DNA from: Lysobacter sp. TY2-98
GTDB lineage: Bacteria > Pseudomonadota > Gammaproteobacteria > Xanthomonadales > Xanthomonadaceae
Direction: 5' to 3'
Length of the DNA: 64,000 nt
Assembly (NCBI RefSeq): GCF_003367355.1
Contig: NZ_CP031413.1
Coordinates: 1,406,921 to 1,470,920, forward strand
This document shows, piece by piece, positions 1 to 64,000 of the stretch (the stretch's first letter is position 1; the number at the start of each line of letters is the position of its first letter). A program made the position numbers and the translations under genes. A model generated the notes under the pieces. It saw only the letters and a program-made list of their open reading frames with translations, searched no databases and was not told where the DNA came from.

Positions 1-20
1 GGCTGTGCGACACTTCGAGC

Positions 21-821
21 ATGACGCTTGCTCTCGTGATCGCCTCCGTCCTCCTCTACCTCCTCGCGACCGGCATGCTGGCCGCGGCGCTGCGCGTCGA
101 TCCGTCGTCGCCAGCGGACGGTTGGCGCGTGCCATCGGCGCTCGCGCTCGCCCTGCACGCGGCCACGCACATCGTCGCGTGGACCGAGGTGCATGGTCCG
201 GACCTACATTTCTTCGCCGCGCTCTCCCTGGTTGGGCTCGGCATGGCCGCGATGACCACGTTCGTGGCGCGCCGCGAGCGGGTGGCCGCGCTCGCGATCG
301 TCGCGCTACCGCTCGCCGCCGCGATGCTCGTCGCGTATCGCGCGTACGGGCACTCCAGGTCGATGGCGCTGGACTGGCAGCAGCAACTGCACGCAGCCCT
401 GGCGCTGCTCGCCTACGCGACCCTGGCGGTCGCCGCGCTGCTGGCGGTGACGCTGTGGGCGCAGGAACGGGCGCTTCGACGCCGCGAATTCCATGGCTGG
501 CGCCGCGCGCTGCCGCCGCTGATCCAGCTCGAATCGCTGATGTTCCGCACGATCGCGGTCGGTTTCGCCCTGCTGACGGCCACCCTGCTGACCGGCGTGC
601 TGTTCGTCCAGAACCTGTTCGCCCAACACCTGGTGCACAAGACGGTGCTGAGCCTGCTGTCCTGGCTCGCATTCGGCGCGCTGCTCTACGGCCGCCGTCG
701 CCAAGGCTGGCGAGGCGCAAAAGCCGTCCGCTGGACGCTGGCCGCCATGGCCCTGCTGGTGCTCGCCTACTTCGGCAGCAAGGCCGTCCTCGAGCTGATC
801 CTTCACCGCGCGGTCGTCTGA
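21..821 (+). CDS. ypjD: Inner membrane protein, YpjD/CcsA (cytochrome c assembly) family
   Basis: Predicted polytopic inner membrane protein of 266 aa. It has about eight hydrophobic segments separated by short loops, starting at residue 2 and ending near residue 262. The length and the paired histidines in the second half (QHLVHKTVLSLLSW and LILHRAVV) fit the CcsA/YpjD family, whose CcsA members handle haem in cytochrome c maturation. YpjD itself has no settled function. In gammaproteobacteria this gene usually sits beside ffh, which would lie just left of the window; that part is inference. The ATG at 21 gives the first hydrophobic helix immediately, as expected for the family. The longer ORF starting at 5 in another frame is a shadow. 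Confidence 0.8.
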   Translation: MTLALVIASVLLYLLATGMLAAALRVDPSSPADGWRVPSALALALHAATHIVAWTEVHGPDLHFFAALSLVGLGMAAMTTFVARRERVAALAIVALPLAAAMLVAYRAYGHSRSMALDWQQQLHAALALLAYATLAVAALLAVTLWAQERALRRREFHGWRRALPPLIQLESLMFRTIAVGFALLTATLLTGVLFVQNLFAQHLVHKTVLSLLSWLAFGALLYGRRRQGWRGAKAVRWTLAAMALLVLAYFGSKAVLELILHRAVV

Positions 822-859
822 CCGTTCGCCGGGGGGAATGCTGGCCGACTATCTGTCGA

Positions 860-901
860 CGCAATAATTGCATTGACAACTATTGCGCGCGCATCTAAAG
901 T
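860..901 (+). promoter_or_regulatory. Sigma70-like promoter with overlapping MarR-type operator
   Basis: A consensus -35 TTGACA lies at 873-878, followed by a 17 bp spacer and TAAAGT at 896-901 as the -10. Inverted repeats overlap it. CGCAATA at 860-866 pairs with TATTGCG at 881-887, and GCAATAATTGC at 861-871 is itself palindromic. Such AT-rich palindromes over the promoter are typical operators for autoregulating MarR repressors. The arrangement puts the ATG at 883 inside the promoter, so translation of the regulator should begin at 910. Confidence 0.7.
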
Positions 902-909
902 ACGCCGCC

Positions 910-1362
910 ATGACGAACTCCCCCACCTGCAACGGCTCCTCGCTGGGGCTGATGTTCCGGCAGGTCCGCGACGCGATGTGGGCCCGCATGGAACGCGAGC
1001 TTGCGGCCGCCGGTCATGACCTGACCTTCAGCCAGTACATCACCCTCAAGACCCTCGGAAACGAGGGCCGCGCGGGCGTCAGCGAACTCGCCCGCGCCGC
1101 GCAGCTGCATCCGGGCGCGATGACCCGGCTGCTCGACAAGCTCGAAGCGCAGGGCCTGGTGGCGCGCGTCGCCGATCCACAGGACCGCCGCGCGCTCCAC
1201 GTCGACCTCACCGACAGCGGCCGCGCACTGTGGACGGCGGTCAGCGACTGCGGACGCCGTGTACACGCGCGCGCCATGCAGGGTCTGGACGATGCGGAAC
1301 AGGCGCATCTCATGAACCTGCTGGTTCGCGTCCGCGACAACCTTTCTTCCGATCTCGACTGA
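910..1362 (+). CDS. MarR/EmrR-family transcriptional repressor of the efflux operon
   Basis: A 150-residue winged-helix regulator. The HTH runs through GVSELARAAQLHPGAMTRLL and is followed by the wing DPQDRRALHVDLTDSGR, both characteristic of MarR proteins. N- and C-terminal helices would form the dimer interface. It is the first gene of an operon with the outer membrane factor only one base downstream, so it most likely represses the efflux genes and itself and is released by a small phenolic or drug-like ligand. The start at 910 is preferred over the in-frame ATG at 883 because the latter falls within the promoter spacer. The ligand is unknown. Confidence 0.88.
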   Translation: MTNSPTCNGSSLGLMFRQVRDAMWARMERELAAAGHDLTFSQYITLKTLGNEGRAGVSELARAAQLHPGAMTRLLDKLEAQGLVARVADPQDRRALHVDLTDSGRALWTAVSDCGRRVHARAMQGLDDAEQAHLMNLLVRVRDNLSSDLD

Positions 1363-1363
1363 C

Positions 1364-2839
1364 ATGACCCCACGTTCCGTCGCGCCGACGACCCGGCGCC
1401 TCGCACCGTTATTCCTCGCGCTCGCACTCGCGGGCTGCGCCAGCATGCGCGGGCTCGAACCGAAGGAGCATCCAATGGATGCGAACGCGGTGGCCGCGTC
1501 GAAGACATTGGCCGACGCCGGCACCATCGCGCCGCTCGCGCGCGACTGGTGGCGCGTGTTCGGTGATCCGCAGCTCGACGCACTCGTCGACGAAGCGCTC
1601 GCCGGCCAGCCCAGCCTCGCCGCCGCCGACGCGCGCGTCCGCCAGGCCGCCGCGCAGGCGGGGCTTGCCGATGCCGCGCGCAAGCCGACCGTCGGTGCGA
1701 CCGCGCAGTACTCCGGCTTGCAGATCCCGACGACCGTGGCACCCGATCCCCTCGGCGGCCACTACACCGGCGTGTTCCTGCTCGGCCTCAACATCAAGTG
1801 GCCGATCGACGTCTGGGGCGGTGATCGCGCGCGCTACGAAGCGGCGATCGGTCAACTTCGTGCGACGGAAGTCGACGCACAGTCCGCACGCCTGACGCTC
1901 GCGTCGAACATCACCCGCGCCTACGTCGGCCTCGCGCAGGCATACGACGCGCTCGACGTCGCGCACAACGAGAAGGCGCGCTCGCAGAAGCTGCTTGGCC
2001 TCGGCCAGCAGCGCGTCAAGGCGGGCATCGACAATGCGATGCAGCTGCGCAACGCCGAATCGCTGGTCGCGTCGTCCAACCAGCAGGCCCAAGCGGCGCA
2101 ACAGCAGATCGATGCGTCCAAGCACGCGATCGCCGCACTGCTCGGCAAGGGTCCGGATCGCGGCGACGCGATCACACGTCCGCAGCTCAGGGCCGCGACG
2201 GCGCCGGGCGCTCCGAGCGTGATTCCCAGTGAACTGCTCGGCGCGCGTCCCGACGTCGTGGCCGCGCGTTGGCGTGCCGAAGCGGCGAGCCGCAACATCC
2301 GCGCGGCCAAGACGCAGTTTTATCCGTCGGTCAATCTGTCTGCGCTGGTCGGCCTCGCTGCGGTGAGCCTCGGCGACCTGTTCTCGAGCAACGCGTTGCT
2401 GACGCAGGGCGGCCCGGCGATTTCGCTGCCGATCTTCGACGGCGGACGCCTGCGCGCGAACCTGTCGAAGTCCGATGCGGACTATGACCTCGCCGTCGCC
2501 GCGTACAACGGCAGCCTCGTCACCGGCGCGCGCGAAGTCGCCGACGCGCTCACCAACGCACGCGCGCTCGACGCGCAGATCGCTTCGGTGCGCCAGGCGC
2601 GCGATGCCGCACAGTCCGCGCTCTCGCTTGCGAACGCGCGCTACAACGCCGGACTGTCGACGCAGATCGACGTGCTCAATGCACAACGTCCGCTGCTGCT
2701 GCTCGACCAGCAACTCGCCGCGCTGCGCGCGCAACGCCTCCTCGCCGTGGTCGACCTCGACCAGGCGCTCGGTGGCGGCCTCGCGCTCACCGCGCCCTCT
2801 TCCGATTCCATCTCCGATTCCGCGACCGCCACCCGATGA
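1364..2839 (+). CDS. Outer membrane efflux lipoprotein, NodT/OprM (TolC-like) family
   Basis: Outer membrane channel component of the tripartite efflux pump, 491 aa. The N-terminus carries a lipoprotein signal with lipobox LAGC, so Cys25 should be acylated. The rest shows the duplicated outer membrane efflux protein repeat, with alternating long helices rich in Ala/Gln and the typical LGARPDVVAARWRAEAASRN and GLSTQIDVLNAQRPL stretches. The gene starts one base after the MarR stop and overlaps the adaptor gene by four bases (ATGA), so it is translated with them. NodT-type factors pair with either RND or MFS pumps; here the neighbours point to a DHA2 permease. Confidence 0.92.
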   Translation: MTPRSVAPTTRRLAPLFLALALAGCASMRGLEPKEHPMDANAVAASKTLADAGTIAPLARDWWRVFGDPQLDALVDEALAGQPSLAAADARVRQAAAQAGLADAARKPTVGATAQYSGLQIPTTVAPDPLGGHYTGVFLLGLNIKWPIDVWGGDRARYEAAIGQLRATEVDAQSARLTLASNITRAYVGLAQAYDALDVAHNEKARSQKLLGLGQQRVKAGIDNAMQLRNAESLVASSNQQAQAAQQQIDASKHAIAALLGKGPDRGDAITRPQLRAATAPGAPSVIPSELLGARPDVVAARWRAEAASRNIRAAKTQFYPSVNLSALVGLAAVSLGDLFSSNALLTQGGPAISLPIFDGGRLRANLSKSDADYDLAVAAYNGSLVTGAREVADALTNARALDAQIASVRQARDAAQSALSLANARYNAGLSTQIDVLNAQRPLLLLDQQLAALRAQRLLAVVDLDQALGGGLALTAPSSDSISDSATATR

Positions 2840-4017
2840 GCACGCCTACCACCGCCACCGCAGAACCCGCACCCGTGAAGAGCAGCAAGCGCCGCCGCGC
2901 GCTGGCGATCCTCGCGCTCGTCGTGATCGTCGCCGGCGTCGCCTGGCTGCTCTATCACTTCCTCGTCGGCCGCTGGCACGAGGAGACCGACGATGCCTAC
3001 GCGCAGGGCAACATCGTCACCATCACGCCGCAGACCGTCGGCACCGTTACCGGCATCACCGCCGACGACGGCATGCGCGTCGAAGCGGGCCAGGTACTCG
3101 TGCAGCTCGACGCCACGGATGCGCAGGTGGCCTACGACCAGGCCATCGCGAACCTCGCGAACACCGTTCGCACGGTGCGCGGCCTGTACAGCAGCGTGAG
3201 TTCGTCGGAAGCCGAAATCCGCGCGCGCGAAGTCGCGATCGCCAAGCTGCGTGCGGACGTCGCGCGTCGTAGCGGGCTCGTCGCGACCGGTGCGGTGTCG
3301 GCCGAAGAGCTGGCGCATGCGCGTGACGACCTCGCGTCCGCCGAGGCCGCACTCGCCACGTCGCGCGGCAACCTGTCGCGAAACCGCGCGCTGGTCGACG
3401 CCACCACCGTGCAGAACCAGCCCCAGGTGCAGGCTGCGGCCGCGCAGGTGCGCTCGGCGTATCTCGCACTGCAGCGCGGTGCGATCGTCGCACCGGTCAC
3501 CGGTTACGTCGCCAAGCGCAGCGTGCAGCTGGGCCAGCGCGTGCAGCCGGGCCAGACGCTCATGACGGTGATTCCGCTCGAGCAGGTCTGGGTCGAGGCG
3601 AACTTCAAGGAAACCCAGCTGGCGAAGATGCGCATCGGCCAACCGGTCGAACTGCATTCGGATCTGTACGGCAAGGACGTGACGTTCAACGGCCGTCTGT
3701 CCAGCCTCGGCCTCGGCACGGGCAGTGCGTTCTCGCTGCTGCCGGCGCAGAACGCCAGCGGCAACTGGATCAAGATCGTGCAGCGCGTACCCGTGCGCAT
3801 CGAAGTGCCGCGCGACCAGCTGGTCAAGCATCCGCTGCGCATCGGCCTGTCGATGAGCGCCGATGTCGACATGCACGACCAGTCGGGCGCGGTACTCGCG
3901 AGTGCACCGCCGCAGAAGCCGCTGTTCACCACGTCGGCGTACGAGCGTCAGATGCAGACGGCGCAGGACCGTATCGACCAGGTGATCCGCGAAAACCTGT
4001 CCGGTCGCAACGGCTGA
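2836..4017 (+). CDS. HlyD/EmrA-family periplasmic adaptor
   Basis: Membrane fusion protein of 393 aa linking the inner membrane permease to the outer membrane channel. One transmembrane helix sits at about residues 20-42, after a short basic cytoplasmic tail. A biotinyl-lipoyl-like half motif follows (EETDDAYAQGNIVTITPQ), then a long alpha-helical hairpin at roughly 90-200, the second lipoyl half (GAIVAPVTGYVAKRSVQLGQ) and a beta-barrel domain. This order is diagnostic of EmrA-type HlyD adaptors. The ATGA overlap with the upstream gene implies translational coupling. Substrate is unknown; EmrAB homologues expel hydrophobic drugs and uncouplers. Confidence 0.92.
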   Translation: MSTPTTATAEPAPVKSSKRRRALAILALVVIVAGVAWLLYHFLVGRWHEETDDAYAQGNIVTITPQTVGTVTGITADDGMRVEAGQVLVQLDATDAQVAYDQAIANLANTVRTVRGLYSSVSSSEAEIRAREVAIAKLRADVARRSGLVATGAVSAEELAHARDDLASAEAALATSRGNLSRNRALVDATTVQNQPQVQAAAAQVRSAYLALQRGAIVAPVTGYVAKRSVQLGQRVQPGQTLMTVIPLEQVWVEANFKETQLAKMRIGQPVELHSDLYGKDVTFNGRLSSLGLGTGSAFSLLPAQNASGNWIKIVQRVPVRIEVPRDQLVKHPLRIGLSMSADVDMHDQSGAVLASAPPQKPLFTTSAYERQMQTAQDRIDQVIRENLSGRNG

Positions 4018-4033
4018 TCCGGGAATCACGTCG

Positions 4034-4387
4034 ATGCGCTTCACCCTGGTCCCGAAGGTGTTCTTCGACACGCTCGAACAGGGCTTCGACCTCTTCGTCG
4101 ACGCCCTCCGGTTCGAGGTGAAGTACCAGGACGACGGCTTCGCCGTCGTCGAGCGCAACGGCGCGAAGGCCTACATCGTCGCGAGCCCGGAGTTCGCGGC
4201 GAAGGACCGACCGGAAATCGCCATCGAAACCGATGCGATCGACGCACTCCATGCCGACATCGCCGCGCGCCGCCGCGACCTGCTGCATCCGAATCTTCCC
4301 GATGTGACGCTCCGCCCGTGGGGCGCGCGCGAATTCGCGCTGCGCGACGCCACCGACGTCTGCATCGTCTTCCGGCAGTTCGACTGA
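4034..4387 (+). CDS. VOC (glyoxalase/bleomycin resistance-like) superfamily protein
   Basis: A 117-residue protein with the beta-alpha-beta-beta-beta arrangement of the vicinal oxygen chelate fold, including the late LRPWGAREFALRDATDV segment typical of this superfamily. It has no histidine or glutamate pattern resembling glyoxalase I metal ligands, so it may bind a ligand rather than catalyse, as drug-sequestering bleomycin-resistance-type proteins do. It lies 16 bases after the adaptor gene and 30 bases before the permease gene, inside the efflux operon. A role in binding the exported compound is plausible but is inference. Confidence 0.75.
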   Translation: MRFTLVPKVFFDTLEQGFDLFVDALRFEVKYQDDGFAVVERNGAKAYIVASPEFAAKDRPEIAIETDAIDALHADIAARRRDLLHPNLPDVTLRPWGAREFALRDATDVCIVFRQFD

Positions 4388-4417
4388 GCTGCCGCCGCAC
4401 CCGCATCCGAAGGCTCC

Positions 4418-5968
4418 ATGGCTGCTGCCCCTCCCGCCCCCGCGAACAGCTTCCGCCCCCCGAACATGGCGCTGACGACGCTGGGCCTCGCGCTCGCGTC
4501 GTTCATGCAGGTGCTCGACACGACGATCGCGAACGTGTCGCTGCCCACCATCGCCGGCAACCTCGGCGCGAGCTCGAACCAGGCGACGTGGGTGATCACG
4601 TCGTTCGCGGTCAGCAACGCGATCGCGCTGCCGCTCACCGGCTACCTCACCCGACGTTTCGGTGAGCTGCGCCTGTTCACGCTGGCGACGCTCGCGTTCG
4701 TCGTCGCGTCGCTGCTGTGCGGCCTCGCGCACTCGATGGGCTTCCTCGTGTTCGCCCGCGCGCTGCAGGGTTTCGTCTGCGGTCCGATGTATCCGGTCAC
4801 GCAGGCGCTGCTGCTGTCGATCTATCCACCACAGAAACGTGGACAGGCGATCGCGTTGCTGGCGATGGTCACCGTCGTCGCGCCGATCGCAGGCCCGATC
4901 CTCGGCGGCTGGATCACGGACAACTACAGCTGGCAGTGGATCTTCTTCATCAACGTGCCGATCGGCATCTTCTCCAGCTTCGTCGTCGGCCGTCAGCTCA
5001 AGGGACGACCGGAGCGACTCGAGAAGCCGAAGATGGACTACATCGGCCTCGCGACGCTGGTGCTCGGCGTCGGCGCACTGCAGACGCTGCTCGATCTCGG
5101 CAACGACGAGGACTGGTTCAACTCGACGCGCATCGTGATCCTCGCGATCGTTGCGGCGATCTCGCTGATCGTGTTCGTGATCTGGGAGCTGACGGACAAG
5201 GATCCGATCGTCAACCTGCGCCTGTTCCGCCACCGCAACTTCAGCGCGGGCACCGCGGCGATGGTCGTGGCGTACGCGGCGTTCTTCAGCGTCGGCCTGC
5301 TGGTGCCGCTGTGGCTGCAGCGCAACCTCGGTTACACGGCGATCTGGGCCGGCTTCGCGAGTGCGCCCATCGGCATATTGCCCGTGATCCTGACGCCATT
5401 CGTGGGCAAGTACGCCACGCGTTTCGACCTGCGCATCCTCGCCAGCTTCGCGTTCGTGGTCATGGCGGGCACCAGCTTCATCCGCTCGCACTTCAATCTC
5501 GACGTCGACTTCCAGCGCGTCGCGATGGTGCAGTTGTGGCAGGGACTCGGCGTCGCCCTGTTCTTCATGCCCGTGTTGACGATCCTGCTGTCGGATCTCG
5601 AACCGCACGAGATCGCCGCAGGCTCCGGCCTTGCGACGTTCATGCGAACACTGGGCGGCAGCTTTGCCGCTTCACTCACGACGTGGGCCTGGAACCAGCG
5701 CGGCACGATCCACCACGCGCACCTGACCGAAAGCATCAACGCCTACGACCCGGCGATCCGACAGACCGTCGAACGACTCGGCCAGGGCGATCTCCAGCGC
5801 GGTGCGTTCGTACTTGATCGCATGATCCAGCAACAGGCGGTGCAGATCGGCTTCAACGAGATCTTCCACGTGCTGGGCATCGTGTTCCTCGTGGTGATCA
5901 CGTTCGTCTGGGTCGCGAAACCCCCGTTCGCGGCGAAGATCGGCGGTGCCGCGGCGGGCGGACACTGA
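4418..5968 (+). CDS. DHA2-family drug:H+ antiporter (EmrB/QacA type)
   Basis: Inner membrane permease of 516 aa with about fourteen hydrophobic segments, matching the 14-helix DHA2 group of the major facilitator superfamily. The family motif LDTTIANVSLPTIAGNL is present in helix 1, and motif C (APIAGPILGGWITDNYSWQW) in helix 5 marks an antiporter. With the preceding adaptor and outer membrane factor it makes a complete EmrAB-TolC-like pump spanning both membranes. It is the last gene of the MarR-led operon, and a strong terminator follows it. Confidence 0.93.
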   Translation: MAAAPPAPANSFRPPNMALTTLGLALASFMQVLDTTIANVSLPTIAGNLGASSNQATWVITSFAVSNAIALPLTGYLTRRFGELRLFTLATLAFVVASLLCGLAHSMGFLVFARALQGFVCGPMYPVTQALLLSIYPPQKRGQAIALLAMVTVVAPIAGPILGGWITDNYSWQWIFFINVPIGIFSSFVVGRQLKGRPERLEKPKMDYIGLATLVLGVGALQTLLDLGNDEDWFNSTRIVILAIVAAISLIVFVIWELTDKDPIVNLRLFRHRNFSAGTAAMVVAYAAFFSVGLLVPLWLQRNLGYTAIWAGFASAPIGILPVILTPFVGKYATRFDLRILASFAFVVMAGTSFIRSHFNLDVDFQRVAMVQLWQGLGVALFFMPVLTILLSDLEPHEIAAGSGLATFMRTLGGSFAASLTTWAWNQRGTIHHAHLTESINAYDPAIRQTVERLGQGDLQRGAFVLDRMIQQQAVQIGFNEIFHVLGIVFLVVITFVWVAKPPFAAKIGGAAAGGH

Positions 5969-5979
5969 CGAGCGGAACG

Positions 5980-6008
5980 AAGAAGCCGGCTTTCGCCGGC
6001 TTCTTTTT
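5980..6008 (+). terminator. Rho-independent terminator of the efflux operon
   Basis: Perfect 11 bp stem, AAGAAGCCGGC pairing with GCCGGCTTCTT, closed by a TTTC loop and followed by a T run. It starts 12 bases after the permease stop codon. Its A-rich left side may also stop transcripts arriving from the DUF805 gene on the other strand. Confidence 0.88.
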
Positions 6009-6027
6009 GGAAGCACCTTTTTTTGCC

Positions 6028-6417
6028 TCAATGCCCCGGTTCACCAACCTTCGGGTCGGGGCCGTAGCGGTTCGCACCGTACGTGCCTTCCATGCACAGC
6101 ATCACCAGCACGATCAGGCCGCCGATCGACGGGATCAGGTTGAGCAGCACCAGCCACCCCGACTTGTCCTGATCGTGGAAGCGGCGCGCCTGCACGGCGA
6201 GGCTGGGCACGATGAGCGCGAGGCTCACCAGCACCACCACGATGATCGACACGATGCCGATCCCACTCATGCTGCCGTCCCCGTTGCGCGTCGCAAGAAT
6301 CGCGGCGATGCATAGCGGCACCATTACGATCAGCAGCAAGGTATGGAACAGCACGAACATCCAGTACTCCTTGCGCCGCGAGCGGCCCGAGAAGTCGGCG
6401 TAACGTCTAAGCGGCAT
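6028..6417 (-). CDS. DUF805 family membrane protein
   Basis: Small inner membrane protein of 129 aa. It opens with the DUF805 hallmark, YADFSGRSRRKEYWMFVLF, followed by three to four transmembrane helices and the RRFHDQDKSGW motif between helices that defines the family. The C-terminal loop ends with GTYGANRYGPDP, also typical. Homologues (YhaH, YhaI) have no firmly established function. It is a single gene between the efflux operon terminator and radA, transcribed leftwards. Confidence 0.88.
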   Translation of the reverse strand: MPLRRYADFSGRSRRKEYWMFVLFHTLLLIVMVPLCIAAILATRNGDGSMSGIGIVSIIVVVLVSLALIVPSLAVQARRFHDQDKSGWLVLLNLIPSIGGLIVLVMLCMEGTYGANRYGPDPKVGEPGH

Positions 6418-6500
6418 CTACATCCAGTCCATCGAGCCCTCCCCGGCTCATCGAGTTGGATGGATGGTCGCACGCGCGCGGCGCGCGCCCAAGCGCCCGC

Positions 6501-7907
6501 TCAGGCGTGTTCGAGCGCGTCTGCGAGGCGCTCCACGGCGATGACCCCCATTCCGGCCACCTTCCCGGACTTCGGCGCATTCGCCTTCGGCACGATCGCG
6601 CGCTTGAAGCCGTGCGTCGCCGCCTCCTTCAGGCGCTCGTCGCCGTTCGGCACCGGGCGGATCTCGCCGGACAGGCCGACTTCGCCGAAGGCGACGGTGT
6701 GCTCGCCCAGCGGACGGTCGCGCAGCGAGGACAACACCGCGAGCAGCAACGGTAGATCGACCGCCGTCTCCTGCACGCGGATGCCACCGACCACGTTGAC
6801 GAAGACGTCCTGATCGCCCACTGCGACCCCGCCGTGGCGATGCAGCACGGCCAGCAACATCGCAAGACGATTGCCTTCCATGCCGACCGCAACACGACGC
6901 GGATTCGACAGCGGCGACTGATCGACCAGCGCCTGCACTTCGACCATCAGCGGGCGCGTTCCTTCGCGCGTCACCATCACGCAGCTGCCCGGCTGCGCCT
7001 CGCGACTGCCGGACAGGAAGATCGCCGAAGGATTCGGGACTTCGCGCAGCCCCTTGTCGCCCATCGCGAACACGCCAAGCTCGTTGACCGCGCCGAAGCG
7101 GTTCTTGAATGCGCGCAGCACACGGAAACGGCTGCCGGATTCGCCTTCGAAATACAGCACCGCGTCGACCATGTGCTCGAGCACGCGCGGACCGGCGATG
7201 CCGCCTTCCTTGGTGACGTGCCCGACGAGGAACACCGCCGTGCCTGTCTCTTTCGCGTAACGCACCAGACGCGCCGCACTCTCGCGCACCTGACTGACCG
7301 AGCCGGGCGCCGCGGTGAGCGTCTCCGTCCACAGCGTCTGGATCGAGTCGGCGACGATCAGCCTCGGCCCCATCGGCGCCGCCTGTTCGAGGATGCGTTC
7401 GATGCAGGTTTCGGCCAGCGCGTGCACGCCATCGAGCGGCAATCCGAGGCGAACCGCGCGGCCCGCGACCTGAGCCAACGATTCTTCGCCGGTGACGTAC
7501 AGGCCCGGCATCGTCTGCGCCATCTGCGTGACGGCCTGCAGCAGCAGCGTCGACTTGCCGATGCCCGGATCGCCACCGACCAGCACCACCGAGCCGTGCA
7601 CCAGCCCGCCGCCGAGCACGCGATCGAATTCGCTGATCCGGGTCGTCTCGCGCGATTCCTCGGAAACCGTGACGTCCTTGAGCGCAGTGATCGCCGGCGG
7701 ATCGACCTTGCCCGCCCAGCCGCTGCGGCGGCTCTGCGCGACGCCGGCCTTCTCGGTCATCGCCGGTTCGAGCGCGATCTCGCTGAGCGTGTTCCAGCGC
7801 CCGCAGTCGGTGCATTGCCCCTGCCACTTGCTGTGCTCGGAGCCGCACCCCGCACAGACGTAGGCCGTGGCGCGGCGCGCACTGGATTTTCCGGACTTCC
7901 CGATCAT
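6501..7907 (-). CDS. radA: DNA repair ATPase RadA (Sms)
   Basis: RecA-like branch migration factor of 468 aa. It has an N-terminal C4 zinc finger (CAGC, then CTDC near residues 18-35), a Walker A box GGDPGIGKSTLL, the RadA-specific KNRFG motif (KNRFGAVNELGVFAM) and a C-terminal Lon-protease-like domain. It processes recombination intermediates alongside RecA. The start at 7907 is chosen over an upstream ATG because it has a GGGAGGG ribosome binding site and yields the normal RadA N-terminus directly before the zinc finger. Length matches the family. Confidence 0.95.
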   Translation of the reverse strand: MIGKSGKSSARRATAYVCAGCGSEHSKWQGQCTDCGRWNTLSEIALEPAMTEKAGVAQSRRSGWAGKVDPPAITALKDVTVSEESRETTRISEFDRVLGGGLVHGSVVLVGGDPGIGKSTLLLQAVTQMAQTMPGLYVTGEESLAQVAGRAVRLGLPLDGVHALAETCIERILEQAAPMGPRLIVADSIQTLWTETLTAAPGSVSQVRESAARLVRYAKETGTAVFLVGHVTKEGGIAGPRVLEHMVDAVLYFEGESGSRFRVLRAFKNRFGAVNELGVFAMGDKGLREVPNPSAIFLSGSREAQPGSCVMVTREGTRPLMVEVQALVDQSPLSNPRRVAVGMEGNRLAMLLAVLHRHGGVAVGDQDVFVNVVGGIRVQETAVDLPLLLAVLSSLRDRPLGEHTVAFGEVGLSGEIRPVPNGDERLKEAATHGFKRAIVPKANAPKSGKVAGMGVIAVERLADALEHA

Positions 7908-7979
7908 CGAACCCTCCCGTATCGCGGAAGGGTAAACGCGGCAGGTCGCAGGCGCTAAGACCCGCGTCACTGGCGTCGC

Positions 7980-8948
7980 TCAGTGCAACGAGTTCGACGT
8001 CGACTCGACGCGGATGCGGCAGGTCGCCGTGAAACGCTCGCCCGCCACGACGACCGGAAGGTCCTCGTGGCTGCGAAGCGCGTCCGGCGCCGCCGTCATC
8101 GGTGCCAGGGTGACGCTGTCGACGGCCGACGACGCTTCGATCCAGGCGTACGGAAAGTGATCGGCGAAATCGATGCTGATGCGGCGACCGTTGCCTTCCA
8201 GCGACATTGTTGCGCCCGTTGTCGGCAGCGCGAAGCCGTGGTCGAAGTCGAGATCGGCGAGGCGACCGTCGTACGGCGGCAACGGCGTGCGCTCGCCGAC
8301 GGGCAGGAGCTGCTCGTCGAGGACGATGCCCGCCATCGCCGGCATGCTCAGCCGCCACTTTTCGCGTGGCAGGCCGGGAAGGGTCAACCGCGGATTGAGG
8401 CCAAAGCTCACCGGCACGCGAGCCTCCGCGTTCGCCAACACCGCGACTGCGATCGTCAGCCCGAGGCCGTCCAAGGTCGCGCTGAGTTCGACATCGTGGG
8501 GGAACGGAAAGACCTGCAGCAGCTCGTCGCGCGTCCACGAAATGCGCGCGCGCAGGCGGCGGTCGCTGGCTTCGACCACGCGCCAGTCCAATCTGGACGG
8601 ACGCACGCCATCGCTCGGCGTGCCGTTGACGTCGGTGGATAACCACGACGACGCGGGATCGAGCTGCACGCAACGTCCGTCGAATGCGTAGCGACCATTT
8701 CGAACACGATTCGCGAACGGGTAACGCAGCGCGATGCCGGAGACGACCTCGTCGAACGACGCGGCCGGATTCGACGCCACACGCGACAGAATCTCCTCGC
8801 CGCGATGTTTGAGCGACACGCACACCATTCCCCGCATGGGCTCGAACACCGCGAGCAGGTCACCCGCCGCCAACACGTGCGTGCGCGTCGGCTCGCCGGC
8901 GGCATGCGCGGCGGAGCTGTCTTGCAACGGGACGGGCTCGATGCTCAT
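7980..8948 (-). CDS. Aldose 1-epimerase-like protein, catalytic histidines apparently lost
   Basis: A 322-residue protein with the beta-sandwich sequence pattern of galactose mutarotase-like enzymes, including SGIALRYPFANRVRNGRYAF and VTLAPMTAAPDALRSHEDL. In active mutarotases a histidine follows the strand before the glycine-proline-rich loop (HPYF-type) and another sits in an HG motif. Here the corresponding stretches read SFGLNPRLTLPG and PSDGVRPSRLDW, without histidine. It may therefore be a sugar-binding or divergent member. The start at 8948 is chosen because the upstream extension looks unrelated to the family. It lies just upstream of radA on the same strand. Confidence 0.75.
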   Translation of the reverse strand: MSIEPVPLQDSSAAHAAGEPTRTHVLAAGDLLAVFEPMRGMVCVSLKHRGEEILSRVASNPAASFDEVVSGIALRYPFANRVRNGRYAFDGRCVQLDPASSWLSTDVNGTPSDGVRPSRLDWRVVEASDRRLRARISWTRDELLQVFPFPHDVELSATLDGLGLTIAVAVLANAEARVPVSFGLNPRLTLPGLPREKWRLSMPAMAGIVLDEQLLPVGERTPLPPYDGRLADLDFDHGFALPTTGATMSLEGNGRRISIDFADHFPYAWIEASSAVDSVTLAPMTAAPDALRSHEDLPVVVAGERFTATCRIRVESTSNSLH

Positions 8949-9060
8949 GTCGATGATCCGGACACGGGACGAAGGTGCCTGCGGACCGCAGCCTGTCATG
9001 CAGCGCGTGATGCGAGCGCCACGCGGATCCGTGTCGCGTGTGAACAATGCCTCGACCGGA

Positions 9061-9090
9061 AACGAAACAGGCCCGCTTGCGCGGGCCTGT
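9061..9090 (-). terminator. Terminator downstream of tRNA-Thr
   Basis: Stem CAGGCCCGC (9068-9076) pairs with GCGGGCCTG (9081-9089). Read on the minus strand it is followed by TTTCGTTTCC. It lies about 50 bases beyond the tRNA 3' end. Confidence 0.8.
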
Positions 9091-9139
9091 CGTCGCGGCG
9101 GAGATCCGCCGGCTCGATGGCGGACGCCATCGGCAGTAT

Positions 9140-9215
9140 TGGTGCCGGAAATAGGAATCGAACCTACGACCTACGCATTACGAATGCGCCGCTCTACCAA
9201 CTGAGCTATTCCGGC
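9140..9215 (-). tRNA. tRNA-Thr (anticodon CGT)
   Basis: A 76-nt minus-strand tRNA with CCA encoded. The acceptor stem GCCGGAA pairs with TTCCGGC, the D arm reads AGCTCAGTTGGTAGAGC, and the T arm contains GGTTCGATTCC. The anticodon loop is TTCGTAA on a stem of GCGCA and TGCGT, giving anticodon CGT, which reads the threonine codon ACG. Confidence 0.96.
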
Positions 9216-9244
9216 GATTGCCGCGCGGGGCGGCAAGGCGTGGA

Positions 9245-9273
9245 ATTCTAGGCGGCCGTGCGGGGCCGGTCAA
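9245..9273 (-). promoter_or_regulatory. Sigma70 promoter of tRNA-Thr
   Basis: On the minus strand TTGACC (9273-9268) and TAGAAT (9250-9245) are separated by exactly 17 bases and end about 30 bases before the tRNA 5' end. Confidence 0.8.
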
Positions 9274-9282
9274 CGCCGACGT

Positions 9283-10233
9283 TCACTCGACGAGCTGGAG
9301 CCGCAGCGCCTTCGGTAGCGCGAAGACCATGCTCTCCGGCTCGCCGTCGAGCTCGCGGACGCCCGTCGCGCCGAGTTCGCGCAGGCGGTCGATCACGCCC
9401 TGGACGAGCACATCCGGCGCCGACGCGCCCGCGGTGACCCCGACCGTGCGCTTGCCGTCCACCCAGCGCGGATCGATCTCCGTCGCGCCGTCGATGAGGT
9501 AGGCCTCGACACCCTGCCGCTCCGCGAGTTCGCGCAGCCGGTTCGAATTCGAACTGTTCACCGAGCCGACCACGAGCACCAGATCGCACTTGGCGGCGAG
9601 CTCGCGCACCGCGTCCTGCCGGTTCTGGGTGGCGTAGCAGATGTCGTCGTTGCGCGGCCCCTGCAGGGACGGGAATTTCGCGCGCAATGCGTCGATGACC
9701 GCGCGCGTGTCGTCGACCGACAGCGTCGTCTGCGTGGTGTAGGCCATGTTGTCCGGCTGGGCGACGTCGAGCTTGGCGACGTCATCCTCGTCCTCGACCA
9801 GGTAGATGCGGCCGGTTGCGCCTTCGCGCAGCCACTGCCCCATCGTGCCTTCGACTTCCGGATGGCCTTCATGGCCGATCAGCACGACATCGCGTCCCGC
9901 GCGGCAATGGCGCGAGACTTCGAGGTGCACCTTGGTCACCAGCGGACAGGTCGCGTCGAACACGCGCAGGCCGCGGCGGTCGGCTTCGGCACGCACCGCC
10001 TTCGACACGCCGTGCGCGCTGAAGATCACCGTCGCGCCGTCGGGCACCTCGTCGAGCTCCTCGACGAAGATCGCGCCGCGCTGGCGCAGGTCATCGACGA
10101 CGAAACGGTTGTGCACCACCTCGTGGCGGACGTAGATCGGCGCGCCCAGCAGCTCGATCGCGCGCTTGACGATCTCGATGGCGCGGTCGACGCCCGCGCA
10201 GAAACCGCGCGGATTGGCGAGCAGGATGTCCAT
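9283..10233 (-). CDS. ispH: 4-hydroxy-3-methylbut-2-enyl diphosphate reductase
   Basis: Last enzyme of the MEP isoprenoid pathway, converting HMBPP to IPP and DMAPP in the cytoplasm. The 316-aa protein keeps the three iron-sulfur cysteines in [24 protein letters not shown] and [14 protein letters not shown], and the catalytic glutamate in EVEGTMGQW. It is the distal gene of the minus-strand run murJ-ribF-ileS-lspA-ispH, nine bases after lspA. The lspA-ispH pairing downstream of ileS is common in proteobacteria. Length is normal. Confidence 0.97.
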
Positions 10234-10242
10234 GCGCGAATG

Positions 10243-10752
10243 CTACCGCCCGAGGCCGTGCCGCGCCTGACGCTGCGGCAACAGCCCCGCCAGGAAGATG
10301 GCGACGACGCCGACGCAGATCGCGGCGTCCGCGACGTTGAATGACGGCCAGTAGTGCTTGCCCACGTACCACTGGATGAAATCGACGACGTGGCCGTGCA
10401 CCAGCCGGTCGATCACGTTACCGGTCGCGCCGCCGATCACCAGCGCATACGGAGCGGCCGTCTTCCACGCACCGCGCGGCATCCGCGCCAGCGCGACCGT
10501 CAGGCCGATGCTGATGCCCACCGCCAGCAACATGAACAGGTACTTCTGCCAGCCGCCAGCGTCGCTGAGGAAGCTGAAGGCCGCGCCTTCGTTGTAGGTG
10601 CGGAACCAGTTCCAGAAGCCGGGCACGACCGGTACCGCGGTGTACTCCGGCAGGCTGCGCAGCACCCAGGCCTTCGACCACTGGTCGACGCCGACGATCG
10701 CAGCCGACAGCAGCAGCCAGCCCAGTGCATTGGATTTGTTGCGATGACGCAT
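10243..10752 (-). CDS. lspA: Lipoprotein signal peptidase (signal peptidase II)
   Basis: Membrane aspartyl protease of 169 aa that cleaves the signal peptide from diacylated prolipoproteins. Four hydrophobic helices are visible. The two catalytic aspartates occur in the conserved contexts [11 protein letters not shown] and [11 protein letters not shown]. It follows ileS by about 50 bases on the minus strand, the usual gene order. Its substrates in this window would include the efflux channel and the second PstS. Confidence 0.97.
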
Positions 10753-10801
10753 CGGAACTCCGTTCGGCCGCTACGCGGCATGCAGCGGCACGTGGCCGCG
10801 A

Positions 10802-13669
10802 TCAGAACCAGCGGCGGGTTTCAGCGTGGCCGTCGACGTTGCCGGCGCAGCGCGCGCAGATCGTCGGGTGTGCGAGCACCGCGCCCATATCCGCACGGTA
10901 GTGCCAGCAACGCGCGCACTTGGGCTTGTCGGATTTGCGCGCAATCACGCCACCGCTGCCCTCGCCTACTGCGACGTCGCCACTGATGAACAAGAAACGC
11001 AGCTCGTCCTGCAGCTCGCGCAGCCAGCTGGCATCGTCTGGCGACGCGGCGATCGCGATCTCCGCCTCGAGTGCGGCACCGATCTCGCCGGCTGCGCGCA
11101 TCGGCTCGAGCGTGCGGCTCACCTCTTCGCGCAACGCAAGCAGTCGATCGAAACGTGCGACGTCGATCGGCGCATTCGCCGGCATCGGTGCAAGCCCGTC
11201 GTACCACGTGGTGAACAGCACGTTGTCCGCGCGCGCGCCCGTTGCCGTCACGGACGGCAGGAAGCGCCACATCTCGTCGGCAGTGAACGTCAGGATCGGC
11301 GCGATCCAGCGCACGAACGCCTCGGCGATGTGATACATCGCGGTCTGCGCGGAGCGACGGCCGGCGGAGTCTTCCGGCATCGTGTAGACGCGATCCTTGG
11401 TGACGTCGAGATACAGCGAGCCGAGGTCGACGCTGCAGAAGTTCGCGAGCGACTGCACGACTTCCGCGAAGTCGTAGCGCGTATACGCGGCGGCCAGCTT
11501 CTGCTGCAGCTCGTACGCGCGATGCACGATCCACTGGTCCAGCGCGACCATGGACTCGAGCGGCTGCACATGCGTGGCCGGATCGAACCCGTCGAGGTTG
11601 GCGAGCAGGAAACGCGCCGTATTGCGCAGTCGACGGTACACATCGCCCGAACGCTTGAGGATTTCGTCGGACACCGCGATTTCGCCGCGATAGTCGGTTG
11701 ACGCGATCCACAGGCGCAGCACGTCGGCGCCCATCTGGTCGATGACCTTCTGCGGCTCGACCGTGTTGCCGATCGACTTCGACATCTTCTTGCCCTGCGC
11801 ATCGACGGTGAAGCCGTGCGTCAGGACCTGCTTGTAGGGCGCGGCACCATCCATCGCGACGCCGGTCAGCAGCGACGACTGGAACCAGCCGCGATGCTGG
11901 TCGGAACCTTCGAGATACAGGTCCGCCGGCTTGTGCAGGCCGTCTTCCGGACGCTGCGCGAGCACGCATTCATGCGTGACGCCGGAGTCGAACCAGACGT
12001 CGAGGATGTCGGTGACCTTCTCGTAGTCCGCGGCATCGGCGCCGAGCAGTTCCGTCCCGTCGCAGTCGTACCACGCGTCGACACCCGCGGCTTCCACGCG
12101 CGTCGCGACCTCACGCATCAGCTCCGCCGAACGCGGATGCGGCTCGTGCGTCTGGCGGTTGACGAACAAAGCGATCGGCACGCCCCAGGTGCGCTGGCGA
12201 CTGATGCACCAGTCGGGGCGGCCTTCGATCATGCCGGCGATGCGCGCTTCGCCCCAGTCCGGGAACCAGCCCACGCCCTTGATCGCCTCGAGCGCATCGC
12301 GACGCAGGTTCGCCTGCTCCATCGAGATGAACCACTGCGGCGTCGCACGGAACACCACCGGCGTCTTGTGGCGCCAGCAGTGCGGATAGCTGTGCTCGAC
12401 GACGTGCGCGGCGAGCAGCAGACCGTTGTCACGCACGGCATCGACGATCAGGTCGTTCGCCTTCCACAGGTGCAGGCCGGCGAGTTCGGTCGTACCGGCA
12501 GGCGGCGTGCCCGGCAGGTAACGGCCGCGCGCGTCGACCGGATTCATCTCCGCCGCGCTGTACTTGTCGATCAGGCCGTACTTCTGGCTGACGGCGAAGT
12601 CTTCCTGGCCATGGCCGGGCGCCGTATGCACGGCACCCGTGCCGTCCTCGGCCGACACGTGGTCACCGAGCAGCACGGGGATGTCGCGCGTGTAGAACGG
12701 ATGCACGAGCACCGTACCTTCCAGCGGCGCACCGGTCGACGTGCCGAGTACGTGCGCGTCGTCGACGCCGTAGCGCTTCAGCGCGCGCTCGGCCAATGCG
12801 CTCGCGAGCACGAGCAGGCGTCGACCATTCGGACCGACCGGCCCTTCCACCAACGAGTACTCGAGGTCCGGACCGACGGAAACCGCCAACGACGCAGGCA
12901 GCGTCCACGGCGTGGTGGTCCAGATCGGCACGGCGACTTCGACACCCGCGTCCACTTCGACACCGAACACGCGCGCGAGCGCCTGCGGATCACGCGCGAG
13001 ATACGCGACGTCGATCGCCGGCGACTTCTTGTCGGCGTATTCGATCTCCGCTTCGGCGAGCGCCGAGCCGCAGTCGAAACACCAGTGCACGGGCTTCGCG
13101 CCGCGCACGAGGTGGCCGCGTTCGACGATCTTCGCGAGCGAACGCAGCATGTCCGCTTCGTAGCGGAAATCCATCGTGCGATACGGCCTGTCCCAGTCGC
13201 CGAGCACACCGAGGCGCTTGAAGTCGCGACGCTGCAGGTCGATCTGCTCGGCGGCGTATTCGCGGCACTTCTGGCGGAACTGCGCGGCATCGAGCTTGTC
13301 GCCGACCTTCCCGAACTTCTTCTCGACCGCGACCTCGATCGGCAGGCCATGGCAGTCCCAGCCCGGCACGTACGGCGCGTCGAAGCCGTCGAGCAGGCGC
13401 GACTTCACGACGACGTCCTTCAGTACCTTGTTGACCGCGTGACCGATGTGGATCACGCCGTTCGCATAGGGCGGGCCGTCATGCAGCACGAACGATTTGT
13501 CGCGACTACCGACCTGCTCGCGGATTCGGGCATACAGGTTCTCGGACTCCCAGCGCGCGAGCGTCTGCGGCTCGCGCTTGGGCAGGTCGCCGCGCATGGG
13601 GAAGTGAGTCGCCGGCAGGTGCAGCGTGGCCTTGTACGGGTTGGCTTCGGGGGTGTCGCGGTCGGTCAC
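10802..13669 (-). CDS. ileS: Isoleucyl-tRNA synthetase
   Basis: Class I aminoacyl-tRNA synthetase of 955 aa. The HIGH motif is in [11 protein letters not shown] near residue 65, the editing CP1 domain follows, and the KMSKS motif is in [10 protein letters not shown] at about 630. The C-terminal zinc finger (CARCWHYR, then ICARCAGN) identifies the bacterial type with full-length C-terminus. It starts four bases after the ribF stop, so it is probably co-transcribed with ribF. Confidence 0.97.
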
Positions 13670-13672
13670 GGG

Positions 13673-14623
13673 TCAGGCGGTCCGTCGGGTATGCGTGGGC
13701 GACAGGATTTCGCGCGCCTGGGCTGCGTCGCGATCCATCTGCGCGACCAGGGCGGGAAGTCCGTCGAACTTGAGCTCGTCGCGCAGTTTGGCGACGAATT
13801 CGATGCCGATGCGGCGGGTGTACAGGTCCGCATCGAAATCAAAGATATGGGTTTCCAGCAGCGGCTCAACTCCGCCGACGGTGGGACGCGTGCCGAGGCT
13901 GGACACCGAGGGTAGCGGCGTCGGCCCGAGGCCGTGGACGCGCGTCGCGAAAATGCCGGAAAGCGGGGGACGGCCCTGCGGCAGGCGAAGGTTCGCGGTC
14001 GGATAGCCGAGCGTGCGGCCGAGTTGCTTGCCGCGGACGACGCGGCCTTCGATGAGGTAGGAGCGACCGAGCGACTCCGCCGCGGCGTCGAACCGACCTT
14101 CCGCGAGGGCGTCGCGGATGCGGGTGCTGGAGGCGCGCGAACCCGCGGCGTCGATGGGCTCGATCGAGTGCGCGTCGAAGCCGAAATGCGCGCCGATCTC
14201 CCGCAGGACAGCGAGGTCGCCGGCGCGCGCGCGGCCAAAGCGGAAATCCGGGCCGACCCAGACCTCGCGGGCACGCAATGCGTCGGCCAGCACGCGCTCG
14301 ACGAATTCAACAGGCGACATGCCGCTCAGGCGCGCGTCGAAACGCAGCAGGAGGACGGCATCTATGCCCTGCGCGTACAGCGCATCGATGCGCGAGCGCG
14401 TCGACATCAGGCGGGACGGTGCGACGTCGCGGGCGAAGAACTCGCGCGGCAAGGGATCGAACGTCACCGCCACCGAATACAGGCCGAACTCGCGTGCACG
14501 CGAAACGGCGTGGCGCACCAGCGCCTGATGCCCCAGGTGCAGGCCGTCGAATGCGCCGATGCAGACCACGCTTCCCTGCGGAATCAACACCCCGCGGTCG
14601 ACGTCTCGGAACAGCCTGCTCAT
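13673..14623 (-). CDS. ribF: Bifunctional riboflavin kinase/FAD synthetase
   Basis: Makes FMN and FAD from riboflavin. The 316-aa protein has the N-terminal nucleotidyltransferase motif GAFDGLHLGHQALV and the C-terminal flavokinase segment LGYPTANLRLPQG, in the usual order. The start at 14623 gives the standard N-terminus MSRLFRDVDRG; the ORF remains open further upstream but into unrelated sequence. It sits between murJ and ileS on the minus strand, a standard arrangement in proteobacteria. Confidence 0.96.
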   Translation of the reverse strand: MSRLFRDVDRGVLIPQGSVVCIGAFDGLHLGHQALVRHAVSRAREFGLYSVAVTFDPLPREFFARDVAPSRLMSTRSRIDALYAQGIDAVLLLRFDARLSGMSPVEFVERVLADALRAREVWVGPDFRFGRARAGDLAVLREIGAHFGFDAHSIEPIDAAGSRASSTRIRDALAEGRFDAAAESLGRSYLIEGRVVRGKQLGRTLGYPTANLRLPQGRPPLSGIFATRVHGLGPTPLPSVSSLGTRPTVGGVEPLLETHIFDFDADLYTRRIGIEFVAKLRDELKFDGLPALVAQMDRDAAQAREILSPTHTRRTA

Positions 14624-14660
14624 CCGCCGAAGTATAGCCAGCCGGGCACGTTCGCCCGGC

Positions 14661-16271
14661 TCAGTGTTCGCGGAAATCGCGCGGGCGGAAGCCCAGTGCG
14701 AGCAACGCGAGCAGATAAACGAGCCCGCCTGCACAGACGAGCACGATCAGGTTCACCACGCGGGCGCGTGCCGGCGCGATCGTGAATTCCGGCATCAGGT
14801 GGAGCCCAAGCCCGACGACGGCCGCCATGACGGCGCAGGCCAGGCCGACCCGGACCACGAACGACCACCAGCCCGGCTGCCGCTCGTAGACGCCGGCGCG
14901 GCGCAGCCAGAACCACAGCAGGCCGAGGTTGAGGTAGCTCGCGAGGGTACTGGCGAGTCCGAGCGCAAGATGCAGACCGGGCGTCGTCGCCAGCGCATTC
15001 AGCAGACCCGTGCTGCGCGCAGCGGGCGTCGCCCACATCGCGTACAGCACGGCGATCAGGATGGCGCTGAACACCATGTTCGCGAGAAGCGCGGCGACGC
15101 CCGCCCGGACCGGCGTCTTCGTGTCCTGTCGCGCGTAAAACGCCGGCAGCACGATCTTGAGCAGCGCGAACGACGGCAGGCCGAAGCTGAGGCCGAACAC
15201 CGACATCGCGGTCATGCCGCTGTCGAACGCCTCGAAATGGCCGTGCTGGAACACCGTCGCGACCAGCGCCTTCGATAGCAGCATCAGGCCAACGGCCGCA
15301 GGCACCGAGATCAGCAGCGTGGTGCGCAGGCCCCAGTCGAACGCCTTCGAGAACCCGGCCCGATCGTCGCGGACGTGGTGCGCCGACAGCGACGGCAGGA
15401 TCACCGTGCCGAGCGCGACGCCGAACACCCCGAGCGGGAGTTCGAGGAAGCGATCCGCCAGCGACAGCCACGTCTGCGAACCGACGTACAGGCGGGCCGC
15501 GACCACGGTGTCGAACAGCAGGTTGATCTGCGCGACCGACGCGCCGAACAGCGTCGGCACCATCAGCGTCATCACCTTGCGCACGCCCGGGTGGGACCAG
15601 CCCCATCGCGGCAGGACGAGCAGGTCGAGTTTGGCCAGCGCGGGCAACTGGAACAGCAGCTGGAGGATTCCGGCGAATAGCACGGCCCAGCCGAGCGCCA
15701 TGATCGGCACCTCCAGATGCGGCGCCACCCAGAGGGCCGCCGCGATCATGCAGAGATTGAGGATGACCGGCGTCAGCGCCGGCATGCCGAACCGGTGGAA
15801 GGCGTTGAGCGCCCCGCCCGCCAGCGCCGTCAGCGAAACGAACAGGATGAAGGGGAAGGTCAGCCGTAGCAGGTCGATGGTGAGCTGGTACTTACCCGGC
15901 GCGATGCCCGATTCGCCGAGATTGAAAATCCAGGCCACCTGGGGTGTGAAGATCAGCCCCACCGCGGTGATCAGCATCAGGACGCCGGCCAGCGTGCCGG
16001 CGACGCGGGACGTCAGCTCCTTCAGCTCGGCGTGGGAGCGCTTTTCCTTGAACTCCGTGAACACGGGGACGAAGGCCGTCGAGAACGACCCCTCGGCGAA
16101 CAGCCGGCGCATGAAGTTCGGAATCCGGAACGCGATCATGAACGCGTCCGTCGCGGCGGAAACGCCAAAGACCGAGCTGATGGTGATGTCGCGGATCAGA
16201 CCGAAGACACGGCTGACCATCGTCATGCTGCTGAACGACAGCAGCCCTCGGAGCATGCGGGGCTTGCTCAT
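14661..16271 (-). CDS. murJ: Lipid II flippase MurJ (MviN)
   Basis: Inner membrane protein of 536 aa with about fourteen transmembrane helices, belonging to the MOP superfamily. It translocates the peptidoglycan precursor lipid II. The N-terminal MSRVFGLIRDITISSVFG and the AFMIAFRIPNFMRRLFAEGS segment with conserved arginines are diagnostic of MurJ. The start at 16271 is chosen over one ten codons upstream because it gives the typical short N-terminus. It is the first gene of the minus-strand run and is divergent from rpsT. Confidence 0.95.
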   Translation of the reverse strand: MSKPRMLRGLLSFSSMTMVSRVFGLIRDITISSVFGVSAATDAFMIAFRIPNFMRRLFAEGSFSTAFVPVFTEFKEKRSHAELKELTSRVAGTLAGVLMLITAVGLIFTPQVAWIFNLGESGIAPGKYQLTIDLLRLTFPFILFVSLTALAGGALNAFHRFGMPALTPVILNLCMIAAALWVAPHLEVPIMALGWAVLFAGILQLLFQLPALAKLDLLVLPRWGWSHPGVRKVMTLMVPTLFGASVAQINLLFDTVVAARLYVGSQTWLSLADRFLELPLGVFGVALGTVILPSLSAHHVRDDRAGFSKAFDWGLRTTLLISVPAAVGLMLLSKALVATVFQHGHFEAFDSGMTAMSVFGLSFGLPSFALLKIVLPAFYARQDTKTPVRAGVAALLANMVFSAILIAVLYAMWATPAARSTGLLNALATTPGLHLALGLASTLASYLNLGLLWFWLRRAGVYERQPGWWSFVVRVGLACAVMAAVVGLGLHLMPEFTIAPARARVVNLIVLVCAGGLVYLLALLALGFRPRDFREH

Positions 16272-16292
16272 GCCGCCCGCCTCCACGCCGCG

Positions 16293-16321
16293 TTGACGCA
16301 ACCCATTGAAACCGCCATACT
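16293..16321 (+). promoter_or_regulatory. Sigma70 promoter of rpsT
   Basis: TTGACG at 16293-16298 and CATACT at 16316-16321 with a 17 bp spacer. They predict a leader of about 75 nt before the rpsT start codon. The region is also the divergent upstream region of murJ. Confidence 0.6.
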
Positions 16322-16405
16322 TTCCGGTCTAGCTGTCCCCACCTTTACCTCCCTAACGTGCTGTCTCCCGGACAGCCGCTCCATCAAGACTTCCAGGAAA
16401 CCGCC

Positions 16406-16678
16406 GTGGCCAACATCAAGTCCGCCAAGAAGCGCGCCAAGCAGACGATCGTGCGCAACATGCGCAACGCCAGCCAGCGCTCGATGCTCCGCACCTCCGT
16501 CAAGAAGGTCCTCAAGGCCCTTCACGCCAATGACGCCGCCGGTGCCGAAGCCGCTTTTGCGCAGGCCCAGCCGCTGCTCGACCGTTTCAGCTCGCGCGGC
16601 CTGATCCACAAGAACAAGGCTGCTCGCCACAAGAGCCGCCTCAACGCCCGCATCAAGGCGCTCAAGGCTGCTGCCTGA
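16406..16678 (+). CDS. rpsT: 30S ribosomal protein S20
   Basis: A 90-aa basic primary 16S rRNA-binding protein of the small subunit. The sequence begins with [17 protein letters not shown] and contains [11 protein letters not shown] and [17 protein letters not shown], unmistakably S20. The initiator is GTG at 16406, preceded by AGGAAA. An in-frame upstream ATG would add 16 residues not found in the family. Non-ATG starts for rpsT are known to be part of its autoregulation in enterobacteria; whether that holds here is inference. Confidence 0.97.
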
Positions 16679-16700
16679 GTCGTTTGCGGCGTGACGAAGA

Positions 16701-16725
16701 AACCCGGCTCCGGCCGGGTTTTTTT
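16701..16725 (+). terminator. Terminator of rpsT
   Basis: Stem AACCCGGC and GCCGGGTT with loop TCCG, followed by seven T residues, beginning 22 bases after the rpsT stop. Confidence 0.92.
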
Positions 16726-16875
16726 GTGCCACGAGCGCGCGATCGAGGTCGCGTGCATCGCTTCCGAACGGAACGCCGGATCTGACAGCGGACGGCGCCT
16801 CGGCATCGGTGGACGCCGCCGCAGCAGCCACCGATCCGCATGCGCTCCTAAGCGACATGAGAGCGCGTCGTTGCA

Positions 16876-18352
<1,477 letters not shown>

Positions 18353-18364
18353 GGCGGCTTCTCC

Positions 18365-18685
18365 TTACTTCTTGCTGCCACCGGCGATGCCGGTGATCTG
18401 GATTTCGGTGTAGTGCTGACGGTGGCCCATCTGCTTGCGATGGTGCTTGCGTCGACGGAACTTCACGATCTTGACCTTGTCGTGGCGGCCGTGGCCGACG
18501 ACCTTGGCCTTGACCGTCGCACCCTTGAGCGCGTCGCCCAGGGTCACGCCGTCACTGCCGCCGAGCATCAGGATGTTGTCGAACGTGATCTCGCTGTCGG
18601 CTTCGACATCGAGCAGCTCGACGCGAAGCGTCTCGCCTTCCATCACGCGGTATTGCTTACCGCCGGTGACCAGTACTGCGTACAT
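18365..18685 (-). CDS. rplU: 50S ribosomal protein L21
   Basis: A 106-aa 23S rRNA-binding protein. It begins [20 protein letters not shown] and ends with the conserved [19 protein letters not shown] segment. It is the first gene of the rplU-rpmA operon, with a GAGGAAG ribosome binding site upstream. Its leader holds a hairpin and a good promoter, described separately. Confidence 0.97.
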
Positions 18686-18717
18686 GACCAGACTTCCTCT
18701 GTAGTTATTGTTGGTCG

Positions 18718-18741
18718 CTGCCTGCCGTCGAGGGCAGACAG
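18718..18741 (-). promoter_or_regulatory. Hairpin in the rplU leader
   Basis: On the minus strand CTGTCTGCC, a six-base loop and GGCAGGCAG form a nine-pair stem with one G-U pair. It lies inside the short leader between the promoter and the rplU ribosome binding site and has no T run. It could be a ribosomal-protein autoregulatory or stability element; nothing else supports that. Confidence 0.4.
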
Positions 18742-18748
18742 AAGCGGA

Positions 18749-18777
18749 ATTCTAGGCGACTCAACGGGTTAGCGCAA
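18749..18777 (-). promoter_or_regulatory. Sigma70 promoter of rplU-rpmA
   Basis: On the minus strand TTGCGC (18777-18772) and TAGAAT (18754-18749) are separated by 17 bases. It lies about 65 bases upstream of the rplU start codon. Confidence 0.65.
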
Positions 18778-18984
18778 CCGACCTCCCCTGTCAGCCGCGC
18801 GAGGCCCGTCTCACCCGGCGAGACGCCGACCCGTCACGCTATCCCTGTTCAGAGAAGCGGCCGCCGCGCCCCGCTCACGTGCCAGTCAAGGCGCCGGGGC
18901 CCAAATTGTCCGGGACCGCGGCTCCCGATACGCTCCCCTGTTCGCCGTTCGACGGCGTCCCCCTGCTCCCCGAGATTTCTCCTG

Positions 18985-21869
<2,885 letters not shown>

Positions 21870-21873
<4 letters not shown>

Positions 21874-22691
21874 ACGACCAGCCGCCTCCGCCCTCCGACA
21901 AGAAGCCCGGCCGACGCGGGGCGCCGCGCAAGCGCCCTGCGGCGAAGCGTGCAACCAAGACGAAGGGCGCAGAGGCGACCGTCGCGACTGGCGCCGCGAC
22001 GGTGACCGAAGCGGAGTCCGCGACGCGTGACGTTGCACGCGATGCGGCGACTGCCGTGGCGGACGTCTCGAACGCGCTGACGAATGGGGGCGGCGGCGCC
22101 GAGGCAACTGGCGAAACGGCCAAAAAGAACGCCGGAGCTGGCGATCGCCGCGGGCGCGCATCACGTCGCGACACTGTTCGCGATGGCGCGTTGCCGACCG
22201 CAGTAGCGGGCGCCGCAACCGACGCACCGGCTGCGCCCGCTACCGCCGACGCAGCGCCGCCCTCCGCCGCGCCGATGAAGCAGATCGACCTGCGCCCGGG
22301 CGAACTGATCCGCGTGCCGCTATCGGTGCGCTGGCGCGATCTCGACGCGTTCAACCACGTCAACAACTCGAAGTACCTCAGCTACCTCGAGGAAGCGCGC
22401 CTGCGCTGGATGCTGAGCGTTCCCGGCATGGGCATGGACGACAACGTCGCGCCGGTCGTCGCGGCATCGAACCTCAACTATCGTCGCCCCATCGAATGGC
22501 CGGGCGACGTGGTGATCGAGCTGTTCGTCGAACGCCTCGGTGGCAGCAGCATCACCATCGGCCATCGCATCGTCGATGCGAACGAGCCGCGCGCGCTCTA
22601 CTGCGACGGCAACGTCGTGATGGTGTGGATCGACCGCACCACCGGGCGCTCGGCGCCGCTGCCGGACGAAGTGCGCAAAGCCTGCAGTTAA
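21870..22691 (+). CDS. Acyl-CoA thioesterase (4HBT hotdog) with a long basic, Ala-rich N-terminal tail
   Basis: A 273-aa protein in two parts. Residues 136-273 form a 4-hydroxybenzoyl-CoA-type hotdog thioesterase with the core motif [20 protein letters not shown], where the aspartate is the usual catalytic residue. Residues 1-135 are low complexity, rich in Ala, Lys, Arg, Thr and Pro, and probably disordered. The start is fixed by the ATGA overlap with uvrA, but an ATG at 22275 would give a normal-length enzyme. Substrate is unknown. It converges on the copper chaperone gene, sharing a TTAA stop overlap. Confidence 0.82.
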
Positions 22692-23140
22692 GGCGTCGCG
22701 CTGCGGACGTCGAAGTCGACGGGCAGCCTGCGCCCGTCGGCGAGCTTGAGATCGATACGCACGCGGCCTCCGGCAGCAACGTCGCCCGTCGGCGACATCA
22801 GCATGAGATGACGACCGCCTGGATGGAATTCCGCGTTCGCGCCCGGCGCGACGTCGACGCGAGCCAACGGACGCATGCGACTCATGCCGCCTTCGATGCG
22901 CGTCTCATGCATCGACACATCGCCGAAGCGCGGTGACGAGGCACCGGTCACCGCGACGGGCGCCTTGCAGCGATTCTCGAGCACGAAGAAACCCGCGCCC
23001 ATCGGCATCATCGGCGTCATGCGCACCCATGCATCACGAACGATCGGCGCGCACGGCGTCGACTTCGCCGTGCCGGCGAATGTCGCGAACGGAACCAGGG
23101 CGAACAGCGCGGCGAGCGCGAGCGATGCGGAGCGGGCCAT
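22688..23140 (-). CDS. PCu(A)C-type periplasmic copper chaperone
   Basis: Exported 150-aa protein that delivers copper, usually Cu(I), to cytochrome oxidase. A Sec signal peptide covers about residues 1-22 (cleavage near TFAG). The family's copper-binding pattern is visible: a methionine-histidine pair in VSMHETRIEGGMSRM, then HPGGRHLMLM about 20 residues later. The single-domain length is typical. It is transcribed alone, convergent with the thioesterase gene. Confidence 0.88.
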   Translation of the reverse strand: MARSASLALAALFALVPFATFAGTAKSTPCAPIVRDAWVRMTPMMPMGAGFFVLENRCKAPVAVTGASSPRFGDVSMHETRIEGGMSRMRPLARVDVAPGANAEFHPGGRHLMLMSPTGDVAAGGRVRIDLKLADGRRLPVDFDVRSATP

Positions 23141-23225
23141 GCGCGCATTCTAGGCAGTGCGCCACGCGGCGTGGCGAGCACGGCGGCCGCCGGTTAACCT
23201 GCGGCACGGTCTTCGGAGGCGAACC

Positions 23226-24005
23226 ATGGCACTGGTGCAGACGCAGGAACACGGCGACATCCTCGAGATCCGGCTGGCACGGCCGCCGGTGAACGCGCTG
23301 GATCCCAGCCTCTGCGGCGCCCTGCGCGATGCGGTGACGCATGCAGCCCAGCACGGTGCGCACGGCATCGCGCTGACGGGCGGACCGTCGGTGTTTTCTG
23401 CAGGCCTGGACGTTCCCTACCTCATGTCGCTGGGCGACGACCGCGCGGCACTGATACATGCGTGGGAGGCGTTCTTCGGGGCGGCGCGCGCGCTGATCGG
23501 CAGCCCGATTCCGGTGGCGGTCGGCCTCGCCGGCCATGCGCCCGCCGGCGGTTGCGTGCTTGCGCTGTGCTGCGACTACCGCGTCATGGCGCGCTCGCCG
23601 GATCCGGCCAAGCCCTTCCGCATCGGCCTCAACGAAACGCAGGTCGGTCTCGTCGCGCCGGAGGGCATCCAGCGCCTGCTGCGCCGTGTCGTCGGCGCGC
23701 ATCGCGCGGAGCGCCTGCTAGTCGGCGGCCTGATGCCGACGACCGACGAAGCTCTCGCGATCGGGCTGATCGACGAGGTCGCGAGCGTCGACGACACGGC
23801 GCAGCGCGCGACCGCATGGGCGCAGGCGCTTGCAGCGCTGCCACGGCAGCCGGTGCTCGACACGCGTGCGATCGCTCGTGCCGATGCGATCGAGGCGCTG
23901 CATCCGCGCAACATCGAGCTCGAGCGCTTCGTCGCCTCGTGGTACGCGCCGGATACGCAGAACGCGCTGCGTGCCGTGCTGGAACGCCTCGGCAAGTCGC
24001 GCTGA
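23226..24005 (+). CDS. Crotonase-family enzyme, probable enoyl-CoA delta-isomerase
   Basis: A 259-aa member of the enoyl-CoA hydratase/isomerase superfamily. The oxyanion-hole segments are GPSVFSAGLDVPYL and GHAPAGGCVLALCCDYR. The first hydratase glutamate is replaced by valine (GGCVLAL), while the second is kept in RIGLNETQVGLVAPEG. That segment closely resembles the delta3,delta2-enoyl-CoA isomerase signature, so a role in oxidation of unsaturated fatty acids is likely. The start at 23226 has an upstream GGAGG-type site; an earlier in-frame ATG adds unrelated residues. The stop abuts the convergent sulfurtransferase stop in a TGATCA palindrome. Confidence 0.78.
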   Translation: MALVQTQEHGDILEIRLARPPVNALDPSLCGALRDAVTHAAQHGAHGIALTGGPSVFSAGLDVPYLMSLGDDRAALIHAWEAFFGAARALIGSPIPVAVGLAGHAPAGGCVLALCCDYRVMARSPDPAKPFRIGLNETQVGLVAPEGIQRLLRRVVGAHRAERLLVGGLMPTTDEALAIGLIDEVASVDDTAQRATAWAQALAALPRQPVLDTRAIARADAIEALHPRNIELERFVASWYAPDTQNALRAVLERLGKSR

Positions 24006-24860
24006 TCAGCCGCCGGTGGCGATCGGACGCGCGTCGTCCTCGATCCAGCCACTCCACGAACCCTTGAACAGCCGCGCACCGCGCAGGCCGGCGTGCTCCA
24101 TCGCGAGCAGGTGGTGGCAGGCGGTGACGCCGGAGCCGCAGCTCGCGATGAGCGTGTGCGGCGCGCGGCCATCGAGCAGCGCATCGAACGCCGCACGCAG
24201 TTCCGACGCGGGGCGGAAACGGCCATCGGCAAGATTCAATGCGAAAGGCCGATTGAGCGCGCCAGGGATGTGTCCGGCCTTGCGATCGAGTGGCTCGACG
24301 TCGCCGCGATAGCGCTCGGCAGCGCGCGCGTCGAGGACCGGTTCGCCCGCGCTGAGCGCCGCTTCGACATCCGACGCATCGAGCAGTCGACCGTTGTCGA
24401 ACGCACCGGCGTACGGACCGATGTCCGGGGGCGTGGCGGCCCCGCTCTCGACGTCGCCATTCGCGGCGCGCCAGGCCGACCATCCGCCGTCGAGCACGGC
24501 CACTGCATCGTGGCCCCACGTCTTCAGCATGAACCACAGCCGCGCCGCGGCGAGCGCGCCCTGCGCATCGTCGTAGACGACGACCTGATGCGCCGGCGTG
24601 ATGCCGAGGCGTCCCAGCATCGCGGCGAACGCATCATCGGACGGCCATGGATGACGTCCGGCGCCCGGGTAGTGCGGGCCGGACAGATCCGTTTCCAGAT
24701 CCGCGCGACGCGCACCCGGAATGTGGCCCTCCGCGAATCGTCGCGACCCCGCGCTGCGGTCGGCGAGATCGACGCGCGTATCGATGATGACCAGCGGTCG
24801 ATCCTGCGCGGCGATGGCGCGCTTCAGCGCGTCCACGTCGACCAGTGTCGTCCAGCTCAT
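24006..24860 (-). CDS. sseA: Sulfurtransferase of the 3-mercaptopyruvate/thiosulfate (SseA) type
   Basis: Two tandem rhodanese domains in 284 aa. The first (residues 1-140) is inactive and has the GHIPGARRADLETDLSGP segment. The second carries the active cysteine, Cys241, in the loop CGSGVTA, which is the mercaptopyruvate-type signature rather than the thiosulfate CRxGx(S/T) type. The start at 24860 overlaps the Nudix gene stop by four bases (ATGA) and gives the normal N-terminus. The product is expected in the cytoplasm. Confidence 0.88.
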   Translation of the reverse strand: MSWTTLVDVDALKRAIAAQDRPLVIIDTRVDLADRSAGSRRFAEGHIPGARRADLETDLSGPHYPGAGRHPWPSDDAFAAMLGRLGITPAHQVVVYDDAQGALAAARLWFMLKTWGHDAVAVLDGGWSAWRAANGDVESGAATPPDIGPYAGAFDNGRLLDASDVEAALSAGEPVLDARAAERYRGDVEPLDRKAGHIPGALNRPFALNLADGRFRPASELRAAFDALLDGRAPHTLIASCGSGVTACHHLLAMEHAGLRGARLFKGSWSGWIEDDARPIATGG

Positions 24861-25468
24861 CGGTGTGCCTCCAGGCGATCGTGCAGGTTGAGCAGCATCG
24901 AGGCGGTCGCGCCCCAGATGCGCTGGTCCGGATAACGGTACTCCCACACGACGCGGCTGCGGCCCTGCACTTCGAAGCGGCGCTCGACGCGATTGTCCGG
25001 ATCCATCAGGTAGGCAAGCGGCACTTCGAACACGTCCGCGACTTCGGCGGGATCGGGTTGCGCGACGTAGCGCGGATCGATCAGCGCGACGACCGGCAGG
25101 ACGCGGAAGCCGGTGATCGTCGCCAGCGGATCGAGGAAACCGATCGGCTCCAGTTGCGACGCAGGAATGCCGACTTCCTCGTGTGTCTCGCGCAATGCCG
25201 CCGCGATCGCATCGACATCATCGGGGTCGCAACGACCGCCGGGAAAGCTCACCTGCCCTGCGTGCTGACGCAGTGCGTCGTTGCGTCGCGTCAGCAGAAC
25301 GTGCAGGCCGGCGTCGCGTGGCACTAGGCCGACGAGTACGGCCGCGTCGCGCATGGGCTGGGCGCCGAGCAGGTCATGCAGTTCAACGAGATTCCAGGCC
25401 GCACCCCGCGGCGGCGCATCCAGGGGATGCAGCGCACGCTGAAGGTGGGCGAGAACGCCATCAGTCAT
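24857..25468 (-). CDS. Nudix hydrolase, coenzyme A pyrophosphatase type
   Basis: A 203-aa protein with the UPF0035/NudL signature LRQHAGQVSFPGG preceding the Nudix box. The box ends with the intact RETHEEVG, but the upstream glutamate position of the Gx5E element reads as aspartate. Family members hydrolyse CoA and its thioesters to phosphopantetheine and 3',5'-ADP. It lies between DUF1289 and sseA with overlaps on both sides, so the three genes are probably one transcript. Confidence 0.88.
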   Translation of the reverse strand: MTDGVLAHLQRALHPLDAPPRGAAWNLVELHDLLGAQPMRDAAVLVGLVPRDAGLHVLLTRRNDALRQHAGQVSFPGGRCDPDDVDAIAAALRETHEEVGIPASQLEPIGFLDPLATITGFRVLPVVALIDPRYVAQPDPAEVADVFEVPLAYLMDPDNRVERRFEVQGRSRVVWEYRYPDQRIWGATASMLLNLHDRLEAHR

Positions 25469-25652
25469 GCGCGCGATCGGGATCGCGGGTGGGCAACACG
25501 CAGTCCATGATGCGCAGGCGTTCGTCGTCGCCCATCATCCCCCAGCGCGCGATCTCGTCGAGCGTGCGCAGGCAGCCGGCGCACAGGCCGTCGTCGCGCA
25601 TCTCGCAGATGCCGACGCACGGGCTCAGTACGGCGCGGAACGGGGAATTCAT
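25461..25652 (-). CDS. DUF1289 family small protein
   Basis: A 63-aa protein with the family's cysteine pattern SPCVGICEMRDDGLCAGCLRTLDEIARW, presumably a metal-binding site. Homologues are widespread in proteobacteria and often sit next to other small enzymes; no function is established. Its end overlaps the Nudix gene by eight bases, suggesting translational coupling. Confidence 0.88.
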   Translation of the reverse strand: MNSPFRAVLSPCVGICEMRDDGLCAGCLRTLDEIARWGMMGDDERLRIMDCVLPTRDPDRAHD

Positions 25653-25689
25653 GCGGGCATTCTCTCAGACGCACGCCGCCCGGAAACGC

Positions 25690-25714
25690 GAACGCCGGCG
25701 CGAGGCCGGCGTTC
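25690..25714 (-). terminator. Terminator downstream of the FKBP gene
   Basis: Ten-pair stem GAACGCCGGC with GCCGGCGTTC and a five-base loop. The T tract on the minus strand is weak (GCGTTTCC), so it may be leaky into DUF1289. Confidence 0.6.
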
Positions 25715-25736
25715 GGAGAACCTGGACGGTCCGATC

Positions 25737-26429
25737 TTACTTGGAGCTGACGAGCTTGATCTCGAACACCACCGCCACGTTCGGCGGGAAGCCGGTGCGC
25801 GGGTCGGCGCCGTAGGCCTTGTCGGCCGGTAGCGTCACTTCCCACTTCGAACCGACCGGCATCTGCTGGATCACTTCGCGCATCGCCGGCATTTCGATCT
25901 GGCTGACCTTGATCGACGGGATCTTCTGCGGCGCCTGCGCCTGCTGAGGGCGGTTGCCCCACGGGAACGGACCAGCCACTTCCAGCGCAACCGTGCTCGC
26001 CATCGTCGGCTTGGCGCCGGTGCCGTTCTCGATCACGCGGTACTGCACGCCGCTCGGCAGGACCTTGATGCCCGGCTTCGCCTTGTTGGCGAGGATGAAG
26101 GCATCGCTCTTGCCCTTGTTCTCGGCCGCCGCCTTGTCCCACTCGGCCTTGGCCTTCGTGGCGAGGCGGGTCTGCATGTCCTGCAGCACCTTCTGCAGCT
26201 GGTCGACCGGCACGGCAGGCTGCTTCTTCGCATAAGCGTCCTGCAGGCCCTTGGTGATCGCCGCCAGGTCGAGCTGTTCCCCACGATCAATGAGCTCGGC
26301 CGCATCGGCGCCGGTCTTGAAGCCGAGCGCGTAGCTGAGCTTGCCCTTGTCGGACGTGATGTCCTGCGCGGACGCGGCGCCTGCAACAACAAACGCCGCA
26401 GCAGCGACGGCCATCAGACGAAACTTCAT
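25737..26429 (-). CDS. FKBP-type peptidyl-prolyl cis-trans isomerase, FkpA/Mip type
   Basis: Periplasmic folding factor of 230 aa. A Sec signal peptide ends near AGAASAQ at residue 20. An N-terminal helical dimerisation domain follows (SYALGFKTGADAAELIDRGEQ and onwards). The C-terminal FKBP domain starts at GVQYRVIENGTGAKP and ends VVFEIKLV. It has an unusual Pro/Gln-rich insertion in the flap (WGNRPQQAQAPQKIPS), replacing the usual short loop. The start at 26429 is the signal peptide methionine; the ORF is open much further upstream but is not coding there. Confidence 0.9.
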   Translation of the reverse strand: MKFRLMAVAAAAFVVAGAASAQDITSDKGKLSYALGFKTGADAAELIDRGEQLDLAAITKGLQDAYAKKQPAVPVDQLQKVLQDMQTRLATKAKAEWDKAAAENKGKSDAFILANKAKPGIKVLPSGVQYRVIENGTGAKPTMASTVALEVAGPFPWGNRPQQAQAPQKIPSIKVSQIEMPAMREVIQQMPVGSKWEVTLPADKAYGADPRTGFPPNVAVVFEIKLVSSK

Positions 26430-26649
26430 CGGGTGAAACCTCCGAAATGGGGAAAGCCGGGTGCGCTTCGCGCAGCGGCGTTGGACGACCCTGTGCCGCG
26501 TACCGGTCGACAGCCCCGAGTGGCGCGCTAGGATACTGAGGGCAGGGCTTAACCGCCACTGACACCGAACCCTCTGACCGCCTCCGGCCGCTCGAGTTCC
26601 GCGGCGCGTTCGAGGCGTGAATTTCCGCCCCTTTTCATTCAGGCCCGCC

Positions 26650-27444
26650 ATGACCGACAGCAGCAGCGCTTCGCCGGTGACCGTCGCCGACCGCGACGCC
26701 GTCCGCATCATCACCGTCAACCGGCCGGACAAGCTCAACGCGCTCAACGCGGCGACGCTGGATGCGCTCGACGTCGCTTTTGCCGAGGCGATCGCGACGG
26801 CCTCGGTCCGCGCGATCGTGCTGACCGGCGCCGGCCCCAAGGCGTTCGTCGCGGGGGCCGACATCGCCGAGATGAACACCCTGACACCCGCGCAGGGCCG
26901 CGATTTCTCCCTGCGCGGCCAGCGCATGATGCGTCGCGTCGAGAAGAGCCCGAAGCCGGTGATCGCGATGGTCAACGGCTTCGCACTCGGCGGTGGTCTT
27001 GAACTCGCGATGTGCTGCCACCTGCGCATCGCATCGGACAGCGCGCGCGTCGGCCAGCCCGAAATCAATCTCGGCCTGATTCCGGGCTTCGGCGGCACGC
27101 AGCGCCTGCTGCGACTTGCCGGTCGTGCCGCAACGCTCGAGCTGTGCCTGCTCGGCGCACCGATCGACGCCCAGCGCGCGCGCGAACTCGGCATCGTGAA
27201 TCGCGTTGTGCCCGCCGCTGAGCTCGAAGCTCAGACGATGGCCGTCGCGCAGCAGCTTGCGTCGTCCGCGCCGCTCGCGCTGCGGGGCGCGCTCGACTGC
27301 ATCAACGTCGGCGGCGAATGCGGCATCGAGGAAGGCCTCGAATACGAAGCCGCGCAGTTCGGCCTGATGTTCGCGACGCAGGACATGCGCGAAGGCACGA
27401 CGGCGTTCCTGGAGCGTCGCAAGCCGTCGTTTACCGGCGCGTGA
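26650..27444 (+). CDS. Enoyl-CoA hydratase
   Basis: A 264-aa crotonase-fold enzyme. Both catalytic glutamates of hydratases are in place: GGGLELAMCCHL and GQPEINLGLIPGFGGTQRL. The oxyanion-hole motif AFVAGADIAEM is intact. It hydrates trans-2-enoyl-CoA in fatty acid oxidation. The start at 26650 is preferred over 26617 because the preceding residues do not resemble the family. The next gene overlaps its stop by four bases (GTGA), forming a three-gene operon with nth. Confidence 0.92.
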   Translation: MTDSSSASPVTVADRDAVRIITVNRPDKLNALNAATLDALDVAFAEAIATASVRAIVLTGAGPKAFVAGADIAEMNTLTPAQGRDFSLRGQRMMRRVEKSPKPVIAMVNGFALGGGLELAMCCHLRIASDSARVGQPEINLGLIPGFGGTQRLLRLAGRAATLELCLLGAPIDAQRARELGIVNRVVPAAELEAQTMAVAQQLASSAPLALRGALDCINVGGECGIEEGLEYEAAQFGLMFATQDMREGTTAFLERRKPSFTGA

Positions 27445-27812
27445 CCGCGGCGCCCTGCCCCGTCTGCGGATGCGGTGCGCCGTCGGCGGCGCATGTGATC
27501 GCCGGCTGCCTGCAGGGCGATGATGTGGATGGTGCGATCGAGGCCGGGTTGCTCGATGTCGAGGCCTGCGGGCTGTGCGCACCCGCGTGCACGGCGCAGT
27601 TGATCGCCATGCGGGATCAGCGTCGCACCGCGCTCGCCGCGCGTGAACGCTTCCGCGCACGCGAACGACGCCTCGCGCGTCGCGCGGCCGAGCGTGAGGC
27701 CGCGCGCAATGCGCGTCCGCCGGCCGCGGCAACGAATGCGCCGGCGCTTCCGCCTTCGGCCGCCGCAGCGCTGCAACGCGCGCTGGCGCGTGCGAAGGGT
27801 CCGACCCGATGA
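27441..27812 (+). CDS. Small Cys-rich protein of unknown function between enoyl-CoA hydratase and nth
   Basis: A 123-aa protein that I do not recognise as a named family. Two cysteine clusters, CPVCGCG and later CGLCAPAC, suggest a zinc or iron-sulfur site in the first 50 residues. A strongly basic helical part follows (RRTALAARERFRARERRLAR) and then an Ala/Pro-rich tail. The GTG start overlaps the upstream stop (GTGA) and its own stop overlaps the nth ATG (ATGA). This tight packing with nth suggests a nucleic-acid-related role, which is inference. Confidence 0.7.
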   Translation: MTAAPCPVCGCGAPSAAHVIAGCLQGDDVDGAIEAGLLDVEACGLCAPACTAQLIAMRDQRRTALAARERFRARERRLARRAAEREAARNARPPAAATNAPALPPSAAAALQRALARAKGPTR

Positions 27813-28828
27813 CGCGTTCTAGCGATACCGGTCGCGGCAAGCCGGCCAGGAAGAAATCAGGCATGCCCACGAAGCGCCCGAAGTTGCGCGTCATGGGAGC
27901 TGCATCGACTGATTCGAAGCGAAAGACGGCGACAGCCCGCGCGGGCGCAAAGCCCGCGTCGGCGCGTGCCGCCACGGGCAAGACAACCGCTCGCACTTCG
28001 ACGACGACGGCCAGCAAGGCCGCACCGAACGCGAAGACCTCGACATCGGCGTCGAAACGCAAGGCCGCACCCGGAGTCGCGACGAAAGCCGGAGTACGCG
28101 CTGCCCGACCACTCGGCGGAAGCGAGCGCGTCAAGCCGTCGAAGCGCATGACGCCGAAGGAGATCGACGCGCTGTTCGAGCGCTTCCGCGACGCGAACCC
28201 CGAGCCGACCACCGAACTCGAATTCTCGACACCATACGAGCTTCTCGTCGCGGTCGCACTGTCCGCGCAGATGACCGACACCGGCGTCAACATCGCGACG
28301 CGCAAGCTGTTTCCCGTCGCGAACACACCACAGGCCATCGCGAAGCTCGGCGTCGAGCGCCTGCTGCCCTACATCGCCAACATCAACTTCAACCGGACCA
28401 AGGCGGCGAATGTCGTCGCGATGGCGAAGCAGCTCGTCGAACTGCACGGCGGGCAGGTGCCGCGCGACCGCGAGGCGCTGGAAGCGCTGCCGGGCGTGGG
28501 CCGCAAGACCGCCAACGTTGTACTGAACACGGCGTTCGGCGAACACACGATGGCGGTCGATACCCACATCTTCCGCGTCTCCAACCGCACCGGCTTGGCA
28601 CCGGGGCCCGACGTCCGCGCAGTCGAGGATGAATTGCTGCGCGTCGTTCCTGACCGCTACCTGCAGCACGCCCACCACTGGCTGCTGCTGCACGGCCGCT
28701 ACGTCTGCACGGCCCGCGTACCCGACTGCCCGCGCTGCATCGTGCGCGATCTGTGCCACTTTCCGGACAAGACGCCGGGGGACGCTCCGCCGCTGGAGAT
28801 CGCGCCGGGGCGGCCGCGCGCGAAATGA
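27809..28828 (+). CDS. nth: Endonuclease III with a long histone-like N-terminal extension
   Basis: Base excision repair glycosylase/AP lyase for oxidised pyrimidines, 339 aa against about 210 in most bacteria. The catalytic domain starts near residue 112 (KRMTPKEIDALFERFRD). It contains the helix-hairpin-helix LPGVGRKTANVVL with catalytic Lys233, the aspartate Asp251 in VDTHIFRV with the same 18-residue spacing as E. coli Nth, and the C-x6-C-x2-C-x5-C iron-sulfur loop. Residues 1-110 are Lys/Ala/Thr-rich and probably disordered. The start is set by the ATGA overlap with the preceding gene, although later internal methionines exist. Confidence 0.9.
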   Translation: MTRSSDTGRGKPARKKSGMPTKRPKLRVMGAASTDSKRKTATARAGAKPASARAATGKTTARTSTTTASKAAPNAKTSTSASKRKAAPGVATKAGVRAARPLGGSERVKPSKRMTPKEIDALFERFRDANPEPTTELEFSTPYELLVAVALSAQMTDTGVNIATRKLFPVANTPQAIAKLGVERLLPYIANINFNRTKAANVVAMAKQLVELHGGQVPRDREALEALPGVGRKTANVVLNTAFGEHTMAVDTHIFRVSNRTGLAPGPDVRAVEDELLRVVPDRYLQHAHHWLLLHGRYVCTARVPDCPRCIVRDLCHFPDKTPGDAPPLEIAPGRPRAK

Positions 28829-28853
28829 CCGTCTTCGGGCAGCGGCCGCGGAA

Positions 28854-28878
28854 CTGTCACATTTACGCAAACTTCACG
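28854..28878 (+). promoter_or_regulatory. Possible degenerate Pho box upstream of the porin gene
   Basis: CTGTCAC at 28854-28860 matches one Pho half-site and is followed by an AT-rich stretch and TTCACG, but the 11-base repeat period is poor here. It is listed because the porin and the downstream genes form a phosphate-acquisition block. Confidence 0.3.
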
Positions 28879-28917
28879 CCCTAGCCTTCACGGCGTTCCT
28901 CCTTCCCAGGACCCTCC

Positions 28918-30198
28918 ATGAAACTCTCGCGTAACACGCTCGCCCTCGCCCTGCTGGGCGTGCTCGCCGCGCCGGCCGCCCACGCCGAGGTCGCCATCGA
29001 CGTCATCCACGACTCGGAAGTGTCGTTCGAAGGCCTCGTCCAGGCCGATGCCAACTGGTACAACGAAGACAAGGCGTTCCTCGGTGCCAACAGCAACGAC
29101 GGCGTCGACCACGACTTCGACATGCGTCGCGCCGAACTCGTGCTCAAGGGCAAGGGCCCGGGCAATTACGACTGGGTGCTGGGCTACGACGCCAAGGCCA
29201 ACAAGTGGCTCGACGTCAACGCGAAGTACAAGCTTGGCGGCGACGCCAACAAGTTCATCCAGATCGGCCAGTTCAAGATGCCGAACAGCCTGGAAGAACT
29301 GTCGTCGACCAAGAACAACGATTTCATCGCCAAGGCGTCGATCACGAACACGTTCGGCGTGTCGCGCCGCCTCGGCGGCCAGTTCAGCTATGGCGACACC
29401 AACTGGTCGGTGACCGGCGCGTATTTCGAGCGCGAGCTGACCCGCAACCTGGCGCACGGCAACGGCTACGGTCTGCGCGGCACCTGGGCGCCGATCAACG
29501 ACGGTGACAACATCGTCCACCTCGGCCTGTCGTACGTCGACCTGGACACCGACACCGACACGATCCGCCTGCGCGCGCGCCCGCTCGCTGACCTCGCCGG
29601 CACGCGTCTCGTCGACACGGGTGCGACCGGCATCCGCAACTCCGATCGTGAAGCGGTGCTCGGACTCGAAGGCCTGTGGGCGCACGGCCCGTTCAAGCTG
29701 CAGGGCGAGTACATGAAGGCCAGCGTCGACCGTTACGACACGGGCTTCGCCGCGCAGCCGGGCAGCTCGTTCGATGCCGACGGTTATTACATCTCGGGCG
29801 TGTGGAACATCACGGGCGAGAAGTTCGGCTACAAGGCGGGCGTGCCGACCACGCCGCTGCCGGCCAACCCGGCGTCGGGCATGTTCCAGCTCGGCCTGCG
29901 TTACGACCACATCGATCTGGACGACGGCAGCCTGACGCCAGGCGCGACGCCGACGTCGGCGCCGACCGTGAACGGCGTGCTCGGCGGCCGTCAGAACGCG
30001 TGGACGATCGGCGCGAACTGGTACTGGCATTCGAACTTCAAGTTCATGTTGAACTACGTCAAGGTCGACAGCTCGCGTTACATCGGCAAGACCAGCGCGA
30101 CGTACTCCGCTGATCCGGCGCTCAACAACAAGACGTTCAACGCCGTCGTCGACGACAATCCGGACATCATCGAAGCGCGCGTCCAGTTCTACTGGTAA
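28918..30198 (+). CDS. OprO/OprP-type phosphate-selective outer membrane porin
   Basis: Outer membrane beta-barrel of 426 aa. A Sec signal peptide ends at AAPAAHAE (residue 23). The mature protein shows alternating beta-strands with many Tyr/Trp/Asp residues and ends in the terminal aromatic VQFYW required for barrel insertion. Segments such as FDMRRAELVLKGKGPGNYDW and LGGQFSYGDTNWSVTGAYF fit the OprO/OprP family, which passes phosphate or polyphosphate. It precedes pstS with its own terminator and is presumably induced by phosphate starvation. Confidence 0.9.
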   Translation: MKLSRNTLALALLGVLAAPAAHAEVAIDVIHDSEVSFEGLVQADANWYNEDKAFLGANSNDGVDHDFDMRRAELVLKGKGPGNYDWVLGYDAKANKWLDVNAKYKLGGDANKFIQIGQFKMPNSLEELSSTKNNDFIAKASITNTFGVSRRLGGQFSYGDTNWSVTGAYFERELTRNLAHGNGYGLRGTWAPINDGDNIVHLGLSYVDLDTDTDTIRLRARPLADLAGTRLVDTGATGIRNSDREAVLGLEGLWAHGPFKLQGEYMKASVDRYDTGFAAQPGSSFDADGYYISGVWNITGEKFGYKAGVPTTPLPANPASGMFQLGLRYDHIDLDDGSLTPGATPTSAPTVNGVLGGRQNAWTIGANWYWHSNFKFMLNYVKVDSSRYIGKTSATYSADPALNNKTFNAVVDDNPDIIEARVQFYW

Positions 30199-30234
30199 TC
30201 GCCGCGTCACACTCTCTCCAAGGGTCGAGTCATT

Positions 30235-30266
30235 GGAGGCGCAGCCATCGCTGCGCCTCCTTTTTT
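30235..30266 (+). terminator. Terminator of the porin gene
   Basis: Eleven-pair stem GGAGGCGCAGC and GCTGCGCCTCC, loop CATC, followed by six T residues. Confidence 0.93.
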
Positions 30267-30277
30267 GTTTTCGCGGC

Positions 30278-30317
30278 GTGTCACGCGAATGTCATCGACG
30301 TGCAACCGCCGTGTCAT
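30278..30317 (+). promoter_or_regulatory. Double Pho box upstream of the first pstS
   Basis: TGTCA occurs at 30279, 30290 and 30312, with a partial copy (TGCAA) at 30301. All four are spaced exactly 11 bases apart, the period of PhoB half-sites (consensus CTGTCAT repeated with four-base gaps). This predicts two adjacent PhoB dimer sites and phosphate-starvation control. Confidence 0.75.
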
Positions 30318-30376
30318 CGCGTCGCGATGGAATGCCGGGAGGCGGGTCGTGCCCGTCCCTTTCCAGGAGTCCATCC

Positions 30377-31408
30377 GTGCTGAAGTCTTCCGTATCCCGC
30401 TCCATGCACGCGCGCGTGCTGGCGCTCTCGTTCGCAGTGGCGTGCTTCGCCGCCCAGGCTGCCGACATCACCGGCGCCGGCTCATCCTTCGTGTATCCGG
30501 CGATGTCGAAGTGGTCCTCGGACTACGCGAAGTCGACCGGTCACAAGGTCAATTACCAGTCGATCGGCTCGGGCGGCGGCATTGCCCAGGCCAAGGCCGG
30601 CACCGTCGATTTCGGCGCGACCGACATGCCGCTTAAGCCGGAAGACATCGCGTCGGCCGGTCTCGTGCAGTTCCCGATCGTCATCGGCGGCGTGGTGCCG
30701 GTGATCAACGTGCCGGGCGTTGCTTCCGGCGCGATGAAGCTCGACGGCGCGACGCTCGGCCGCATCTTCATGGGCGAGATCACGATGTGGAACGACCCTG
30801 CGATCGTGGCGCAGAACGGCGGCATCCAGCTGCCGGCGAAGAAGATCACCGTCGTGCACCGTTCGGACGGTTCGGGCACGACGTTCAACTTCGTCAACTA
30901 TCTCGGCAAGGTCAGCCCTACCTGGAAGCAGAAGGTTGGCGAAGGCACGATGGTGCAGTGGCCGGTCGGCATCGGCGGCAAGGGCAATGAAGGCGTCGCG
31001 GCCTACGTCAAGCAGATTCCGGGTGGAATCGGCTACGTCGAGCTGTCGTACGCGCTGCAGAACAAGATGACGTACGCGCGCCTCAAGAACGCGGCCGGCA
31101 ACTACGTGCTGCCGAGCGACGAAACCTTCGCCGAAGCCGCCAAGAGCGCGAACTGGAGCGATGCGAAGGACTTCTATCTCGTCATGACAAACGCGCCGGG
31201 CGAAAAGGCGTGGCCGATCACGGCGACGACGTTCGCGCTGATGAGCCGTAAGCCGCGCAATGCCGCGGGCGCGAAGAACTCGATCGAGTTCTTCCGCTGG
31301 GTCTACACGAGCGGCGACGCGCAGGCCCGCGCGCTCGACTACGTGCCGCTGCCCGACTCGCTGATCAAGCAGATCGAACAGTACTGGTCGATCAACGCGA
31401 AGTACTGA
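30377..31408 (+). CDS. pstS: Phosphate ABC transporter substrate-binding protein PstS (soluble type)
   Basis: Periplasmic phosphate receptor of 343 aa. The signal peptide ends near FAAQAADITG. Phosphate-binding loops are clear: TGAGSSFVYPAMSKW, QSIGSGGGIAQ and HRSDGSGTTFNFVNYL. No lipobox cysteine is present, so the protein should be free in the periplasm. The GTG at 30377 with AGGAG eight bases upstream is preferred; the ATG at 30404 has no ribosome binding site. It is followed by a second, lipoprotein PstS. Expression should be PhoB-dependent. Confidence 0.93.
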   Translation: MLKSSVSRSMHARVLALSFAVACFAAQAADITGAGSSFVYPAMSKWSSDYAKSTGHKVNYQSIGSGGGIAQAKAGTVDFGATDMPLKPEDIASAGLVQFPIVIGGVVPVINVPGVASGAMKLDGATLGRIFMGEITMWNDPAIVAQNGGIQLPAKKITVVHRSDGSGTTFNFVNYLGKVSPTWKQKVGEGTMVQWPVGIGGKGNEGVAAYVKQIPGGIGYVELSYALQNKMTYARLKNAAGNYVLPSDETFAEAAKSANWSDAKDFYLVMTNAPGEKAWPITATTFALMSRKPRNAAGAKNSIEFFRWVYTSGDAQARALDYVPLPDSLIKQIEQYWSINAKY

Positions 31409-31434
31409 TCGACGGCCGCTTGGCGGCCACCTGG

Positions 31435-31457
31435 ACGGGCCCCTTCGTGGGGCCCGT
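31435..31457 (+). terminator. Hairpin between the two pstS genes
   Basis: Nine-pair stem ACGGGCCCC and GGGGCCCGT with loop TTCGT but only a short T stretch. It is probably a leaky terminator or an mRNA-stabilising hairpin for the upstream pstS. Confidence 0.6.
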
Positions 31458-31473
31458 TCGCATTGCGACAGCG

Positions 31474-31491
31474 GTGTCATGGTCGTGTAAC
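31474..31491 (+). promoter_or_regulatory. Pho box upstream of the second pstS
   Basis: TGTCAT at 31475 and TGTAAC at 31486 are 11 bases apart, matching a PhoB direct repeat with one to two mismatches in the second half-site. It lies about 65 bases before the lipoprotein PstS start. Confidence 0.6.
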
Positions 31492-31553
31492 AAAAACATC
31501 ATTTCATGGCGGGGCAACGCCGCCACCCGGCGGCACGTCCTCATGGAGTCGCC

Positions 31554-32639
31554 ATGCATCTCGCCCGCCTCGCCGGCCTTGCCGTCGCCCTGACCGTCGC
31601 CCTCGCTGCGTGCTCGGGCGGCAACAACGCGTCCACCGACAAGGCATCGACCGCCGCCACTACCGCTGCGTCCGCCCCGGGCGAGAAGAACGAAGCGACG
31701 ATCACCGGCGCCGGCGCGACCTTCATCTACCCGCTGCTGTCGAAGTGGTCGGCCGAATACGCGCAGAAGAGCGGCGCGAAGATCAACTACCAGTCGATCG
31801 GCTCGGGCGGCGGCATCGCGCAGATCAAGGCCGGCACCGTCGACTTCGGTTCCAGCGACAAGCCGCTTTCGTCGGACGAACTCGCGCAGGCGGGCCTCGG
31901 CCAGTTTCCCTCGGCCGTCGGCGGCGTGGTGCCGGTCATCAACCTCCCGGGTATCGCTGCGGGTCAGCTCAAGCTCACCGGTCCGGTGCTCGCGGACATC
32001 TATCTGGGCAAGGTCACGATGTGGAATGACGCCGCGATCGCGGCGCTCAATCCGGGCGTGGCGCTTCCGGCGATCAAGATCAACGTGGTGAAGCGCTCGG
32101 ATGGCTCGGGAACCACCTTCAACTTCGTCAACTACCTGTCGAAGGTGAGTCCGGAGTGGAAGACGAAGGTCGGCGAAGGTACATCGGTGAACTGGCCGAC
32201 CGGCATCGGCGGCAAGGGCAACGAAGGTGTCGCCGCGTACGTGAAGCAGATCAAGGGTTCGATCGGTTACGTCGAGCTCGCCTACGCCGCCGAGAACGGC
32301 ATGGCGCACGCGCAGATGCAGAACGCCGCCGGCCAGTGGGTGCAGCCGAGCATCGCGTCGTTCCAGGCCGCGGCCGCGACGGCCGACTGGAAGAACGCGA
32401 AGGACTTCAGCGTCGTGATCACCAACGCGCCCGGCGAGCAGGCGTGGCCGATCGCCGCGACGAATTTCATCCTCATGTACAAGCAGCCGAAGGATCCGGC
32501 GCGTTCGAAGGCCGCGCTCGACTTCTTCCGCTGGGCGCTGCACGACGGTGGCAAGACCGCCGAATCCCTGAACTACGTGCCGCTGCCGCCGGATGTCGTT
32601 GCGCAGGTCGAGACGTACTGGACCGCGCAGTTCAAGTGA
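31554..32639 (+). CDS. pstS: Phosphate-binding PstS lipoprotein
   Basis: A second phosphate receptor, 361 aa. The lipobox VALAAC puts Cys20 at the acylation site. A Ser/Thr/Ala-rich linker to about residue 43 tethers the binding domain to the membrane. Binding loops TGAGATFIYPLLSKW, QSIGSGGGIAQ and KRSDGSGTTFNFVNYL are intact, and the domain is clearly homologous to the preceding PstS along its length. A GGAG site precedes the ATG at 31554. It leads into pstCAB-phoU, with a hairpin between. Confidence 0.93.
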   Translation: MHLARLAGLAVALTVALAACSGGNNASTDKASTAATTAASAPGEKNEATITGAGATFIYPLLSKWSAEYAQKSGAKINYQSIGSGGGIAQIKAGTVDFGSSDKPLSSDELAQAGLGQFPSAVGGVVPVINLPGIAAGQLKLTGPVLADIYLGKVTMWNDAAIAALNPGVALPAIKINVVKRSDGSGTTFNFVNYLSKVSPEWKTKVGEGTSVNWPTGIGGKGNEGVAAYVKQIKGSIGYVELAYAAENGMAHAQMQNAAGQWVQPSIASFQAAAATADWKNAKDFSVVITNAPGEQAWPIAATNFILMYKQPKDPARSKAALDFFRWALHDGGKTAESLNYVPLPPDVVAQVETYWTAQFK

Positions 32640-32671
32640 TGCATCGCGTCCGCACCCGGCGGACGACAACG

Positions 32672-32699
32672 ACGGCGTCGCGCTTCGAGGCGACGCCGT
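32672..32699 (+). terminator. Hairpin between the second pstS and pstC
   Basis: Ten-pair stem ACGGCGTCGC and GCGACGCCGT with an eight-base loop and only TTTCC after it. It is likely an attenuator or stability hairpin that keeps the receptor more abundant than the permease. Confidence 0.55.
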
Positions 32700-32735
32700 T
32701 TCCACACGCGAGATCCGGACCAGTCTTCGGGTGAC

Positions 32736-33698
32736 ATGAGCGCAATACCCGCCCCCGCCGTCTACACAACTTCGCGCGATGCTAAGGCCGACCGCGGCTT
32801 CCGCTGGCTGGTCACGGCCGCCGGCATGTTCGTACTCGTCTCGCTCGCCGCCGCCGCGCTGTCGATGCTGTGGGGCGGTCGCGAGACGTTCCAGACGTTC
32901 GGCCTCGGCTTCTTCGCCTCGCGCGACTGGGATCCGGTCGGCCTGAAGTTCGGCGCGCTGGTGCCGATCTACGGCACGGTCGTCACCGCGCTGATCGCGA
33001 TGATCATCGCCGTGCCGGTGAGCTTCGGCATCGCGATGTTCCTCACCGAGATTGCGCCGAAGTGGATGCGCGGCCTGGTCGGGACCGCGATCGAACTGCT
33101 GGCGGGCATCCCGTCGATCATCTACGGCATGTGGGGCCTGTTCGTGCTGGTGCCGTACCTGAGCGAGCACGTGTATCCGTGGATCGACGCGCACCTCGGC
33201 ACGCTGCCGGTGATCGGTTCGATCTTCGCCGGCCCGCCGCTCGGCCTCGGGATGCTCACCGCGGGCCTGGTGCTGGCCATCATGATCATTCCGTTCATCG
33301 CCTCGGTGATGCGCGAGGTGTTCCTGACGGTGCCGAATCGTCTGAAGGAATCGTCGTACGCACTCGGTTCGACGCGTTGGGAAGTGGTCTGGGACGTCGT
33401 GCTGCCGTACACGCGCTCGGCCGTCATCGGCGGCATCTTCCTCGGCCTCGGCCGCGCACTCGGCGAGACCATGGCGGTGACGTTCGTGCTCGGCAATGCG
33501 CACGAGCTCACGACGTCGCTGCTGATGCCGGGCAACTCCATCGCCGCGACCATCGCCAACGAATTCGCGGAAGCCGATTCCGACCAGTACCGCTCTGCGC
33601 TGATCGCGCTCGGCTTCGTGCTGTTCCTGGTCACGTTCGTCGTGCTCGCGGTCGCGCGCCTGATGCTGCGTCGACTGTCCAAGCGGGAGGGCGCGTGA
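32736..33698 (+). CDS. pstC: Phosphate ABC transporter permease PstC
   Basis: Inner membrane permease of 320 aa with about six transmembrane helices and the coupling segment ALGSTRWEVVWDVVLPYTRSAVIGGIF-like EAA loop near residues 205-235. The N-terminal helix and the large first periplasmic loop fit PstC rather than PstA. Its stop and the pstA start share one base (TGATG). It forms the channel with PstA. Confidence 0.93.
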   Translation: MSAIPAPAVYTTSRDAKADRGFRWLVTAAGMFVLVSLAAAALSMLWGGRETFQTFGLGFFASRDWDPVGLKFGALVPIYGTVVTALIAMIIAVPVSFGIAMFLTEIAPKWMRGLVGTAIELLAGIPSIIYGMWGLFVLVPYLSEHVYPWIDAHLGTLPVIGSIFAGPPLGLGMLTAGLVLAIMIIPFIASVMREVFLTVPNRLKESSYALGSTRWEVVWDVVLPYTRSAVIGGIFLGLGRALGETMAVTFVLGNAHELTTSLLMPGNSIAATIANEFAEADSDQYRSALIALGFVLFLVTFVVLAVARLMLRRLSKREGA

Positions 33699-34546
33699 TG
33701 ATTTCGCTCTACGCCCGACGCCGCGCCTTCAACGTCATCGCCCAATCGCTGGCGGTCCTCGCCACGGCATTCGGCCTGTTCTGGCTGGTGTGGATCCTGT
33801 GGACCACGCTGCACAACGGCCTGTCGTCGATAAACGTCGCCCTGTTCACCGCAATGACGCCGCCCCCGGGCGAAGAAGGCGGCCTGCTAAACGCGTTCTT
33901 CGGCAGCGCGTTGATGAGCCTTCTAGGCATCGCGATGGGTGCGCCGATCGGCGTGCTCGCCGGCACCTATCTCGCCGAGTATTCGAACCGCAGCTGGGTC
34001 GGCGACACCGTGCGCTTCGTCAACGACATCCTGCTGTCGGCGCCGTCGATCGTGCTCGGCCTGTTCGTCTATACGCTGGTCGTCGCGCGCATGGGGCACT
34101 TCTCGGCACTCGCCGGCGCGATCTCGCTCGCCTTCATCGTGCTGCCGGTGGTGGTGCGCACCACGGATGAAATGCTGCGCCTCGTGCCGACGCAGATGCG
34201 CGAGGCCGCGCTGTCGCTCGGCATCCCGCAGTGGAAGGTGATCGTGCAGGTGCTGTACCGCTCGTCCCTGCCCGGCATCATCACCGGCATCCTGCTCGCG
34301 CTCGCGCGCATCTCCGGCGAAACCGCGCCGCTGCTCTTCACCGCGCTCAACAACCAGTACTGGTCGACCGACGTCACCTCGCCGATGGCGAACGTGCCGG
34401 TGGTGATCTTCCAGTACGCGATGAGCCCCTACGACGCCTGGCATTCGCTCGCATGGGCCGGCGCCTTCGTGCTCATGCTGTTCGTGCTGGCGGTGAGCCT
34501 CCTCGCGCGCGCGATCGTCGTGCGCAACCGCGTGACCCACGACTGA
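33698..34546 (+). CDS. pstA: Phosphate ABC transporter permease PstA
   Basis: A 282-aa inner membrane permease with six transmembrane helices. The EAA loop reads [20 protein letters not shown], followed by [22 protein letters not shown], which is typical PstA. Its start overlaps the pstC stop, and its stop overlaps the pstB start in the same TGATG manner, so the three genes are translationally coupled. Confidence 0.93.
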
Positions 34547-35385
34547 TGAACGCTGCCCTTCCTTCGGACCTCGCGATGAACGACGCTCCCCGCTTCCACC
34601 TGGCGACCGCGCAGACTGCGTCCCCCGCGGCGACGGTGAAGCTCGCCGCCCGCGGGCTCGACTTCTATTACGACAAGTTCCACGCCGTAAAGAACGTCAA
34701 CCTCGAGATTCCCGAGCGTCAGGTGACTGCGCTGATCGGACCGTCAGGTTGCGGCAAGTCGACGCTGCTGCGCGTCTTCAACCGCATCTACGCGCTCTAC
34801 CCCAAGCTCACCGCGAAGGGCGAAGTGCTGCTCGACGGCGACAACATCCTCGACCCCCGCTATCCGCTCAATCGCCTGCGCAGCAAGGTCGGCATGGTGT
34901 TCCAGAAGCCCGTTCCGTTCCCGATGACGATTTTCGAGAACGTGGCGTACGGCATCCGGCACCACGAGCGCCTGTCGAAGTCCGAGATGAAGGATCGCGT
35001 CGAACAGGCGCTGCGCCAGGCCGCGTTGTGGGACGAGGTGAAGGACAAGCTCGGCCAGAGCGCGCTGGGTCTTTCCGGCGGCCAGCAGCAGCGCCTGTGC
35101 ATCGCGCGCGCCGTGGCGCTGCGGCCGAGCGTGCTGCTGCTCGACGAGCCGACGTCCGCGCTCGACCCGATTTCCACCAGCCGCATCGAGCAGCTCGTCG
35201 ACGACCTCAAGCGCGACTTCACCATCGTGATCGTCACCCACAACATGCAGCAGGCGGCGCGCATCTCCGACTTCACCGCCTTCATGTACCTGGGCGAGCT
35301 GGTCGAGCACGGCACCACGGAAACGATTTTCTCCAATCCCTCGAAGCAGCAGACCGAGGACTACATCACCGGTCGCTTCGGCTGA
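34546..35385 (+). CDS. pstB: Phosphate ABC transporter ATPase PstB
   Basis: Cytoplasmic ATPase of 279 aa powering phosphate import. Walker A is [11 protein letters not shown], the signature is [17 protein letters not shown], and Walker B is [12 protein letters not shown], with the PstB-specific [19 protein letters not shown]. The N-terminal 35 residues before [16 protein letters not shown] are longer than usual; the internal ATG at 34576 could be used instead. It sits between pstA and phoU. Confidence 0.95.
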
Positions 35386-35403
35386 TCCGACGGGGCACAA
35401 CAC

Positions 35404-36099
35404 ATGCACGAACACATCCTCAAGAGCTACGACGCCGAGCAGAAGCGCCTGCTCGACGAAACCCTGCGCATGGGAGAAATGGCCGCGGCGCAGCTGGAGG
35501 CCGCACTCGACGTGGTGCAGCGTCGCGACGACAAGGCCGCCGCGCGCATCGTCGCCAACGACGAGGCCATCGACGTGCTCGAGCACGAAGTCAGCCACGA
35601 CGTCATGAAGCTCGCGCTGCGTGGCCCGATGGCGCGCGACCTGCGCGAGATCCTCGCGGCGATCCGCATCGCGGCGGACATCGAGCGTATCGGCGACTAC
35701 GCCGCGAACGTCGCCAAGCGCTCGATGGCGCTCAACACCGCGCCGCCGCTGCCGCACGTCGCGGGCCTGCAACTGATCGGCACGCTGGCGGTGCAGCAGG
35801 TGCGCGCGGTGATCGCCGCCTACCGCGACAACGACGTCGAGGCGGCGCAGCGCGTCCGTGCGGCCGACACCGAGATCGATGCCGCCTATACGGGCCTGTT
35901 CCGCGAACTGCTCACCTACATGATGGAAGACGCGCGCGCGATCACGCCCTGCACGCATCTGCTGTTCATGGCGAAGAACATCGAGCGCATCGGCGACCAT
36001 GCCACCAACATCGCCGAGAACATCTGGTTCCTGGTGCGCGGCGAGGAAGCGCTGCCGCCCCGCGAGAAGGCGGACGAGAGCAATACCGCGACGCTCTGA
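35404..36099 (+). CDS. phoU: Phosphate signalling protein PhoU
   Basis: A 231-aa, all-helical protein made of two three-helix repeats. Each has the metal-binding E/DxxxD pattern (ADIERIGDYAANVAKRS and KNIERIGDHATNIAENI). PhoU links Pst transport status to the PhoR-PhoB two-component system and represses the Pho regulon in phosphate excess. It ends the pst operon, followed by a strong terminator. phoB and phoR are not in the window. Confidence 0.95.
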   Translation: MHEHILKSYDAEQKRLLDETLRMGEMAAAQLEAALDVVQRRDDKAAARIVANDEAIDVLEHEVSHDVMKLALRGPMARDLREILAAIRIAADIERIGDYAANVAKRSMALNTAPPLPHVAGLQLIGTLAVQQVRAVIAAYRDNDVEAAQRVRAADTEIDAAYTGLFRELLTYMMEDARAITPCTHLLFMAKNIERIGDHATNIAENIWFLVRGEEALPPREKADESNTATL

Positions 36100-36114
36100 C
36101 CGGGGCGTCGCCTC

Positions 36115-36143
36115 ACGGGCGGCCTGCGGGCCGCCCGTTTCGT
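36115..36143 (+). terminator. Terminator of the pst-phoU operon
   Basis: Ten-pair stem ACGGGCGGCC and GGCCGCCCGT, loop TGCG, followed by TTCGTTCG. Confidence 0.8.
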
Positions 36144-36305
36144 TCGTGCGCCGGGCTGCATCCGCAGACCCCGGCGCGCCGTAAGGAAGCTCTGACGCTG
36201 GATGAACCGGCGTCCGGCGAACCGGGACCACCGGCTGCCGAACCCTCCCCGCCGCGCTAGCATCGCGGCTTCGCGCGGCAAGGCCGCCCCGATAGAGGTC
36301 CTCCC

Positions 36306-36707
36306 ATGTCCCGTTCGCTCAAGACCCCCGCCCTCGCCGCCGTCGCCGGCTCGCTGCTGCTCGCCGGCACCGCCTTCGCGTCCACGCCGCTGTCGCAGGG
36401 CTACATGCTGTCCGCCGCCGATGCCCCCGCGAAGACCGACGCCAAGGCGGCGGAAGCCAAGTGCGGTGCCGACAAGGCGAAGGCCGGCGAAGCCAAGTGC
36501 GGCGCCGACACCGCCAAGGCCAGCGAAATGAAGTGCGGTGCCGACAAGAAGGCCGCGGAAGCCAAGTGCGGCGCCGACAAGAAGGCCGGCGCGGCCAAGC
36601 CGGACGCCGCGGCACCGAAGGCGCAGACCGTCGCCGACAAGAAGGTGGCCGACGCCAAGATGGCCGAAGGCAAGTGCGGCGAAGGCAAGTGCGGCGGCTC
36701 GATCTGA
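36306..36707 (+). CDS. hvfA: HvfA/bufferin-type RiPP metallophore precursor with repeated KCGAD motifs
   Basis: A 133-aa exported low-complexity precursor. The Sec signal peptide ends at GTAFA (residue 25). The mature part carries six cysteines (residues 53, 65, 77, 88, 124, 129). The last two form the [11 protein letters not shown] tail that defines HvfA-type precursors; the first four lie in KCGAD units repeating every 11-12 residues. In known systems an MNIO enzyme converts such Cys motifs into oxazolone/thioamide or thiooxazole groups that bind copper. A GAGG site precedes the ATG. The maturation genes hvfB and hvfC follow directly. Confidence 0.85.
36450..36594 (+). repeat. In-frame tandem repeats inside hvfA
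   Basis: Four copies of a unit encoding A/E-x-KCGAD-x3-KA, with Cys codons at 36462, 36498, 36534 and 36567, so periods of 36, 36 and 33 bases. The repeats are coding and in frame, which allows copy number to change by recombination without breaking the gene. Confidence 0.85.
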
Positions 36708-36717
36708 TCCAGCGGTA

Positions 36718-37584
36718 ATGGCCGCAGCCCGCCCTCTCGCTGCGAATGCTGCCGGCCTCGGCCTGCGGCGGGCCCTTCTGGGTCCGCTGCAGGCGGCCTC
36801 CGACGACACCGTCGACTTCATCGAAGTCGCGCCGGAGAACTGGATGGGTGTTGGTGGTGCATCGGGCGATGCGTTCGACGCCGTCGCGTCACGCTGGCCC
36901 GTCATCTGCCACGGGTTGTCGTTGTCCCTGGGCGGCCCGGGCGAGCTCGACGAAACGTTCCTCGCCAAGCTGCGACGTTTCCTCGACCGGCTCGGCAGTC
37001 CGATCTACAGCGAACACCTTTCGGCCTGCACCGACGCGCGCGGCCAGCTCTACGACCTGATGCCGCTGCCATTCCACCGCGCCGCGGTCGATCACGTCGC
37101 CGCCCGCATCCGGCGCACGCAGGACATCCTGGGCCGCCGTATCGCCGTCGAGAACATTTCCTACTACGCGACGCTCGACACCGGCGACGCGGCGGCCATG
37201 CGCGAAATCGACTTCATCAACAACGTCCTCGAACGGGCCGACTGCGACCTGCTGCTCGACGTCAACAACATCGTCGTCAACGCGACCAATCACCGCTACG
37301 ACGCGCACGAATTTCTCGCCGCGCTTCCCGGCGAACGCGTCGCCTACATCCACGTCGCCGGCCATTACGACGAGGCCGACGACCTCAAGGTCGACACGCA
37401 TGGCACGCCGGTGAGCGCGCCAGTGTGGGAGCTGCTCGACGCCGCCTATGCACGCTTTGGTCCACGACCGACGCTGCTGGAGCGCGACTTCAACCTGCCG
37501 CCATTCGATGAACTGCTCGTCGAACTTGGCGGCGTGCGCAGCCGTCTCGCGCAGGCAACGCGCGGGCGACGCGATGCCGCCTGA
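36718..37584 (+). CDS. hvfB: HvfB-type MNIO (DUF692) multinuclear iron oxidase
   Basis: A TIM-barrel non-haem iron enzyme of 288 aa that modifies cysteines in the HvfA precursor. Metal-ligand motifs of the DUF692 family appear in order: [58 protein letters not shown] and DTHGTPV, ending with LLERDFNLP. It starts ten bases after hvfA and overlaps hvfC by 11 bases. The ribosome binding site is weak, so it may be coupled to hvfA translation. Confidence 0.92.
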
Positions 37585-38329
37585 GGCCTTCGACGCGCTG
37601 GCGGCGCTCGGCGCGTACGTGCGCGATCCCGATCATGCTGCCGCGCCCGCGGGTGTCGAAGCGCGGCGCCTGAAGATCTACGCCGAGCTCGTCTTCAACA
37701 ACGTCGAGTCGCTGCTCGCCGGGACCTTCCCGGTGATGCGGGCGACGCTCGGCGACGGCGTCTGGCTGGCTCTTGTCCGCGACTTCCTGCGCGAACACGA
37801 CGCGCGCACGCCGGTGTTCACCGAACTGCCGCGCGAACTGATGCGCTACCTCGATGCGCGCGCCGACGCCGGCCGCGATGATCCGCCTTGGCTGCGCGAG
37901 CTCGCGCACTACGAATGGGTGGAGCTCGCGCTGCAGATCAGCGACGAAACGCCCGCCGGCATTGCGCATGATCCCCAAGGCGATCTGCGCACCGGCGTGC
38001 CACTGCTGTCGCCGCTCGCGTGGCCGCTCGCCTACGACTGGCCGGTGCAGCGCATCGCGCCGGGCGCGATTCCCGATACGCCCGAATCCACGCTGCTGCT
38101 CGTGCATCGCCGCGACGACGGCTCCGTCGGTTTCCACACGCTGAGCCCGCTCGCCTTCCACCTGCTACATCGCCTGCCGGAGTCGAATGTCTCCGGCGAA
38201 TCGCTGCTGCGTTCGCTCGCGCACGATGTCGGCGCGCCCGACGTCGACGCCTTCATCGAGGCCGGGCTCGCACTGCTCGAGACCTACCGTCGGGACGGCA
38301 TCGTCCTGGGCGCGCGTATCGCCAGCTGA
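37574..38329 (+). CDS. hvfC: HvfC-type (DUF2063) partner protein for precursor recognition
   Basis: A 251-aa protein with an N-terminal DUF2063 domain ([21 protein letters not shown], then [17 protein letters not shown]) and a C-terminal winged region ([15 protein letters not shown]). In characterised operons this protein recruits the precursor to the MNIO enzyme. Its ATG at 37574 lies within the end of hvfB, implying coupled translation. Length is normal for the family. Confidence 0.9.
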
Positions 38330-38386
38330 CGGCCGCGCCGGGGCCCGTCTGCTAGGCTGCCCGCCCCGCACCACCGCCGGTCCCCT

Positions 38387-39022
38387 GTGCCCTCACTCGC
38401 CACGCGCTTCCGCGGCTTCCTGCCGGTCGTCGTCGACGTCGAAACCGGGGGCTTCGACTGGAACCGTCATGCGCTGCTCGAGATCGCGGCGGTGCCGCTG
38501 GATCTGGACGCCGACGGGCGCCTGATTCCCTGCCCGACCACCAGCGCGCACGTCATGCCCGCACCCGGCACCGAGGTCGATCCCAAGTCGCTGGAAGTCA
38601 CCGGCATCGTCATCGACCACCCGTTCCGCGACGCCAAGAACGAACGGCAGGCGCTCGACATCGTGTTCGCGCCCGTGCGCACGGCGATGAAGAAGCACGG
38701 CTGCCAGCGCGCGATCCTGGTCGGCCACAACGCGCACTTCGATCTCAACTTCCTCAATGCGGCGGTCGCGCGATCGCGCCATCAGCGCAATCCCTTCCAT
38801 CCCTTCAGCGTGTTCGACACGGTGACGCTCGGCGGCGTCGCCTACGGGCAGACGGTACTCGGCCGCGCCCTGCAGGCCGCAGGCATCGAGTGGCGTGCGG
38901 AAGAGGCGCATTCGGCGGTGTACGACGCCGAACGCACCGCCGAACTGTTCTGCAAGATCGTCAACGCGTGGCCGATGCTCGGCGGCGTGGGCGCAGCGGC
39001 GAACGCCACGCCCGACGCCTGA
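38387..39022 (+). CDS. rnt: Ribonuclease T
   Basis: A DEDD-family 3'-5' exoribonuclease of 211 aa that trims tRNA and other stable RNA 3' ends. Exo I is [12 protein letters not shown], exo II is [13 protein letters not shown] and exo III is [14 protein letters not shown], giving all four acidic residues. The start codon is GTG at 38387; the protein aligns with the E. coli N-terminus near [13 protein letters not shown]. It lies 57 bases after hvfC, with no terminator seen between them. Confidence 0.93.
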
Positions 39023-39026
39023 GGCG

Positions 39027-39779
39027 TCACAGCGACAGCGTGCCTGCCGCCATCGGCTTGGACGACGGCACCTGCGGGGCGACCGGCTGCACCGGTTCCA
39101 TCGTGATCGCGATCGTCCACTTCGACGTCATGCCGGCATGCAGTTCGGCCTTCGGCACGTCGACCCAATGCGATTTCCACGCGCCGACGTAGCCGAGCGC
39201 CTTCGGCTTCTGGCCCGGCGCGATCAACCACAGCACCGGCGCCATGCCGTCCTCATCCATCGCGCCCGGTACAGGCACCAGCCACATGCCGCCGCCGTGC
39301 ATGTCGACCGTGGCGAGATAGGCGAGCTGGCCGTCGTTCTTCACCAGGCGCGTGACCGGCATTTCCGGCATCGGCGTGACCGCCTTGGGTGTTGCAGCAA
39401 CCGGCGTGGATGGCGGGGTCGAACGCGGCACCTGCAGCATGACGACGGCGAGTGCGGCAGCGGTCGCGAAACCGGCCGCCGTCGCCGCCTTCCAGAGGCC
39501 GACACGCGGTGTCGAAGCACGCTCGATCGAAGCCCAACCCAGGCGCGTGCGGATGCGCGGCCAGACATGCGTCGGCACGGCGTCCTTCGGCAATTCGTCG
39601 TGCAGCGGCTCGAGGCGCCGCGCCCAGTCGTCGATCAGGCGCGCGAAGGCGGGATCGTGCGATGCGCGCAGGCGGGCTTCGCGGCGCGCGTGCGCATCGA
39701 GCACGCCGAGGACGTACTCGCCGGCGAGCAGGTCGGCGGACGGCGGATCGCGGTCGAGATCGTGTTCGCGCATGGTCAT
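39027..39779 (-). CDS. Anti-sigma factor, RskA/anti-sigma-K type
   Basis: Membrane-anchored 250-aa protein. The N-terminal cytoplasmic part (LLAGEYVLGVLDAHARREAR and RRLEPLHDELP) is the sigma-binding region. A single transmembrane helix lies near residues 92-112 (LWKAATAAGFATAAALAVVM). The periplasmic C-terminal domain resembles RskA (MWLVPVPGAMDEDGMAPVLW). The start at 39779 overlaps the sigma factor stop (ATGA), a normal arrangement for such a pair. It should hold the adjacent ECF sigma factor inactive until signalled. Confidence 0.88.
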   Translation of the reverse strand: MTMREHDLDRDPPSADLLAGEYVLGVLDAHARREARLRASHDPAFARLIDDWARRLEPLHDELPKDAVPTHVWPRIRTRLGWASIERASTPRVGLWKAATAAGFATAAALAVVMLQVPRSTPPSTPVAATPKAVTPMPEMPVTRLVKNDGQLAYLATVDMHGGGMWLVPVPGAMDEDGMAPVLWLIAPGQKPKALGYVGAWKSHWVDVPKAELHAGMTSKWTIAITMEPVQPVAPQVPSSKPMAAGTLSL

Positions 39780-40336
39780 TGCTCCAGGCACGCGCGCAGC
39801 TGCAGCAGGCCGCGTCGGATCCAGCTCTTCACCGATCCCAGCGGCGCGCCGGAGCGCGTCGCCAGCTCTTCGTAGGTCGCGCCGTCGAAAAACGCAGTGC
39901 GGATCAGTCCGCGACGGCGTTCGTCGAGCCGCTGCATGCAGCGCTGCAGGCGTTCGCGATCGTCCGAGGCTAGCGCCGCGTCGATCGGCGTCTCGCCGTG
40001 GTCCGGCAGTTCCTCACCCAACTCGATCGCCGTGGTGCGCACGGTGTGACCCGGCGAACGCAGGCGGTCGATGCAGCGGTTGCGGGCGATCATCGCCATC
40101 CACGCCATCGCACTCGCGCGCGACGGGTCGAATTGTTCCGCCTTGTGCCAGATCGCGGCGAAGACTTCCTGCAGCACGTCCTCGGCCTCCGCGCGGTCCG
40201 GTAGCAGTCGCAGGCAGATCGCGAACAGACGCGACGACGCGGCGCGGTAGAGGCGTTCGAACGCGTCGCGGTCGCCCTGCGCGACGTCCAGCAGCAGGTC
40301 GACGTGCACGTCCGTGTCGCTCGCGACGGTGAGCAT
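39776..40336 (-). CDS. ECF RNA polymerase sigma factor
   Basis: A 186-aa group IV sigma factor. Region 2 is visible in FERLYRAASSRLFAICLRLL and DRAEAEDVLQEVFAAIWHKA. Region 4 contains ERRRGLIRTAFFDGATYEE and GAPLGSVKSWIRRGLLQLR. It is a SigK/RpoE-like factor controlled by the overlapping RskA-type anti-sigma factor. The start at 40336 has GAGG five bases upstream and gives a normal N-terminus; the ORF is open further upstream. Targets are not evident; the HvfABC operon lies 1.4 kb away. Confidence 0.9.
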   Translation of the reverse strand: MLTVASDTDVHVDLLLDVAQGDRDAFERLYRAASSRLFAICLRLLPDRAEAEDVLQEVFAAIWHKAEQFDPSRASAMAWMAMIARNRCIDRLRSPGHTVRTTAIELGEELPDHGETPIDAALASDDRERLQRCMQRLDERRRGLIRTAFFDGATYEELATRSGAPLGSVKSWIRRGLLQLRACLEQ

Positions 40337-40506
40337 GGGGGCCTCGCGGAATCCGGGATAGGCGATGACGGTCACTGCGTCCCTCGATCGATGTCGGGGC
40401 CGGAGCGTTATGCCACCCGCGTCCAGCCCCCGCAAGCGCGCCGGAATGGCGCATATACGGGGCGACTACGGACGGAAGTGGCGGACGGATGCACTGTCCG
40501 TCGACC

Positions 40507-40779
40507 TCAGCTGCGGCCGCGTTCGCGCAGCGAGCGCGCGATGCCGTAGGCGCTGACCGCGATCCACGCGCTCTCCAGCAGCGCGACCGACAGATTGAAC
40601 GTGCCGACCAGCGAGACCAGCACCGCGGCGGCGCCGAGCAGGTTCAACAACTGGTACGTGATGCCTGTGGCCGAAAGGCGACGCGACTGCGCGAGGTAGA
40701 ACGCGAGCAGGATCGCGAACGAGCCGCCGAGACCGACGAGGTCGTACCAGTGCAGGGAAACGAGCGCACCGTCGTCCAT
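40507..40779 (-). CDS. CBU_0592-family small membrane protein
   Basis: A 90-aa integral membrane protein with three hydrophobic segments. WYDLVGLGGSFAILLAFYLAQ, then YQLLNLLGAAAVLVSLVG and ALLESAWIAVSAYGI match the CBU_0592-type family, which has no known function. Its ATG overlaps the rlmB stop by one base (TGATG), so it is translated from the rlmB message. Confidence 0.8.
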   Translation of the reverse strand: MDDGALVSLHWYDLVGLGGSFAILLAFYLAQSRRLSATGITYQLLNLLGAAAVLVSLVGTFNLSVALLESAWIAVSAYGIARSLRERGRS

Positions 40780-41540
40780 CAGCGGGCACTCCGCTGGCGC
40801 ACGGCCTCGAACAGCGTGACGCCCGCCGTCACCGAGACGTTGAGGCTCTCGACGCCGGTCTGCGCTGCGCCGGGCATGGGCACCGAGACGAGACCGTCGC
40901 AGGTATCGCGCGTCAGGCGACGCAGGCCGTCCGCTTCGCCACCGAGCACGAGGCCGACGTTGCCGCGCAGGTCGAGCGCGTAGAACGAGCCTTCGGCTTC
41001 ACCGGCCAAGCCATACAGCCACACGCCGAGCTGCTGCAGATCCTTCATGGTGCGCGCGAGATTGGTGACCGGCACCACCGGCACGGCATCCGCGGCGCCC
41101 GCCGAGGTCTTGCGCACGGTCGCATTGACCTGCACCGACTTGTCCTTGGGGATGATCACCGCCGTCGCGCCCGCTGCCGCCGCACTGCGCAGGCAGGCGC
41201 CGAGGTTGTGCGGGTCCTGCACGCCGTCGAGGATCAGCACCAGCGCGCGCCCATCCGCCGCCGCGATCAGGTCTTCGAGTTCGTTCTCGCTCCAGGTGCG
41301 CGCCGCGATGTAACGCGCGATCGCGCCCTGGTGGCGCAGGCCGCCGGCCGCGCCGTCGAGCGCCTGCTGCGCCACGCGTCGCACCGGAATGTCCAGGCGA
41401 CGCGCCTGCGATTCGATCTCCTGAATGCGGGGATTCTTCGCGCCCGCCTCCAGCAGCACCTCACGCACGTTCTCGGCGTCGTTCTGGAGCGCCGCCGACA
41501 CCGCGTTGATGCCGGCGATCCACTGGTTCTGTTTGCTCAT
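40779..41540 (-). CDS. rlmB: 23S rRNA (guanosine-2'-O-)-methyltransferase RlmB
   Basis: SPOUT-class methyltransferase of 253 aa modifying G2251 of 23S rRNA. An N-terminal L30e-like substrate-binding domain comes first. The SPOUT knot motifs follow: NLGACLRSAAAAGATAVI, VGLVLGGEADGLRRL and SVPMPG with ESLNVSVTAGVTLFE. The start at 41540 gives the expected N-terminus MSKQNQWIAGINAV. It follows rnr on the same strand with a 153-base gap; this rnr-rlmB order is classical in gammaproteobacteria. Confidence 0.95.
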   Translation of the reverse strand: MSKQNQWIAGINAVSAALQNDAENVREVLLEAGAKNPRIQEIESQARRLDIPVRRVAQQALDGAAGGLRHQGAIARYIAARTWSENELEDLIAAADGRALVLILDGVQDPHNLGACLRSAAAAGATAVIIPKDKSVQVNATVRKTSAGAADAVPVVPVTNLARTMKDLQQLGVWLYGLAGEAEGSFYALDLRGNVGLVLGGEADGLRRLTRDTCDGLVSVPMPGAAQTGVESLNVSVTAGVTLFEAVRQRSAR

Positions 41541-41693
41541 GCGCCTATTGTGCAGTGTGGCGCCGCGCCGCGCCGCGGACAGACCCCGCCCGCGACCAGC
41601 CCCAACGGGCCGCAACGCGGGAGAAAACCCGCTTCCCGGCTTCGAATGCGGCCGAGAAACCCCGGGGCCGCCGTGAGGCGGCGCGAGGCGAGG

Positions 41694-44135
41694 TCAATAC
41701 GCCTGCTTCTTCCGCTTCGCCGGCTGCCCACGCGGCGGCAACGGCTTCAACCCGCCGCCGCCCTCCTCGAGCAGCCGGAAGTCGATGCGACGATCCTCGA
41801 CACTCGCCTTCAGGACCACGATCCGCACCCGGTCGCCGAGGCGGTATTCGCGTCCACGGCGCTCGCCGGTCAGCGTCTTGCGCACCGGGTCGAAGTGGTA
41901 GAAGTCGTTCGGCAGCTGGGTGACGTGCACCAGGCCGTTGACCTTCGACTCGTCGAGTTCGATGAAGAGACCGAAGCTGGTCACGCCGCTGATCGTGCCG
42001 TCGAACTCGCCACCGACGTGCTGTTCCATCCACGCGGCGCGATAGCGTTCGTCGACCTCGCGCGCGGCTTCGTCGGCGCGTCGCGAACGCTCGGAACTCT
42101 CCAGCGACAGCTGCGCCATCTGGCTCGGTGAATACCTGTACTTCTCCGGCTTCGCACCACTCAACGCGTGCTTGATCGCGCGATGCACGAGCAGGTCGGG
42201 ATAGCGGCGGATCGGCGACGTGAAGTGGGCGTACGCGTCCAGCGCGAGGCCGAAGTGACCGACGTTGGTCGGCGCGTACACCGCCAGCGCCTGGCTGCGC
42301 AGCAGCACCGATTCGAGGAGCGCAGCCTCGGGGCGCTCGCGGATCTTCTTGAGCAGTGCGGTGAAGTCCTTGGGTTTCACCTTCGACCACGCGGGCAGGC
42401 TCAGATTGAATTCCTTGAGGAATTCGAGCAGGTCTTCGTACTTCTGCTCCGGTGGGCGCTCGTGGATGCGGAACGGCGCGGGCACATCGGCTTCGATCAG
42501 GAACTTCGCGGCCTCGACGTTCGCTGCGATCATGCATTCCTCGATCAGCTTGTGCGCGTCGTTGCGCTGGAGCATGCCGGCCTGCACGACCTCGCCCTTC
42601 GGGCCGATCACGAAGCGCACTTCGCTGGATTCGAACTCGATCGCGCCGCGTCGTTCGCGTGCCTTCACGAGGATGTGGAACAGCTGGTGCAGATTCTCGA
42701 TATTCGGCATCAGCGAACCAATGATGCCGCGGGAATCCTCGCGCTCTGCGTCGGTGACGTCGTCGCCGATCGCGTTCCAGACCTGCGTGTACGTGAGGCG
42801 CGCATGCGAATGCATCACCGCCTCGTAGAACTTCGATTCCGTCACCTGCCCCTTGCGATCCACCTGCATGTCGCAGACGAAGCACAGGCGATCAACCTTG
42901 GGCTTGAGCGAGCAGATGCCGTTCGATAGCGTCTCCGGCAGCATCGGCACGACGAAACCCGGGAAGTACACGCTGGTCGCGCGCTTCTGCGCCTCCTCGT
43001 CGAGCGGCGTGCCCGGACGCACGTAATGCGAGACATCGGCGATCGCGACGACGAGCCGGAACCCGTCTCGATTCGGTTCGGCGTAGACGGCGTCGTCGAA
43101 ATCCTTAGCGTCCTCGCCGTCGATGGTGACCAGTGACAGCTTGCGCAGGTCCACACGTGTCGCGGCCGTGGCGGCGTCGACATCGACCGGAATCGACGCG
43201 GCCTCCTCCAGCACCGGCTGCGGGAATTCGTGCGGAATGTCGTGACCGTGGATCGCCGCCTGCACCGCCAGCGACGCGGTGAGCTTGTCGCCGAGCACGG
43301 TGAGGATGCGGCCGACCGGCACGTGCTTGCCGTCCGGCATCTCGGTGATCTCGCACACGACGACCTGGCCGGGGTTCGCATCGTTGCGCGCGTCCGGCGG
43401 AATCAGGATGTCCTGCTGCACGCGGCGGTCGTCGGGGATGACGAAGCCGACGCCCGCGCGCGTCTCGTAGCGGCCCATCAGGCGCGTCAGGCGACGCTCG
43501 AGGATCTCCGCGATCGCGCCCTGGCGACGACCGCGGCGGTCGACGCTGGTGACGTTCGCCAGCACGCGATCGCCGTGCATGACGCGGCGCATTTCGAACG
43601 GCGGCAGGAACAGGTCATCGCCATGCCCCGGATCGGGCTTGAGGAAACCGAAACCGTCGGGATTGGCGATGACGACGCCCGGAATCAGGTCGACCTGCTC
43701 CGCGGGGACGTAGGCGCCCTTGCGGTTCTGCAGCAACTGGCCGTCGCGCAGCATCGCGCGCAGGCGGAAATTCAGGGCCTCGCGGCGTTCGTCGTCGTCG
43801 ATGCCCAGCTGCTCGGCGATCACGTCGATGGGCAGCGGACCGTCGGCCGACGCGAGCAGCCGCAGGATCATTTCGCGGCTGGCGATCGGTTTCTCGTAGC
43901 GCGCGGCCTCGCGGTGCGCGTGCGGATCGACCGTCGGCGCTTCGCCGCGGCCCCGCAGTGGACGCGGCGGCTCGGGCATCCAGGCTGGCCGCTGGGATCC
44001 ATGCTTCCCGTGGCCGCCGGGTTTGCCGTGCTTGCCCGCAGGTTTGTTGGACGATGCACCGCGCGTGGGTGCCGACGGGCCGCCCTTGCCGGTGCCCTTG
44101 CCCGCGCCAGCGCGGGAGGATTTCTTTTGCTTCAT
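41694..44135 (-). CDS. rnr: Ribonuclease R
   Basis: Processive 3'-5' exoribonuclease of 813 aa that degrades structured RNA. It has cold-shock domains, the RNB catalytic domain with VTIDGEDAKDFDDAVYAEP and VADVSHYVRPGTPLDEEA, and a C-terminal S1 domain (FDGTISGVTSFGLFIELDE). The first 80 residues are a Gly/Lys/His-rich basic tail before the HTH-like start of the family, and the C-terminus is also basic (QPAKRKKQAY). Such tails probably contact RNA. Orientation matches an rnr-rlmB operon. Confidence 0.95.
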   Translation of the reverse strand: MKQKKSSRAGAGKGTGKGGPSAPTRGASSNKPAGKHGKPGGHGKHGSQRPAWMPEPPRPLRGRGEAPTVDPHAHREAARYEKPIASREMILRLLASADGPLPIDVIAEQLGIDDDERREALNFRLRAMLRDGQLLQNRKGAYVPAEQVDLIPGVVIANPDGFGFLKPDPGHGDDLFLPPFEMRRVMHGDRVLANVTSVDRRGRRQGAIAEILERRLTRLMGRYETRAGVGFVIPDDRRVQQDILIPPDARNDANPGQVVVCEITEMPDGKHVPVGRILTVLGDKLTASLAVQAAIHGHDIPHEFPQPVLEEAASIPVDVDAATAATRVDLRKLSLVTIDGEDAKDFDDAVYAEPNRDGFRLVVAIADVSHYVRPGTPLDEEAQKRATSVYFPGFVVPMLPETLSNGICSLKPKVDRLCFVCDMQVDRKGQVTESKFYEAVMHSHARLTYTQVWNAIGDDVTDAEREDSRGIIGSLMPNIENLHQLFHILVKARERRGAIEFESSEVRFVIGPKGEVVQAGMLQRNDAHKLIEECMIAANVEAAKFLIEADVPAPFRIHERPPEQKYEDLLEFLKEFNLSLPAWSKVKPKDFTALLKKIRERPEAALLESVLLRSQALAVYAPTNVGHFGLALDAYAHFTSPIRRYPDLLVHRAIKHALSGAKPEKYRYSPSQMAQLSLESSERSRRADEAAREVDERYRAAWMEQHVGGEFDGTISGVTSFGLFIELDESKVNGLVHVTQLPNDFYHFDPVRKTLTGERRGREYRLGDRVRIVVLKASVEDRRIDFRLLEEGGGGLKPLPPRGQPAKRKKQAY

Positions 44136-44174
44136 GAATGGGATCGTCTCACACGTTCATGAAGGGGGTGTCGG

Positions 44175-45173
44175 CTAACGCCTGCTCCGTCGCAGCCGCC
44201 AGGCCGCCCACAGGCCCGAAACGAGCAGGACCGCACCGATCACGCTCGCGGTGATGTAGAACCCCGTCGCACCCGTGTCGAACAGGGGGGCCTGGAAGTT
44301 CATGCCCAGCACGCCGGCCAGCGTCGCCGCGAGCCCCATCGCGACGGTCACCACCGTCAGCGTGTAGACCGCCTCGTTCGTGCTCTCGGCGGTGCGCGAG
44401 GTGTAGAGGTCGAAACTGCCGTTGACGAGTTCGCGTGCGGCCTCGATCGCCTGCATCACGCGGCTGTAGCGCGCGCTCACCAGTCGGCAGTGGTTCTCCG
44501 CGGATTCGGACTGGCGGGGATCGAAGTCGGGGCGCCCCAGCGCATCGAACAGATCGCGTTGCGAGGCGAGGTGCCGGCGCAGGCGCGAAGCGAGATGGCG
44601 CAGCGCCTGCAGCTCGCTCAGATGCTCGGGACGCGGGCGGCGCAGGATCAGCAGCTCGAGCCGGTCGAGGCGCGTCTCGAACGCATCGCGGGCGTCGAGG
44701 TAGTCGGTGAGCATGCGATCCATCAGCGTGGTCGCGAAGCTGATCGCTTCAAGGCGGCCGACGCGCAGGTGGTCCGCTTCGTTGTCGAGCACGCCTGAAA
44801 TGAAGTCCACGGGCTCGCGATGCACGGTGAGCACGATGTTGGGCCCGACGCCGAACACCACCGGGACCTCGTTCGGCCGGTTGCCGCTGTGCCAGTTCAG
44901 CGCGCGCACGTGCAGGTACTTCCATTCGCCCTGGACCGCCATGCCCAGCTCGCCCGCCGAGCCCGGTTCGAGGCGTTCGGGATCAGCGCCGAGGCGGGCC
45001 ATCGTTTCGGGCAGGCCATTCGAACGCACGACGTCGACCCACAGCAGGCGATCGTCGGGCACCGGTGCGTACGCCTGCAGTTCGGAGTGGGCGACCTCGC
45101 GGCTGCGCTGGTCGCTCTCGAACAGCAGAGCTCGGACGGTGGACGTGGATGCGGGCGTCGCGGGGTTGGTCAT
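44175..45173 (-). CDS. CorA-family divalent cation transporter (ZntB-like)
   Basis: A 332-aa protein with a large cytoplasmic N-terminal domain, a long helix (residues 150-260) and two C-terminal transmembrane helices. The first helix ends in the pore signature GMNF (VLGMNFQAPLF), and the protein finishes with the basic RLRRSRR. CorA and ZntB members move Mg2+, Co2+, Ni2+ or Zn2+; the substrate cannot be told from sequence alone. It is transcribed leftwards, 39 bases upstream of rnr, and divergent from the RES gene. Confidence 0.88.
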   Translation of the reverse strand: MTNPATPASTSTVRALLFESDQRSREVAHSELQAYAPVPDDRLLWVDVVRSNGLPETMARLGADPERLEPGSAGELGMAVQGEWKYLHVRALNWHSGNRPNEVPVVFGVGPNIVLTVHREPVDFISGVLDNEADHLRVGRLEAISFATTLMDRMLTDYLDARDAFETRLDRLELLILRRPRPEHLSELQALRHLASRLRRHLASQRDLFDALGRPDFDPRQSESAENHCRLVSARYSRVMQAIEAARELVNGSFDLYTSRTAESTNEAVYTLTVVTVAMGLAATLAGVLGMNFQAPLFDTGATGFYITASVIGAVLLVSGLWAAWRLRRSRR

Positions 45174-45277
45174 GAAAAGCTCCTCGGCCGCTGCAGCTTC
45201 ACGACTGCCATGAGTACGCCTTGTTAAAACCGGTCGACACGGGCGCTGAGCGCCCCCCCGGTTTCACGAGGTCCCTG

Positions 45278-45901
45278 ATGCACACGCCCCACCCCTCCGT
45301 GATCCCTACGGACAAGGAACTCGACAACGCGCTGAAGCACACGTTCCCCGCCAGCGACCCGGTCTCGGCGACCGCCCAACTCACCGCGACGCCCACTTCC
45401 GACAGCTTGGGCGCCACCGAGCACAGCGTCGAACATCCGGGGGTGGTGACGGTCTATCGCGTCGTCGACGAGGACCAGAAGGACAAGCCGTTCGGTGCCG
45501 GGCCGACCGCCGCGGGGCGCTGGACGTCGGAGGGCACGCCGGCCATCTATGCCTCGCTGTCGCCCGCCGCCGCCTTGCTGGAATTCCTCGCCCACAGCGC
45601 GGGCGCGCCGCCGGAATCCGCGTATCTCGCGAAGGCGCACCTCCCGCGCGGCCGGGTGACCGTGGTCCAGGCGTATCCGTCGACGTGGCGCGACAGGCCG
45701 TATCACGCAGACGTGCAGCGCGTGGGCGATGCGTGGTCGAGCGAGCACCAATCGCTGGCCGCGCAGGTGCCGAGCGCGCTGTCGGAGGAGAGCTGCAACA
45801 TCCTCATCAACCCCGAGCACGTCGACGCCCCGCTGATCCAAGGCGTGCACGTCATCCGCATCGACATCGACGAGCGCCTGCGCAACACGACGCGCCATTA
45901 G
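45278..45901 (+). CDS. RES-domain protein (possible NAD+-degrading toxin) with an N-terminal TFPASDP segment
   Basis: A 207-aa protein. Residues about 57-200 form a RES domain: TVYRVV with Arg61, AGRWTSEGTPAIYASLSPAA with Arg81, the glutamate in LLEFLAH, and CNILINPEHVDAPLIQ. RES toxins degrade NAD+. Residues 1-50 carry a short DNALKHTFPASDPVS motif found in small proteobacterial proteins. No Xre/MbcA-type antitoxin gene is adjacent, so it may be a solitary or housekeeping member. The start at 45278 has GAGG six bases upstream; the earlier TTG is unlikely. Confidence 0.82.
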   Translation: MHTPHPSVIPTDKELDNALKHTFPASDPVSATAQLTATPTSDSLGATEHSVEHPGVVTVYRVVDEDQKDKPFGAGPTAAGRWTSEGTPAIYASLSPAAALLEFLAHSAGAPPESAYLAKAHLPRGRVTVVQAYPSTWRDRPYHADVQRVGDAWSSEHQSLAAQVPSALSEESCNILINPEHVDAPLIQGVHVIRIDIDERLRNTTRH

Positions 45902-45912
45902 CCGACCTACAT

Positions 45913-45945
45913 ACGAGAAACCCGCGGACTCCGCGGGCTTCTCGT
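45913..45945. terminator. Bidirectional terminator between the RES gene and the small conserved gene
   Basis: Nearly perfect stem: ACGAGAA and CCCGCGG pair with CCGCGGG and TTCTCGT around an ACT loop, with one mismatch. A- and T-rich arms serve both converging genes. Confidence 0.85.
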
Positions 45946-45958
45946 TTCGATCCAGTGG

Positions 45959-46147
45959 TCAATGCTTGCGCGGCTGGTGATCGCCGCGATCGCCCTGACC
46001 CGGGCCCGCGTCGTGCTTGGCGTGCTGCCGGCGATCCGCCGCCAGCGACCGCGACACGTTGTCGGACTCGGCGAAGCGGCCCTTCTCGTCGCGTCGCACG
46101 TAGCGCTTGTCACCGGGATTGGGTTCGATCAGCTCTCGCTTGCTCAT
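45959..46147 (-). CDS. Small conserved charged protein of unknown function
   Basis: A 62-aa, very hydrophilic protein that begins MSKRELIEPNPGDKRYVRRD and contains GRFAESDNVSRSLAADRR, followed by a Gly/Asp/His-rich tail. I recognise this as a recurrent small protein in proteobacteria without an assigned role. The start at 46147 is chosen over an in-frame ATG 25 codons upstream because that extension lacks the conserved character. It ends at the bidirectional terminator. Confidence 0.72.
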   Translation of the reverse strand: MSKRELIEPNPGDKRYVRRDEKGRFAESDNVSRSLAADRRQHAKHDAGPGQGDRGDHQPRKH

Positions 46148-46303
46148 GGGCTCTCCGTTTCGGTGCGCGTGGCCAAAACGTCGCGCCTTGGCGGTGAAGA
46201 GCGGGACAAGACCTGCGGCCACGTTCGACGCGCGTTCACTGCCGCGCCAAGGCGATTGCGGGAACGCATCCTCGGAACGCCACGCCGCGGGCGCCCGGAA
46301 ACG

Positions 46304-46329
46304 AAAAAACCCCCGATCGCTCGGGGGTT
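46304..46329 (-). terminator. Original terminator of tRNA-Leu, now separated from its gene
   Basis: On the minus strand AACCCCCGA, loop GCGA and TCGGGGGTT run into a T tract (TTTTTTCG). It lies 12 bases beyond the left copy of the tRNA-Leu 3' end, exactly where a tRNA terminator is expected, but no intact tRNA is present here. Confidence 0.8.
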
Positions 46330-46341
46330 CTTCGTAATGAG

Positions 46342-46356
46342 TGGTGCCCGGGAGAG
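46342..46356. other. Left attachment core (copy of the tRNA-Leu 3' end)
   Basis: TGGTGCCCGGGAGAG is identical to the last 15 bases of the tRNA-Leu gene (read on the plus strand). The sequence after it diverges, with only a few further matches, so it is an attachment site and not a tRNA gene. Confidence 0.88.
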
Positions 46357-46414
46357 AGCCCGAAAGACAGGCGCAACCTATTGATTAATCTGCCATTACC
46401 TTGGCTACGGTGCA

Positions 46415-46441
46415 GGCCGTCTCCCCATCCGTATCCCCACA
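46415..46441. repeat. Left copy of a subterminal repeat, candidate integrase arm site
   Basis: A 27-base stretch matching 55705-55731 at 24 positions and in the same orientation. Read on the minus strand it is a tandem pair of about 12 bases (TGGGGATACGGA and TGGGGAGACGGC). Paired short repeats near both ends of an integrative element are typical of arm-type integrase or excisionase binding sites. Confidence 0.6.
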
Positions 46442-46526
46442 GTTGCCGGGCAACGTGCGGCGCGCTCACGTGCCGCGCGGCCGTGCGCCGGGGCCGCCAA
46501 GCGGGGCGCCCGCTTATGCTCGGCGA

Positions 46527-47732
46527 ATGAACCGATTTCCCGAGCCCATCTCTGCGCGCGTCTACGGCACGTCGCGCGTACTGACGTTCCAGACTGCAGA
46601 AGACGTTATCGCTTGGGCGGACAAAGAACGCAGCGTATGGCAGAGCTTTCCGGTTGAAGGCCTAACGTCCGCCATCCTGCGCGCCTATTGGGATGAACAA
46701 AGAAGTTACGCCGACGTCCTGCGCTCGCAGGCGAGTCAATACCTGACGCTGTCCGACGAAGAACGCGGCAACACCGTCGGCGGCGGCATTCGTCACCAAA
46801 TCGCCGCGAATCTTGGCCTTGTGGAGCAGGGAATACGTCTTACCGCTGACCTACCAGCCCTGCCAGCAGTCGAGCGTCTGTGGCCACAAGCGCCGGACGT
46901 GGCGGCCCTGATAGTGGTCGCCGGCCGCACGGACGCCGCCAACATCCTCGGCAATTTCGGACCCAACCTCACGTTCGCCAGTCTCGGCCGCGCGTTCGAA
47001 TTATTCGCCGAAGGACAACCTGCGGAAGATCCTAAATGGCTCCGCGCGCAGCGCGAGGAGATAGCGCAGGTCGTTTCTACACTGGAAGCGTTGCGCTCAG
47101 GCCTCGAAGCTTCTCGCGAAGCTGGCTCCGCCGCCGTGGTGGCGATGCAGCGCAAAAACGCCGAGAACTTAGAGGCACACGACGAAGCCGCCACGAAGCT
47201 CTTAAACGGCATCGAAGCGCAATGGGCGAAACTCAATCGCGTGTATGACGAGCAGTTGGCCATGGCTGCGCCCACACAGTACTGGTCAAAGCGTGCAAGC
47301 CGCCACGCAACAGGCGCTGCGATTGCGGGCGTTGCGTTCGCCGCGCTGGTCGTCGGCAGCTTGACGGCCTTCTTTGTCTACGCAATGCCGCACCTCGGGC
47401 TGATCTCGCTGCAGAAGAACACGTCCGTGGTACTGGCACTTGTTCCTGTGGTCGTGCCGGCGTTCGGGCTCATTTGGATCGCAAAGGTCGTCGCGCGACT
47501 TCTAAGCGAAAATCTTTCTCTCATGCGCGACGCTAAGGAACGAGAGACCATGGTCAAAACGTTTCTGGCGTTCATGCACGACGAGGAGCGCGGTGAGGCG
47601 CTATTAACCGACCAAGATCGGATACTCATCCTGCACGCGTTGTTCCGGCCGTCGAGCATCGCGTCCGTGGACGACAGTCCGCCTGTCCACTGGTTCGATA
47701 TTCTCGCGAATAAGGTCGCGGACCGAAAATAA
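46527..47732 (+). CDS. Cargo membrane protein with coiled coil and two TM helices (DUF6161-like?)
   Basis: A 401-aa protein that I do not recognise with confidence; its outline recalls DUF6161. The N-terminal 165 residues are soluble. Residues about 170-255 are helical and coiled-coil-like (REEIAQVVSTLEALRSGLEA and AMQRKNAENLEAHDEAATKL). Two membrane helices follow (about 266-290, AIAGVAFAALVVGSLTAFFV, and 302-325, VVLALVPVVVPAFGLIWIA). The C-terminal 75 residues are again soluble and acidic (FMHDEERGEALLTDQDRI). The start at 46527 excludes an unlikely Pro/Arg-rich extension. TTA and AT-rich codons mark it as foreign. It heads the plus-strand cargo. Confidence 0.75.
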   Translation: MNRFPEPISARVYGTSRVLTFQTAEDVIAWADKERSVWQSFPVEGLTSAILRAYWDEQRSYADVLRSQASQYLTLSDEERGNTVGGGIRHQIAANLGLVEQGIRLTADLPALPAVERLWPQAPDVAALIVVAGRTDAANILGNFGPNLTFASLGRAFELFAEGQPAEDPKWLRAQREEIAQVVSTLEALRSGLEASREAGSAAVVAMQRKNAENLEAHDEAATKLLNGIEAQWAKLNRVYDEQLAMAAPTQYWSKRASRHATGAAIAGVAFAALVVGSLTAFFVYAMPHLGLISLQKNTSVVLALVPVVVPAFGLIWIAKVVARLLSENLSLMRDAKERETMVKTFLAFMHDEERGEALLTDQDRILILHALFRPSSIASVDDSPPVHWFDILANKVADRK

Positions 47733-47739
47733 GCGATGG

Positions 47740-48618
47740 ATGCAGCCCCGCGTCGCGCCGGATTTGCACTTTCATACTTTTTACGAGGATCCCGTGGGGA
47801 GAAAGTCGGCCCGTAGCAACGCCTTCAAGGACGCATTAGCTGTCGTCACCGTCGCGACGCTCTGTGTCGCGCTGTGGCTGCTGTGGGGCGCTGGATTTTT
47901 CCGGCCCGGCGGTTTGTACCCGGACGTTGAAGATCTCAACCGCATTGGCGGCTTCCTTGCCGGGGTGCTAGCGCCCGTGGTCCTCGCGTGGGCGGCACGG
48001 GGTTATTACCTGCAGCGGCGCCAGATCCTCCAGTCATTGGCCGCCACGCGGCGACAAATCGCACTGCAGCTAAAAGCCAATGATCTGAGTCGACGCGACC
48101 TCGAACTGCAGAAGGAATTGCGCGATGCCGCCGTGCGTTCGGAGGACTTGCGTACCGCACCCCGATTCGTCGTGCGGGACGAAGGCGTAACGTGCGGGAC
48201 GAGACGGCTGGTAATCGGTGCGCTCGACTTCCAAGGCCTTGGAAACGCGCAGGTTCGTCTCGAATACGGACTGATAGCTACCCAAGCTATTGCGCTTGGA
48301 ATTCGGGTGCGCATGACGTGCCTTGCTCCGGAGCCTGTGCAAGTTGTCGCGTTCGATCACCCCGGCAGTCTCCTTGAAGTCGGCCAGAAGCACGGCGTCT
48401 CGATCGACTTTCCACAGCATCGATTCGCTGAGCTAAACGAGCTCCCGCTGGTGTGCGAGGTCGAGGCGCGGCGCGCCGACGGCCGGGTGACATACCAGCG
48501 GTGGGTCTCGCCATATGACTGGGTCAGTTTTGCCGAAGACGCGTTCTATCCGGTCGACGAGGCCGGCAGTTTCGACAACGGTCTAGCGGCGTGCGTACGC
48601 ATCGGAGACGCGGCATGA
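47740..48618 (+). CDS. Cargo two-TM membrane protein, paralogue A
   Basis: An unrecognised 292-aa protein. Two membrane helices lie at about 33-55 (VVTVATLCVALWLLWGAGFF) and 66-87 (GGFLAGVLAPVVLAWAARGYYL), joined by a short LYPDVEDLNRI loop. A coiled-coil helix (QILQSLAATRRQIALQLKAN) follows, then a soluble beta-rich domain of about 150 residues. It is homologous to the next gene, most clearly across the helices and coil. A GTG at 47794 with AGGA five bases upstream is an alternative start. It begins seven bases after the preceding stop and overlaps paralogue B by four bases. Confidence 0.75.
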   Translation: MQPRVAPDLHFHTFYEDPVGRKSARSNAFKDALAVVTVATLCVALWLLWGAGFFRPGGLYPDVEDLNRIGGFLAGVLAPVVLAWAARGYYLQRRQILQSLAATRRQIALQLKANDLSRRDLELQKELRDAAVRSEDLRTAPRFVVRDEGVTCGTRRLVIGALDFQGLGNAQVRLEYGLIATQAIALGIRVRMTCLAPEPVQVVAFDHPGSLLEVGQKHGVSIDFPQHRFAELNELPLVCEVEARRADGRVTYQRWVSPYDWVSFAEDAFYPVDEAGSFDNGLAACVRIGDAA

Positions 48619-49409
48619 ACGCCTCCTCACCCCCGGCAGGCGCCGTCAATCCCAATAGGCGCCCGCGCACGGACTGGGTAACCACGGCTCTCGTCGGGGC
48701 GACGCTGCTTACCTTGGGCGGCACCCTTGTATGGCTAAGGGGCGCCGGCTACCTCCACATCGGCGGCACCTTCCCGAGCTTGGATGAGCTCAACAAAATC
48801 GGCGGCTTCGTGGGCGGATTGCTGGCGCCCGTCGTCGTCGCGTGGGCGGCCCGCTCCTTCTACCTGCAGCGCCAGCAGCTCATCGACACGATCGAGGTCG
48901 CGCGGACACAGATTGATGTTCAAAAAGAAGCGAACATCCAGTACGCGGCCGACCTCGCCATGCAGAAGGAACAACGCCGCGAAGAGCGAGCCGCAGAGGA
49001 ATATAGAACCGCACCCAAGTTCGACATCCTTGCCGGTGGAATTTCGTCCGATGCACATAACGGTCGTGAAATCCTGAGTTTCGCGGCGGTCAACGTCGGG
49101 CACACAGGAAATGGGCTGGAAATTCGAGTTGTCGCGTTAGGCAACCCCTCACGCTTGCTAGCGAGGCCGCGTTTCGATGGTCTTCATCCACACGGGGCGC
49201 GGCTCGAATTCAACGTTGCCGTGGCTGCAGGCGAGCGGCCGACACTGGGAGAACACGGGCTAACAATTTTGATCCGCTCGGAGCGGACGGACGGACGGCA
49301 CGTCTTCGAGAAGCTTCTAGCGGACACCCAGCTTGCCGACTTCGATCTTGTCGAGTTCGTTCCGGTCGACTCAGAAGGCCGCTACAAACGCGACTGGGTC
49401 GAGCTGTGA
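48615..49409 (+). CDS. Cargo two-TM membrane protein, paralogue B
   Basis: A 264-aa protein with the same design as its upstream neighbour. Helices lie at about 26-45 (TALVGATLLTLGGTLVWLRG) and 55-78, where GGFVGGLLAPVVVAWAARSF is nearly identical in pattern. A coiled coil comes next (QLIDTIEVARTQIDVQKEAN), and then a beta-rich C-terminal domain with little similarity between the two. The ATGA overlap couples translation. The N-x-GGF-x3-LAPV-x-AW signature resembles helical hairpins in proteins annotated as putative phage abortive-infection membrane proteins; that link is from memory and unproven. Confidence 0.75.
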   Translation: MNASSPPAGAVNPNRRPRTDWVTTALVGATLLTLGGTLVWLRGAGYLHIGGTFPSLDELNKIGGFVGGLLAPVVVAWAARSFYLQRQQLIDTIEVARTQIDVQKEANIQYAADLAMQKEQRREERAAEEYRTAPKFDILAGGISSDAHNGREILSFAAVNVGHTGNGLEIRVVALGNPSRLLARPRFDGLHPHGARLEFNVAVAAGERPTLGEHGLTILIRSERTDGRHVFEKLLADTQLADFDLVEFVPVDSEGRYKRDWVEL

Positions 49410-49464
49410 CTTCGCGCGTGCGCGCGTTTTCGTGCGCTGAATTGTGCGCCGGGCGGCGTCCGTC

Positions 49465-50412
49465 GTGACGACGAAGCCCGCCCCGACGATTCGCGATCTT
49501 GTTCCTGCGAGCTGGTCCAACCAGCACGATCACGTATGGCATGCCTTATACAGCATCGCTCTGGGCACGCCGGAAGAATTCAGGCCAGCGAAGCGTGTCG
49601 AGATCGATAACGCCGTGCTATTAGCCGGCTGGGGCTCGATAACGTACTTGGATGCAAGCAGTCAGCGCCTAAGCTTTTCCCACACAGGAGACGTCGTCGT
49701 CGATGGTGCACTTACACATCGGGACACGGGATTAGGCGCGTGGCTTTCCATACTGCAGCCATGCACGACAAATAGCCCTGCGAACGAATACGCACTGCGC
49801 GTCCGGGCAAGCGTGCTTGCATGCCTTCTTAACTGCGTAACCTCACGCAACTATGCTTACGACTTCATTGCAGAGAATTGCCTGTCACTTACGACCGACT
49901 TGGTGACCGTATCGGGCAAGACAGTTCTTGGTCCACACGCGTTCCGAGTACCTCGGCGCTCGGGACTGGATACGTTTGGACAAGCCGCCGACCGACTTCA
50001 CGCGGCGCCCGCTCCACAGCGCAGGCGGATCGAACTATCGCTTCATTGGTACGACAAGGCACAGCGGTCGTTCGGCGTCGATAGCTTTCTCAGTAACTGG
50101 ATCGCAATCGAAACGTTGGCCATGCCGGACACATCTCATGTGCGTCCTGTAAACGAGCGACTTTCCCGCATTTACGGGGTTTCGCCACCGCAGGCGGCCG
50201 CGACATTCCATGTAGGCCGATTGCTCAACCTTCGATCGAAAATCGTGCACGACGGTGAGGACCTGACGATCTATTCGCACCTTTCGGACTACGCATACGC
50301 GCTGTACGAGGATCTTCTCCATGACGCGCTCGGCATGCGGACGCACTATCTCGGCGCCTTCGCGTTGCAACCTGGGTTCGATTTCGATGACCTCCTGCGC
50401 CCCCGCCCGTAA
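49465..50412 (+). CDS. Apea-like HEPN-domain protein (putative RNase effector)
   Basis: A 315-aa soluble protein. The C-terminal half looks like an Apea-type HEPN domain: a helix RIELSLHWYDKAQRSFGVD, then SNWIAIETLAMP, and the R-x4-H catalytic motif RSKIVH (Arg257, His262 from this start) in HVGRLLNLRSKIVHDGEDL. HEPN proteins with this motif are commonly metal-independent RNases in toxin-antitoxin and anti-phage systems. The N-terminal 160 residues are unassigned and may be regulatory. No MNT nucleotidyltransferase partner is nearby. The start is uncertain: GTG 49465 has a GGCGG site, and GTG 49444 is the alternative. It lies 55 bases after paralogue B. Confidence 0.72.
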   Translation: MTTKPAPTIRDLVPASWSNQHDHVWHALYSIALGTPEEFRPAKRVEIDNAVLLAGWGSITYLDASSQRLSFSHTGDVVVDGALTHRDTGLGAWLSILQPCTTNSPANEYALRVRASVLACLLNCVTSRNYAYDFIAENCLSLTTDLVTVSGKTVLGPHAFRVPRRSGLDTFGQAADRLHAAPAPQRRRIELSLHWYDKAQRSFGVDSFLSNWIAIETLAMPDTSHVRPVNERLSRIYGVSPPQAAATFHVGRLLNLRSKIVHDGEDLTIYSHLSDYAYALYEDLLHDALGMRTHYLGAFALQPGFDFDDLLRPRP

Positions 50413-50757
50413 GCGGTGACTGAGGGCAATCGCCACGGTGACTGGCAGCGCGACGTCTGCCTCGGCCGTTGCGGCGCTCGCCCTAAATGTCGGACACGCC
50501 GTCACCACCAGCGCGGACCCCGTCAAAGGTCGCTGGTGGTGACGTGGCCCCGGGCGCGTGGATGATCGGGCTGGAAGCGTCCCTGCCGGTATGGACTCAC
50601 CGAGGCATCCCTCCTCGGATCAGTAGACCGGTCGCGCCCGGGGCAGAAATAGAATCGCCCGCCACTGCGCCTACGTCCGTCGGAACCGACCGTACCGTTA
50701 TGTAGGACTTCTCCGCCGTCTCAGCTCGCCATCACGCCGACTGGCTACGATGGCAGC
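50413..50757. other. Intergenic region with no convincing gene
   Basis: Between the HEPN and DUF72 genes. A 72-codon ORF at 50487-50705 is Pro/Thr-rich and has no ribosome binding site or recognisable similarity, so I leave it uncalled. The region may contain the promoter of the DUF72 gene. Confidence 0.5.
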
Positions 50758-51672
50758 ATGGCAATTCGAGTTGGCACGGCGGGCTGGACAGATCCCAGCC
50801 TTATCAAGTCGAAGCTCTTTTATCCGAAGGGCGTAAGTACGGCCGAAGAGCGGTTGCGGTACTACGCAAGTGTCTTCCCTATGGTCGAAGTCGATTCGAC
50901 CTACTACGCGCTGCCGAGCGAATCGAACGCCAAGCTCTGGGTCGAGCGCACACCCGAAGACTTCGTTTGGAATATCAAGGCGTTCCGACTTTTCACCGGA
51001 CACCAGACGCCTGCGAACGCCCTGCCCAAGGACATTGCGGAAGAGCTGTCGTCGCATTTCGAGGGCAAGCGGAACCTGTACTACAAGGACGTTCCGGCGG
51101 AGATCCGCGATGAACTGTGGAAACGATATGAGCGCGGCGTGCGCCCCTTACACAAGGCGGGCCGCCTCGCAGCGCTGCATTTCCAGTTCCCAAGGTGGGT
51201 GACGCCCGCGCCGGATTGGCAGCATCATCTGGAGGAATGCGTGGGCCGCCTGCCCGGATACCGGTTGGCCTTCGAATTTCGTAACCGGACGTGGTACGAC
51301 GGCAAGCACGACCACAAAACGATTGCCATGGAGCGGGATCTAGGCGTCGCCCATGTTGTAGTCGATGAGCCGCAGACGGGCGCGTCGTCCATCCCGCAGG
51401 TATGGGAAATCGCGACACCGGACCTCGTCATTGTCCGCATGCACGGGCGCAATCACGAAACGTGGGACAAGAAGGGCCTCAAGGCGGCCAGCGATCGATT
51501 CGACTACGACTATTCCGACGCCGAGTTGCGTGAAGTTGCGAAGCCCATCGTCAAGCTTTCGCGGGATGTTAAGGACGTGCACGTCGTCTTCAATAACAAC
51601 CGCGAAGACCAAGGGCAGCGAAACGGTCTGGCTCTGATGAAGATCCTTGGCAAGCTCGCGATTCGACCGTAG
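50758..51672 (+). CDS. DUF72 (YecE-like) family protein
   Basis: A 304-aa TIM-barrel-like protein of the DUF72 family. It begins with the family hallmark IRVGTAGWTDPSLIKSKLFY and contains VEVDSTYYALPSE, VWNIKAFRLFTGHQ, LAFEFRNRTWYDG and VFNNNREDQGQRNGL. The function of the family is not established, though its fold suggests an enzyme acting on a nucleic acid or sugar. It lies at the end of the plus-strand cargo, 345 bases from the HEPN gene, so it may be a separate transcription unit. Confidence 0.88.
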   Translation: MAIRVGTAGWTDPSLIKSKLFYPKGVSTAEERLRYYASVFPMVEVDSTYYALPSESNAKLWVERTPEDFVWNIKAFRLFTGHQTPANALPKDIAEELSSHFEGKRNLYYKDVPAEIRDELWKRYERGVRPLHKAGRLAALHFQFPRWVTPAPDWQHHLEECVGRLPGYRLAFEFRNRTWYDGKHDHKTIAMERDLGVAHVVVDEPQTGASSIPQVWEIATPDLVIVRMHGRNHETWDKKGLKAASDRFDYDYSDAELREVAKPIVKLSRDVKDVHVVFNNNREDQGQRNGLALMKILGKLAIRP

Positions 51673-51804
51673 AGATCCTTCAACAGCTAAAGCGGCGTAG
51701 CAACAACGTGCTTGCCGACGCGCAGTCAAACGCAGGCGCACAGGCAGGAGCCCTTCCCGGACCGGCACTGTAAAGCGCTATTGCGCCACATGCTCAATCG
51801 GACG

Positions 51805-52059
51805 TTAGCGCCGCTCGTGTTTTCGAGGACCGGCCCAGAACATCCCCTGCTTGTCGACCCACCGCTCGGTGTAACGCTTGCCGGTGGACCTCGAAGCAAC
51901 ACGAAAGGTCATCGTCCCTTTCCAGTGGTGCAACTCGACGAACCAACAACCATCCCGCCGGCGGACCCATGCCGGCGTACAAAAATTGAAGCGAAGGTTG
52001 GAGCCTTCGTCATGGTCGAGCCAATAGAACGGGCCGCGAATCTTTGCCTTCTGCCACAT
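51805..52059 (-). CDS. Small Trp/Arg-rich protein of unknown function
   Basis: An 84-aa basic protein with seven tryptophans, starting MWQKAKIRGPFYWLDHDEG and ending with RWVDKQGMFWAGPRKHERR. No family is recognised. The in-frame ORF extends far upstream but that part is Arg-rich and shadow-like. It starts two bases after the stop of the next upstream gene, so the two are probably an operon. Confidence 0.5.
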   Translation of the reverse strand: MWQKAKIRGPFYWLDHDEGSNLRFNFCTPAWVRRRDGCWFVELHHWKGTMTFRVASRSTGKRYTERWVDKQGMFWAGPRKHERR

Positions 52060-52061
52060 GG

Positions 52062-52286
52062 TCAGCGACGTTCCGTCTGCCGCCACGCGAACTGCCGCGC
52101 CCAGCCGACCATTTCCCGCAATGCAGCGTCGTAGTCGGCGTGCGATGTCGGCTCGCAGTCGTGACTGCACCGAAGTTCCCAACACCCTGACGCGAGCAAG
52201 CTCGCATACGCGATGCGCGAGCCGCGGAAGCGGCATTCCAACATCTTCGCGGTGCGTCGATAACGCAAATCTGGGTGCGGATCCAT
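52062..52286 (-). CDS. Small hypothetical protein
   Basis: A 74-aa protein (MDPHPDLRYRRTAKMLECRF and onwards) with three cysteines and a C-terminal REMVGWARQFAWRQTERR. No family is recognised. Support is its position immediately before the 84-aa gene on the same strand and its balanced composition. It could be a satellite regulatory or redirecting protein, but nothing in the sequence says so. Confidence 0.5.
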   Translation of the reverse strand: MDPHPDLRYRRTAKMLECRFRGSRIAYASLLASGCWELRCSHDCEPTSHADYDAALREMVGWARQFAWRQTERR

Positions 52287-52348
52287 GCGCGCATTGTCTG
52301 AGAGCCCGTCTCATCGGCTGCGCGCCCCTGTGGACAAGCGTCAACGCA

Positions 52349-52822
52349 TCAAGCCCGGTCCACGCGCCGAGGCAAAGGCTTCGTGCCCGCTGAGTCGCTC
52401 GCCGGTTGCGTGCTGTTGTTGTGGAACAACTCCCGCCAATTATGGTTTCCGCGCGCAGGCGGGTCGTAGGCAGAACCATCGTCGCGCATGGCGCCGTGCG
52501 CGAGGACGCCAGCACGCCGTGGGCTCTGCCGCGACTGCGGCGACAGTCGAAGCGCCCGCCGCGCGGACTGACAAAGCGCCATGCACGCACGCCAATGCGT
52601 CATGGTGTCGCGTGTACGCTCCTTCCTCATGGCGACGAGCGCCTTGGAGGTTTCATCTACGAGCGTGCAAAGGTCGAGCATTGCACTGCGGTCGGCGGCG
52701 ACGAAATGACCGGACGCAACGTCGTCGAACTCGGCAGCCCATATAGGGCGGAGATGAGCAGGCAGGTCGTCTGGCGGGAAAACGCGGTTCGGCCGATGGG
52801 ACCATGCAGCATCACGTTTCAT
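52349..52822 (-). CDS. P27-like phage terminase small subunit (tentative)
   Basis: A 157-aa protein. The part from DDLPAHLRPIWAAEFDDV through GHFVAADRSAMLDLCTLVDE to ACMALCQSARRALRLSP has the layout of P27-family terminase small subunits: a helical start, an AADR-type helix, then a C-terminal helix ending in RLSP. The last 50 residues are probably disordered. In a satellite such a protein would steer packaging of the element's DNA by a helper phage. No large subunit is encoded here. It overlaps the upstream gene by four bases (ATGA). Confidence 0.55.
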   Translation of the reverse strand: MKRDAAWSHRPNRVFPPDDLPAHLRPIWAAEFDDVASGHFVAADRSAMLDLCTLVDETSKALVAMRKERTRDTMTHWRACMALCQSARRALRLSPQSRQSPRRAGVLAHGAMRDDGSAYDPPARGNHNWRELFHNNSTQPASDSAGTKPLPRRVDRA

Positions 52823-53577
52823 CGCGGCCTCCGGTTTTCGAAATTGTGGCCATTGTCGAAAAGGGCGTGGTGGGATCCGGTGGGGCGCCGTTCGCTAGGA
52901 ATTGGGCGAATCCCCCCCGGGGGTCCCGGTCGAGGCGCGACGAGACGACGGGTCATCCGCCGTCCGCGCCACTTTCTCCGCCGGGCGAGCAACACGGCAC
53001 ATGGCACAGTCTCAGAGGTGCCCGCCGCAAGGGCCACAGCGGGCGGGCTTAACGCTATGACCGGCCCGACTTCCGGGCCTACGGCGCGGCTGCAGCGCCC
53101 ACTGCTAGGGCTGCGTTGGCCCGTGGGACGGGCCATGGTGGCCCGCCCACGAGGCTTGCGATCGCATTTCGGTCGGCGAGGCAGCGGCTGCTTCCACAAG
53201 CCGGATGCGACGCCCGTTTCCGGCGCGTCGAGCTTGCCGTCGCAGCGATTGATCGGCTGCCACGTGAACCCGTAGAGGGCGGCCCGATGCCGCCCTCCCT
53301 GTCGCGTCAGTTGAATGAGCCCTGCGTCCGCCAGTTCCGCAATCCCCGCCTGCAGCGACGCGTGTGACGTCCATCCCCGAGCCTTCATCAGCGTTCGAGA
53401 CGGCGACAGATCGCCGTTGTGTCCGTAGCGGTACTGCGCGAAGAGGTCGACGAGAAGGCGCTTCGCGTTTGCGGACAATCCCACGACCGCTTCGCTGTTG
53501 AGGACGGCGATCGGGACTGCGATGAACGCACCGTCCACGACGCGGCCCTTTTCCCGACGGCGGCGGTCAGACGCCAT
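52819..53577 (-). CDS. Winged-helix DNA-binding protein, possible replication initiator
   Basis: A 252-aa protein. Residues about 14-110 (GAFIAVPIAVLNSEAVVGLS, then ARGWTSHASLQAGIAELADA and GLIQLTRQGGRHRAALYGFT) read as a winged helix-turn-helix, as in phage and plasmid replication or regulatory proteins. The remaining 140 residues are Arg/Pro-rich and probably disordered. The start at 53577 overlaps the end of the preceding small ORF. It is part of the minus-strand mobility operon. Confidence 0.6.
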   Translation of the reverse strand: MASDRRRREKGRVVDGAFIAVPIAVLNSEAVVGLSANAKRLLVDLFAQYRYGHNGDLSPSRTLMKARGWTSHASLQAGIAELADAGLIQLTRQGGRHRAALYGFTWQPINRCDGKLDAPETGVASGLWKQPLPRRPKCDRKPRGRATMARPTGQRSPSSGRCSRAVGPEVGPVIALSPPAVALAAGTSETVPCAVLLARRRKWRGRRMTRRLVAPRPGPPGGIRPIPSERRPTGSHHALFDNGHNFENRRPR

Positions 53578-53761
53578 TGCGCACCCCATGACCGGCGATG
53601 CCCACGCTCACCACGGCGACGATATGACGTGCAAGGGCAAGCGCGGCGTCGGCACGCATCACGGTTTCCGCGCTTGGCGCGTGCGCCAGCTCCGCCAATG
53701 CCGCGCCGAGCTCGTCAGCGACCCGGTGCAGGTCGTCGAGAACGCGTCCATCCACGTTCAC
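53567..53761 (-). CDS. Small helical ORF in the mobility operon
   Basis: A 64-aa predicted protein starting at GTG and overlapping the AlpA gene stop (GTGA). It is largely helical and Ala-rich (DDLHRVADELGAALAELAHA). Its end overlaps the next gene by 11 bases. No family is recognised; the coupling on both sides is the main evidence that it is real. Confidence 0.5.
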   Translation of the reverse strand: MNVDGRVLDDLHRVADELGAALAELAHAPSAETVMRADAALALARHIVAVVSVGIAGHGVRNGV

Positions 53762-53976
53762 GGCGCACCTCCTTTCGAGTCGGCGGTTACCACGTCGGCA
53801 ATCCAGCGGTCGACGGCGGTCGAAGCCCACCGGGCGCTGCGGCCGACGTGAAGGGGGCGCGGGAACGTGCCATTGCGGGCCATTCGCCAGAGCTGCGAGC
53901 GGGACAAACCGCACCGGCGCATCACCTCGCTCTGGGGAAGCAGGCACACCGGTTCGAAGGACTCTGCGTGTTTCAT
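53758..53976 (-). CDS. AlpA-family regulator/excisionase
   Basis: A 72-aa MerR-like HTH protein. CLLPQSEVMRRCGLSRSQLW and RMARNGTFPRPLHVGRSARW followed by DRWIADV are characteristic of AlpA/prophage CP4-57-type regulators, which activate integrase genes or act as recombination directionality factors. The start at 53976 gives the usual N-terminus. It lies downstream of the integrase on the same strand. Confidence 0.85.
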   Translation of the reverse strand: MKHAESFEPVCLLPQSEVMRRCGLSRSQLWRMARNGTFPRPLHVGRSARWASTAVDRWIADVVTADSKGGAP

Positions 53977-54040
53977 GGGGCTGCCAGGTATCGCCCGCGG
54001 TTCGGGCAACGCGACCATCGCAGCGCGCGCGCCGGTACAG

Positions 54041-54469
54041 TTATTGACCGGCGGCTCTTCTCACGTCGCGGACATGCCCGGGACTGCACTTGACCCGCCG
54101 AGCCACCTCCTCTGTCGACAGTGTGCGCGGCAGCGCCAGAATCCGTGCCTTCTTGGTAAGCGGGGCGTCGCGCTCGATTCTCGCGCGCATGCCCTTCGCT
54201 TGTTTCTGCGACGCACTCGACCGCCGTAGCGCCAAGCGGACGATCTCCTCGCGCTCGGCACACCATTCGCCCATTAGCTGGCTCGTGATGTGGAAGGCAT
54301 CGGTCCATTGCCCTTCCGGCAGCAACCCGGCTTGCCCGAGCCGCAGGGCGAGCCTCTGCGCAAAAGCATCTCCTTCGGCCTTGCTCCAACCGATATCCGT
54401 CACCGGGCCCGGCCGCTCGAACTCGTAGCGAATCGACAAAGGCTGCGGCGGCGGCTTCTTGCGCGGCAT
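54041..54469 (-). CDS. HTH-like protein next to the integrase
   Basis: A 142-aa protein. The C-terminal RTLSTEEVARRVKCSPGHVRDVRR segment looks like a helix-turn-helix, and the preceding region is helical and charged. No named family is recognised. It starts two bases after the integrase stop, so it is co-transcribed and may assist recombination or regulate the element. Confidence 0.6.
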   Translation of the reverse strand: MPRKKPPPQPLSIRYEFERPGPVTDIGWSKAEGDAFAQRLALRLGQAGLLPEGQWTDAFHITSQLMGEWCAEREEIVRLALRRSSASQKQAKGMRARIERDAPLTKKARILALPRTLSTEEVARRVKCSPGHVRDVRRAAGQ

Positions 54470-54471
54470 CG

Positions 54472-55662
54472 CTACGCAACCAACTCGTCGAGGAAGTCTG
54501 CCCATGCCTGCATCACGCGGCGGCGCGCAGCTAGATGTTGCGTGCGGTCGTATGCCTTCGCGACATCACCCTTTTTCGCGTGGGCGAGCTGCGCCTCCAG
54601 CACATCGGCGTCAATGTTTAGGCGCTCCCGTCCTATCGTGCGTAGCGTTGCCCTAAACCCATGCGTGGCGTGTCGGCCCTTGAAGCCCATGTCACGCAGC
54701 GCCTTCGACAGGGAGTCACGATGGAGATGCGGCGTGGACTGCCGTGCTTGCGCCGGAAACACATATTCGTGCCCGCCGCTGAACTGACGCACGAACTGCA
54801 GGTCCTCCACTGCCTGCCGGGGCAACGGCACGATATGCGCGTGCCGGGTCTTCATGCGCGACGCCGGCACATGCCACTCGGACGCCACCAGATCGATTTC
54901 GTCCCAACGCGCGCCCGCCACGACGCCCGGCCGCATTGCGGTGTACATGGCGAGTCGCAACGCGCAGCGCGTCACGGGAGACCTGTAGTCGCGTAGAGCG
55001 ATAAGCAGGTTACGCAGCTCCCGCATTTCGGTCGCTGCGCTGATGTGCGACTTCCCGTGCTTCGGCACGGTTCCCTTCAACGACAGAGTGCGGCCATCCT
55101 CACGCATACCCCGCTTGATCGCGAAGTCCACGATGCCGGCCAAATACTGCCGGGCCTTCACGGCAAGACTGGGCGCCACCTCGGCAATCGAGGCCAACAC
55201 CTCGGCAGCATCTCGGGTCCGTAAGGCTGCGATGGATTTCCGCTTCAACCTCGGCACGAGGTATTCGGACACCACGTAGGTCGCTTTCCGCAGCGTCTCC
55301 GGCGCCCATTCCTTCGCCTTGAAGGCCAGCCACTGGTGCGCTACTGCCTCGAATGCCCCTGCCGTCTCCAATCGCGCGTCCGCTCGGGCTGTCTGCCGCG
55401 CGACGCCCGGGTCGGTACCGTTCCTGAGCAGCGCTCGCGCCTGATCGCGGTACTGCCTCGCTTCGGCGAGCGAGACCTCGCGCAGGTTTCCGAAGGCGAT
55501 ACGGTTCTCGCGGCCGTCGGGCCGGCGGTACTTGAAGCGCCAATGCCGCTCGCCTGAAGGGGTAACGATGGCGTGGAGACCGCCGCCGTCCCACAGCGGG
55601 AAATCGTTGTCCTTCGCACTGCGCAGGCGGACCTGCGTGAGCGGCGTAGCTTGGCGAGGCAT
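54472..55662 (-). CDS. int: Tyrosine site-specific integrase of the P4 type (DUF4102 N-terminus)
   Basis: A 396-aa recombinase. The N-terminal DUF4102 arm-binding domain contains RSAKDNDFPLWDGGGLHAIV. The catalytic residues are in place: Arg244 (TAMRPGVV), Lys271 (MKTRHAHIV), His334 and Arg337 (HGFRATLRT), His361 and the nucleophile Tyr371 (AKAYDRT), followed by the family's ARRRVMQAWADFL. The start at 55662 gives MPRQATPLTQ, the normal N-terminus; the ORF extends upstream toward the tRNA but that is not typical. Its position beside the tRNA 3' end identifies it as the integrase for this site. Confidence 0.95.
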   Translation of the reverse strand: MPRQATPLTQVRLRSAKDNDFPLWDGGGLHAIVTPSGERHWRFKYRRPDGRENRIAFGNLREVSLAEARQYRDQARALLRNGTDPGVARQTARADARLETAGAFEAVAHQWLAFKAKEWAPETLRKATYVVSEYLVPRLKRKSIAALRTRDAAEVLASIAEVAPSLAVKARQYLAGIVDFAIKRGMREDGRTLSLKGTVPKHGKSHISAATEMRELRNLLIALRDYRSPVTRCALRLAMYTAMRPGVVAGARWDEIDLVASEWHVPASRMKTRHAHIVPLPRQAVEDLQFVRQFSGGHEYVFPAQARQSTPHLHRDSLSKALRDMGFKGRHATHGFRATLRTIGRERLNIDADVLEAQLAHAKKGDVAKAYDRTQHLAARRRVMQAWADFLDELVA

Positions 55663-55704
55663 AGCGTAGGGAGATTCTGGGCCCATACGCCGGATGGCGC
55701 TGGC

Positions 55705-55731
55705 GGCCGTCTCCCCAACCGTATCCTTACA
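55705..55731. repeat. Right copy of the subterminal repeat, upstream of the integrase
   Basis: Matches 46415-46441 at 24 of 27 positions. On the minus strand it reads as AAGGATACGGT then TGGGGAGACGGC, again a tandem 12-base pair. It lies between the integrase start and the attachment core, where arm sites and the integrase promoter are expected. Confidence 0.6.
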
Positions 55732-55772
55732 ACACCCGCCATGCAACGGGACTTCCGGGGCTTGCAAGCAAC

Positions 55773-55801
55773 AAAAAAGCCCCGCTTTCGCGAGGCTTTT
55801 T
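55773..55801. terminator. Bidirectional terminator between the integrase and tRNA-Leu
   Basis: AAAAAGCCCCGC (55774-55785) pairs with GCGAGGCTTTTT (55790-55801) around TTTC, with one mismatch, and has A and T tracts on both sides. It can stop the tRNA transcript on the minus strand, replacing the native terminator left behind at 46304-46329. Confidence 0.8.
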
Positions 55802-55842
55802 GGTCGTTCCAGATCCGCGAGGGACTTCCTGAAACATTTGGA

Positions 55843-55927
<85 letters not shown>

Positions 55928-55961
55928 CCGGCCAGCGACGTGGTCACTGGCGAGGGCGCGT

Positions 55962-55990
55962 ATGTTCGCTGCCGGTGCACGCGATGTCAA
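55962..55990 (-). promoter_or_regulatory. Probable promoter of tRNA-Leu
   Basis: On the minus strand a consensus TTGACA (55990-55985) is followed after 17 bases by GAACAT (55967-55962), a weak -10. It lies about 35 bases upstream of the tRNA 5' end. Confidence 0.5.
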
Positions 55991-56157
55991 CGGGACGGCG
56001 TCCACAAGTCGCGCGCCGAAAGCGGTCGCGGCCGCTGAGACCTCCGACGCGGATGCTGAACGCCTCCAGCGCGCACGTAGAATCCATGCGAAATCGAACT
56101 CCCGCGGGCCGCGCCCGCGCCATCGCGAGCGCCGCTCGCGTCGCCTCCCGGACCTCC

Positions 56158-58401
56158 ATGACCGATTCGCCCCGCTCCACCTTCCACGGCTTCGAGCAGA
56201 TCCCGCTGCGCGAATACGCCGAGCGCGCCTATCTCGACTACTCGATGTACGTGGTGCTCGACCGCGCGCTGCCCTTCATCGGCGACGGCCTGAAGCCCGT
56301 GCAGCGCCGCATCGTCTACGCGATGAGCGAACTCGGCCTCAACGCGGGCGCCAAGCCGAAGAAGTCGGCGCGCACCGTCGGTGACGTCATCGGTAAATTC
56401 CACCCGCACGGCGACTCGGCCTGCTACGAAGCGCTGGTGCTGATGGCGCAGCCGTTCTCGTATCGCTATCCGCTGATCGAAGGCCAGGGCAACTTCGGTT
56501 CGCCGGACGACCCGAAGTCGTTCGCGGCGATGCGCTACACCGAATCCAAGCTGACGCCGATCGCCGAAGTGCTGCTCGGCGAACTCGCGCACGGCACGGT
56601 GGACTGGGATCCGAACTTCGACGGCACGCTCGAGGAACCGAGCTGGCTGCCCGCGCGCCTGCCGCACCTGCTGCTCAACGGCACCACAGGCATCGCCGTC
56701 GGCATGGCGACGGACGTGCCGCCGCACAACCTGACCGAAGTCGTCAGCGCCTGCGTGCGACTGCTCGACGATCCGGACGCCACCACCCGCGATCTCTGCG
56801 AATACGTGCAGGGCCCGGACTATCCGACCACTGCGGAAATCATCACGCCACGCAACGACCTGCTGCAGATGTACGAGACGGGCACCGGCAGCGTGCGTGC
56901 ACGTGCGATCTGGCAGAAGGACGGCCAGAACATCGTCATCACCGCACTGCCGTACCAGGTCTCGCCCGGCAAGGTGATCGAGCAGATCGCGACGCAGATG
57001 CGTGCGAAGAAGTTGCCGTGGCTGGAGGACATCCGCGACGAATCGGACCACGCGAACCCGACGCGCATCGTGCTGGTGACGCGCAGCAATCGTGTCGACG
57101 TCGACCCGCTGATGGGCCACCTGTTCGCGACAACCGATCTAGAACGCTCGTATCGCGTCAACTTCAACATCATCGGCCTCGATGGCAAACCGCAGGTCAA
57201 GGGACTGAAGGCGCTGCTGAGCGAGTGGCTGCAGTTCCGCAGCGACACGGTGACACGCCGACTCACCCATCGCCTCGAGCGTGTCGAGCGTCGCCTGCAC
57301 CTGCTCGAAGGCCTGCTGGTCGCGTTCCTCAATCTCGATGAAGTCATCCGCATCATCCGTTCGGAGGACGAGCCCAAGCCGGTGCTGATGGCACGCTTCG
57401 GCCTGACCGAGGAGCAGACCGACTACATCCTCGAAACGCGCCTGCGCCAGCTCGCGCGCCTCGAGGAGATGAAGATCCGCGGCGAGCAGGAAGACCTCGC
57501 CACCGAGCGCGACCGCATCCAGGCCATCCTGGCGAGCAAGGCGAAGCTGCGCAAGCTCATCAAGGACGAGCTGCTCGCCGACGCCAAGAAGTTCGGCGAC
57601 GCCCGCCGTTCGCCGCTCGTCGCGCGCGGCGCCGCCCAGGCGATCTCGGAAAGCGAGCTCGTCGCCAGCGAGCCGATGACGGTCGTCGTCAGCCAGAAGG
57701 GGTGGGTGCGCGCGGCCAAGGGTCACGAGATCGATGCCGCGGGCCTGAGCTACCGTGAAGGCGATGAGCTGCTCTCCGCCGTGCGCACGCGCAGTACCGC
57801 GCAGGTCGCGTTCCTCGATTCGACCGGTCGCGCGTATTCGGCGGCCGTGCACACGCTGCCTTCGGCGCGCGGCAACGGCGAACCGCTGACGGGTCGCTTC
57901 TCGCTGCCATCGGGTGCGGCGATCCAGGCGCTCGCGAGTGGCGAGGGCGAACAGACCTTCCTGCTCGCCAGCAGCCACGGCTATGGCTTCGTCACCAGGT
58001 TCGACAACCTCGTCGGCCGCAACAAGGCCGGCAAGGCGATGCTGTCGCTGACGCCGAACGCCGAGGTGCTGCAGCCCGCCATCGCGCCGACGAGCAAGGG
58101 CGCGCGCGTCGTCGCCGCCACGAGTGCCGGCCACGTGCTGGCCTTCGCGGTCGACCAGTTGCCCGAGATGGATCGCGGCAAGGGCAACAAGATCATCGAC
58201 ATTCCTAAGGCGAAGCTCGGCACGGAGCGCGTCGTCGACGTGGTCGTGGTGACCCCGGAGCAGTCGGTAGTGGTGATGTCGGGCGCACGCACGATGACGC
58301 TGTCGTACAAGGACCTCGACACTTATGTCGGCCAGCGCGCCACGCGCGGCGGGCTCTTGCCGCGCGGTTGGCAGAAGGTCGAGGGGCTCGTCGTCGAGTA
58401 A
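56158..58401 (+). CDS. parC: DNA topoisomerase IV subunit A
   Basis: Breakage-reunion subunit of topoisomerase IV, 747 aa, which decatenates daughter chromosomes. The winged-helix domain contains the active tyrosine Tyr127 in [10 protein letters not shown]. The quinolone-determining region reads [19 protein letters not shown], with wild-type Ser87 and Glu91. The C-terminal beta-pinwheel follows. The start at 56158 gives [20 protein letters not shown], close to known ParC N-termini; the ORF is open upstream but that part overlaps the tRNA promoter. A short 37-base gap precedes the methyltransferase gene. Confidence 0.95.
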
Positions 58402-58438
58402 GCGACGCGCCCTTCCTACAGCCCACCCGAGGAACGCA

Positions 58439-59095
58439 ATGGACGCAAGCTTCTGGCATCAGCGCTGGCAGGACAACCGCATCGGCTTCCATCAGGACAA
58501 ACCGACGCCGCTGATGCTCAAGCATTGGCCGTCGCTCGGCGTGGCGGCCGGCGCGCGAGTGTTCGTGCCGCTGTGCGGCAAGTCGCTTGATCTCGCGTGG
58601 TTCGCGTCGCAGGGGTACGAGGTACTTGGCGTCGAGCTGTCGTCGCGTGCGATCGAGCAGTTCTTCGCCGAGCACGCATTGACGCCGGATATCGTGGACA
58701 CACGTTACGGCCGTCACTACCGAGCCAACGGCATCGAGATCATCTGCGGCGATGCGTTCGCGCTCGACAACGACGCTCTGCGCGAGTGCGACGCGGTATT
58801 CGATCGCGCTGCGCTGATCGCCCTGCCCGACCCCATGCGCGAGCGCTACGTGGCCGAGCTCTACGCCCGCCTGCCGGCGCACTGTCGCGGCCTGCTGATC
58901 ACGTTGGAATATCCGCAGCACGAGAAGTCGGGGCCGCCGTTTTCGGTGGACGAGCCCGAAGTGCGCGAGCGTTTCGGCCGCGACTGGCGTGTCGAGCTGT
59001 TGGAGCGTCGCGAGATCCTCGGATCGCAGCAATCCTTCGTCGACGAAGGCGTGACCCGACTGTCGACCGCCGTCTACCGCCTCGACCGCCGCTGA
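58439..59095 (+). CDS. tpm: Thiopurine S-methyltransferase (tellurite/selenite-resistance type)
   Basis: SAM-dependent methyltransferase of 218 aa. The N-terminal FWHQRWQDNRIGFHQDKP and the SAM site VFVPLCGKSLDLAWFASQGY with GVELSS identify bacterial TPMT. CDAVFDRAALIALPDPMR and LITLEYPQHEKSGPPFSV are also conserved. Homologues methylate thiopurines and volatilise selenium or tellurium oxyanions. A GAGGAA ribosome binding site lies before the ATG at 58439. It may be co-transcribed with parC. Confidence 0.93.
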   Translation: MDASFWHQRWQDNRIGFHQDKPTPLMLKHWPSLGVAAGARVFVPLCGKSLDLAWFASQGYEVLGVELSSRAIEQFFAEHALTPDIVDTRYGRHYRANGIEIICGDAFALDNDALRECDAVFDRAALIALPDPMRERYVAELYARLPAHCRGLLITLEYPQHEKSGPPFSVDEPEVRERFGRDWRVELLERREILGSQQSFVDEGVTRLSTAVYRLDRR

Positions 59096-59139
59096 TTCCC
59101 GCCGCGCGTACAGTACGGCGGGGATCGCGAGGGGACGGC

Positions 59140-61473
59140 ATGAAGCGTTGGATACGGTGGATCGCGCGACTTGCCGTCGCGCTGGTGGTGCTCGTCGCGG
59201 TGGTCGCTGCGGGCATCTGGTTCGCGATGCGGGGCAGCGTGCCGCGCATGGATGGCCGCGTCGCCCTGCCCGGTCTCTCCGCACCCGTCACCATCCAGCG
59301 CGACGCGCTCGGCGTGGTCACCATCGACGCGGCGAACGAAGCCGATGCGATGCGCGCGCTGGGCTACGTGCACGGGCAGGAACGCTATTTCGAGATGGAC
59401 CTGATGCGGCGCGTTGCCGCGGGCGAACTGTCGGAGCTGTTCGGCATGCGCGCGTTTCCAATGGACGCGAAGCATCGTCAGGATCGGCTGCGCGCGCGTG
59501 TCGCCTCGCATCTCGACGCCGCGCTGGGCGAGCGCCGCAGCGTCGTCGAAGCTTACGTAGCGGGCGTCAATACCGGCGCCCACTCGCTGAAGGTGCGGCC
59601 ATGGCCCTACCTGCTGCTGCGACAGTCGCCGCGCAAGTGGGCGATCGAGGACACGCCCCTGGTCGGGTATGCGATGTATTACGACCTGCAGGATGCGACC
59701 GGTGCGCGCGAACTCGCGCTGTCGCGCGTGCTGCCGACGCTGCCGGCACCGTTGCAGACCCTGGTCCGCCACGACGGCAGCAGCTGGGATGCGCCGCTGG
59801 AAGGCGAGCCGCGCGGCGATGCCACGTTGCCGACCGCCGCTCAGATCGACCTGCGCCGCTGGGCAACGCAGGCCAAGCGCATCGAGCCGCTGACGCCGAA
59901 GCAGGAAGTCGGCAGCAATAACTTCGCCGTTGCCGGCGCCCTGACACACGATGGCCGCGCCATCCTCGCCGACGACATGCACCTCGGCCTGCGCGTGCCT
60001 GACATCTGGCTTCGCGCGCGCCTGCGCTATGCCGACGCACGCGCACCCGGTGGCCGCGTCGACGTCACCGGCTTCACCCTGCCCGGCCTGCCGGGCGTCA
60101 TCGTCGGCAGCAATACGCACGTCGCCTGGGGTTTCACCAACAGCTATGGCGACTGGCTGGACTGGGTGGTGGTGCCGAACTGCCACCGCGCCTCGTGCCC
60201 GGCCGCGCGCAAGGTGCGCGAGCGCGTGCTGCCGAACGCGACGGTCGTGGTCTACGACACGCCGTGGGGCCCGATCGACCACTTCGATGCGCAGGACCGC
60301 GCGCTTGCGCGTCGCTGGGTCGCCCACCTGCCGGGTGCGTTGAACCTCGGCCTGCTCGACATGGCGACCGCCGGCTCGATCGACGATGCGATGCGCGTCG
60401 CCGACCGCACCGCGATCCCCGCACAGAACCTGCTGCTCGCCGATCGCAGCGGACGCATCGCGTGGCGGCTGCTCGGGCCGGTGCCGCAGCGCGCGCCGGG
60501 CTGCGAGGCTGCAGGCGTTTCGGACGGTGCGACCTGTCCGCCGTGGTCGTTCTCGACCGCCGGGGCGCCCGCAGTCATCGATCCCGCGTCCGGCCGCGCA
60601 TGGTCGGCGAACGCACGCGTTACCGACGGCGACGATCTACACCGCATTGGCGACGGCGGCTACGTGCTCGCGGTGCGCGCGCGCCGCATCCGCGACGACC
60701 TAATGGCCAAGCAGCAGTTCAACGAACGCGACCTGCTCGCGATCCAACTCGACGATCGCAGCGTATTCCTGCAGCGCTGGGCGACGCTGTTGCACGAGGC
60801 GGCATCGCGCAGCCCGAAAGATTCCCCGTTGCGTGCGCTGGATCTCCGCCCGCTGGAACCGCGGGCGAGTGCCGATGCCGTGCAGTACCGCCTCGTCCGT
60901 GCCTGGCGGCAGTCGGTGCTCGATCGCGTGCGCGAAGGCCTGCTGATGCCGGCACGCATCGCGCTCGGCGCAGACGCCGACATGCCCGAGCTGCCTCAGC
61001 TCGAAGGCGTCGCATGGCCACTGGTCACGCAGCGCCCCGCGAACCTGCTGAACCCGCGCTTCGCGTCATGGGACGCGCTGTTCGACGACGCCGCGGCGCA
61101 CGTCCGTGATTCGCTGGGAAAGAAGGGTCCGCTGCGCGACCGCACCTGGGGCGAGCGCAACACCGCGGCGATCTGCCACCCACTCGCCGCCGCGCTGCCC
61201 TTCGCGCGCCGCCTGCTGTGCATGCCGATGGAACCCCTGGACGGCGATGGCCTGACGCCGCGCGCCGTTGCGCCGGATTTCGGTGCGTCGCAGCGCATGG
61301 TGGTGGCGCCGGGTCATGAAGCCGATGGCATCGCGCATGTGCCCGGCGGCCCGACCGGCAATCCCGCATCGCCCTACTGGGGCGCCGGCCACGACGACTG
61401 GGTGCACGGTCGCCCCACGCCATTCCTGCCCGGCGCGACCACGCATCGCATGACACTGGAGCCGGCGCGCTGA
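59140..61473 (+). CDS. Penicillin acylase-family N-terminal nucleophile hydrolase
   Basis: Exported 777-aa protein. An N-terminal hydrophobic helix (residues 10-30) serves as signal or anchor. The alpha-chain part contains ANEADAMRALGYVHGQERYF with the typical RMFQMD-like FEMDLMRR. Autoproteolysis is expected before Ser259 in KQEVGSNNFAVAG, creating the catalytic N-terminal serine of the beta chain. Substrates in this family include penicillin G, acyl-homoserine lactones and other amides; none can be assigned here. A GAGGGGA site precedes the start at 59140. Confidence 0.9.
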   Translation: MKRWIRWIARLAVALVVLVAVVAAGIWFAMRGSVPRMDGRVALPGLSAPVTIQRDALGVVTIDAANEADAMRALGYVHGQERYFEMDLMRRVAAGELSELFGMRAFPMDAKHRQDRLRARVASHLDAALGERRSVVEAYVAGVNTGAHSLKVRPWPYLLLRQSPRKWAIEDTPLVGYAMYYDLQDATGARELALSRVLPTLPAPLQTLVRHDGSSWDAPLEGEPRGDATLPTAAQIDLRRWATQAKRIEPLTPKQEVGSNNFAVAGALTHDGRAILADDMHLGLRVPDIWLRARLRYADARAPGGRVDVTGFTLPGLPGVIVGSNTHVAWGFTNSYGDWLDWVVVPNCHRASCPAARKVRERVLPNATVVVYDTPWGPIDHFDAQDRALARRWVAHLPGALNLGLLDMATAGSIDDAMRVADRTAIPAQNLLLADRSGRIAWRLLGPVPQRAPGCEAAGVSDGATCPPWSFSTAGAPAVIDPASGRAWSANARVTDGDDLHRIGDGGYVLAVRARRIRDDLMAKQQFNERDLLAIQLDDRSVFLQRWATLLHEAASRSPKDSPLRALDLRPLEPRASADAVQYRLVRAWRQSVLDRVREGLLMPARIALGADADMPELPQLEGVAWPLVTQRPANLLNPRFASWDALFDDAAAHVRDSLGKKGPLRDRTWGERNTAAICHPLAAALPFARRLLCMPMEPLDGDGLTPRAVAPDFGASQRMVVAPGHEADGIAHVPGGPTGNPASPYWGAGHDDWVHGRPTPFLPGATTHRMTLEPAR

Positions 61474-61491
61474 CGGCGCGCGATTTAGGAG

Positions 61492-64000
61492 TCAGACGAC
61501 TGCTGGCGCCGGAACGGCGGACGCGACCGCATTGCGTTCGCGTTCGACGTAGCGCATGAGCAGCGGCAGCAGTTCGTCGAACGGCATCGGGCGACCGAGC
61601 AGGTAGCCCTGCACTTCGTCGATGTGGCGCTCGCGCAGCCAGTCCAGCTGCAGTGACGTTTCGACACCTTCCGCGACGGTGCGGATGTCCAGCGCGTGCG
61701 CGAGGCCGATGATCGAGTTGCAGATCGCGGCGTCGTCCTCGTCGCTGCCGAGGTCGCGCACGAACGATCGATCGATCTTCAGACGATCGATCGGGAAACG
61801 CTTGAGGTAAGCCAGCGACGAATAGCCCGTGCCGAAGTCGTCGATCGAGAAGCTCACGCCGAGGCCGGCGATCTGGCGCATCAGCTCGATCGCACGTTCC
61901 GGATCCTGCATCAGCAAGCCTTCGGTGATTTCGAGTTCCAGCACCTCCGCCGGTAGGCGATGACGCTGCACCGTCTCCGCCACGTACTGCACGAGTTCGT
62001 CGTTGAACTGTGCCGGCGACACGTTAACGGCGACGCGCAGTTGCGGCAGGCCGGCGTCGGCCAGCAGGCGGTAGTGGCGGGCCGCCTGGTCGAGCACGCG
62101 CCGGCCGAGATCGACGATCAGACCACTCTCTTCGCAGACCGGAATGAACTCGCCCGGCATCAGCAGGCCGCGTTCCGGGTGGTTCCAGCGCACCAGCGTT
62201 TCCAGCGCGACCGGACGTTCGTTGGCATCGAACAGCGGCTGGAACACCGGAACGAATTCGTCGCGCTCCAGTGCTCGGCGCAGCTCGGCGACGAGCTGCA
62301 CGCGGCGTGACACGCCGTCGACGAACTCGGCCTGGAACGGCACCGCGCGATTGCGGCCCTGGCGCTTCGCCTGGTGCATCGCGAGATCGCCGTGCTTGAG
62401 CAGCGTCTCGACGTCCTTGCCAGCTTCGGGGAAGCGGCACCAGCCCAGGCTGGCCGTCAGCGTGTGCTGCGTGTCGCCGAGGTCCATCGGGCGCGAAAGC
62501 GCCTCGGTGATGCGACGGATGACTTCGGTCGCGCCGCTGTCACCCATCTGTTCGGTCAGGACGATGACGAACTCGTCGCCGCCGAAACGCGCGACGGTGT
62601 CGGTTTCGCGCGCAACGCTGCGCAGGCGGTCGGCGACTTCGCGCAGCACCTGGTCGCCCGCGCCGTGGCCGAGCGCGTCGTTGACCAGCTTGAAGTCGTC
62701 GAGGTCGATGAAGATCAGCACGCCGCCGCGGCCGTAGCGCTGTGCATTGAGCAGCGCCTGCTGCAGGCGGTCCTGCAGGAGCTGGCGGTTCGGCAGATCG
62801 GTCAGGGAATCGTGCGTGGCGCGGTACGCGAGACGCTCTTCGTAGCTTTCACGCTCGCTCATGTCGAGCATGCCACCGACGACGCGCAACGCGCGGCCGG
62901 TGCTGTCACGCTGGATGAAGGCGCGGTCGATGACGAGTGCGTAGCTGCCGTCGCCGCGGCGGTAGCGATACTGCTCACGCCACTCGCCGTCGTCGCTTTC
63001 CAGTGCGTGCTTGAGGCCGTTGGTCACGCGCGCGTGGTCCGTCGGGTGCACGCGGGTCGACCACTCCTCGATCGGCGAGACGTCCTGCGGCAGGGTGCCG
63101 AAGCGCGTGTAGTAGCTCTCGCTCCACCACACTTCGCCGCTCTGCACGTCGTAGTCGTAGACCGCGTCGCTGGTCGCGCGCGAGACGAGATGGAAGCGTT
63201 CCTGCGCGCGCTCGCGCTCGGTCACGTCTTCGGCGGCGACCAGGCGCGCGTTGCGGCCGTGGAAGTCGATGTCATGGTTGTAGATGGCCATGCGCATGAC
63301 ATGGCCATTGCGATGCAGGTGCGTCCACACCTTGCCCTGCGGGCGGCGCGAAGAGGCGTCCGCCGCCGCGGCGCGCACCGCCTCGTGCTCGGAGTCGGGG
63401 CGGAAGGACAGCATGCTCGCGCCGATCAGTTCGTCGCGCGTGTAGCCGTAGTGCGAAACCATCGCGTCGTTGATCGCGAGGATCTGCAGCGTGTCGCGGT
63501 CGAACACCCACATCGGCAGCGGGTTGTGTTCGAAGAGGAAGCGGTACTCCTCCTCCGCTTCGTGCGCGCGCTCGCGGGCTTCGACCAGTTCGGTTACGTC
63601 CTGCTGGATGCCGCGCACGATCGTCTGGCCATACTCGTCGTGCGTGACGAGCGACCGCGCGAGAACGACACGCTCGGCGCCATCGGTACGGCGGATGCGG
63701 AACTGGACGTCGGTGGGGCCGCCGCTGGCCATGACCTCGACACCGCCCGCTTGCACGATCGCGTGGTCGTCGGGATGCACCAGCTCCATGACGTCGTCCA
63801 GCGGCATCGCGCGGGTGGTTTCCGGCAGGCCGTAGATCCGCGCGCCCTGGCGGCTGACCTGGATGATCCCGGTGCGCGGATCCCATTCGTATTCGCCGAG
63901 CATGGCGAGCGTCTTCGCCTGCTCCAAGCGCTCCTCGCGGTTCTCGAGCTGGTGCAGCACGCGATCGAAGCGGCGGACCAGCCAGCTCCACGCGAGCGCC
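61492..64000 (-). CDS. PAS-GGDEF-EAL cyclic-di-GMP signalling protein, 5' end beyond the window
   Basis: The gene enters from the right edge; at least 835 codons are visible. The first visible residues (LAWSWLVRRFDRV) look like the end of a membrane helix, so a sensor lies outside. After that come a coiled segment, three PAS domains (including FEHNPLPMWVFDRDTLQILA), a GGDEF domain with intact motif RFGGDEFVIVL and an inhibitory RETD five residues upstream, and an EAL domain. The EAL motif itself reads ETLVRW instead of EALVRW, keeping the catalytic glutamate, and DDFGTGYSSL is intact. It could make or degrade cyclic-di-GMP. Confidence 0.93.
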   Translation of the reverse strand, partial: ALAWSWLVRRFDRVLHQLENREERLEQAKTLAMLGEYEWDPRTGIIQVSRQGARIYGLPETTRAMPLDDVMELVHPDDHAIVQAGGVEVMASGGPTDVQFRIRRTDGAERVVLARSLVTHDEYGQTIVRGIQQDVTELVEARERAHEAEEEYRFLFEHNPLPMWVFDRDTLQILAINDAMVSHYGYTRDELIGASMLSFRPDSEHEAVRAAAADASSRRPQGKVWTHLHRNGHVMRMAIYNHDIDFHGRNARLVAAEDVTERERAQERFHLVSRATSDAVYDYDVQSGEVWWSESYYTRFGTLPQDVSPIEEWSTRVHPTDHARVTNGLKHALESDDGEWREQYRYRRGDGSYALVIDRAFIQRDSTGRALRVVGGMLDMSERESYEERLAYRATHDSLTDLPNRQLLQDRLQQALLNAQRYGRGGVLIFIDLDDFKLVNDALGHGAGDQVLREVADRLRSVARETDTVARFGGDEFVIVLTEQMGDSGATEVIRRITEALSRPMDLGDTQHTLTASLGWCRFPEAGKDVETLLKHGDLAMHQAKRQGRNRAVPFQAEFVDGVSRRVQLVAELRRALERDEFVPVFQPLFDANERPVALETLVRWNHPERGLLMPGEFIPVCEESGLIVDLGRRVLDQAARHYRLLADAGLPQLRVAVNVSPAQFNDELVQYVAETVQRHRLPAEVLELEITEGLLMQDPERAIELMRQIAGLGVSFSIDDFGTGYSSLAYLKRFPIDRLKIDRSFVRDLGSDEDDAAICNSIIGLAHALDIRTVAEGVETSLQLDWLRERHIDEVQGYLLGRPMPFDELLPLLMRYVERERNAVASAVPAPAVV

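Follow-up and report, generated by a model that had tools for sequence, protein, structure and literature searches.

A Lysobacter HvfABC locus whose precursor carries mostly single KCG sites is probably an ordinary member of the HvfA/oxazolin class

Several described systems modify the cysteines of KCG-containing precursor peptides, and the number of sites differs among them. The prototype HvfA of Haemophilus influenzae has three 11-residue paired motifs whose six cysteines are all modified (PMC13419390), fontiphorin has seven sites (PMC12668002), the Microbulbifer precursors have five to eight cysteines (PMC12538549), and in Buf_EGKCG/oxazolin precursors the cysteine count is highly variable, reaching 58 (PMC12452194). 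For fontiphorin, mass spectrometry and NMR of a 14-residue fragment, FonA67-80, assigned a 5-thiooxazole to both its EAKCG and its EGKCG site (PMC12668002). According to the same source, only arginine at position 1 blocked the FonBC reaction among the non-proline variants at positions 1 and 2; AKCGA, which is among the common natural motifs, was modified at one of two sites; a single-repeat peptide was left unmodified; and the E6A variant, with alanine for the glutamate behind the first unit, showed lower turnover. An Arg-Arg and an Asp-Phe motif of FonB are tied there to substrate choice and catalysis. A Microbulbifer MmrA cassette left with one cysteine still underwent modification, losing 4H (PMC12538549). 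Searching the literature for MNIO and words beginning with EAKCG returned no paper; the fontiphorin paper has the site within the 14-residue sequence.

We analysed a 64,000-nucleotide stretch of the Lysobacter sp. TY2-98 genome (the window), in which three adjacent plus-strand genes, hvfA, hvfB and hvfC, occupy positions 36306-38329 (Table 1). hvfA and hvfB are separated by 10 bases, and hvfB and hvfC overlap by 11 bases; the hvfC start at 37448 in the open reading frame list is probably too early, as 37574 matches the family profile. A scan for an hvfA promoter and terminator gave nothing convincing.

Table 1. Genes and repeat arrays of the hvfABC locus (window coordinates).
Feature	Position	Strand	Evidence
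hvfA, precursor peptide, 133 aa	36306..36707	+	NF050137, sequence, alignment with relatives
hvfB, MNIO-family (formerly DUF692) peptide maturase, 288 aa	36718..37584	+	NF003818, PF05114, 3bww, motifs
hvfC, DUF2063 / RRE partner protein, 251 aa	37574..38329	+	NF050145, PF09836 + PF22106, 3dee
Tandem array encoding four KCGAD units, period ~36 bp, 4.5 copies	36444..36599	+	Tandem Repeats Finder, motif positions
15-bp tandem repeat encoding the 10-residue paired tail	36665..36696	+	Tandem Repeats Finder

The earlier note had read these genes as an HvfABC-type metallophore operon, and NCBIfam matches for all three proteins bear this out. HvfA passed the family domain model NF050137 (KCGExKCG_twice; E 8.9e-14, 50.9 bits, cut-off 19.5). 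Against NF050188, the strict HvfA equivalog and a narrow, Haemophilus-like prototype model, residues 7-92 aligned with 37.6 bits, under the cut-off of 95. Because the family domain model was passed and NF050188 was not, we assign the protein to the HvfA family without calling it an equivalog of its Haemophilus counterpart. HvfB passed the 'HvfB family' model NF003818 (396 bits, cut-off 360) and fell short of the BufB model (271 bits, cut-off 310); it matched PF05114 with an E value of 4e-98, and its closest solved structure is the MNIO 3bww (E 1e-70). HvfC passed NF050145 (267 bits, cut-off 142) and was above the cut-offs of both PF09836 and PF22106, and its closest solved structure is the partner protein 3dee (E 5.9e-7). 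HvfB has Arg17-Arg18 near its N-end and Asp257-Phe258 near its C-end, which we matched to FonB by motif and not by alignment; among 80 relatives, Arg-Arg occurs in 75 and Asp-Phe in all. The genome has one MNIO gene, and its two KCG-model matches both lie inside this one precursor. The enzyme and its partner protein are of the standard type, and in anatomy, family membership and conservation the locus is of an ordinary, known kind.

The 133-residue precursor contains six cysteines, at positions 53, 65, 77, 88, 124 and 129. Its open reading frame and motif positions confirmed the earlier description of four KCGAD units at 11-12 residue spacing followed by a tail: the units hold Cys53, Cys65, Cys77 and Cys88 (spacing 12, 12 and 11), and the tail, a 10-residue pair within an 11-residue stretch, holds Cys124 and Cys129. 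Three units read EAKCGAD and one EMKCGAD, each being the E-x-K-C-G 5-mer of the family with AD behind it. When the mature part was shuffled 100,000 times, KCGAD never occurred more than once, and the DNA forms a tandem array of ~36 bp, which excludes a chance origin of the four units. At the N-end is a putative Sec-type signal peptide (LLLAGTAFA), with a basic start, a hydrophobic core and an AFA cleavage-like site, and this stretch aligns with relatives and is conserved. HvfA also has a conserved LSQGYML motif. Right behind the putative signal peptide lies an L-x-x-G-Y motif (window 36390-36410, residues 29-35), in which Leu29, Gly32 and Tyr33 are invariant in an alignment of 20 precursors; this stretch is a candidate HvfC recognition site. 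AlphaFold2 with 20 sequences gave a mean pLDDT of 46 and no fold, an uninformative model, and the precursor is probably disordered.

The operon is flanked upstream by phoU and downstream by an RNase T-family exonuclease gene (rnt), an order common to L. terrigena and most Lysobacter loci. We found no adjacent DoxX gene (hvfX) in the hvfABC operon of the window, the next gene being the exonuclease; the sole DoxX match in the genome sits elsewhere (G000:C1:1944076). In some relatives hvfC and rnt are separated by a DoxX gene (L014:5693-6349 and L019:5631-6284). hvfX was apparently lost in the lineage of the window, and an adjacent DoxX gene does not strictly define the class, as the fontiphorin cluster is described with three genes only (PMC12668002). 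Just beyond the rnt-like gene, on the minus strand, are an RskA-type anti-sigma factor (39027-39791) and an ECF-type sigma factor (39776-40435); we rejected this pair as part of the cluster, as just 3 of the 80 relative loci have it beside hvfABC, although some of the 80 end before that position. Of 395 sampled genomes from the host's family, 288 encode HvfB, spanning 47 of 54 genera; within the same genus, neither hvfB nor a KCG precursor is present in two of eight genomes.

The earlier note had further claimed that the usual HvfA precursors carry only EGKCG tail motifs, so that this one would be expanded and, with all six cysteines modified, have a higher copper capacity. The first claim is wrong, as the prototype has six EGKCG cysteines. 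The second is not supported: six cysteines are no expansion because the H. influenzae prototype likewise has six modified cysteines (PMC13419390). Among 83 distinct precursors taken from beside HvfB and its relatives, with the HvfA of the window included, the number ranges from 3 to 13 with a median of 8, and six is ordinary for the family. That a larger precursor was selected in Lysobacter sp. TY2-98 for higher copper capacity is very improbable: in its favour, KCGAD occurs four times here and twice in the sister species, but six is the prototype number and lies below the relatives' median, and the nearest relatives hold 4, 6, 6, 8 and 8 cysteines, which therefore looks like drift in repeat number.

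The KCGAD count does vary among relatives. The closest, L. terrigena (HvfB 89-90% identical), has two KCGAD units and four cysteines, and an in-frame difference of 17 codons in hvfA accounts for the change. Between the two species, hvfA (dN 0.092, dS 0.593, dN/dS ~0.15) and hvfB (dN 0.057, dS 0.589, dN/dS ~0.10) are under purifying selection. In L. segetis the four units are mixed (KCGAD, KCGAD, KCGAA and SCGAD). L. lacus has three units, whereas single and tandem units are mixed in both L. bugurensis and an uncultured Lysobacter, with eight cysteines. In some isolated units the lysine before the cysteine is replaced by serine, threonine or other residues, and Cys-Gly is retained. This pattern fits selection on the cysteines with a drifting repeat number.

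KCGAD itself is no second motif. Behind the last cysteine of 287 internal cassettes in the 83 precursors, GAD is the commonest text (78 cases; GGD, 51), which makes it the normal linker behind a KCG site, and the sole difference between the units and EGKCG is at position 2, where glycine is replaced by alanine or methionine. The units most likely receive the same modification as EGKCG, judging by fontiphorin. The proposal of the earlier note that one chain bears two kinds of modification found no support: a second modification is unneeded because the EAKCG site of fontiphorin has already been shown to yield 5-thiooxazole, the same product as from EGKCG (PMC12668002). A 5-thiooxazole in the tail with another MNIO product at the KCGAD units is hardly credible; the superfamily makes several products, and both position 2 and the residue behind CG set the units apart from the tail, but the only MNIO of the genome has HvfB-type motifs, the operon has no other tailoring gene, and the products of characterised MNIO-PME1 pairs are all 5-thiooxazoles as reported in the fontiphorin paper (PMC12668002).

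We consider it improbable, though less so, that only the tandem tail is converted to 5-thiooxazole, leaving the four KCGAD cysteines as free thiols that serve as low-affinity copper ligands or spacer. The inactivity of FonBC on a one-repeat peptide and its slower turnover with alanine behind the first unit point that way (PMC12668002), as do the serine and threonine substitutions before the cysteine in isolated units of relatives. Against it, FonBC still modified the AKCGA substrate once, the one-cysteine MmrA cassette still loses 4H (PMC12538549), every EGKCG/EAKCG site is modified in the prototype and in fontiphorin (PMC13419390, PMC12668002), and the cysteine and glycine of the units are kept while adjacent residues change. 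Even if all sites share one modification, the isolated ones could be modified poorly, because FonBC fails on a single repeat and the E6A variant turns over more slowly.

The predominance of single sites is the one mildly distinctive feature of this precursor. Four of its six sites are unpaired and spaced 11-12 residues apart instead of forming tandem pairs. At least one unpaired site occurs in 53 of the 83 precursors, and the pattern recurs in several other lineages, since 8 of the 83, among them Lysobacter, Chromatiales and Oceanospirillales relatives, have at least four. We regard as a tentative and rather doubtful reading that this is a lineage-specific captophorin with mostly isolated sites (one KCG per 11-12 residues), so that its HvfBC would have to act on single sites, although FonBC needed two, and copper would be bound between distant sites or chains. 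Four relatives (L025, L033, L059 and L102) have precursors with repeated EGSCG or QGSCG units, with serine for the lysine before the cysteine, at 10-12 residue spacing; we found no report of SCG-site modification in the portions of the literature on these peptides that we consulted. In many Xanthomonadaceae relatives (L010, L013, L021, L029 and others) the KCG cassettes are interrupted by an EF-hand-like insertion.

We conclude that the locus very probably belongs to the ordinary HvfA/oxazolin (Buf_EGKCG, 'captophorin') class. By analogy with its published relatives, HvfB and its partner HvfC would oxidise the cysteine of each E-x-K-C-G 5-mer to 5-thiooxazole in the cytoplasm, and the modified HvfA would then be exported by Sec into the periplasm, where the thiooxazole thiols may bind copper, buffering or sequestering it. 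Each KCGAD unit would be a single-site EGKCG cassette, with alanine or methionine for the glycine at position 2, followed by the usual A-D-K linker of the family, and the number of units may drift as copies of the tandem repeat are gained and lost in frame. The locus is of little significance in itself, as its chemistry, gene set and repeat variation have been described already; it could be of modest use for asking whether HvfB/HvfC enzymes need tandem sites, as part of a natural substrate series in which the single EAKCG sites of close relatives number two, four or more.

Compared with known systems, the locus shares with HvfABC/oxazolin of H. influenzae the gene content hvfA-hvfB-hvfC, the six KCG cysteines, the HvfB and HvfC families and, putatively, the Sec signal, but the prototype has three pairs where this precursor has one pair and four single EAKCG/EMKCG units, and its operon includes a DoxX gene (hvfX), whereas none adjoins here (PMC13419390). 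Fontiphorin (FonABC) of Fontimonas thermophila, among published systems the nearest to this one, is also encoded by a minimal cluster without DoxX and likewise combines EAKCG with EGKCG sites, modified there to 5-thiooxazole; its seven sites fall into LysC fragments of two or three, whereas those here are mostly single and 11-12 residues apart (PMC12668002). Buf_EGKCG/oxazolin precursors resemble this one in their repeated KCG motifs, adjacent MNIO and DUF2063 genes and, putatively, a signal peptide, and differ in their repeats from the one-site, 11-12 residue repeats of this HvfA (PMC12452194). Bulbicupramide (MmrABC) of Microbulbifer has an MNIO and a DUF2063 protein in common with this locus, but its cassettes have two cysteines each, unlike those here (PMC12538549). 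The syntenic orthologues of L. terrigena (L002/L083) and L. segetis (L004/L085) have the same EMKCGAD/EAKCGAD single units and the 13-residue tail and differ in the number and make-up of the units, with four cysteines in the former and six in the latter.
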